Part shown: positions 1-36,085 of the stretch, piece by piece
Position numbering within the stretch: the first letter of the stretch is position 1
Layout: the number at the start of each line of letters is the position of its first letter
Source of the DNA: Actinomycetes bacterium
Lineage (GTDB): Bacteria > Actinomycetota > Actinomycetes > JAHEKZ01
DNA length: 36,085 nucleotides
Direction: 5' to 3'
Assembly (NCBI GenBank): GCA_024644345.1
Contig: JAHELE010000014.1
Location: 1 to 36,085 of the forward strand
Translations under genes and position numbers: made by a program
Notes under the pieces: generated by a model
The model's input: only the letters and a program-made list of their open reading frames with translations
Databases searched by the model: none
Told to the model about the DNA's origin: nothing

Positions 1-651
1 CCCGGCCAGCGCGACCAGCGCCCGCATCAGCCCGACACGTGAGTCCACTGCGGGAAGTGCGTGCCAGAGGGGGCGCACCACCCAGGCGTAGACGAGCCCG
101 CCCAGGGCGCCCGCGCAGGCGGCAGTGAGCAAAGCGGCCCCGGGGCCGGAGACCGCGACCAGCACGCCGACCAACGCAGGCCCGGCGATGAAGACCAACT
201 CCTGCCAGGTGGCGTCCAGCGTGTACAGGGAGTCGAGATCGCTCTGGTCTTGAGCCAGCTGCGGCCACAGGGTGCGTGAGATCGGTGAGGTGGGAGCCGA
301 CAGCAGACCGCCCAAGGTGGCCAGAAGCACCAGCTCGCCCTCAGACCCGCCCGCACCAGAGGCCAGAACCACCAGCACCGTGCCCTGCCCGAGCGCCGTC
401 GCGGCCTCGACGCGATGGGCGCGCCCGCGCCCGGCGAACCCGCCCCACAACGGCTGGCTGACTGCTGAGCCGATCGCCCAGGCGCCACCGGCCAGTCCCG
501 CGGCGGCGATGGACCCGGTGCGCTCCTGGGCGAGCAGCACTACCGCGAGCGGGGCGAGCCCCTGAGGCATCCGGGCGATGATCGACAGCACCAGGACCAA
601 CCGGCTCGTCCGGCGTCCGGTCCGGGCCTGCGGGGACGGTGGAGGGGTCAC
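1..651 (-). CDS. MFS transporter, N-terminal part (runs off window start)
   Basis: This is the first 217 codons of a membrane transporter; the frame stays open to base 1, so the C-terminal half lies outside the window. After a short basic N-terminus it shows alternating hydrophobic segments rich in Gly, Ala, Leu and Val, with short polar loops, as in the first six helices of a major facilitator superfamily protein. A loop containing RGRAHRVEA after the second segment fits the basic cytoplasmic loop of MFS proteins. The start is a GTG at 651. It is divergent from rplM, with about 120 bp between them. The substrate cannot be told from this fragment. The MFS assignment is an inference from the general pattern. 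Confidence 0.7.
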   Translation of the reverse strand, partial: MTPPPSPQARTGRRTSRLVLVLSIIARMPQGLAPLAVVLLAQERTGSIAAAGLAGGAWAIGSAVSQPLWGGFAGRGRAHRVEAATALGQGTVLVVLASGAGGSEGELVLLATLGGLLSAPTSPISRTLWPQLAQDQSDLDSLYTLDATWQELVFIAGPALVGVLVAVSGPGAALLTAACAGALGGLVYAWVVRPLWHALPAVDSRVGLMRALVALAG

Positions 652-677
652 GCCGGTAACGTAGCCGGGACCCGGTT

Positions 678-707
678 TTGACCGCCTGCCCAGGGCACGG
701 GTAACCT
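678..707 (+). promoter_or_regulatory. Probable housekeeping promoter of rplM-rpsI
   Basis: TTGACC at 678-683 and TAACCT at 702-707 are separated by 18 bp, a good match to an actinobacterial principal-sigma promoter. The predicted transcript start is near 714, leaving a leader of roughly 57 nt before the rplM GTG. Confidence 0.55.
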
Positions 708-770
708 GGACCGCTGGTGCGCCTGGTATCTGAGCGCCCCGACCCAACTCGACTCACGAAGGTTCCGCCC

Positions 771-1214
771 GTGCGCACGTACAGCCCCAAGCCTGGCGAC
801 GTCCAGCGTCAGTGGTACGTCATCGACGCCGAGGATGTCGTCCTCGGACGCCTCGCCTCGCAGGTCGCCCAGCTGCTGCGCGGCAAGCACAAGGCCGTCT
901 TCGCGCCACATGTGGATACCGGCGACTTCGTGGTCGTGATCAACGCCGACAAGATCGCCCTCACCGGCGCCAAGCGTGAGCAGAAGCTGGCGTACCACCA
1001 CTCCGGCTATCCGGGCGGCCTCCGGGCCACCGGTTACGACGAGCTGCTCTCCAAGAACCCCCGCAGGGCCGTTGAGAAGGCGGTGTGGGGCATGCTTCCG
1101 AAGAACCGCATTGCGCGGCAGCAGCTCAAGAAGCTCAAGGTCTACGCCGGCAGTGAGCACCCCCACCAGGCACAGCAGCCTGTGTCGTTCGAGATCACAC
1201 AGGTCGCGCAGTAG
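771..1214 (+). CDS. rplM: 50S ribosomal protein L13
   Basis: L13 is an early-assembly protein of the large ribosomal subunit. Its whole length is recognisable: N-terminal [18 protein letters not shown], then [18 protein letters not shown], the [16 protein letters not shown] segment and the YHHSGYPGG loop. An upstream in-frame ATG at 717 would add 18 residues unlike L13. The GTG at 771 gives exactly 147 residues, the usual actinobacterial length, and has GAAGG about 8 nt before it. It is the first gene of an operon with rpsI, which starts 34 bp after its stop. This pairing is nearly universal. Confidence 0.97.
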
Positions 1215-1248
1215 CGCAGCCGGGACCACAGAAGGTATCGAGAGGACC

Positions 1249-1785
1249 ATGTCCGACGTGACCGTCAGCACCGAGACCGCCCCCGAGGCGGCCGCCGTCT
1301 CCGACGAGGCACCCACCGCCTCAGACGAGGCAACCACGCCCACCGGCAACTTCACTAGCGAGACCGCAGTGGCCGTTGCCCCTCGCGAGATCTCCGACGC
1401 ACCTGGCGCGGCCACCGGCCGACGCAAGGAGGCCATCGCTCGAGTCCGCATCACCCCCGGCACGGGCAAGTGCACGGTGAACGGCAAGGCACTCGACGAC
1501 TTCTTCCCGAACAAGGTGCACCAGCAGGTCGTCAACGATCCGTTCCGCGTCCTCCAGGTCGAGGGCCGCTACGACGTGATCGCCCGCGTTCACGGTGGCG
1601 GGGTCTCAGGTCAGGCCGGCGCCATCCGACTTGGCATCTCGCGAGCGCTCAGCGAGATCGACACCGAGGGCAACCGGCCACCGTTGAAGAAGGCCGGCTA
1701 CCTCACCCGAGACCCGCGTGCCAAGGAACGGCGCAAGGCTGGTCTGAAGAAGGCACGCAAGGCTCCGCAGTACAGCAAGCGCTGA
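1249..1785 (+). CDS. rpsI: 30S ribosomal protein S9
   Basis: S9 is a small-subunit protein whose basic C-terminal tail reaches the decoding region and contacts P-site tRNA. The conserved core begins near residue 55 ([12 protein letters not shown]) and includes the [15 protein letters not shown] segment and the basic C-terminus, ending QYSKR. The first 50 or so residues are an acidic, Ala/Thr/Glu-rich extension of the kind common in actinobacterial S9 and absent from the E. coli protein. The ATG at 1249 has GAGAGG a few bases upstream and gives 178 residues. The frame is also open further upstream inside rplM, but that part does not look like S9. Confidence 0.97.
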
Positions 1786-1810
1786 CGCGCACTGCCGCGT
1801 TTACTTCGCT

Positions 1811-1842
1811 GCGCCCCGTCGGCCTCACGGCTTGCGGGGCGC
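1811..1842 (+). terminator. Stem-loop between rpsI and glmM
   Basis: Perfect 8-bp arms GCGCCCCG (1811-1818) and CGGGGCGC (1835-1842) flank a 16-nt loop. It starts 25 bp after the rpsI stop and ends 8 bp before the glmM ribosome-binding site. There is no T tract, so it may be only a partial terminator or an mRNA processing or stability element between the ribosomal genes and glmM. Confidence 0.45.
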
Positions 1843-1859
1843 GCGCATGAGGAGGAGCA

Positions 1860-3203
1860 GTGACCCGGCTGTTCGGAACTGACGGTGTTCGTGGGCTTGC
1901 CAACCGCGATCTCACGGCCGAGCTCGCTGTCGACCTCAGCGTGGCGGCCGCACACGTCCTCGGTGAGACCGGTGCCTTCGAAGGGCATCGACCGGTGGCA
2001 GTCGTCGGCCGTGACCCTCGCGCCTCCGGCGAGTTCCTCGAGGCCGCCGTCGTCGCCGGGTTGGCCAGCGCAGGTGTCGACGTCCGCAAGGTTGGGGTTC
2101 TGCCCACGCCTGGGGTGGCCTACCTGACCGCCGCACGGTCCGCCGATCTCGGTGTGATGCTGTCAGCGTCTCACAACGCGATGCCCGACAACGGCATCAA
2201 GTTCTTTGCGCGGGGTGGCCACAAGCTGGGCGACGCAATTGAGGACGCCGTCGAGTCGCGTTTGGGCGAGCCGTGGGACCGTCCGACCGGATCGGGTGTT
2301 GGACGCGTCACCGACGACATGGAGGGCGCGCTCGACTACACCGCCCATCTTCTGTCGACTTTGGGTGGGCAGAACCTCGACGGAATCACGATTGTCGTCG
2401 ACTGCGCCAATGGAGCAGCTTCGCTGGTGGCGGCAGATGCCTTCGCCCGAGCGGCTGCTGACGTGATCACGATCCACGATGCGCCGGATGGCCTCAACAT
2501 CAACGAAGGCTGTGGTTCGACGCACCTGCAGTCGCTGCAGGAGTCGGTCGTCGAACATGGTGCCGACCTCGGTGTGGCTCTTGACGGTGACGCGGACCGG
2601 TGCTTGGCGGTGGATGCCACAGGCGATCTGGTCGATGGCGACCAGATCCTGGCCATCCTGACCTTGGCAATGCGCGACGCGGGGCGCCTGGCCCACAACA
2701 GTGTGGTGTCCACAGTCATGTCGAACCTGGGATTCCGGCAAGCGATGCAGCGACAAGGTGTCGCGGTCGTCGCTACAGCAGTTGGCGACAGGTACGTGCT
2801 CGAGGCAATGCGGTCGTTTGGCTACACGCTGGGCGGTGAGCAGTCCGGGCACCTGATCATGTCCGAACACGCCACGACAGGTGATGGTCTACTGACGGCT
2901 CTGCATCTAGGTGCGAAACTCGCGGCGTCCGGCCGATCCTTAGCTGATCTCGCATCGGTCATGCAGCGCTTTCCGCAAGTACTCGTGAACGTTCCGGACG
3001 TCGACAAACTGAGAGTCGACGCCCCGGCAATCGCCGCTGCAGTCGCGGAGGAAGAGCGAGCGCTCGGCGACGATGGGCGTGTGCTGCTGCGTCCCAGCGG
3101 AACAGAGCCGCTGGTGCGTGTGATGGTCGAGGCCGACTCGGCCGAGCGGGCTCAAGAGGTGGCCGACCGGCTCGCCACCGTCGTCCGCGAGACCATCGGG
3201 TGA
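1860..3203 (+). CDS. glmM: Phosphoglucosamine mutase
   Basis: GlmM converts glucosamine-6-phosphate to glucosamine-1-phosphate on the way to UDP-GlcNAc for peptidoglycan, in the cytoplasm. It opens with LFGTDGVRG, typical of the family. The active-site loop is LSASHN, with phosphoserine expected at Ser104. The metal-binding loop is LDGDADR (Asp242, 244 and 246), and the C-terminal phosphate-binding loop is [12 protein letters not shown]. The 447-residue length is normal. The start is a GTG directly behind AGGAGGAGCA. GlmS, which makes its substrate, is the next gene, so the two consecutive steps are encoded together. Confidence 0.97.
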
Positions 3204-3252
3204 GCCGGTTGGTCACACCGGTGAACGGGCTCTGCCTCCCCTCTTCAGAACG

Positions 3253-3258
3253 TAGGGT
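3253..3258 (+). promoter_or_regulatory. -10 element of glmS, leaderless arrangement
   Basis: TAGGGT (pattern TANNNT) ends 7 nt before the glmS ATG. This places the transcript start at or next to the initiation codon, as in leaderless actinobacterial mRNAs. No clear -35 hexamer is seen. The AGGG inside it could instead be read as a weak ribosome-binding site. Confidence 0.45.
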
Positions 3259-3265
3259 GTAAGCC

Positions 3266-5104
3266 ATGTGCGGAATCGTGGGGTACGTCGGACAGCAGAA
3301 CGCTGTCGATGTCGTCATCGAAGGTCTTCGACGTCTGGAGTACCGCGGGTACGACAGCGCCGGCGTGGCGGTGGTCGTGGCAGACGAGGTGCAGGTGCGT
3401 CGACGCGCCGGCAAGCTGTCTAACCTCGAGAAACTGCTCGCCGAGCAACCCTTGCCTCCGGCGACCTTCGGCATGGGGCACACCCGCTGGGCGACGCACG
3501 GCGCACCGAACGATCGCAACGCGCACCCGCACCTCGATGGGGCGGCCAAGGTCGCAGTGGTGCATAACGGGATCATCGAGAACTTCGCGGCCCTGCGGGC
3601 ATCGCTTGAGGAAAGCGGCGTGACACTCGCGTCAGACACCGATACCGAAGTGGTGTCGCACCTGCTGGCGCGACACTTCGATGGAGACCTTGCTGACGCC
3701 ATGCGAGCCGTCTGCCGTGAACTCGAGGGTGCGTTCACCTTGGTGGCAGTGCATGCCGACCAGCCAGACGTCGTCGTGGGTGCTCGCCGAAACTCGCCCT
3801 TGGTGGTCGGCCGTGGTGATGGCGAGAACTTCCTTGGCAGCGATGTCGCAGCATTCATTGCGCATACGCGGCACGCCGTCGAGCTCGGGCAGGATCAGGT
3901 CGTGGAACTACGCGCCGATCGAGTCGAGGTGACGACGTTCGACGGAGAGCCGGCGGAGGTCCGTGAGTACGACGTCGACTGGGATGCCTCCGCCGCTGAG
4001 AAGGGCGGCTACGACTACTTCATGCTCAAAGAGATCCACGAGCAGCCGAAGGCCGTCGCCGACACCTTGCTGGGTCGGGTCGACGACGAGGGTCGTCTGC
4101 AGCTCGATGAGATGCGGCTGTCCGACCAAGACCTTCGCGACATCGACAAGGTCGTCGTCATCGGGTGCGGTACCTCCTACAACTCGGGTCTGATCGCGAA
4201 GTATTCGATCGAGCACTGGACCCGCATTCCGGTCGAGGTCGAGGTGGCGTCCGAGTTCCGCTACCGCGACCCGATCCTCGGACGGCGCACGCTCGTCATC
4301 GCCATTTCACAGTCGGGCGAGACGATGGACACCCTGATGGCGATTCGCCACGCACGTGAGCAGGGCTCGCGTGTTCTGGCCATCTGCAACGTCAACGGGT
4401 CCACCATTCCCCGCGAGTCCGACGCGGTCGTCTACACCTACGCCGGCCCGGAGATCGCTGTCGCCTCGACAAAGGCGTTCTTGACTCAAGTTGTCGCCTG
4501 CCACCTGGTGGCGCTCTATCTGGCCCAGGTGCGCGGCATGAAGTGGGGCGATGAGATTGCTCGGCATGTCCGCGAGCTGGCGGACATGCCAGCGGCGGTT
4601 GATCGCGTGCTCGATACCGTCGAACCGGTTCGCGCGCTGGCCCGAGAATTGGCCGCAGCGAAGGCGGTTCTCTTCCTTGGCCGTCACGTCGGATTCCCCG
4701 TGGCGCTCGAGGGTGCGCTGAAGCTCAAAGAGCTGGCCTACATGCACGCCGAGGGCTTTCCCGCAGGGGAACTCAAGCACGGCCCCATCGCCCTCATCGA
4801 GGAAGGGCTGCCGGTCGTCGTCGTCGTGCCGCCGCTCAGCCGCAAGGTGCTGCACGACAAGATCGTCAGCAACATCCAAGAGATCCGGGCAAGGGGTGCG
4901 CGCACGATCGTGATCGCCGAGGAGGGCGACGACACCGTCGCGCCCTACGCGGACACCCTGATACCGGTTCCTGCGGTCCCGACGCTGCTCCAGCCGGTCG
5001 TCGCCACCGTCCCGCTGCAGGTGTTTGCCTGTGAGTTGGCCAGCGCCAAGGGATACGACGTCGACCAGCCACGAAACCTGGCAAAGTCCGTCACGGTGGA
5101 GTAG
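3266..5104 (+). CDS. glmS: Glutamine--fructose-6-phosphate aminotransferase (isomerizing)
   Basis: GlmS makes glucosamine-6-phosphate from fructose-6-phosphate using glutamine nitrogen, the committed step to UDP-GlcNAc. The N-terminal glutaminase domain (about residues 1-220) begins MCGIVGYVG; Cys2 becomes the nucleophile after Met removal. It contains RRLEYRGYDSAG, GHTRWATHG and HNGIIEN. Two SIS sugar-isomerase domains follow, with GCGTSYNSG, ISQSGETMDT and LKLKELAYMHAEGFPAGELKHG. The conserved C-terminus DQPRNLAKSVTVE is intact. The length of 612 is normal. No glmS ribozyme-like leader is present; the upstream gap is only 62 bp. Confidence 0.97.
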   Translation: MCGIVGYVGQQNAVDVVIEGLRRLEYRGYDSAGVAVVVADEVQVRRRAGKLSNLEKLLAEQPLPPATFGMGHTRWATHGAPNDRNAHPHLDGAAKVAVVHNGIIENFAALRASLEESGVTLASDTDTEVVSHLLARHFDGDLADAMRAVCRELEGAFTLVAVHADQPDVVVGARRNSPLVVGRGDGENFLGSDVAAFIAHTRHAVELGQDQVVELRADRVEVTTFDGEPAEVREYDVDWDASAAEKGGYDYFMLKEIHEQPKAVADTLLGRVDDEGRLQLDEMRLSDQDLRDIDKVVVIGCGTSYNSGLIAKYSIEHWTRIPVEVEVASEFRYRDPILGRRTLVIAISQSGETMDTLMAIRHAREQGSRVLAICNVNGSTIPRESDAVVYTYAGPEIAVASTKAFLTQVVACHLVALYLAQVRGMKWGDEIARHVRELADMPAAVDRVLDTVEPVRALARELAAAKAVLFLGRHVGFPVALEGALKLKELAYMHAEGFPAGELKHGPIALIEEGLPVVVVVPPLSRKVLHDKIVSNIQEIRARGARTIVIAEEGDDTVAPYADTLIPVPAVPTLLQPVVATVPLQVFACELASAKGYDVDQPRNLAKSVTVE

Positions 5105-5192
5105 GAAGCCACCGGGCCAGCTCGACCGGCCTCGTCGAATCAGCTGGGTGAGTTGAATGCCGCGCGCCGCCGTCCAGTGAAAGACTGGGGCC

Positions 5193-5552
5193 GTGATCGT
5201 CGGAATAGGCATAGACGTGGTAGATGTCGAGCGGTTTGGCCAGACGCTGGATCGCACACCAGCCCTACGGGCACGTCTGTTCACGCCCGACGAGCGAACT
5301 CTTCCGCTGGCCTCACTCGCCGCACGCTTTGCGGCCAAGGAAGCCCTGGCGAAGGCTCTGGGTGCTCCCGCCGGGCTGCAGTGGCACGACTGCGAAGTGG
5401 TGAAGGACGCCGATGGGCGTCCGGTCTTCGAACTGCACGGAACGGTGCGGGCCCGAGCGATCGCGTTGCGGGCGCGCACGATCCATCTGTCCCTCAGCCA
5501 CGACGCGGGGATCGCATCCGCGATGGTGGTGGCTGAGGCCGATTCGTCGTGA
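5193..5552 (+). CDS. acpS: Holo-[acyl-carrier-protein] synthase
   Basis: AcpS transfers the 4'-phosphopantetheine arm of coenzyme A to a serine of acyl carrier protein, activating fatty acid synthesis. The N-terminus has [14 protein letters not shown] with the Mg-binding Asp8. The second signature, [12 protein letters not shown], supplies Glu50. At 119 residues it has the usual size of a group I (AcpS-type) enzyme. The start is a GTG. AAGACT lies 6 nt before it, one base off the TANNNT-N6-start pattern seen at glmS, so it could also be leaderless. It ends 9 bp before nnr. Confidence 0.94.
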
Positions 5553-5561
5553 GGGGTTGTC

Positions 5562-7013
5562 ATGCATTCGGTGCACACGGTTGCTGAGGTGCGTGCGGCC
5601 GAAGAGGCCGTCCTCTCCCGCACCGCTGACGACGACTTGATGCTGCGGGCGTCCAGCGGTTTGGCCCGCACCTGTGCCCAGATGCTCTCGCTGCACCGTG
5701 ACGGTGTCTACGGCGCTCGCGTCGTCCTGCTGTGCGGCACCGGCAACAACGGCGGGGATGCCCTGCACGCGGGAGCGGCTTTGGCGGCGCGGGGTGCCCA
5801 GGTTCTGGTGGTTCCGACCGGATCGCGCCTGCACGAATCCGGCTCCAGGGCGTTGCTCCGCGCAGGTGGGCACATGATCGAGATCGCCGAGGCGGCGACC
5901 GCCGTCGCTGACGCCGATCTGGTAATTGATGGGATCGTCGGGATTGGCGGGTCAGGGGCGCTGCGCGGACCCGCTGCTGCGCTAGCCGAAGCAGCCATGA
6001 TGAGTGACGCGTTGGTGGTGGCGGTCGACCTACCCTCAGGTGTCGATGCCGACACCGGTGCTGCCGACGACGGGGCAGTGTGGGCCGACGTGACCGTCAC
6101 CTTCGGTCTGACGAAGCCAGGCCTGCTGCTGGCACCCGGCTCGATGCACGCCGGTCTCCTCGAGCTGGTCGATATAGGGCTGGGGGACGATGCTGCGGTT
6201 CCGTCCATCACCTGTCTGGATGCGCCAGACGTTTCAGCGATTGTTCCGAGGCCCGGTCCTCTTGACCACAAGTACACCGTCGGGGTCACCGGTATCGCAG
6301 CCGGCTCGCAGCAGTATCCGGGGGCCGGGGTGCTGGCCGTTGCCGGGGCGCTGCACACCAAAGCCGGGCTCGTTCGCTACGTCGGAGGTGCGGCTTCGAA
6401 CGTCGTGAGTGCCTGGCCCTCGGCGATTGTCTCCACCGGCCGGATCGACGACGCCGGACGGGTCCATGCGTGGGGCGTCGGACCGGGAATTGGCGTTGAC
6501 GGCAGCGCCCGCACGTTCCTGGCCGACGCCCTCGCGAGCGCCTTACCCGTCGTCGTAGATGCTGATGGACTCACTCTTCTGGCTCGCGAGCCAGAGCTTC
6601 TGCAGGGCCGGTCCGCCCCCACCGTCGTGACGCCGCACGCCGGGGAGTTCGCCCGGTTGGCTCCTGATCTCGATCTTGCGGCTGACCCGATCGCTGCGAC
6701 GCGCTCGCTCGCAGCACGGCTGCAGTGCACCGTTCTCGCCAAGGGAGCGACGACCGTGGTGGCCGACGTGGATGGCCAGGTGCGGCTCAACCTCACGGGT
6801 ACCCCTTGGCTGGCTGCTGGAGGTACGGGGGACGTCCTGACCGGAATGGTGGCTTCCCTGTTGGCTGCCGGAGTGCCGGCGCTCGATGCCGCGTCGGGGG
6901 CTGCCTTCCTGCACGGGCTTGCCGGTCGGCTGGCGTCCGACGGGGGCCCGACCAACGCGGCCGATGTCGCCGGTGCGATCCCGAAGGCAATCCGCGCCGT
7001 CTCGGGTCCTTGA
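5562..7013 (+). CDS. nnr: Bifunctional NAD(P)H-hydrate repair enzyme (epimerase + dehydratase)
   Basis: This enzyme repairs hydrated, inactive NADH and NADPH: the N-terminal domain interconverts the R and S epimers, and the C-terminal domain dehydrates the S form using ADP. The N-terminal YjeF-type domain (about 1-215) carries GTGNNGGDALHAG and DLPSGVDADTG. The C-terminal ribokinase-like domain (about 225-483) carries GSQQYPGAGVLAVAGAL, VTPHAGEFARL, LAKGATTVVAD and the nucleotide loop AGGTGDVLTGMVASLLA. The fusion of both domains in 483 residues is the usual bacterial form. The ATG is preceded by GAGGGG. Confidence 0.94.
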   Translation: MHSVHTVAEVRAAEEAVLSRTADDDLMLRASSGLARTCAQMLSLHRDGVYGARVVLLCGTGNNGGDALHAGAALAARGAQVLVVPTGSRLHESGSRALLRAGGHMIEIAEAATAVADADLVIDGIVGIGGSGALRGPAAALAEAAMMSDALVVAVDLPSGVDADTGAADDGAVWADVTVTFGLTKPGLLLAPGSMHAGLLELVDIGLGDDAAVPSITCLDAPDVSAIVPRPGPLDHKYTVGVTGIAAGSQQYPGAGVLAVAGALHTKAGLVRYVGGAASNVVSAWPSAIVSTGRIDDAGRVHAWGVGPGIGVDGSARTFLADALASALPVVVDADGLTLLAREPELLQGRSAPTVVTPHAGEFARLAPDLDLAADPIAATRSLAARLQCTVLAKGATTVVADVDGQVRLNLTGTPWLAAGGTGDVLTGMVASLLAAGVPALDAASGAAFLHGLAGRLASDGGPTNAADVAGAIPKAIRAVSGP

Positions 7014-7045
7014 CAGGGCGAGAGCTGTCGCGGTGGGAGGATGAC

Positions 7046-8182
7046 GTGGTGTCTGCTTCCGCGCGCGAGCTGATCGTCGACCTTGACGCCATCTCGGCCA
7101 ACACCGCAGTGTTGGCCGGGTGCGCGCCGTCGTCCGCACTGATGGCCGTGGTCAAGGCCGATGCCTACGGACACGGCTTGGTGCCCGCGGCACGGGCAGC
7201 AAAGGCGGGGGGAGCCGGGTGGTTGGGGGTCGCGCTGCTCGACGAGGCGCTCGCTCTCAGGGAAGCAGGCATCGATGGACCGGTCCTGGCGTGGCTGCTC
7301 GCAACGGATGAGCCATGGGCGGATGCCCTGGACGCCGACATCGACCTGTCCGTCTCGGCCCTCTGGTTGCTCGAGTCCATTGCCGCGGCCGCGGTGGCCG
7401 CGGGCCGTACGGCACGCATCCACCTGAAGGTCGACTCTGGCCTGGGTAGATCGGGCTCCGCTCTGGGCGATTGGCCCGAGCTGGTCGGTGCCGCCCGCCG
7501 GGCCGAGCTCGATGGAACCGTTCGAGTCGTAGGGGTGTGGTCGCACTTCGCCTATGCCGACGCCCCCGGACACCCCACGATCGACCGCCAGCTCACCGTC
7601 TTCGGCGAGGCGGTCGAGATCGCCGAACGAGGCGGCCTGAACCCGGACGTCCGCCATCTGGCCAACTCCGCAGCAACCCTGACCCGCCCTGACACCCATT
7701 TCGACTTGACTCGCCCAGGGCTGGCTGTCTACGGGTTGTCTCCGCTGCCGGGCTCCTCACCGGCGTCTCTTGGTCTGCTCCCCGCGATGTCTCTGCAGGC
7801 GCGACTGTCTCTCGTCAAGCGCGTACTGGCTGGACAGGGCGTGTCCTACATGCACCGGTACGTCACCGATCGAGAGACAACGCTGGGCCTGGTGCCACTC
7901 GGCTACGCCGACGGTGTTCCGCGACATGCGACGAACGTGGGCCCGGTGCTCGTCGGCGGGCGCCGCCAGACGATCGCCGGGGTGGTGTGTATGGACCAGT
8001 TCGTTCTCGACCTCGGCGACGACCCGGCGTCCGTCGGAGACCTCGTCGTGCTCTTCGGGTCGGGCTCCACCGGAGAACCGACCGCCCAGGAATGGGCCGA
8101 CGCCGTGGGCACGATCTCGTACGAGATCGTCACCCGCATGGGTCCCCGGGTTCGTCGGCGCTACGTCGGGGGTGCGCGGTGA
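7046..8182 (+). CDS. alr: Alanine racemase
   Basis: Alr is a PLP enzyme that converts L-alanine to D-alanine for peptidoglycan. The PLP lysine is Lys37 in AVVKADAYGHG. HLKVDSGLGRSG supplies the lysine that is carbamylated in homologues. The second catalytic base, a tyrosine donated across the dimer, is Tyr268 in GVSYMHRYVT. The homologues I remember have Gly after that tyrosine; here it is Met. GYADG, CMDQ and the C-terminal SYEIVTRMGPRVRR are present. The frame is open upstream inside nnr, but Alr similarity begins at ELIVDLDAI. GTG codons at 7046 and 7049 both follow GGGAGG; I chose 7046 (378 residues), and 7049 is equally good. Confidence 0.95.
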   Translation: MVSASARELIVDLDAISANTAVLAGCAPSSALMAVVKADAYGHGLVPAARAAKAGGAGWLGVALLDEALALREAGIDGPVLAWLLATDEPWADALDADIDLSVSALWLLESIAAAAVAAGRTARIHLKVDSGLGRSGSALGDWPELVGAARRAELDGTVRVVGVWSHFAYADAPGHPTIDRQLTVFGEAVEIAERGGLNPDVRHLANSAATLTRPDTHFDLTRPGLAVYGLSPLPGSSPASLGLLPAMSLQARLSLVKRVLAGQGVSYMHRYVTDRETTLGLVPLGYADGVPRHATNVGPVLVGGRRQTIAGVVCMDQFVLDLGDDPASVGDLVVLFGSGSTGEPTAQEWADAVGTISYEIVTRMGPRVRRRYVGGAR

Positions 8183-9246
8183 ACCCCGCCCACCGAGCAG
8201 GTCTGGCGGGCGCAGCCATCGTGGCGGCCGCCGTGGGCGCTGCCGCCGGACTCGCGGCGGAACGAGTCGTCGTCGGGCGCCCGCTGAGGCGTGGCGAGAC
8301 GCCAGGCGGACGTCTGGGACTGGGTCAGCTTCGGGGGACGCCACAGGTCGTGCGGCTCGACGATGGCGTCGAACTGCACGTCGAGATCGACGAGGCACAC
8401 GCATCGGCCCCGTGGCGCAACCTCACTGTGGTGTTCGTCCACGGGTACGCGCTCAACCAGGACTGTTTCCACTACCAGCGCTTGGCTCTCAGAGGCACGG
8501 CTCGTCTCGTCTTCTATGACCAACGCTCACATGGGCGCTCAGGGCGTGGGTCGACCGAGTCGTGCACCATGGAACAGACTGCGGACGATCTGACGGCCGT
8601 GCTCGATGCCGTCGTCCCCTCAGGACCGGTGGTGCTCGTTGGGCACTCGATGGGCGGCATGACGATCCTTGAGCTGGCCAACCGCGATCCAGAGCTCTTC
8701 GGCGAGCGCGTTGCCGGCGTCGCGTTGCTCTCCACCTCAGCTGGCGAGATGTCTGACGTGACCTGGGGGCTGCCCGGATTTGCTGCTCGAAGCCTGCGAC
8801 TGCTGGCACCGTCGGTTATTCAGCTGGGACGCCGCACCACCCAGTTGCTGGAGCGCGGGAGGCAGTTCAGCAGCGACCTGGCAGTCATGGTCACGAAGGT
8901 GTACGCCTTCGCCGACGAGGTGCCGGTCGAGCTGGTGGACTTCAGCCTCGAGATGATCAATGCCACCCCCCTCGACGTACTGGCCGACTTCTACCCGGCA
9001 CTGAGTGACCACGACGCCTTTGAGGCGCTCGACGTGCTGAACGGGACCGAGACACTGGTGTTGGTGGGCGCCCAGGACCTGTTGACCCCCGCAGCACACA
9101 GTCGTCTGCTCGTCCAGGGAATCCCAGGTGCTGAGCTGGAGGTGCTTGATCCGGGAGGTCACCTGGTGATGCTCGAGCGCCCGGACGACGTCAATTCCCA
9201 CCTGATCGACCTGTTGGAGCGGGTCGCCAGGGGCTTGGACGAGTGA
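8179..9246 (+). CDS. Alpha/beta hydrolase
   Basis: This is an alpha/beta-hydrolase fold protein of 355 residues with an unknown substrate. A hydrophobic Ala/Gly/Val stretch at residues 8-26 could be a membrane anchor. The fold then shows the oxyanion HGYALN, the strand VFYDQRSHGRSG, the nucleophile elbow GHSMGG (Ser157), acid Asp300 in LVGAQDLLTP and His328 in DPGGHLVMLE, so the triad is complete. The GTG start overlaps the alr stop by 4 bp (GTGA), and its stop overlaps tsaE the same way. It is therefore translated within the alr-tsaE run. Similar hydrolases lie in this position in other actinobacteria, from memory, but their role is not clear to me. Confidence 0.88.
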   Translation: MNPAHRAGLAGAAIVAAAVGAAAGLAAERVVVGRPLRRGETPGGRLGLGQLRGTPQVVRLDDGVELHVEIDEAHASAPWRNLTVVFVHGYALNQDCFHYQRLALRGTARLVFYDQRSHGRSGRGSTESCTMEQTADDLTAVLDAVVPSGPVVLVGHSMGGMTILELANRDPELFGERVAGVALLSTSAGEMSDVTWGLPGFAARSLRLLAPSVIQLGRRTTQLLERGRQFSSDLAVMVTKVYAFADEVPVELVDFSLEMINATPLDVLADFYPALSDHDAFEALDVLNGTETLVLVGAQDLLTPAAHSRLLVQGIPGAELEVLDPGGHLVMLERPDDVNSHLIDLLERVARGLDE

Positions 9247-9707
9247 GCGGGCAAGTACCGGTGCTGGTGCGCGACGCCGATGCCATGCGAGCCCTCGGCG
9301 AGCACGTTGCAGCCCGGTGCCGAGCCGGTGATGTCATCGTGCTGAGTGGTCCTCTGGGTGCCGGTAAGACCACTTTCACCCAGGGGGTAGCCGCTGGGCT
9401 ATGCGTGTCGGGATCCGTGACGTCTCCGACCTTTGTCATCTCGCGGGTGCACCGGTCATTGGTCGGAGGCCCCGACCTCGTTCACGTTGACGCATACCGC
9501 CTAGCCGGATTGAGCGAGCTCGACGATCTCGATCTCGACGCGTCGCTGGAGGAGTCGGTGACCGTTGTCGAGTGGGGCTCGGACCTGGCCGAACACCTTG
9601 GACCCCATCCGGTGCGGGTGACGATCGATCGAGACCTTGCATCGGCCGATGAGGGCGCGGCGGAGGACCGTCGCGTCACCGTCACCTGGCCGGACCGACG
9701 TCCATGA
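9243..9707 (+). CDS. tsaE: tRNA threonylcarbamoyladenosine biosynthesis ATPase TsaE
   Basis: TsaE is the ATPase that drives turnover of the TsaB-TsaD complex in making t6A at position 37 of ANN-decoding tRNAs. The P-loop GPLGAGKT is at residues 36-43. TSPTFVISRVH, HVDAYRL and VVEWGSDLAEHL are typical of the family. The length of 154 is normal. The GTG start overlaps the preceding stop by 4 bp. TsaB, RimI and TsaD follow; TsaC, the remaining t6A enzyme, is not in the window. Confidence 0.94.
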   Translation: MSGQVPVLVRDADAMRALGEHVAARCRAGDVIVLSGPLGAGKTTFTQGVAAGLCVSGSVTSPTFVISRVHRSLVGGPDLVHVDAYRLAGLSELDDLDLDASLEESVTVVEWGSDLAEHLGPHPVRVTIDRDLASADEGAAEDRRVTVTWPDRRP

Positions 9708-9739
9708 CCATTCCGTCGACGTCGTCATAGAGACGCACG

Positions 9740-9770
9740 GTGACGCGGCACCCGTAGCTGTGGGTAGGGT
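9740..9770 (+). promoter_or_regulatory. Possible internal promoter of tsaB (leaderless)
   Basis: GTGACG at 9740-9745 and TAGGGT at 9765-9770 are 19 bp apart, and TAGGGT ends 6 nt before the tsaB GTG. No ribosome-binding site is visible for tsaB. This suggests a leaderless transcript that separates tsaB-rimI-tsaD from tsaE. Confidence 0.4.
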
Positions 9771-9776
9771 CGCCGG

Positions 9777-10439
9777 GTGTTGTTGTTGGGGTTCGACACT
9801 GCCACCGCTGTGACCAGTGTCGGGCTGATGCGGTCCGATCCCGGCGACGCCGACCACTCGCTCGGTGAACGCTGCCACCGCGACCCTCGGAGGCACGGTG
9901 AGGTGCTGCCGGTGTTCATCGACGAGGTGCTGCGCACGGCCGGGGTCGCGCCGGACGACCTCGATGCCGTCGCGGTAGGTATCGGCCCTGGCGCCTTCAC
10001 GGGTCTGCGCGTGGGCCTGGCGACGGCTCAGGCGCTGGGTGTGGCGCTCAGCATTCCGGTATACGGCGTCTGCACGCTCGATGTCCTCGCACATGCGACA
10101 GGTCGGACCGCCCCCTTCGCGGTGGTGACCGATGCCCGCCGTCGTGAGTACTTCTGGGCGACCTACTCTCGGTTCGACAGCCGCACGGGCGAGCCCGCGG
10201 TCGGTCCTGCATCGGCGGCCACGGAGGCCCTGCAGAACCTCCCGGTGCTCAGCCCTCCTGGGACGCCGGCACTCGATGGCCTCGAGCCCGGCCTGTGTGG
10301 CGATCCCAGTGGTCTTGAGCTGTGTCGGCTGGTGCTCTTGCGGTTGGCAGCGGGAACGGCGCTGGCTCACCCCGTTCCGCTCTACCTGCGTTTGCCTGAC
10401 GTCATGCCGGCCGCTCCGCCGAAGTCGGTGCTGTCGTGA
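9777..10439 (+). CDS. tsaB: tRNA threonylcarbamoyladenosine biosynthesis protein TsaB
   Basis: TsaB is the ASKHA-fold partner that forms a heterodimer with TsaD in t6A synthesis. It lacks catalytic metal ligands of its own and acts as a scaffold. The N-terminus LLLGFDTATAVTSVGL and the motif VGIGPGAFTGLRVGLATAQALG are diagnostic, followed by TDARRREYFWATY. The length is 220 residues. It follows tsaE after a 69-bp gap that holds a probable leaderless promoter. The stop overlaps rimI by 4 bp. Confidence 0.93.
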   Translation: MLLLGFDTATAVTSVGLMRSDPGDADHSLGERCHRDPRRHGEVLPVFIDEVLRTAGVAPDDLDAVAVGIGPGAFTGLRVGLATAQALGVALSIPVYGVCTLDVLAHATGRTAPFAVVTDARRREYFWATYSRFDSRTGEPAVGPASAATEALQNLPVLSPPGTPALDGLEPGLCGDPSGLELCRLVLLRLAAGTALAHPVPLYLRLPDVMPAAPPKSVLS

Positions 10440-10927
10440 ACGTGGTGACCCCCACGGACGTGCGGCCGATGAGGTGGTGGGACATCGCGCGAGTTCACGC
10501 CGTTGAGGTCGGGGCTTTCCCCGGCACTGCGTGGTCGGTCGAGACGTTCTGGTCCGAGCTCGCCCGCGTCCCTGAGACGCGTGCCTACGTCGTGGCCCAC
10601 AGTGGCGACCGAGTCGCCGGGTACGCGGGGCTGATGGCCATCGGCCCGGACGCAGACGTCCAGACGATTGCCGTGGCACCCGCGTTCCGTCGTTGTGGTC
10701 TGGGAAGCCGCCTGCTCGACGACCTGCTCCTCGAGGCAGCTCGTCGAGGGTGCTCACGCGTCACCCTCGAGGTAGCGGCGTCCAACGAGGACGCCCAGCG
10801 TCTCTACCGACGTCGGGGCTTCTCGGTGTTGAGCCGTCGCTCTGGCTACTACGGCCCTGGTGCGGACGCCCTGATCATGCGTCTTCGACTCTCCCATGAC
10901 GGTGAAGCAGCGGAGGTGCTGCGATGA
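10436..10927 (+). CDS. rimI: Ribosomal protein S18-alanine N-acetyltransferase
   Basis: This GNAT-fold acetyltransferase is typically encoded between tsaB and tsaD and modifies the N-terminus of ribosomal protein S18. The acetyl-CoA loop (R/Q-x-x-G-x-G/A) is [10 protein letters not shown], preceded by the strand [26 protein letters not shown] and the [13 protein letters not shown] tail are typical of RimI. It is 163 residues long. Start and stop each overlap the neighbouring gene by 4 bp (10436-10439 and 10924-10927), so translation is probably coupled. In actinobacteria the true substrate range may be wider than S18. Confidence 0.9.
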
Positions 10928-11973
10928 GCGACGATGCGCTTGTCCTGGGCATCGAGACGTCCTGCGACGAGACCGGCGTCGGCGTGGTGCGCGGGTCGAC
11001 ACTGCTCGCCGACGCGGTCGCGAGCAGTGTCGACGAGCAGGCGAGATTCGGGGGTGTCGTCCCTGAGGTGGCAAGCCGAGCGCATCTTGAAGCGATGTCG
11101 GCGACCGTCAACCGCGCCTTGCGGGATGCCGGCATCACGCTCGCTGACTGCGATGCCATTGCGGTCACGGCCGGGCCCGGCCTCGTCGGGGCCCTGCTCG
11201 TCGGCACCGCAACCGCCCAAGCACTGGCGCTGGCGGTCAACAAGCCGCTGTACGGCGTCAACCACCTGGCTGCGCACGTGGCTGTGGATCGCCTCGAGCA
11301 CGGTCCGCTGCCGCAGCCGGCCGTCGCGTTGCTGGTCAGCGGAGGCCACTCGTCCCTGCTCCAGGTCGACGACGTCACCTCGGCCGTGACGCCCCTGGGA
11401 GCAACGATCGATGACGCCGCCGGAGAGGCGTTCGACAAGGTGGGACGACTCCTCGGCCTGCCCTTCCCTGGTGGCCCCCACATCGACCGGCTGTCCGTCG
11501 AGGGAAATCCTGGTGCCATCGACTTCCCGCGGGGGCTGACCGGCCAAAGGGACAGGGAGCATCACCGGTTCGACTTCTCCTTCTCCGGGCTCAAGACCGC
11601 GGTCGCTCGCCACGTCGAGCTGCGACAGCGCGAGGGTGAACCAGTGGTGATCTCCGATGTTGCGGCCTCGTTCCAGGAGGCCGTGGTGGACGTGCTCAGC
11701 CGGAAGGCGGTCGAGGCCTGTCGCGCACAGGGAATCGATCACCTGCTGCTGGGTGGGGGCGTTGCGGCGAACTCTCGGCTTCGAGCGGTCCTCGAGCAGC
11801 GGTGTGGCGCCGCCGGCATCGCTCTTCGAGTTCCGCGGCCTGCGCTCTGCACTGACAACGGAGCGATGGTTGCCGCACTGGGCGCCGCCCTCGTGCAGGC
11901 GGACATCGCGCCATCGACGATCGGGCTTGCGGTCGACTCGTCCCTTTCGGTCGAGCGCGTGACGGTGAGCTGA
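10924..11973 (+). CDS. tsaD: tRNA N6-adenosine threonylcarbamoyltransferase TsaD
   Basis: TsaD transfers the threonylcarbamoyl group to A37 of tRNA. The N-terminus [14 protein letters not shown] and [14 protein letters not shown] are family signatures. Metal-binding His114 and His118 lie in [10 protein letters not shown], and the last metal ligand is the Asp in [19 protein letters not shown] and [13 protein letters not shown] are also present. The length of 349 is normal. It closes the overlapping tsaE-tsaB-rimI-tsaD run; the ATG overlaps the rimI stop (ATGA). Confidence 0.96.
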
Positions 11974-12010
11974 CGAAAGTCGGCCACCGTCATTTGAGTG
12001 AACTCTTTGC

Positions 12011-12026
12011 GTTCCTGTCCAGGAAC
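12011..12026. repeat. Short perfect palindrome downstream of tsaD
   Basis: GTTCCTG-TC-CAGGAAC has 7-bp arms around a 2-bp centre, 37 bp after the tsaD stop. The tight centre fits a dimeric protein-binding site better than an RNA hairpin, though a 6-bp stem with a 4-nt loop could form and help end tsaD transcription. Confidence 0.4.
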
Positions 12027-12034
12027 CAGACTCG

Positions 12035-12077
12035 TGGGCCACTATGGGACGTGGCCCAGCGACACGGAGTGGGCCAC
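12035..12077 (+). promoter_or_regulatory. Three alternating inverted octamers in the leader of the PHP hydrolase
   Basis: TGGGCCAC (12035-12042), GTGGCCCA (12051-12058) and TGGGCCAC (12070-12077) alternate in orientation. The middle copy is the exact reverse complement of both outer copies. In RNA it could pair with either one, giving two mutually exclusive hairpins with loops of 8 and 11 nt. The third copy ends directly before the GAAAGGA ribosome-binding site at 12078-12084. This could be an attenuator-like switch, or an array of operator half-sites. Confidence 0.5.
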
Positions 12078-12090
12078 GAAAGGATCGATC

Positions 12091-13965
12091 ATGACGGGGG
12101 AACGGCGGATCAGCCGCCGCACGGTGCTGAGGGGTGCAGCAACGTCTGCGGCGCTCGCGGGCGCCGGCGTCGCTGTAGGTCCGCTACGCGCTCAGGCGAG
12201 CAGATCAGACGACGGCCTTGTCCCCACCCGGATGGCGATGCACGTGCACGCGGCGTTCAGCGAAGGCATCGGCTCGATGCAGGCCCACCTGGCAGAAGCC
12301 GAGCGCACCGGCGTCCAGGTGGTCTGGTGGACCGAGCACGATCACCGAATGGTGGCCAGAGGGTTTCTGTCCGACGTCCACTTCGACGCACTCACCGAGT
12401 CGTCCAACGGCGCCAGCGTCACCTGGCGTCCGTCCAACCAAGGGTCTTTTTCCAGGTCATCGGCCTCGATCGTGACCAAGCCTGTCTCTCCCAATGACAT
12501 CGGTAGCCGGGCGATGCGCCTTGCGGCCGTCAGCGCCGGCGCTCCGGCTGCCACGCGCGCGATGACGGCCAGCGTGAAGAACTATGGCCTCAACACCTCC
12601 ATTGACGGCACGACGGTGAACGTCGATGTGCGACCGGTGGACGTTGGTGGCGATGCCTGGTTCGACATCGTGGTCGTCACGTCGTACCGGCCGGCGACGG
12701 GCGGGCGTCCGGCCGGGCAGTACCGCCTCCGCTATCGCATCGGTGGTGGCGATGCTGTGGGAACGGCGGTCGAGGATGCCCCCCTGGATGGACTCATGGT
12801 GCTGGGTGCCCGGACCAGCAGATGGAACACCTTGACACTCGACCTGGTGGCCGACTTCTCGAGGCTGTGGCCCGACATCGACTTCCGCGACGCGGCCCTC
12901 ACGGAATTCTCGTTTGCGGTCACGTCCCGCAACCAGATGCCCGCGACCACCGTGGTGGATGCCCTGCGATTCGTCCGCGAGCGGAAGGACCCGGACTCGG
13001 TGCTGCTCGTCCAGAGCGAGCTGATGGCGCACTACACGCCGCTGTTCCCATCGGTGGTGCAGCACCAGGGACTGGAAGTCTCGCAGAGCACGCCGCACCT
13101 GAACTGGTTGGGAAATCCGAAGATCTGGCCCAGTTGGCATCCTGGGAATTCCGATCTCGCCTTGGCGGTCTCGACCATCCATGACGGCGGCGGAGTCGTC
13201 TCCTACAACCACCCGTTCGGCACATCCGGTGGTCCGTTCTCCAAGAGCATGCGGAAGAGCAAGCGACGCTCGCTGACAGCGACTCTGGTGGCCGAGAAGG
13301 TCTTCGGATCAGACATTCTCGAAGTCGGCTACAGCGGTGGCCGCGCCGGCATGACTCAGAACGACTACGTCGGCATGTGGGATGTGCTGTCGCGCAACCT
13401 GGTGTTCGCCACCGGTGTCGGGGTCACCGACGACCACCGCGGGGTCAACTGGACCGGGCAGCAGTGGCGGCACGTCACGGGGGTGTGGTCCTCGGGAACC
13501 GAGGTCGAGTCACTGCAGGCCGCCCTGCGTGCCGGGCGGGCATGGTTCTCTGACCTTGCGGTGTTCAACGGGACGATCGACGTTCTGGCGGCCGGATTCG
13601 TGCCGATGGGGTCAGTCGGGATGGTCGACACCGACCGATGCAGCTTCGATGTATACGTCACTGACCTCCCGCCGAACTGGCGAGTTGCCGTTGTCAGCGG
13701 AGTGGCCGACGAGGCGGGTGGTGCCGTCCTCGATCCAGAGGTGTCGACTTGCACCTTCACCCCGGAGGACGTCGTCGACGGAGTTCTCTCTGTCACGGTG
13801 GACTCCGCAGTCTCCGGGTTCCACCGCGTGGTGCTACTCGATTCGAGCGGCAGTGTCCGGGCGTACTCCAATCCGGTCTGGCTGTTGCGTGCCGCACCGC
13901 TGGCCACGGTGCCCGACTGTCGGTGGGTGGCTGCGCCATCCCCTCCGACCGATCCGCCCGTCTGA
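12091..13965 (+). CDS. Tat-exported PHP-type metallohydrolase (CehA/McbA-like)
   Basis: This is a predicted exported metal-dependent hydrolase of 624 residues. The N-terminus has a twin-arginine signal: SRRTVLRG, then a hydrophobic Ala/Gly stretch, with cleavage likely after RAQA near residue 36. The PHP metal ligands can be followed: His51 and His53 (MHVHAAFS), TEHDH (82-86), Glu310 (QSELMAH), NHPF (His374) and TDDH (447-449). Between the TEHDH motif and Glu310 there are about 200 residues of beta-rich sequence, which look like an inserted sandwich domain. A second beta-rich region follows after about 495. The frame opens at 11998, but the ATG at 12091 has GAAAGGA upstream and starts the signal peptide. 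The substrate is unknown; homologues act on phosphoesters or carbamates. Confidence 0.82.
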   Translation: MTGERRISRRTVLRGAATSAALAGAGVAVGPLRAQASRSDDGLVPTRMAMHVHAAFSEGIGSMQAHLAEAERTGVQVVWWTEHDHRMVARGFLSDVHFDALTESSNGASVTWRPSNQGSFSRSSASIVTKPVSPNDIGSRAMRLAAVSAGAPAATRAMTASVKNYGLNTSIDGTTVNVDVRPVDVGGDAWFDIVVVTSYRPATGGRPAGQYRLRYRIGGGDAVGTAVEDAPLDGLMVLGARTSRWNTLTLDLVADFSRLWPDIDFRDAALTEFSFAVTSRNQMPATTVVDALRFVRERKDPDSVLLVQSELMAHYTPLFPSVVQHQGLEVSQSTPHLNWLGNPKIWPSWHPGNSDLALAVSTIHDGGGVVSYNHPFGTSGGPFSKSMRKSKRRSLTATLVAEKVFGSDILEVGYSGGRAGMTQNDYVGMWDVLSRNLVFATGVGVTDDHRGVNWTGQQWRHVTGVWSSGTEVESLQAALRAGRAWFSDLAVFNGTIDVLAAGFVPMGSVGMVDTDRCSFDVYVTDLPPNWRVAVVSGVADEAGGAVLDPEVSTCTFTPEDVVDGVLSVTVDSAVSGFHRVVLLDSSGSVRAYSNPVWLLRAAPLATVPDCRWVAAPSPPTDPPV

Positions 13966-14007
13966 CCCGCTGTCGGGCGGCCACCCGCTATCGGGGATGA
14001 TGGTGCG

Positions 14008-14328
14008 GTGATTGTGCGCATGTGGGAAACCCCAGTGAAGTCCGGGCAGATCGACGCCCTCATCGAGTACGTCAAGGCCGAGGTGTGGCCCGGCGTCACT
14101 GCGGCCAAGGGATTCTTGGGTGGCGAGGTGCTGCGCTCGTATGGCGAGGGTGGCGATCGTCTGCTCCTGGTCACGCGATGGGAGGGCGCCGACGCGCTGG
14201 CCGGGTTCCTCGGTCCAGACTGGCAGGCCCACCAAATGACGGCCGTTCCGGCCGAAGAGCCGCTGCTCGCCGGATCGCCGTTCGTTGACCACTGGGATCT
14301 CGTCACGGTGTTTGAGCCGCGCGTCTAG
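14008..14328 (+). CDS. ABM-domain (dimeric alpha-beta barrel) protein
   Basis: This small protein of 106 residues resembles antibiotic biosynthesis monooxygenase-domain proteins. It has an N-terminal strand (IVRMWETPV), a helix containing DALIEYVKAEVWPGV, the loop GFLGGEVLRS, a strand LLLVTRWE and a C-terminal strand around DLVTVFEPRV. Despite the family name, such domains do varied jobs (monooxygenases, heme degradation, binding), and no substrate residues can be assigned here. It starts 42 bp after the PHP hydrolase with a GTG that lacks a convincing ribosome-binding site. It overlaps the converging methyltransferase gene by 4 bp at the stop. Confidence 0.68.
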   Translation: MIVRMWETPVKSGQIDALIEYVKAEVWPGVTAAKGFLGGEVLRSYGEGGDRLLLVTRWEGADALAGFLGPDWQAHQMTAVPAEEPLLAGSPFVDHWDLVTVFEPRV

Positions 14329-15539
14329 AGCCGGGCTGTTGGACGACAGATCGCGACGATCGGATCCGTTCCCACCCGGGTCAGCATCAGCGTCCGCCGC
14401 TCCGGCGCCTTCCGATCGAGCTTCAACGACGTGCGCAGGTGGTCGACATCGACCGCTGACCCCCGCTTCTTCACGACCACGTGCCCGACGTGACGGCTGC
14501 GGAGGTAGGAACGCAGGCGTTTGAGATGGAAGGGCAGAACGTCGAGCACCTCATAGCTCGTGACCCATGGTGAGACCACCATCCTGGAGGTGCTGATGTA
14601 CGCGATCTGGGGATCGAGCAGCCATCCGTCGACCCGAGCCACAACTGCTGCCACCAGCCCGGCGCGGATGGCTGCACCATCGGGCTCATGCAGGTAGCGG
14701 CCAACAGCTGCTACCGGCGGTGCGGCCGCCGGTAGGTCGCGATCGGTGAGGAGTGCCCGGTCCGGCAGGATGGTGGCGCTTCGGCTGACCGGGCCGTCGC
14801 GGGTTGCCCCCCGGTACAGGGCAGCCTCGACGACGTCCCCGTGGTCGGACACGACAGCGAGCTCCATGTCGATCGGAACGAGACTGCGGTCGATCCCGGG
14901 GGCGACCTTGACACCCAGATGAGGCGCCGGAAGGGCCAGCGCCCAGGAGAGTGGCGGGGACCACGCCTCCGGCTTCGCCAGCCGACGTCCGTTCTGGCGA
15001 CGAGCCGGATCGACGAACACCGCGTCGTATCCGGCGATCACGTCCCTGTCGATGGTGGTGACATCGGCCTCGAAGACGCGGATTGGCGGGCCATCGGCTC
15101 GCGCCGCTTCGTTGGAACGGGCCACCGCCACCGTCAACGGGTCGCGGTCGTAGGCGTCCACCTCAAGCCCGGCCTCGGCCAGAGCCAGCGCATCGAGACC
15201 GATTCCGCAGCCGAGGTCGGCCACCCTGGCGGCCGGGCCGACGCGTGCGTAGCGGGCTGCTCTCAGCGCGGCGACCGTGGGACGGGTGGCCTGCTGGGCG
15301 CCGTCCGGCGTGAGAAGCAGATGCCCGACAAGCTCGGCGCCCGCAGCCCCCCACCGGCGACCGGCTCTCGTTCGCAGCCGACTCTGGGTCAACGCGGCCG
15401 CCACGAGCGAGGCTGGGTGTCCTTGGCGGCGCAGCTGCTCGCCGACGGCGAGAGCGGAGTCGTCGTCGTAGGGGGGCAGCTGCGCCAGCAGCTGGCGGCC
15501 CTCGGCCGAGGTCAGGGCAGCGACATCGGCGAGCTGCAC
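14325..15539 (-). CDS. Class I SAM-dependent methyltransferase with THUMP-like domain
   Basis: This predicted methyltransferase has 404 residues. The SAM-binding loop VADLGCGIGLDALALAEAG is at about 106-124, the acidic end of the second strand is YDRDP (130-134), and VFVDPARR (174-181) lies at the active-site strand. The N-terminal 90 residues are helical. The C-terminal region, including VVVKKRGSAVDVDHLR, matches the THUMP-like domain found at the end of this actinobacterial family. The target, presumably RNA, is not established. The GTG start at 15539 has GGAAAGGAT upstream. It diverges from groES, and its start lies 40 bp from the first CIRCE element. Confidence 0.82.
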   Translation of the reverse strand: MQLADVAALTSAEGRQLLAQLPPYDDDSALAVGEQLRRQGHPASLVAAALTQSRLRTRAGRRWGAAGAELVGHLLLTPDGAQQATRPTVAALRAARYARVGPAARVADLGCGIGLDALALAEAGLEVDAYDRDPLTVAVARSNEAARADGPPIRVFEADVTTIDRDVIAGYDAVFVDPARRQNGRRLAKPEAWSPPLSWALALPAPHLGVKVAPGIDRSLVPIDMELAVVSDHGDVVEAALYRGATRDGPVSRSATILPDRALLTDRDLPAAAPPVAAVGRYLHEPDGAAIRAGLVAAVVARVDGWLLDPQIAYISTSRMVVSPWVTSYEVLDVLPFHLKRLRSYLRSRHVGHVVVKKRGSAVDVDHLRTSLKLDRKAPERRTLMLTRVGTDPIVAICRPTARL

Positions 15540-15578
15540 GTTCGATCCTTTCCGCCACGAGCGAACCGGCGCTGCCCG

Positions 15579-15605
15579 CTGGCACTCGGGTTGACGGAGT
15601 GCTAA
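15579..15605 (+). promoter_or_regulatory. CIRCE operator 1 of groESL (HrcA site)
   Basis: CTGGCACTC-N9-GAGTGCTAA fits the CIRCE consensus TTAGCACTC-N9-GAGTGCTAA: the right arm is exact and the left arm matches at 7 of 9 positions. It covers the -35 hexamer TTGACG, so HrcA bound here should block RNA polymerase. Confidence 0.85.
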
Positions 15606-15619
15606 CTGCTGGCTAGGTT
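15591..15619 (+). promoter_or_regulatory. groES-groEL promoter
   Basis: TTGACG at 15591-15596 and TAGGTT at 15614-15619 are separated by 17 bp. The -35 lies inside CIRCE 1, and the predicted transcript start (about 15626) falls in CIRCE 2. The resulting leader to groES is about 130 nt long. Confidence 0.7.
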
Positions 15620-15624
15620 AGGCG

Positions 15625-15651
15625 TTGGCACTCTCACCCTGAGTGTGCCAG
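15625..15651 (+). promoter_or_regulatory. CIRCE operator 2 of groESL
   Basis: TTGGCACTC-N9-GTGTGCCAG is a second CIRCE-type inverted repeat. It differs from the preferred right arm mainly by T for A at its second position. It lies at the predicted transcript start, so it would also be transcribed as a hairpin at the 5' end of the mRNA. Confidence 0.75.
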
Positions 15652-15755
15652 CCCGTCCCCCGCGGACGTGCACGCGCCGCCCGTCCGACCCCGCGACGGC
15701 GGAAGGTCGGCGCAGTCCATTTTGGTTCGTTAGCCGCAAGGCGGAGGTCATCTCA

Positions 15756-16055
15756 GTGTCGGTTTCCATCAAGCCGCTCGAGGACCGCATTCTCGTCCAG
15801 GCCCTCGACGCCGAGCAGACCACGGCGTCAGGTCTCGTCATTCCCGATACCGCCAAGGAGAAGCCCCAAGAGGGCAAGGTCCTGGCCGTAGGCCCGGGTC
15901 GGTTCGACGATGACGGCGAGAAGCGTATTCCCCTCGACATCAGTGTTGGAGATGTTGTCGTCTACAGCAAGTACGGCGGCACCGAGGTCAAGTACGACGG
16001 CGAGGAGTACCTCATTCTCTCCGCACGCGACGTGCTCGCGATCGTGGAGAAGTGA
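15756..16055 (+). CDS. groES: Co-chaperonin GroES
   Basis: GroES is the heptameric lid of the GroEL chamber. The sequence [12 protein letters not shown], the mobile loop region [45 protein letters not shown] and the end RDVLAIVEK identify it over its full length. The GTG at 15756 has GGAGG 8 nt upstream and gives 99 residues, normal for actinobacteria; the open frame continues upstream but without similarity. It is the first gene of the CIRCE-controlled operon. Confidence 0.96.
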
Positions 16056-16081
16056 AACCTCTCACCCGTTAGACCGCTCGT

Positions 16082-16126
16082 CGTGACGCCCCGCGTACCC
16101 GCATCGTCGGGTGCCGGGGCGTCACG
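16082..16126 (+). terminator. Strong hairpin between groES and groEL
   Basis: Perfect 12-bp arms at 16082-16093 (CGTGACGCCCCG) and 16115-16126 enclose a second stem, ACCCG/CGGGT (16097-16101 and 16108-16112), with a 6-nt loop. No T tract follows. It could be a partial terminator or a 3'-end stabiliser that sets the groES:groEL mRNA ratio. Confidence 0.55.
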
Positions 16127-16177
16127 CACGTAGCGCTCGTACCGAACGTCGCCACGCTCCGAAAGGCAGCCGCACTC

Positions 16178-17812
16178 ATGGCCAAGACCATCTCGTTCGA
16201 CGAGTCCGCTCGTCACGCGCTGCTCCACGGAGCCGATGCCGTGGCCGATGCCGTCCGCCCCACACTCGGCCCGCGGGGCCGCAACGTCGTGATCGACCGC
16301 GCCTTCGGTGCACCGACCATCACCAACGACGGCGTCACGGTAGCCCGTGAGATCGACCTCGAAGACTCTCAGCAGAACGTGGGGGCGCAGCTGGTCAAAG
16401 AGGTCGCGACGAAGACGAACGATGTGGCCGGGGACGGTACGTCGACCGCCACCGTTCTGGCGCAGGCGATGATCGCCGAAGGCATGCGTTCGGTGACGGC
16501 CGGCGCCAACCCGGTCGAGCTCAAACGAGGGATCGAGCAGGCAACGGCGGCGGTGGTGCAGCGACTGTTCGAGCTGGCCACCCCGGTTGACGACTCCGCC
16601 CAGATCGCTGACGTGGCGGCTATCTCGGCCCAGGACAGCAGTATCGGCGAGCTGATCGCCAAGGCGATGGACGCCGTCGGGCGCGATGGGGTCATCACCG
16701 TCGAGGAAGGCTCAACGACCGGCACCGAGCTCGAGATCACCGAGGGTCTGCAGTTCGACAAGGGCTACATCTCTCCGTATTTCGTCACCGATCCCGAAAG
16801 CATGGAGGCCGCGCTCGACACGCCCTACCTCCTGCTGCACCAAGGCAAGATCTCGTCGATTTCCGAGCTCCTCCCGCTGCTTGAGAAGGTCGTGTCGGCC
16901 GGGCGTTCGCTGGTGATCGTGGCCGAGGACGTCGATGGCGAGGCGCTGTCCACCCTCGTCGTCAACAAGATCCGCAGTGGTCTGGCCGTAGTAGCGGTCA
17001 AGTCACCCGGATTTGGCGACCGCCGCAAGGCGATGCTGGAAGACCTGGCCGCCCTCACAGGCGCGCAGGTCGTCGCTCCTGAGGTGGGCCTGAAGCTCGC
17101 CGATGTCGGTCTCGAGGTGTTGGGGTCGGCACGGCGGGTCGTTGTCACCAAGGACACCACGACCGTGGTCGATGGGGCCGGGGCTGATGACGCGGTCGCC
17201 GACCGCGTGGCCCAGCTTCGGCGCGAGATCGAGCTGACCGACTCGCAGTGGGACCGTGAAAAGCTCAGTGAGCGACTGGCCAAGATCTCCGGTGGCGTGG
17301 CCGTTGTCCAGGTGGGGGCGCACACCGAGGTCGAGATGAAGGAGCGCAAGCACCGGATCGAGGACGCTGTCTCGGCAACCAAGGCTGCGGTCGAGGAGGG
17401 CATTGTCGCCGGGGGCGGCAGCGCTCTCTTGCAGGCGGGCGACGTGCTCACAGCTGATCTTGGCCTGGAGGGCGACGAGCGCACGGGTGTACGAGTGATC
17501 GCCGCCTCGCTGTCGCGACCGCTCTGGGCGATCGCCGACAACGCCGGGGAAGAGGGTGGCGTGATCGTCGCCCGGGCCCTTGGACAGCCCAGCGGACACG
17601 GATTTGACGCCGCCACGGGCGAGTGGGGAGACCTTCGGGCCGCGGGCATTGTCGACCCCGTCAAAGTCACCCGGTCGGCGCTGGAGAACGCGGCATCGAT
17701 TGCGGCGCTGGTGTTGACGACCGAGGCCCTGGTCGTCGACAAGCCTGAGGAGCCAGAGCCTGACGCAGGCTCACATGGGCACAGCCACGGCCCCGGCGGA
17801 CATCACCACTGA
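16178..17812 (+). CDS. groEL: Chaperonin GroEL with His-rich tail (GroEL1-type)
   Basis: GroEL is the 60-kDa ATP-dependent folding chamber. ATP-site motifs [11 protein letters not shown] and [12 protein letters not shown] are present, as are [12 protein letters not shown] and [11 protein letters not shown]. The length of 544 is normal. Instead of the usual Gly-Gly-Met repeat tail it ends in a His-rich stretch, [12 protein letters not shown]. In mycobacteria, which have two groEL genes, the His-tailed type is GroEL1, encoded next to groES as here. A second groEL without the operon may therefore exist elsewhere in the genome; this is an inference. It is cotranscribed with groES across the intergenic hairpin and converges on whiD with a 24-bp gap. 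Confidence 0.96.
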
Positions 17813-17836
17813 CCTGTTGGTCAGGCTGGAGCGCCG

Positions 17837-18127
17837 TCAGCCGACGAGGGTGAGCCGGCGGCGGTAGATCGCCTCTCGCTCTTCTTCGGTCATGCCACCC
17901 CACACGCCGTAGGGCTCGCGGACTGCCAAGGCATGGGCGGCACACTCGGCGATGACCGGACAGCTTGCGCAGACCGCCTTGGCGGCCCGGTCCCGTGCCT
18001 CGCGGGACGGTCCACGCTCACCCTCCGGATGGAAGAAGGTCGTGGGGTCGGCGTCGCGACACGCGCCCTCGAACTGCCAGTCCCAGACGTCGGCGACCGG
18101 CCCGGGGAGTCGGGATATGTCGGCCAT
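17837..18127 (-). CDS. whiD: WhiB-family iron-sulfur regulator, WhiD/WhiB3 type
   Basis: Wbl proteins bind a 4Fe-4S cluster and act with the principal sigma factor. WhiD controls late sporulation in Streptomyces, and WhiB3 is a redox regulator in mycobacteria. The four cluster cysteines are Cys23, Cys53, Cys56 and Cys62 (C-x29-C-x2-C-x5-C). The turn GVWGG is at 74-78. The opening RLPGPVADVWDWQ and FFHPEGERG closely resemble WhiD as I remember it, and position between groEL and bldM/sigD supports the WhiD/WhiB3 subgroup. The ATG at 18127 follows GGAGG; longer in-frame starts would lie in or beyond its promoter. The length is 96 residues. Confidence 0.92.
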   Translation of the reverse strand: MADISRLPGPVADVWDWQFEGACRDADPTTFFHPEGERGPSREARDRAAKAVCASCPVIAECAAHALAVREPYGVWGGMTEEEREAIYRRRLTLVG

Positions 18128-18163
18128 GGGGTCCTCCAGGTTCGCGATCGGTGTCGTGCCATC

Positions 18164-18192
18164 ACGATACAACCGAGTCATGAGTTGGTCAA
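18164..18192 (-). promoter_or_regulatory. whiD promoter
   Basis: Read on the minus strand, TTGACC (18187-18192) and TATCGT (18164-18169) are 17 bp apart, a strong principal-sigma promoter. It predicts a leader of about 30 nt containing GGAGG before the ATG. It lies in the 151-bp gap shared with the divergent MerR gene. Confidence 0.65.
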
Positions 18193-18278
18193 GAGGAAAC
18201 ACTGAGTAAGTTTCGAGACATCTGACCTTCCTGGGTGTCGACGTGCGAAGCCGGTCGTTGGGCCCCACAATCCGATGC

Positions 18279-19202
18279 ATGGAACAACCCGTGGACGACG
18301 CAGAACGTTCCGCTCCGTCGCTCACGGTGGCTGCGCTGGCCCGACGCCTCGGTGTGGCCCCGGCCACGTTGCGCACGTGGGATCGGCGCTACGGCGTGGG
18401 ACCGAGTGGTCATTCGGCGGGCGCGCACCGGCGCTACACGCCGAAAGATGTGCAACGACTGGAGGAGATGCGCCGGCTCACCCTGGAGGGCGTATCTCCG
18501 GCGGAAGCTGCGCGAGTTGCCAGCGCCGGACCCCTCGATCCGGTTGCTGCGGACGACGGCGGCGTGGAGGCCAGGGTCGTTCCCCTCCGCAACACCGACG
18601 CGGCGGTTCGGGGGCTCACCCGGGCCGCCCTGGCGCTCGACGCGCGCACCATCGACCGGGCCGTCGTCGAGGCATTTGAGAAGCACGGCGTGCTGTGGAC
18701 CTGGGATGCCCTGCTGCTGCCCGTCCTTACGGGGATCGGCGAGCGCTGGGAAGAGACCGGGAACGGTATCGACGTCGAGCACCTGATGGCTGAGTCGGTC
18801 ATGGGGGCCCTGCGCACCGTCGTGGCAGCGGCCCCGGCGCCCCGCAACGCTCGGCCGGTTCTGCTGGTGGGTGCACCGGAGGAGCTGCACACCCTGCCGC
18901 TGCAGGCGTTGGCTGCCGCCCTGGCTGAGCGGGCGATCGACGCCCGCGTTCTTGGGGCCCGGGTGCCGGCCCCCGCCCTGACCGCAGCGGTGCGGCGTGG
19001 CGGGGCCAGCGCCGTCTTCATCTGGGCCCATCGACCGGAGGTTGCCGATCCGGGGCAGGTTGCCGCTGTCCCCGCGATGCGGCCCCCGGTCCGTGTCGTG
19101 GTCGGTGGCCCTGGCTGGACCCAGGAGTCGGCCGGGGAGGCAGACCGCGTGGAGTCGCTCAGCGAGGCGGTCACCGTTCTCCAGCGCGCTGCGGGCGGCT
19201 GA
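18279..19202 (+). CDS. MerR-type regulator with cobalamin-binding domain (CarH/LitR-like architecture)
   Basis: This predicted DNA-binding regulator has 307 residues. The N-terminal MerR winged helix-turn-helix (15-80) has LTVAALARRLGVAPATLRTWDRRYG and HRRYTPKDVQRLE. A helical cap (about 105-185) contains W-x9-EH: Trp157, Glu167 and His168. A Rossmann-like B12 domain follows, with E-x-H at Glu202/His204 and a GGPGW loop (276-280). This is the layout of CarH/LitR, which use adenosylcobalamin to sense light. The residue after the cap Trp is Glu, not the His that Thermus CarH uses in its light-adapted state, so light sensing is uncertain. The ATG at 18279 was chosen because similarity starts shortly after it. 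It is divergent from whiD. Confidence 0.8.
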   Translation: MEQPVDDAERSAPSLTVAALARRLGVAPATLRTWDRRYGVGPSGHSAGAHRRYTPKDVQRLEEMRRLTLEGVSPAEAARVASAGPLDPVAADDGGVEARVVPLRNTDAAVRGLTRAALALDARTIDRAVVEAFEKHGVLWTWDALLLPVLTGIGERWEETGNGIDVEHLMAESVMGALRTVVAAAPAPRNARPVLLVGAPEELHTLPLQALAAALAERAIDARVLGARVPAPALTAAVRRGGASAVFIWAHRPEVADPGQVAAVPAMRPPVRVVVGGPGWTQESAGEADRVESLSEAVTVLQRAAGG

Positions 19203-19207
19203 GTGTC

Positions 19208-19228
19208 CGGGTGGGATTCGACCACCCG
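19208..19228 (+). terminator. Hairpin after the MerR gene
   Basis: CGGGTGG (19208-19214) and CCACCCG (19222-19228) form a perfect 7-bp stem with a 7-nt loop, starting 6 nt after the stop codon. No T run follows, so any termination is probably weak. A separate small inverted repeat GGCATC-AG-GATGCC lies at 19244-19257. Confidence 0.4.
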
Positions 19229-19318
19229 TCCCCGTTAACAACTGGCATCAGGATGCCGACTAAGAGGCAAGGGGCGTCGCTCGGCGTCCATGACCACGCG
19301 ATGCCTTGGAGTGCTCCT

Positions 19319-20227
19319 GTGTCCGACGACCTGGCTGAGCTGCTCGCCACCGGCGAGCGAGCGGCATTTCACGGTCGCCCGGCCAGTGGGGTCGTAGCCC
19401 TGGAATCAGCCTTCGAACGGGCCCGAGCCGACGGGATGGGGGCCGAGGCGACCGCCGCGGCCTGGTTGCTGGGCGTCTGCCTTGCAGCAGCCGGCAAGTT
19501 CGGGGGCTCATTGGCGGTCCTTGAACCTCTTGTTGCCGCCGGGACGTCTGACGTGCCCGAGCGGCGACTCTTCGCCGCTCTGGCTGCGTCGACATCGGCT
19601 GCTGTACGGCGTCAGCTCGGACAGGTCGAGGCCGCGCGGGCGTTGGACGAGTCGGCGCTGTCTTTCAGCAACGGTGCCCCGGAGGCGACCTTCGACGCCA
19701 CGATCGGGCTCGCGGCCGACGCCGTCGTGACCGATGACGCGGCCGCCGCAAGGGAACACGTCGAGCGGGCCCGGGCACTGGCGGAGGGCCATCACGACTG
19801 GTGGCGCCAGCGGGTCCGACTCGCCTGGGTCGAGGCCGAGGTGGCCCTGATGGAGGGCGACCCACTCAAGGCACGAGAGACGTTGCTGAATGCGGTACAG
19901 CTCGCTGAGATGTCGGGTGCGCCGAGACACGTGGCCAAGACGCTGCTGCTTCTCGCTGTCTCTCAGGTGCAGGCGGGCAACCTCGCCGAGGCCGAGAACA
20001 CGCTGCGTCGGTCGGCGACGTTGGCCGAGAGCCTGGGGGCGCTGCCGACCCTGTGGCCATCCCGGGCGTTGCTCGGGGCCTTGCTCGAGGAGAGTGCCCC
20101 CGCCGAGTCGGCGAAGTCACTCTCGGCTGCCCGTGGGGGCGTGATCGCCATCGCGGACGACCTCCCTGACGACCTGCGGGGCGTCTGGTTGGACCGCCCC
20201 GACGTCGCCGCCCTGCTGGGCGGATGA
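19319..20227 (+). CDS. Helical TPR-like repeat protein
   Basis: This predicted cytoplasmic, all-helical protein has about 302 residues. Pairs of Ala/Leu-rich amphipathic helices of TPR type repeat through it, for example LLGVCLAAAGKFGGSLAVLEPL, ALMEGDPLKARETLLNAVQLAEMSG and VQAGNLAEAENTLRRSATLAESLG. There is no signal peptide, catalytic motif or DNA-binding motif. The gene sits between a MerR regulator and bldM; M. tuberculosis has an uncharacterised gene (Rv3415c) in the corresponding place between whiB3 and sigD. The start is uncertain: GTG 19319 has TTGGAG about 8 nt upstream, while 19301, 19253 and 19211 are in-frame alternatives. It may be a protein-interaction partner of neighbouring regulators. 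Confidence 0.72.
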   Translation: MSDDLAELLATGERAAFHGRPASGVVALESAFERARADGMGAEATAAAWLLGVCLAAAGKFGGSLAVLEPLVAAGTSDVPERRLFAALAASTSAAVRRQLGQVEAARALDESALSFSNGAPEATFDATIGLAADAVVTDDAAAAREHVERARALAEGHHDWWRQRVRLAWVEAEVALMEGDPLKARETLLNAVQLAEMSGAPRHVAKTLLLLAVSQVQAGNLAEAENTLRRSATLAESLGALPTLWPSRALLGALLEESAPAESAKSLSAARGGVIAIADDLPDDLRGVWLDRPDVAALLGG

Positions 20228-20242
20228 GCATCGTGGCGATGC
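20228..20242 (+). terminator. Short hairpin directly after the TPR gene
   Basis: GCATCG-TGG-CGATGC forms a 6-bp stem with a 3-nt loop immediately after the stop codon. It may mark the transcript end before the bldM promoter region (20243-20375), in which I see no other clear element. Confidence 0.35.
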
Positions 20243-20375
20243 GAAATCAGCCGGCGGTCGAAAGTCACCCCTCACGCTGCGTAGCAAACGTGCCGAAAGA
20301 GAACCGAAGACAGTCGGGTCCCCCTCACCCGAGAACCGCGATGCGCTCCGCTGGCGAGCGCTGCAAGGAGGCGCC

Positions 20376-20987
20376 GTGACCACGGTTCTGGTGTGCGACG
20401 ACTCACCGCTCGCACGCGAGACGTTGCGTCGCGCGATCGCCGCTGTCCCCGGAGTTGACCGGGTGACGGTAGCGGGGAGCGGCGAAGAGGTGTTGAGCCG
20501 TTGGGCGGGGGAACGGCCCGAACTGGTGCTCATGGACGTGCGGATGCCGGGACTGGGTGGGGTCGAGTCGGCTCGTCGGCTTGTGGCCACGTATCCGGAC
20601 GCAGCTGTCGTGATGCTCACCATGGCCGAGGACCAAGACGGAGTCGCCCGGGCAGTCGCGGGTGGTTCCCGCGGATACCTGGTCAAGGACGCCACCCGTG
20701 AAGAGCTCACGGCAACGGTGTCGTACGCGTTGGCCGAAGCCAGCTGGCGCCGAGCCCCTCGGCGCGCGCAGCCGGTCGAGATGGGCGCGCCACCCACCCT
20801 GACCGAACGTGAGCTGCAGGTACTCGGGGGGATGTCCCGTGGTCGCAGCAACGCCGAGATCGGCCGTGAGCTCTATCTGTCTGAGGACACCGTCAAGACA
20901 CACGCCCGGCGGCTCTTTCGCAAGGTCGGCGCAGCTGACCGGGCCCAAGCAGTCGCGATGGGCTTCCGCTGGGGCCTGGTGCGCTAA
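20376..20987 (+). CDS. bldM: BldM-type orphan response regulator
   Basis: This regulator has a receiver domain (1-115) and a NarL/LuxR-type helix-turn-helix (about 135-203). It closely resembles Streptomyces BldM as I remember it: CDDSPLARETLRRA at the start, LMDVRMPGLGG with Asp54, and the C-terminal run around GMSRGRSNAEIGREL, LSEDTVKTHARRLF and GFRWGLVR. In Streptomyces BldM activates sporulation genes as a homodimer or with WhiI and has no dedicated kinase. No kinase gene is adjacent here either. GTG 20376 follows a strong AAGGAGG. The neighbours whiD, sigma factor and guaB match the Streptomyces order. Confidence 0.92.
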   Translation: MTTVLVCDDSPLARETLRRAIAAVPGVDRVTVAGSGEEVLSRWAGERPELVLMDVRMPGLGGVESARRLVATYPDAAVVMLTMAEDQDGVARAVAGGSRGYLVKDATREELTATVSYALAEASWRRAPRRAQPVEMGAPPTLTERELQVLGGMSRGRSNAEIGRELYLSEDTVKTHARRLFRKVGAADRAQAVAMGFRWGLVR

Positions 20988-21035
20988 TCGTGTCAAGGGG
21001 GTGAACGCCGACCACGACGTGGTCAGTGCGGTGGC

Positions 21036-21647
21036 ATGAGAAGCGATGTAACAGCACGGCGAGTGGGAGCGATCCTCCATGGAACGGACGATGGTGACCT
21101 GCACAGCCTCGTGCGCGGCGCAGTCGCTGGCGACGACGCCGCAGCTGAGGCTCTGCTCACGCACCTGCGTCCGCTGGTTGTCCGCTATTGCAGGGGACGT
21201 CTTGGACGAACTCCTGCAGCCGATTACGCCGCCGACGATGCGGCGCAGGAGGTCTTGCTCGCTGTGCTCAACGCCCTGCCCCGATATCGAGACGAGGGAC
21301 GCCCATTCGAGGCGTTCGTCTTCGGCATCGCTGCGCACAAGGTGGCTGACCTGCAACGAGCGTCCTACCGCGCAGCGATACCGACTGACGAGATGCCGGA
21401 TGCCACCGACCTGGGCATGACGCCGGAAGAGCGCGTCATGCAGGATGGCGACGCACGTCTGGCAAATGCGCTTCTTGACCGACTCCCCGGAAACCTGCGG
21501 GAGCTGCTCCTGCTGCGGGTGGCTGTGGGCCTGTCGGCCGAAGAGACCGGACGGGCGCTAGGGATGACACCCGGAGCCGTCCGGGTCGCGCAGCATCGAG
21601 CCCTGGCACGACTACGCGCTTACGCAGCTGACGAGGTGACGGTCTGA
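21036..21647 (+). CDS. sigD: ECF-like sigma factor, SigD/ShbA type
   Basis: This alternative sigma factor has 203 residues. Region 2 includes [14 protein letters not shown], the [25 protein letters not shown] core and [17 protein letters not shown]. Region 4 includes [44 protein letters not shown]. These closely match M. tuberculosis SigD from memory. The Streptomyces gene in this position is ShbA, which drives transcription of the principal sigma gene hrdB, so this protein may also have a near-housekeeping role. The ATG at 21036 lacks a good ribosome-binding site; GTG 21063 is an alternative. Its stop overlaps the ATG of the candidate anti-sigma gene by one base. Confidence 0.9.
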
Positions 21648-22531
21648 TGGCCGGGGACCCCGCGGACATGACGGCCGTCCAGCTCGATGCCGTCACGATC
21701 CATGCCTTGGCCACCCGTGACACAGACCTGATCGACCGGGAAGATCCGGTGGTCTCGGCCCTGGCCAGCTGGGTTGAGCAGATCGACGCCGGGATCGAAG
21801 ACGCTGTTCCTTTTGTGCTGCCCATGGCCTCCGGGCGCACCACCTCCCGCGGCACACCGGGCGGACGGGGTCGACGCACGGCCCTGATCGCCGGCTCCAC
21901 GGTGCTGGCGCTGGCCGTGTCGGGTGGGGCGGCAGCCGCGGTCACAGGTGACCCGCTGGCCGCGATCCGCGCACCCCTGAAGGTTCTCGGCAAGGTCAAC
22001 CCCTTCACTGAGCACGAGTCCACTGCCCGCGAGCGACTACCGGAGCAGACGCCAGCGACGGCCCAGGCCAACAAGCTCCTGGCCGATGCCCGCCGGGCAT
22101 TGGCTCAAGGACACCCCAACGCCGCGAAACGGCTGATCGCCGAGGCGGTGGCCCTGCTGGGCAACGAGGCGAACCGCGGGCAGCAGAAGCGCATCGACCA
22201 CCTGTCACAGAGCATTCCAGGCGCACCTGACGGACGCGGCACGCCCGACGAGCCGGGGAAGTCCGGCGGGAACGCTCCTGGTGACCAGCCGGCGCCTGGT
22301 TCTGGGGGCGGCGGGAACGCTCCTGGTGACCAGCCGGCGCCTGGTTCTGGGGGCGGCGGGAACGCTCCTGGTGACCAGCCGGCGCCTGGTTCTGGGGGCG
22401 GTGGGAACGCTCCTGGCGACCAAGGAAAGTCAGGCACCGCCGGGTCGCCCGATCAGCAGACCTCCTCAGGCCAACCCACCAAGGCACCTGGCAAGCCGGA
22501 CCAGAGCACGGTGGAGACGACGACGTCCCCG

Positions 22532-22534
<3 letters not shown>
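21647..22534 (+). CDS. rsdA: Candidate membrane anti-sigma factor (RsdA-like)
   Basis: This single-pass membrane protein has 295 residues and is translationally joined to the sigma gene. The N-terminal cytoplasmic part (1-75) includes DPVVSALASWVEQIDAG. One membrane segment is at about 78-100. The outer part is a helical stretch (LLADARRALAQGHPNAAKRLIAEAVALLG) and a long Gly/Pro/Ser tail with a 15-residue repeat, GGNAPGDQPAPGSGG. In M. tuberculosis the gene after sigD is rsdA, which encodes a SigD-binding membrane protein of similar size and design. The function here is inferred from position and topology more than from sequence identity. Confidence 0.78.
22265..22423 (+). repeat. 45-bp tandem repeat inside rsdA
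   Basis: Three copies of a 45-bp unit start at 22265, 22310 and 22355 and are identical to one another at the base level. A fourth, partial copy (22400-22423) has silent changes. The unit length is a multiple of three, so gain or loss of copies keeps the frame and changes only the length of the extracellular GGNAPGDQPAPGSGG tail. Confidence 0.95.
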
Positions 22535-24121
<1,587 letters not shown>

Positions 24122-24157
24122 CCGCGTCCCACCTGACCCCACGACGACAGGACCGCA

Positions 24158-25267
24158 ATGAGTGAGCTAGAGATCGGACGCGGCAAGCGCGGGCGGTCGG
24201 CGTGGCGTTTCGACGACATCGCGATCGTTCCGCATCGCCGCACCCGAGACCCGCGCGAGATCTCGATCGCCTGGCAGATAGACGCATACCGGTTCGAGCT
24301 GCCGCTGATGGCCGCTCCGATGGACTCGGTCGTCTCACCGGCCACCGCCATTGCCATCGGCAAGCTCGGCGGGCTTGGGGTGCTCAATCTCGAGGGGCTC
24401 TGGACTCGGTACGACGACCCCACGCCTCTTCTTGCCGAGATCGCCGAGCTCGACGACGCCGCCGTCACTCGGCGGATGCAGGAGGTCTATAACGAGCCGA
24501 TCAGGGAAGATCTGATCGTGCAGCGGATTGCCGAGGTCCGTGACGCCGGAGTCGTTACCGCCGCCGCCTTGTCGCCGCAACGCACCAAGCAGTTCTGGAA
24601 GACCGTCGTCGATGCGGGCGTCGATATCTTCGTGATCCGAGGAACAACCGTGTCGGCCGAACATGTCTCGAGCCAGTCTGAGCCGCTGAACCTCAAGCAG
24701 TTCATCTACGAGCTCGACGTTCCAGTCGTCGTCGGCGGCGTGGCGACGTACACAGCGGCCCTCCACCTGATGAGGACGGGTGCGGCCGGGGTGCTCGTCG
24801 GCTTCGGGGGCGGTGCAGCCCACACCACACGCGACGTTCTCGGCGTCGCGGTACCGATGGCGACCGCCATCGCCGACGTCGCAGCGGCCCGCCGCGACTA
24901 CATGGACGAGTCCGGGGGGCGATACGTTCACGTCATCGCCGACGGGGGCGTCGGCAAGAGTGGGGACATCGCCAAGGCGGTGGCCTGTGGCGCCGACGCT
25001 GTGATGATGGGCTCGCCGTTGGCGCGTGCCACTGACGGTCCTGGCCGTGGTCACCACTGGGGGAGCGAGGCGCACCATCCCGAGCTGCCGCGGGGAGAGC
25101 GAATCCACCTCGGCTCGGTGGGAACGATCGAGCAGATCCTCGTCGGCCCCTCCCATACCTCCGACGGGTCGATGAACCTCTTCGGGGCACTGCGCCGCGC
25201 CATGGCCACGACCGGTTACTCCGACCTGAAGGAGTTCCAGCGCGTCTCGGTCACGGTCCTGCCGTAG
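24158..25267 (+). CDS. guaB3: GuaB3 family IMP dehydrogenase-related protein
   Basis: This actinobacterial IMPDH paralogue has 369 residues. It keeps the barrel (FDDIAIVPHRRTRD, APMDSVVSPATAIAIGKLGGLGVLN, VIADGGVGKSGDIAKAVACGADAVMMGSPLA) but lacks the CBS domains. Where IMPDH has the catalytic cysteine loop S-I-C-T-T-R, this protein has A-A-H-T-T-R, so His222 stands in the cysteine position and IMPDH chemistry is unlikely. Similar loops occur in other GuaB3 proteins I remember. Its biochemical role is not known to me; linkage to guaB suggests a function in purine metabolism. Confidence 0.92.
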   Translation: MSELEIGRGKRGRSAWRFDDIAIVPHRRTRDPREISIAWQIDAYRFELPLMAAPMDSVVSPATAIAIGKLGGLGVLNLEGLWTRYDDPTPLLAEIAELDDAAVTRRMQEVYNEPIREDLIVQRIAEVRDAGVVTAAALSPQRTKQFWKTVVDAGVDIFVIRGTTVSAEHVSSQSEPLNLKQFIYELDVPVVVGGVATYTAALHLMRTGAAGVLVGFGGGAAHTTRDVLGVAVPMATAIADVAAARRDYMDESGGRYVHVIADGGVGKSGDIAKAVACGADAVMMGSPLARATDGPGRGHHWGSEAHHPELPRGERIHLGSVGTIEQILVGPSHTSDGSMNLFGALRRAMATTGYSDLKEFQRVSVTVLP

Positions 25268-25271
25268 CAGA

Positions 25272-27053
25272 TCAGTCTTCGTCGCGCCAGGACCGCCAGA
25301 GGGCCGCGTACGCCCCGTCCGCGTCGACCAGCTGGTCGTGGCTGCCGGATTCGGAGATGAGGCCGTCTTCGACCACGACCACTCGCTTGGCGTCGTGAGC
25401 TGTCATGAGCCGGTGTGCGATGGCGATGACCGTGCGTCCGTCGAGCACTGCGGCGAGCGACTGCTCGAGGTGACGGGCCGCACGGGGGTCCAGCAGTGAT
25501 GTTGCCTCGTCGAGCACCAGGGTGTGCGGGTCGGCTAGGACCAGTCGGGCCAAGGCGAGTTGCTGTGCCTGCGCAGGGGTGAGTTTCTGGCGACCGGTGC
25601 CGACCTCTGTGAGTATCCCCTTGGGCAGGGCGTGCGCCCATTCAGCGGCGTCGACAGCGCCCAAAGCCTCCCACAGCTGGGTGTCTGAAGCACCGGGGCG
25701 GGCGAGCAGCAGGTTGTCACGCAGCGTGCCGATGAAGACGTGGTGCTCCTGGGTGACAAGGGCAACGTGCTTGCGCACTGTCTCGGTGGGAAGCGTTGCT
25801 AGTGCGACGTCTCCCATCTCAACGGTTCCCATGCGGGGAGCGTGCAGCCCCGCAAGCAATCGGCCCAGGGTCGACTTGCCCGCGCCGGAGGGCCCGACGA
25901 TCGCGACGCGGTCGCCCGGTTCGATGTCCATGGTGACGCCGTGCAGGACGTCCTTGCCCTCGCGATAGCCGTAGCGGACATCGTGGGCGTGCAGGTCTGA
26001 GCCCTGCGGCTCGCGCGAGCCGTCGGTCTCGGGGTCAGGCACATCGTGCACGCCGATCAGCCGGGCCAGTGAGGCCTGCCCCACCTGCAGCTCGTCGTAC
26101 CACATCAAGATGATGTCGACCGGCTCGATCAGCATCTGGGTATAGAGCACCGCCGCCGTTACCTGGGCCAGGCTCACCTGCCCATCGACATAGAGCCACC
26201 CGCCCATCGCCAGCACGGCCGCCAAAGGCAGCGCGTACGAGATCTCGATCGAGGGGAAGAAGACGTTGCGTAGGTAGAGCGTGTACCGCTCCCAGCCGAC
26301 CCATCGCTTGATCGCGTTGTCGGTGCGCTGGACGCGCGCCCCCCCGAGGCGGTACGCCTCGACGGTGCGGCCCGCATCCACTGTCTCGGCGATTCCGGCA
26401 TTGACGGCGGCGTACGACGACATCTCATGCCGATAGCCGTACGGCGCCCGTTTGAAGTACCAGCGGGTGGCACCGACGATGACGGGGACGGCGAAGAGCC
26501 ACGACATCGCCAGGATGGGAGAGGTGAAGACCAGCGCGGCGAAGACGAGGGTTGCGGTCACGAGACCGATTGCGATCTCGGGAACGGCCAGTCGCACCGC
26601 CCAAGAAAGCCGGTCGACGTCGGTCGTCGTACGGGTGACGAGGTCGCCCGTGCCCGCGCGCTCCACGACACCGGGGGGCAGCGCCACGACTCGGGTGAGG
26701 AAGTCCTCGCGAAGGTCGGCGAGCACCGACTCGCCCAGGATCGCCCCGCGGATCCTGGCCCATCGGGTGAAGACCGTCTGGACGAGGAGGGCGCCCAAGA
26801 AGACCAGGGCGGCCTTGTTCACGTACGAGACGTCGACGCCTTCGCCGATGCCCTGGACGAGGTCTCCCAGGATCTGTGGGCCGACGATGGACGCTGCGGC
26901 CGCCACTGCATTGAGCCCCACCAATGACAGGAAGAGGGTGCGACGGCGCCTGAGCAGCGCAATCACGTACTCGCGCACCGACTTGGGCGAAGAGACGGGC
27001 AGCTTCCCTTCGACACTCTTTTCGGTGAACTCCAGAGACTCCGGCGGCTTCAT
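25272..27053 (-). CDS. ABC exporter half-subunit B: intact Walker A, degenerate signature
   Basis: This half-transporter of 593 residues has an N-terminal six-helix exporter domain (about 35-325) and an ATPase domain. The ATPase has Walker A GPSGAGKST (387-395), Q-loop Gln435, Walker B LVLDEATS (Glu516) and H-loop His547. The ABC signature is eroded: LTPAQAQQ stands where LSGGQxQ is expected. The ATG overlaps the stop of the upstream subunit by 4 bp, so the two are coupled and very likely form a heterodimer. The substrate is unknown; heterodimeric exporters of this design often move lipids or drugs. It converges on guaB3 with a 4-bp gap. Confidence 0.93.
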   Translation of the reverse strand: MKPPESLEFTEKSVEGKLPVSSPKSVREYVIALLRRRRTLFLSLVGLNAVAAAASIVGPQILGDLVQGIGEGVDVSYVNKAALVFLGALLVQTVFTRWARIRGAILGESVLADLREDFLTRVVALPPGVVERAGTGDLVTRTTTDVDRLSWAVRLAVPEIAIGLVTATLVFAALVFTSPILAMSWLFAVPVIVGATRWYFKRAPYGYRHEMSSYAAVNAGIAETVDAGRTVEAYRLGGARVQRTDNAIKRWVGWERYTLYLRNVFFPSIEISYALPLAAVLAMGGWLYVDGQVSLAQVTAAVLYTQMLIEPVDIILMWYDELQVGQASLARLIGVHDVPDPETDGSREPQGSDLHAHDVRYGYREGKDVLHGVTMDIEPGDRVAIVGPSGAGKSTLGRLLAGLHAPRMGTVEMGDVALATLPTETVRKHVALVTQEHHVFIGTLRDNLLLARPGASDTQLWEALGAVDAAEWAHALPKGILTEVGTGRQKLTPAQAQQLALARLVLADPHTLVLDEATSLLDPRAARHLEQSLAAVLDGRTVIAIAHRLMTAHDAKRVVVVEDGLISESGSHDQLVDADGAYAALWRSWRDED

Positions 27054-28759
27054 GCGTCCTCGCCCCGGGTCACGGTGAAGCGGTAGTCAGGGTTCTCGCG
27101 CAACAGCTGCCGGTGCTGTCCGGTCGCCCGGACCTTGCCGTCCTTGAGAAACGCGACCAGGTCCACGTGCTCGAGCAGCAACGGGCTGGTGGTGAACACG
27201 ACCGTCGTGCGGCCTGCTCGGGCCTCTCGGAGCGAAAGGCCGATTCGTGCCTCCGTGTGCGCGTCAACGGCACTGGTCGGCTCGTCGAGGATCAGGATCT
27301 CGGGGTCGGCCACCAGCGACCGAGTGAGGGCCAGGCGCTGCCGTTGGCCCCCTGACAGTGATCGACCCCGCTCCGGCAGGTCGGTGGCCAGGCCATCGGG
27401 AAGCGCGTCGATGACGTCAAGCGCTGACGCGTAGGCCAGTGCGCTGTTGACGTCGACGCGTCCGGTGCGAGGGATGTCAAAGAGATCCTCGGCGGCACCC
27501 GACAAGATCATGGGGTCCTTGTCCTGGACGAGGACCCGCTCTCGGACTGTTGGCAGTGGCAAGTCGTGCATGGGTGTGCCGTCGAGGACCACGTCGGACT
27601 GCCGGTACCGACCGAGTCGGTCGATCAGCACCTCAGACGCGTCCGGGTCGTCGGTGACGACGGCGATCAGCTGGCCCGGGGTGATCACGAGTCCGGACTC
27701 GGGGTCGGTGATCTCACCACCGGGTGAGGTGGCTGGCGCCGCCGCCACCTCACCGCCCTCGTCGAACATGCGGTCGAGTGTGAGCACACGTACCACGCGG
27801 GCTGATGCAACCCGGGCAGCTGTCCACTTGTGGGCGGCCTCGGTGACCGTGCGCAGCGGCAGCACCAGAAAGGCTGTGTAGCCGTAGAACGCCACCAGCT
27901 GCCCGACCGTCAGCTCGCCCTGGAGGGCAAGGCGGGCGCCCAGCCACGTGACGACGACCACGAAGAACCCGGGAAGGAAGACCTGCATGGCATCCAGAAG
28001 TGCGCGGATTCGCGCCGTGCGCACGGCCGCGGCCTGCACCTTCTGCGATTCGGCATGGAACCGCTGAAGGAAGAGGTCCTCGCCGCCGATGCCGCGGAGG
28101 ACGCGGAGCCCGGCAACGGTGTCGGCAGCCAGCTCTTGGGTAAGGCCGAGGTGTGTCCGCTGCTCCCGCTCGCGACGCTCGAGCGGGCGGACGAGTGGCG
28201 CAACGGCCGATGAGAGCAACGGCACACCAACGAGCACGATGATGCCGAGGGTGGCTTGGCTCGAAATCAAGATGGCTGCAACGGCGAGGAACGCAATGAC
28301 GGCGCCGACCATGCGGGGCAGGATGTCGTAGGCGTTGCCGATGCGTTCGACGTCGTTTGCCGACGCCGCCACCACCTCGCCGGTGGCGACCTGCCTGGGC
28401 AGGTCTGCCCCCAGGTGAGCGGCCCGACGGATCAGCAGCTGCTGCACCCTGGAGCCAGCGGTGATCCAGTTCGCCACTGCATACCGATGGCGCACCAGGC
28501 CGGTCGCGGCGACCGTCAGTCCGAGCCCCAGCACGACCCCTGCCCACGTCAGGGCCAGCGCCTCGTCCCGGTCGGAGATGGCCTGGACCCCGGCACCCAG
28601 GGCACCGGGGATCAGTGCCTGGCCGAGCATCCAGACCACACCCCAGAACACCCCGAGTGCCAGCAGGCGCTTCTGCCGGTACCCCACCCATCGCAGGAAT
28701 CGCCCGGGCGTCGACAGGTCTGGCGAACCGGGGTCGGCAAGCGGGAGGTGGGTGAGCAT
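27050..28759 (-). CDS. ABC exporter half-subunit A: degenerate Walker A, intact signature
   Basis: This is the partner half-transporter, 569 residues. Its membrane domain spans about 25-310. In the ATPase domain the Walker A is gone: after LVITPGQLIAVV comes TDDPDASEVL (369-378) with no Gly-Lys-Ser/Thr. The signature LSGGQRQR (468-475) and Walker B ILILDEPTS (Glu493) are intact, and the H-loop histidine is replaced in VVFTTSPLL. This subunit therefore probably cannot bind ATP normally but can complete the ATP site of subunit B. It is the first gene of the two and is divergent from guaA, with 91 bp between the starts. Confidence 0.92.
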   Translation of the reverse strand: MLTHLPLADPGSPDLSTPGRFLRWVGYRQKRLLALGVFWGVVWMLGQALIPGALGAGVQAISDRDEALALTWAGVVLGLGLTVAATGLVRHRYAVANWITAGSRVQQLLIRRAAHLGADLPRQVATGEVVAASANDVERIGNAYDILPRMVGAVIAFLAVAAILISSQATLGIIVLVGVPLLSSAVAPLVRPLERREREQRTHLGLTQELAADTVAGLRVLRGIGGEDLFLQRFHAESQKVQAAAVRTARIRALLDAMQVFLPGFFVVVVTWLGARLALQGELTVGQLVAFYGYTAFLVLPLRTVTEAAHKWTAARVASARVVRVLTLDRMFDEGGEVAAAPATSPGGEITDPESGLVITPGQLIAVVTDDPDASEVLIDRLGRYRQSDVVLDGTPMHDLPLPTVRERVLVQDKDPMILSGAAEDLFDIPRTGRVDVNSALAYASALDVIDALPDGLATDLPERGRSLSGGQRQRLALTRSLVADPEILILDEPTSAVDAHTEARIGLSLREARAGRTTVVFTTSPLLLEHVDLVAFLKDGKVRATGQHRQLLRENPDYRFTVTRGEDA

Positions 28760-28837
28760 GGCCCACCCACGCTAGAGGAGGCGCCGGTGGGCTGGCCATC
28801 GGGTTTCCCGCGGCGCATCCGACCCTCGGGGCCTGGC

Positions 28838-28843
28838 TAGGAT
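28838..28843 (+). promoter_or_regulatory. -10 element of guaA, leaderless arrangement
   Basis: TAGGAT ends 7 nt before the guaA GTG, and no ribosome-binding site is visible between them. This is the same arrangement as at glmS and tsaB and suggests a leaderless mRNA. Confidence 0.5.
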
Positions 28844-28850
28844 CAGACAG

Positions 28851-30425
28851 GTGACAGCGCAGAGTTTCGACACCGTCCTCGTGGTCGACTTCGGCGCGCA
28901 GTACGCACAGCTGATTGCCCGGCGGGTGCGCGAGGCACGGGTGTACAGCGAGATTGTCCCGCACACGATGCCGGTCGCAGAGATGCTCAAGAAGCAACCG
29001 ACGGCCATCATCCTGTCCGGCGGCCCCAGCAGCGTGTACGCAGACGGAGCCCCCCATGTCGATCGCCGGCTGTTCACGGCGGACATCCCCACGTTCGGCA
29101 TCTGCTACGGGTTCCAGGCGATGGCACAGGCGCTCGGGGGCGAGGTGGCCCGAACCGGTACCTCCGAGTACGGCGGGACGCCCCTCAATGTCGTTGACCG
29201 TGAGTCAGTGCTCTTTGCCGGGCTCCCCAACGAGCTCTCGGTGTGGATGTCGCATGGCGACTCGGTGACGGTCGCGCCCAAAGGGTTCACGGTTGCGGCG
29301 ATGAGCGAAGGCGCTCCTGTTGCGGCCTTCGAGAACGGTCGGAAACGGCTGGCTGGTGTGCAGTTCCATCCTGAGGTGATGCATTCCCAGCATGGGCAGA
29401 AGGTGCTCGAGCACTTCCTTTTCGAGATCGCGGGGTGTCGACCGACCTGGACGATGAGCAATGTGATCGATGAGCAGGTGGCGGCCATCCGAGACAAGGT
29501 CGGCGACAAGCTGGCTATCTGCGGTCTCTCCGGTGGCGTCGACTCCGCTGTAGCAGCGGCGTTGGTGCAGCGGGCGATTGGCGACCAGCTCACCTGTGTC
29601 TTCGTCGACCACGGACTGCTGCGCGCCGGCGAGCCGGAACAGGTGGAGAAAGACTTCGTTGCTGCCACCGGGGTCCGACTCAAGGTGGTTGATGCCGAAC
29701 GCCGGTTCCTCGACGCGCTGACCGGCGTCAGCGACCCTGAGCAGAAGAGGAAGATCATCGGACGCGAGTTCATCCGGGTGTTCGAGCAGGCGGCGGCCGA
29801 GGTGGTGGCCGAGGCGGGCGCCCACGGTGAGCAGGTCGAGTTCCTGGTGCAGGGAACCCTGTACCCGGACGTGGTCGAGAGCGGCGGCGGTACCGGGACG
29901 GCGAACATCAAGAGCCACCACAACGTCGGCGGGCTACCGGACGACCTGCAGTTCGCGCTGGTCGAGCCGTTGCGTGACCTCTTCAAGGACGAGGTGCGGG
30001 CCGTTGGGGTCCAGCTCGATCTGCCCGATGAGATCGTGTGGCGCCATCCCTTCCCGGGGCCGGGCCTCGGCATCCGGATCATTGGCGAGGTCACTCATGA
30101 CCGGCTCGAGACGCTGCGTGCTGCCGACGCCATCGCGCGCGAAGAGCTGACGCGTGCTGGCCTCGATCAGGACGTGTGGCAGTTCCCTGTGGTGCTGCTG
30201 GCCGACGTGCGCTCGGTCGGCGTCCAGGGCGACGGCCGCACCTACGGCCATCCGGTCGTGCTGCGTCCGGTGTCGAGCGAGGACGCCATGACCGCAGACT
30301 GGTCCCGACTGCCCTACGACGTGATCGCGAAGATCTCCACCCGTATCACCAACGAGGTGCGTGAGGTCAACCGCGTCACGCTGGATGTCACGAGCAAGCC
30401 ACCCGGCACCATCGAGTGGGAGTGA
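28851..30425 (+). CDS. guaA: GMP synthase (glutamine-hydrolyzing)
   Basis: GuaA converts XMP to GMP using ATP and glutamine. The class I amidotransferase domain (about 1-195) has [10 protein letters not shown], the nucleophile Cys85 in [10 protein letters not shown], and His173 and Glu175 in QFHPEV. The ATP pyrophosphatase loop is [13 protein letters not shown]. The dimerisation domain has [21 protein letters not shown] and the C-terminal end PPGTIEWE. The 524-residue length is normal. The start is a GTG, probably leaderless. It is separated from guaB-guaB3 by the minus-strand ABC exporter genes. Confidence 0.97.
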
Positions 30426-30430
30426 ACCCT

Positions 30431-30457
30431 TAAGCCCGTCACCCGAATGGCCGATCC
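30431..30457 (+). promoter_or_regulatory. Sigma-28 (FliA/WhiG)-type promoter of the chemotaxis receptor
   Basis: TAAG at 30431-30434, a 15-bp spacer and GCCGATCC at 30450-30457 match the sigma-28 consensus TAAA-N15-GCCGATAA at 9 of 12 positions. The predicted transcript start is about 40 nt before the receptor ATG, which has AAGGAG upstream. Confidence 0.65.
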
Positions 30458-30502
30458 CTCTCGTGGGTATCCAGTGAGAAGGCACGGTTCTAAGGAGTGG
30501 AC

Positions 30503-32596
30503 ATGGGTGGACGCTCGTGGCGCCTTGCGGCGCTGAGCCTGGGGCTAGCCATGACCCTGCTCGGCTCTGCCCTGCTCTTCCTCGGGGTACGAGTGTCGTC
30601 GCAGGAAGCCGGTGCTCTCGACCGACGCCTGGGCAACGCCTCCGAGAGTGCCGCCATCGTGCTGTCAGAGTTCTTCGATCGCGCGGTCGGATCCGATCTC
30701 CAGCTGGCCTCCGAGCCCGCCTTCGGTCACGTCTACCGGGCGCCAGGTTCCCTCAAGTCGAAGACCGACGCCAACATCCCCGCCCTCCAGGATGCACAGC
30801 AGAGCCTGTCAGCGATTGAGGACGCCTATCCCGGGGCCGTGAGCGAAGCCTGTTTCATCGACCTGGCCACCGGACGTGAGCTGGCTCGGGTCGTCGAAGG
30901 AAAGGTCGCCGCCCCCGACGATCTCTCGCCGGACGAAACGGGTGCCACGTTCTTCAAGCCGACGTCGGAGCAGCCCGTCGGCGTTCCCTTCCAGTCAAAG
31001 CCCTATGTGTCAGAGGACACCGGTCTGTGGGTGATCTCCACATCCACACTCGTCGCCGTGGATGGCAAGCCGGTTGCATTGGCGCACTTCGAGGTGAGCG
31101 TGGAGAGCCTCCGACAGGCGCTCGCCGCGTCGGGCAGTGATGCGCAGGTTCGGGTCGTCGACTCGCTCAGCGGAGCGGTCATCCTCGATGGTGAGATCCC
31201 GCAACAGCCGAAGGGCAAGCTCGGCAACCCGTCCGACAAGTCGTTCGCGGGTATGCAGCTCACCGCTGCCGGTCAGACAGACCTGGGCGGTGATCGCACC
31301 ACATGGCTGCCGCTACCACCTGGACGGACACTGGCCGCATCCAACGCCAACAACTGGGTCGTCACCGCATCGGCTCCGAGCGTCCAGACGGGGATTGTCG
31401 CCAACCTGTCGCCTCTCATCGTGGCTCTTCTGGCCATCGGCATCCCGCTCACCTTGGCGGGCGTCGTCGGCGCAATCCAGGCACGTAGACGTCGCCGGGA
31501 GGACGAGGTGCGAGTGCGGGCCGAGCGCGACACCTTGGACGCCCGGATGGAGGATCTCTCGCACGCGCTTGCGCTGGCCGCTGCTGGCGACCTGTCCGTG
31601 ACCGTCGATGTGGACCTGGGTGACGAGCGGATGACGGCGCTTGCCCAGGGTTTCGATGCCACCTTGACTCATCTTCGGGCGCTCGTCGCCCAGGCCCAGG
31701 CCAGCGGTGAACGACTCTCGCGATCTGCCACAGAGCTGCGGACAACCGCGGCCCAGCAGGCCTCGTCGTCGGCGGAGCAGTCCACCGCCGTCACCGAGAC
31801 GACAGCGACCGTGGAAGAGCTGGCTGCGACGGCTGCGCAGATCGCCGACACGGCCACCATGGTGGCTGACTCGGCCGGCGAAACCTTGTCCCTGACCGGT
31901 GAAGGCTTGGCAGCCGTCCAGGACTCGGTCGACGCGATCGGCCGAATCACCGACACCGTCGAGACCATCTCGACCAGCTCGGCGGCGCTGGGTGACAAGG
32001 TCAGCGAGATCGGGCGGATCCTGGTGCTCATCGACGAGTTGAGTGAGCAGACGAACCTGCTGGCCCTCAATGCTGCGATCGAGGCGGCCCGAGCCGGTGA
32101 GCACGGACGAGGGTTTGCCGTCGTCGCGGCCGAGGTGCGGAAACTGGCCGAACGGGCGCAGGAGTCGACAGCTCAGATCCAGGGCCTGGTCACGGAGATC
32201 CAGGCGTACACCCAGACCACGGTTCTGGCGTCGGAGGCCGGGGCACGTGAGGCCGGCCGTGGGGTCGAGGTCGCCGGAACAGCCTCCACCGCGCTCGACC
32301 GGATCGCCTCGATGGTGGACTCCACGACGACGGCAGTCTCGGAGATCTCGGTCGCCACGCAGCAGCAGCGGTCAGCGTCTGATCAGGTGGTGCAGGCGAT
32401 GTCGCAGGTGGCCCAGATGTCGCAGGCCTTTGCGGCGGGCTCGCGGCAGACGGCCTCCTCCGCCGAGGAGATCACCGAGCTGGCCAGCGACTTCTCGACG
32501 GCGATCGACCGCTTCGAGGTGTCAGGGTCCGCCCCTTCGGAGGCGCGGCCAGCGGCAGGGGTACACGCAGAAGAGCCCCAAGAAATCTCAAACTAG
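30503..32596 (+). CDS. Methyl-accepting chemotaxis protein
   Basis: This transmembrane chemoreceptor has 697 residues. Membrane segment 1 is at about 8-30. An outer ligand-binding region of about 270 residues looks like a Cache-type sensor (for example [15 protein letters not shown] and [26 protein letters not shown]). Membrane segment 2 is at 303-325. A HAMP-like linker follows, then the signalling helices. The conserved tip that binds CheA/CheW, including [19 protein letters not shown] and [18 protein letters not shown], is at about 510-555. ATG 30503 is used because GTG 30497 overlaps the AAGGAG site. No other chemotaxis or flagellar gene is in the window. The ligand is unknown. Confidence 0.94.
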
Positions 32597-32611
32597 TCCT
32601 AAAGGACTAGT
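32592..32611. repeat. 20-bp inverted repeat overlapping the receptor stop codon
   Basis: ACTAGTCCT-AA-AGGACTAGT has perfect 9-bp arms around a 2-bp centre, and the receptor stop TAG lies inside the left arm. The small centre favours a dimeric regulator site; as RNA it would be an 8-bp hairpin with a 4-nt loop. It overlaps the possible second sigma-28-like promoter. Confidence 0.6.
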
Positions 32612-32627
32612 CCGGACAATCCGAAGT
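32600..32627 (+). promoter_or_regulatory. Possible second sigma-28-like promoter, before the small Trp-rich ORF
   Basis: TAAA at 32600-32603, a 16-bp spacer and TCCGAAGT at 32620-32627 resemble TAAA-N15-GCCGATAA, with an exact -35 and the CCGA core. The transcript would start about 50 nt before the small reading frame at 32687. The spacing is one base longer than ideal. Confidence 0.35.
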
Positions 32628-32686
32628 AGTAGGTACCCCTTCCCAGGGACCCGCAAGACCCACAGCTCCACAGAAGGTCAGGTGTC

Positions 32687-32854
32687 ATGGACTGGCAACG
32701 ATTCGATTGGCCGGCGATGTCCGGCGAACCGGATTCAGACTGGTTCGAGTACCTGGAGCGTCGTGGGTGGACCGTGAGTCCGGTGCCATCAGTGGCCCGG
32801 ATCGGCTCGCGAAGCTACCTGCGATTTCTCGGCTGGCGGGCCCGCTCGGCGTAA
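32687..32854 (+). CDS. Small Trp-rich protein of unknown function (55 aa)
   Basis: An ATG-to-TAA frame of 55 codons fills most of the gap between the receptor and the Nudix gene. The protein starts MDWQRFDWPAMSG, contains DWFEYLERRGWTV and ends RFLGWRARSA. Five of 55 residues are Trp, and the C-terminal third is basic. AGAAGG and AGGTG lie upstream of the ATG, and about three quarters of its codons end in G or C, which fits real coding in this genome. I do not recognise the family. The stop codon lies in the loop of a strong hairpin. It may belong with the receptor if the sigma-28-like site upstream is real. It could also be a chance frame. Confidence 0.5.
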   Translation: MDWQRFDWPAMSGEPDSDWFEYLERRGWTVSPVPSVARIGSRSYLRFLGWRARSA

Positions 32855-32871
32855 GCCGCGCGGGCCCCGCC
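32835..32871 (+). terminator. Long GC hairpin at the end of the small ORF
   Basis: The arm at 32835-32845 (GGCGGGCCCGC) pairs with 32860-32871 (one bulged C). An inner CGGC/GCCG stem closes a GTAA tetraloop at 32851-32854, which contains the TAA stop. This gives about 15 base pairs. No T tract follows, but such hairpins are common 3' ends in high-G+C genomes. Confidence 0.6.
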
Positions 32872-32905
32872 GGGCCGGTGATCGCACCATGGCAGGATCG
32901 GATGC

Positions 32906-33355
32906 GTGGTCCAGGCCGTCCAAGACATCCAGCGCGTGGCCGCCTACGGCCTGGTGCAGCGGGCCGAGCGCCTGCTGCTCGTGCAGCTGACCCAGCGCAC
33001 ACCCGCCGCCGGTGCCTGGTCGCTGCCGGGGGGTGGCATCGACCACGGTGAGCACCCGGCCGATGCCGTAGTGCGCGAGTTGTACGAAGAAACCGGGCTC
33101 AGGGGGCGCGTCGTCGAGCTGCTGGACGTCGACTCGCACTTCCGCGAGCACTACCTCGACCAGGAGGTCCTGGAGCGGTACCACGCCGTCCGCATCCTCT
33201 ACCGCGTGACGGTCGACAGCGACGGCCCTCTCACGGTGATCGACGCGGACGGCAGTTCGGACTCTCCAACCTGGTTCCCGCTCGACGAGGTGAGCTCGTT
33301 GCGGCTGACCCCCATCGCGTCCAGAGGCCTACAGTTCTCCGGTGTCTCTGGCTGA
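32906..33355 (+). CDS. Nudix hydrolase
   Basis: Nudix enzymes cleave nucleoside diphosphates linked to another group. The Nudix box is complete at about residues 43-65: GGIDHGEHPADAVVRELYEETGL fits G-x5-E-x7-R-E-U-x-E-E-x-G-U. The flanking strands (AAYGLVQRAERLLLVQL and YHAVRILYRVTV) fit the fold. It is 149 residues long. The exact substrate cannot be told. The start is a GTG with CAGGAT 7 nt before it, one base from the TANNNT leaderless pattern. Its 3' end overlaps the converging small membrane protein gene by 27 bp. Confidence 0.88.
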   Translation: MVQAVQDIQRVAAYGLVQRAERLLLVQLTQRTPAAGAWSLPGGGIDHGEHPADAVVRELYEETGLRGRVVELLDVDSHFREHYLDQEVLERYHAVRILYRVTVDSDGPLTVIDADGSSDSPTWFPLDEVSSLRLTPIASRGLQFSGVSG

Positions 33356-33601
33356 GGCCGGGGTCGCCCTCTCCGGCTCGGACGGCTCACCGTCGGGCTG
33401 ATCGACAGCTGCCTGGCTTCCGCGCAGGCTGCCGAGCGCTCCGGCGACACCGGCTACGCCAAGGGCGATGAGAGCCGCCGGAAGCACCCAGCGTCCGTCG
33501 ACATCCCACGCGAGCGGGTCGGCGAGCAGATAGATGGTTGCGGCGCCTCCGAAGATCAGGCCAAAGAGGAAGGAGGTCAGGTCGAACGGGTGGCGCTTCA
33601 T
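33329..33601 (-). CDS. Small two-helix membrane protein
   Basis: This 90-residue protein has two predicted membrane segments (about 10-27, LTSFLFGLIFGGAATIYLL, and 38-58, WVLPAALIALGVAGVAGAL) followed by a polar, acidic tail. I recognise no family. Its ATG overlaps the stop of the PspC-domain gene by 4 bp, so it is co-translated with it and is probably part of the same membrane-stress unit. The downstream end overlaps the converging Nudix gene. Confidence 0.75.
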   Translation of the reverse strand: MKRHPFDLTSFLFGLIFGGAATIYLLADPLAWDVDGRWVLPAALIALGVAGVAGALGSLRGSQAAVDQPDGEPSEPERATPASARDTGEL

Positions 33602-34836
33602 CGAGAGACCTCCGGTGGGGTGTCGATATGGATCTGGCCGAGTCCAGCACTCAGCGTCAGGTCAAGGCTCGCACCCGGGGGGTACTCGCCAGGAATACCT
33701 AGCTGCGCCCACGACTGAGTGAGGTCGACGCCGTCGACTGACTCACGGTCGGGGAACACAACTGCCCCGACGGCGACGTCGGCATCAGCGGCGACAGTCA
33801 GGTCTGGTGGCAGCAGCACGATCAGCTCGCCGAGCCCGACCGATGCGTCGATCGACGTCGGCCCGGTGACCTCAAGGCGACGCAGGTCCAGGGTGAGCGA
33901 TCCGGCGCCGAGCGCATATTCGGACTGAAGGTCTTGCGCTGAGGTAATGCGATAGACGCGGTCCCCTGCTCCGGCGCCGGTGTTCCAGCGCACGTCGGTC
34001 GGAAGGGCTGCCAGCGGGATGAGAACTAGTACGAGGGCGACGCCGAGGGCGATCAGCCCACGCGAGCGCCCCACGAAGGCACCGACCAGCAGACCGGCCG
34101 CGACAACTCCAAGGCTCACCGACAGCACGGTCACCGCGGTGACGCTGATCACGCCACCGAGGTCGAGGGCGATCAGCGTGCCGGCCACGAGCACGGTGAA
34201 CCCGAAGGTGAGGCGGCCGAGGACCGACTTCTCCCTGGGCGCAGGTGGTGGCGGCGGGGGACCCTGGGGGAGGGCCAGGGTAGGAACACCGGGATCTGTT
34301 GGTGAGGCGGCAGGCGCAGGGGCGGTCGTGTCGGGCGCACCGACGACGGGGGAAGCGGAGCCGGGCCGCTGGGGAGACGGGCCGACGCGTCGCGTCAGGG
34401 CGACGACACCGGCGACGACCAGGAAGAGCAGGACGATGCCGCCGAATCCGGGACCGTCGCCCCAGATGCCCCACGCGAGCATGGGACCCACGATGAGGAT
34501 CCCGACCACCACAGCTGCCGCGATCGCGAGGGCATTGTGGTCGCGGAAGAAGCGTTCTCCGGCCGAGTCCGATCGAGCGTCCTCTGGGATGAAGAGCCAG
34601 CCAGCGAGGTAGAGCACGAGGCCGCTGCCGCCGAAGACGGTCAGCACCACAAAGGCGACACGCACGAGGATGGGGTCGATTCCGAGGCTGCGGGCGATGC
34701 CCGCCGCAACTCCGCCAATGACCTTGGCGTCACCGGTCGTTCGTCGCAGCGCCGGACGCGGCGGCGCAGGAGGTGGTGGTGGAGGGAGTGTGAAACCTGG
34801 GGGCGGGGGGGCGTATCCGGACGCGTTCTCTGTCAT
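33598..34836 (-). CDS. PspC-domain membrane protein with LiaF-like C-terminal domain
   Basis: This membrane protein has 412 residues. A Pro-rich N-terminus is followed by a PspC domain (about 33-85: KVIGGVAAGIARSLGIDPILVRVAFVVLTVFGGSGLVLYLAGWLFIP in outline), several further membrane segments separated by a Pro/Ala linker, and a C-terminal soluble beta-rich domain (about 300-412) like the C-terminal part of LiaF/DUF4097-type proteins. PspC proteins sense or answer membrane stress. It is divergent from a PspC-domain histidine kinase, so the two probably form one signalling unit. The ATG at 34836 is used because PspC similarity needs no earlier start; GTG 34878 is an alternative. Confidence 0.85.
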   Translation of the reverse strand: MTENASGYAPPPPGFTLPPPPPPAPPRPALRRTTGDAKVIGGVAAGIARSLGIDPILVRVAFVVLTVFGGSGLVLYLAGWLFIPEDARSDSAGERFFRDHNALAIAAAVVVGILIVGPMLAWGIWGDGPGFGGIVLLFLVVAGVVALTRRVGPSPQRPGSASPVVGAPDTTAPAPAASPTDPGVPTLALPQGPPPPPPAPREKSVLGRLTFGFTVLVAGTLIALDLGGVISVTAVTVLSVSLGVVAAGLLVGAFVGRSRGLIALGVALVLVLIPLAALPTDVRWNTGAGAGDRVYRITSAQDLQSEYALGAGSLTLDLRRLEVTGPTSIDASVGLGELIVLLPPDLTVAADADVAVGAVVFPDRESVDGVDLTQSWAQLGIPGEYPPGASLDLTLSAGLGQIHIDTPPEVSR

Positions 34837-34881
34837 GGCTCCAGCACACTCCCTTCGCCTCGCTCGCACATCCGGCACCAG

Positions 34882-34962
34882 CCCTGAAGTGACCCTGAAC
34901 CACCACCCTGAGCACCAACGGGCGATCTGGAGGGCGGTCCCTGACGACGTCGGGCGCCCTGA
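34882..34962. repeat. Five CCCTGA hexamers between the divergent PspC genes
   Basis: CCCTGA occurs in the same orientation at 34882, 34893, 34906, 34939 and 34957 within a 143-bp divergent intergenic region. The first three are 11 and 13 bp apart, near one helical turn. They could be binding half-sites for the response regulator of this locus, which is expected beyond the window end. Confidence 0.5.
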
Positions 34963-34979
34963 CCCGTCACGATAGAGGG

Positions 34980-36085
34980 ATGTCGACCAGCACCCCCCCT
35001 CCGGCCGCGGCGCCAGCGGTGCCGCGGCTGACCCGATCCTCGTCCGGGCGGATGGTGGGTGGCGTGGCCCGTGGGATCGCCGAGCACCTGCGGGTCGGTG
35101 TGTGGTGGGTCAGGGGTGCATTCGTCCTGCTGACACTCATCGGTGGATCAGGGCTCTTGGCCTACGCCATCTTGTGGGCGCTCGTTCCGTTGGACACCCA
35201 GCCACCTGGGACGGCGGCAGGTACGCCTGCCACCATCGACAGACGCGGCGCCGAGAGTTCGCTGTTGCTCGTGCTGGGCGCGACCGGCCTGGCGCTGGGG
35301 GCCCTGTTGCTCGCATCCATGGTCGGGATGGAGATCGGCACCCTCTGGCCGCTCGCGGTGGCTGGTCTCGGTGCTGCTCTTATCTGGCTGAGGGCAGATG
35401 AAGGTCAGCGTGAGCGCCTCCGCACCGGTGTCGACCGCCGCCGGTCGGGGCCGGTGCAGATCGGGCTCGGCATGGTCCTGGTCCTTGTCGGCCTGATCTC
35501 CTTCGGTCTAGGGGGCGTCGGTCTGGGGCAGGCGGGAGCCCTGCTTGCTGCTGTGGGGGTCGTCGTGGTGGGGATCGCGCTCGTCGCCAGTCCCTTTGCG
35601 CTGCGGCTGTGGCGTGAGCGGGACGCCGAACGCCGGGCGCGCATCCGCAGCGAGGAGCGCGCCGAGATCGCAGCTCAGGTGCACGACTCGGTGCTGCAGA
35701 CGTTGACCCTGATCCAGCGCAATGCTTCTGACCCGTCCACTGTGGCCCGGATAGCGCGCTCCCAAGAGCGTGATCTCCGGCGTTGGCTCTACCCCGACCC
35801 GTCCCCGCTGGCGTCGTCGTTCCGGGTCGCGCTGGAGGAGATGGCCGCTGACGTCGAGGACACCTACGGCGTCCGTGTCGAGACCGTCTGCGTCGGGGAC
35901 GTCACCGTGAACGAGGCACTCTCCGCTCTGCTGCAGGCCGCTCGTGAGGCGCTGGCCAACGCCGGGCGGCACTCAGGAGCCGAGAGCGTCTCGGTCTACG
36001 CCGAGATGGCCCCGACGGGGGTCACGGTGCACGTGCGGGATCGAGGGGCAGGTTTCGCGATCAGTGAGATCCCCGGTGATCGAAT
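34980..36085 (+). CDS. PspC-domain sensor histidine kinase (3' end cut by window)
   Basis: 368 codons are visible, and the frame is open at the window end. An N-terminal PspC domain (about 22-72: RMVGGVARGIAEHL and FVLLTLIGGSGLLAYAILWALVP) is followed by two pairs of membrane segments (about 92-137 and 155-200). The dimerisation helix with the phosphoacceptor His235 is QVHDSVLQTLTLIQR. The ATPase domain has the N-box REALANAGRHSGA and the G1 box VRDRGAGF. This is the actinobacterial PspC-kinase type, usually followed by a NarL-type response regulator, which would lie just outside. GAGGG sits directly before the ATG. Confidence 0.92.
   Translation, partial: MSTSTPPPAAAPAVPRLTRSSSGRMVGGVARGIAEHLRVGVWWVRGAFVLLTLIGGSGLLAYAILWALVPLDTQPPGTAAGTPATIDRRGAESSLLLVLGATGLALGALLLASMVGMEIGTLWPLAVAGLGAALIWLRADEGQRERLRTGVDRRRSGPVQIGLGMVLVLVGLISFGLGGVGLGQAGALLAAVGVVVVGIALVASPFALRLWRERDAERRARIRSEERAEIAAQVHDSVLQTLTLIQRNASDPSTVARIARSQERDLRRWLYPDPSPLASSFRVALEEMAADVEDTYGVRVETVCVGDVTVNEALSALLQAAREALANAGRHSGAESVSVYAEMAPTGVTVHVRDRGAGFAISEIPGDR

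Follow-up and report, generated by a model that had tools for sequence, protein, structure and literature searches.

A conserved 55-codon gene behind a WhiG/FliA-type promoter in one genus of uncultured Actinomycetes

The locus

In the window (the whole stretch of DNA analysed, 36,085 nt), a short frame with its own upstream and downstream elements lies between a chemotaxis receptor gene and a Nudix hydrolase gene. The features of this region are as follows:

30429..30455, + strand, WhiG/FliA-type site of the receptor gene
30503..32596, + strand, methyl-accepting chemotaxis protein gene, upstream neighbour (Pfam MCPsignal, E 2.6e-39)
32592..32611, no strand, perfect 20-bp inverted repeat ACTAGTCCT-AA-AGGACTAGT around the -35 element, possible operator
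32599..32627, + strand, WhiG/FliA-type promoter C-TAAA-N16-TCCGAAGT, conserved in 4/4 orthologues
32628..32686, + strand, 5' leader with a conserved GTACCCCTTCCC block and the ribosome-binding region (from the orthologue alignment)
32687..32854, + strand, gene for a 55-residue Trp-rich protein of predicted beta-alpha-beta-beta fold, ATG to TAA
32831..32875, + strand, GC-rich hairpin over the last codons and the stop, lacking a T run, likely 3' end of the transcript
32906..33355, + strand, Nudix hydrolase gene, downstream neighbour (Pfam NUDIX, E 1.3e-21)

An earlier note, made from the letters of this DNA, had described a 20-bp inverted repeat, a second sigma-28-like element (TAAA-N16-TCCGAAGT), a 55-codon frame with five Trp, a plausible ribosome-binding site and a strong hairpin whose loop holds the stop codon. 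The perfect repeat is found at 32592-32611, the promoter element at 32600-32627 and the frame, with its five Trp, at 32687-32854; at least five Trp in 55 residues has a probability of 4e-5 given the Trp frequency of five window proteins. The hairpin is also there (z -4.0). As ribosome-binding sites we consider GAAGG (32673-32677) and AGGTG (32680-32684), plausible without being striking; the AGAAGG of the window genome reads AGAAAG in two relatives (G002 and G003).

Conservation and selection

The genome of the window is called G000 here, and three relatives of the same genus G001, G002 and G003. In a whole-genome search of 60 genomes, orthologues of the frame were found in 4/4 genomes of the genus (its own and the three relatives), the proteins of the relatives being 91, 93 and 85% identical to that of the window, and nothing convincing was found in the other 56. 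A separate search of contigs returned the same three relatives, each a metagenome-assembled record named 'Actinomycetes bacterium'. The four sequences align over 168 nt with no indels and share the position of the stop codon, which is TAA in two and TGA in two. Codon position 3 accounts for 18 of the 30 variable columns (binomial p 0.0025), and the six orthologue pairs have dN/dS values of 0.12, 0.17, 0.31, 0.10, 0.24 and 0.57, the last (G001-G002) being based on 5.5 synonymous changes. By this comparison of orthologues, the small gene is under purifying selection. Broken or unselected frames in relatives had been named in advance as evidence against the gene; the homologue search and Ka/Ks analysis returned intact orthologues with the pattern of selection instead.

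Open frames are abundant in high-GC DNA, and a spurious frame of such DNA was considered as an alternative. It is refuted by the selection pattern across the four orthologues, and the kept stop, the confident predicted fold and the conserved promoter also speak against it, leaving it a negligible probability. The frame is almost certainly a real gene, as judged from its conservation.

The promoter, the leader and a probable transcription unit

The -35 TAAA (32600-32603) is separated by 16 nt from the -10 TCCGAAGT (32620-32627). All four orthologues have CTAAAG, containing the -35 TAAA of the sigma-28 class, and the pattern CTNAAG-N14-16-KCCGAW that defines the promoter set of the genus is present upstream of the orthologue in 4/4 genomes, with a chance expectation of about 0.0006 per 120 bp on one strand. 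In PMC8325347, WhiG sites were accepted with at most two mismatches in all to TAAA/GCCGATAA, a rule that the small-gene element fails, its -10 TCCGAAGT differing from GCCGATAA at four positions (by eye). At the pilA site of this genome, whose -10 is GCCGAAGT, the mismatches number three for the -10 and one for the -35 (also by eye). Judged from these sites, the local consensus departs from the classical one.

The arms of the inverted repeat match at 9/9 positions in the window and at 8/9, 7/9 and 6/9 in the relatives, so the perfect palindrome is a local feature; its CTAAAG core is invariant across the genomes of the genus. The same repeat can also be read as a direct repeat ACTAGTCC (32592-32599 and 32606-32613), with copies agreeing at 8/8 positions in the window and at 7/8, 7/8 and 6/8 in the relatives. 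The longer pattern CTAAAGNACTAGNCCGG has one exact match per genome in 4/4 genomes, always at the small gene, and fewer matches than its control when mismatches are allowed, so we did not find a wider operator set.

From the end of the promoter motif to the ATG there are 61, 68, 61 and 79 nt in the four genomes. The hairpin at the other end (-39.6 kcal/mol) has the stop TAA inside a GTAA loop, and a similar one is found in 4/4 orthologues (z -4.0, -4.0, -3.7 and -2.3) with loop GUAA or GUGA, which we take to be of the GNRA type. In the alignment of the four, 97% of cells are paired and two-sided changes are zero. As a strong hairpin without a T run it does not qualify as a Rho-independent terminator, and terminator scoring of the + strand gave no terminator-like site at the small gene; because the T run is absent, the hairpin is only a presumed 3' end of the transcript.

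Conservation among the orthologues drops sharply on either side of the promoter-to-hairpin stretch. In G003 a HipA-like gene replaces the receptor upstream, and despite this neighbour the genome keeps CTAAAG...TCCGAA, the TACCCCTTCCC leader block, the ribosome-binding region, the frame and the hairpin. This suggests that the small gene is its own transcription unit, and the persistence of promoter, leader, frame and hairpin in G003 supports the complete small unit that the earlier note had proposed.

The earlier note had also raised the possibility that the protein is a small partner of the receptor. In G000, G001 and G002 the upstream neighbour is indeed the receptor gene, which has a conserved WhiG-type site to itself in all three; by motif it is co-regulated with the small gene, yet a separate unit. 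The association holds in 3/4 genomes. Since G003, with its HipA-like neighbour, retains the promoter and the gene, the small gene is not tied to the receptor, which is absent from that 3.3-kb contig; in the G002 assembly, moreover, the small gene is intact beside a broken receptor frame. A fixed partnership is unsupported, and we consider a dedicated receptor partner improbable. The G002 receptor orthologue (contig C93) is split across frames, either as a pseudogene or through an assembly error.

The candidate WhiG regulon

With an initial loose pattern, CTNAR-N14-16-KCCGAW, sites clustered on a single contig of the window genome, which carries type IV pilus genes. Pfam domains on this contig include T2SSE with MshEN (PilB-like), a second T2SSE (PilT-like), T2SSF (PilC-like), an N_methyl pilin, a prepilin peptidase, PilM and PilO, with PilN slightly under the cut-off, and a roadblock protein is encoded there too. 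The stricter CTNAAG-N14-16-KCCGAW has 88 sites in the four genomes against 31 for the control (the pattern read backwards), and 29 against 7 in G000. The surroundings of 22 of these 29 sites were inspected, leaving out those on C29, C101, C125, C150, C151 and C192 and the one at C60:28064. A recognised target follows 12 of the 22: five genes of the pil cluster (roadblock, PilB-, PilT-, PilA- and PilM-like), two GGDEF genes (C97), a prepilin-like gene (C155), a TadE gene (C164), a 74-aa frame (C10), the window receptor and the small gene. The 10 others are mostly intragenic, or else are at a contig end or have nothing recognisable downstream. As far as shared motifs tell, the small gene has a promoter of the same WhiG/FliA-type set as the genes for type IV pili, diguanylate cyclases, a TadE protein and the receptor.

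Beside the pil genes of G000 (C28, 2221-4926) lie genes for a roadblock and a DUF4388 protein, as well as a P-loop frame resembling a small GTPase (by eye), a neighbourhood reminiscent of polarity or conservon modules.

The probable sigma factor, RsiG and a search for flagellar markers

A WhiG orthologue scores above the curated cut-off of TIGR02479 (FliA_WhiG) in 3/4 genomes, and no such protein was found above it in G003, which is 73% complete. The G000 protein matches the solved WhiG (PDB 6pfj_A) with an E of 1.8e-118, and WhiG is very probably the sigma factor of the small gene. A search for the c-di-GMP motif E-X3-S-X2-R-X3-Q-X3-D found twin sites 300 nt apart in 4/4 genomes, along with other matches of the pattern near control level. 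In G000 both motifs are carried by the RsiG frame, which matches AmfC/RsiG (PDB 6pfj_T) with an E of 2.8e-39. All four genomes also have another RsiG-like frame, in which a single c-di-GMP motif is intact (G000:C123, around 71250).

Flagellin (Flagellin_N) and FlhA (FHIPEP) were each found in 0/4 genomes by searches that were positive in four known flagellates, and CheW was found in 4/4. With no flagellin or FlhA found, motility here means pili, and a flagellar link of the small gene was rejected. The association with the motility machinery raised in the earlier note thus stands for a WhiG-type regulon of type IV pili and chemotaxis, given the promoter set, and falls for flagella. The genus is apparently an uncultured, pilus-bearing and non-flagellated one, on the evidence of its gene content.

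The protein

The AlphaFold2 model of the G000 sequence (mean pLDDT 89.2) has a strand at residues 2-9, a helix at 17-25 and strands at 35-39 and 42-51, three of the five models being poorer (68, 57 and 47). For G002, the same secondary structure was obtained with a mean pLDDT of 89.0 and all five models between 87.5 and 89.0. The protein is therefore confidently predicted to be a beta-alpha-beta-beta domain.

Searches of Pfam, NCBIfam, PHROGs and PDB sequences gave no family for the protein. A 4-row profile run against 393 genomes of the class and 396 of the phylum found no convincing homologue outside the genus; the matches there are short (18-21 bits), with 6 and 3 non-genus genomes at E <=0.01, and are taken as chance. 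Phages, plasmids and viral contigs had no homologue either. Among the libraries and genomes searched, the protein is found in one genus only. A match to VpsR (best E 0.021, over 24 residues of the window protein; 4/4 near-identical members) was discarded as too weak. By structure, Foldseek against the PDB gave nothing significant (best E 0.44), and the best VIA-align score, Z 4.8 for GFRP, is below the level at which the tool advises trust. Of the matches listed in literature searches on WhiG/sigma-28, pili and small proteins, none concerns this gene by its title or the start of its abstract.

We also considered whether the protein belongs, as a divergent member, to the small GW-motif domains of the DUF4177/DUF1737 kind. 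These domains resemble the protein in length, in the GW motif (seen by eye against 29 DUF4177-like proteins) and, weakly, in structure: DUF1737 phage proteins are at ranks 2 and 4 of the BFVD matches (probability 0.96 and 0.85; E 0.12 and 0.23), with a phage protein of DUF4177 further down, at rank 30. These structural matches fall short of significance, and neither DUF4177 nor DUF1737 is named among the listed PDB structure matches. Support from sequence profiles is absent, since hhalign against the 29 DUF4177-like proteins gives a probability of 0.2% over 10 columns and the DUF4177 profile (PF13783) is matched by none of the four members at E up to 10, subject to the filters of HMMER. Homology to DUF4177 was rejected on the hhalign result, and membership of this broader kind seems unlikely.

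A transcript with a second function?

Synonymous sites of the small gene have changed slowly: in the three genome pairs for which there are data, their divergence is 2.4 to 4.6 times lower than in the neighbouring genes. The values are 0.40 against 1.19 for Nudix in G000-G003 (Fisher p 0.003), 0.41 against 1.89 for Nudix in G001-G003 (p 1e-4) and 0.22 against 0.52 and 0.71 for the neighbours in G000-G001 (p 0.05 for Nudix and 0.0015 for the receptor). Because of this slow synonymous evolution, we keep in view that the RNA of about 240 nt, from the WhiG promoter to the hairpin, may act as a regulatory or structured RNA besides encoding the peptide. The conserved leader block and hairpin agree with it, as does the whole transcript, which folds better than its dinucleotide shuffles (z -3.0). 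Pairs of the G000 fold have also been kept more often than random synonymous change would keep them, with 4, 10 and 50 of 500 simulations breaking as few; as three tests with a common reference sequence, these are not independent. Against codon-permuted nulls, however, the frame is ordinary (z -0.40, -0.13, -0.73 and +0.13), and strong RNA structure within it is unsupported. Two-sided change occurs at 2 of 83 consensus pairs, none inside the hairpin, and Rfam gave no match at the gathering level and five at chance level. All these comparisons use a sample of four sequences, and on balance we hold a dual-function RNA to be rather doubtful. We would give equally low odds to a lineage-specific transcript of the c-di-GMP/RsiG/WhiG switch, one among several encoding short orphan proteins behind WhiG-type promoters, in which RNA and protein both act on pilus motility.

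Proposed role and related systems

We suggest, with a probability of roughly 0.7, that the locus is a single-gene unit of the WhiG regulon, encoding a genus-specific soluble protein of 55 residues that is co-expressed with pilus, diguanylate cyclase and receptor genes. By analogy with published RsiG-WhiG work, a fall in c-di-GMP would make the anti-sigma RsiG release WhiG, and free WhiG would then transcribe the small gene together with those of the type IV pilus, the diguanylate cyclases and the chemotaxis receptor. As no family, homologue outside the genus or significant fold match was found, the function can be inferred from regulation alone, by which the protein is probably a soluble modulator of pili or of pilus signalling. 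A more specific and tentative proposal, for which we would not claim even odds, is a small cytoplasmic binding adaptor whose conserved Trp- and Arg-rich surface might let it tune the pilus motor or the chemosensory or c-di-GMP input to that motor.

Its small size, genus-wide conservation and own WhiG-type promoter would also suit an analogue of FlgM, expressed from a promoter of the sigma factor and feeding back on WhiG or RsiG. An RsiG orthologue already exists in the genus, though, and the compact beta-alpha-beta-beta fold predicted here is unlike FlgM and RsiG, both of which are helical anti-sigmas, so that we see little room for such a regulator.

The soluble pilus modulator that we favour would belong to a circuit with known counterparts. 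PMC8325347 describes how, in Rubrobacter, type IV pili and several DGC/PDE genes are under the control of WhiG, itself held by RsiG and c-di-GMP. Orthologues of both WhiG and RsiG are present here as there, and WhiG-type promoters precede GGDEF genes and occur within the pil cluster. Apparently the present genus uses the RsiG-WhiG switch too, differing from the system of PMC8325347 in the two c-di-GMP motifs of its RsiG, and its candidate targets add a chemotaxis receptor, a TadE gene and the small protein ('chemotaxis' does not occur in the main text of that paper). In Actinoplanes, according to PMC8325347, a FliA/WhiG-type sigma factor controls the pili and flagella of zoospores and RsiG is lacking; the likeness is that a flagellar-type sigma factor drives pili in an actinomycete, whereas our genus has RsiG and its flagellar markers were not found. 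These comparisons suggest that, in non-flagellated uncultured Actinomycetes, pili and with them a chemotaxis receptor are driven by an RsiG-WhiG circuit of the twin-motif type. The present locus adds a small protein unmatched in the libraries searched to a sigma regulon under c-di-GMP control that is known in Rubrobacter and Streptomyces, and short orphan frames behind WhiG-type promoters are tractable candidates for small motility regulators.

Two other short frames were noticed near WhiG-type sites. In G003 (C218) and G002 (C85), a conserved frame of 67 residues with no Pfam match starts about 10 nt after the -10, in a leaderless-like arrangement. In G000 (C10) and G001 (C20), a conserved His/Cys-rich frame of 74 residues, with only a weak match to UPF0547 (E 0.072), starts 9 nt after the -10.
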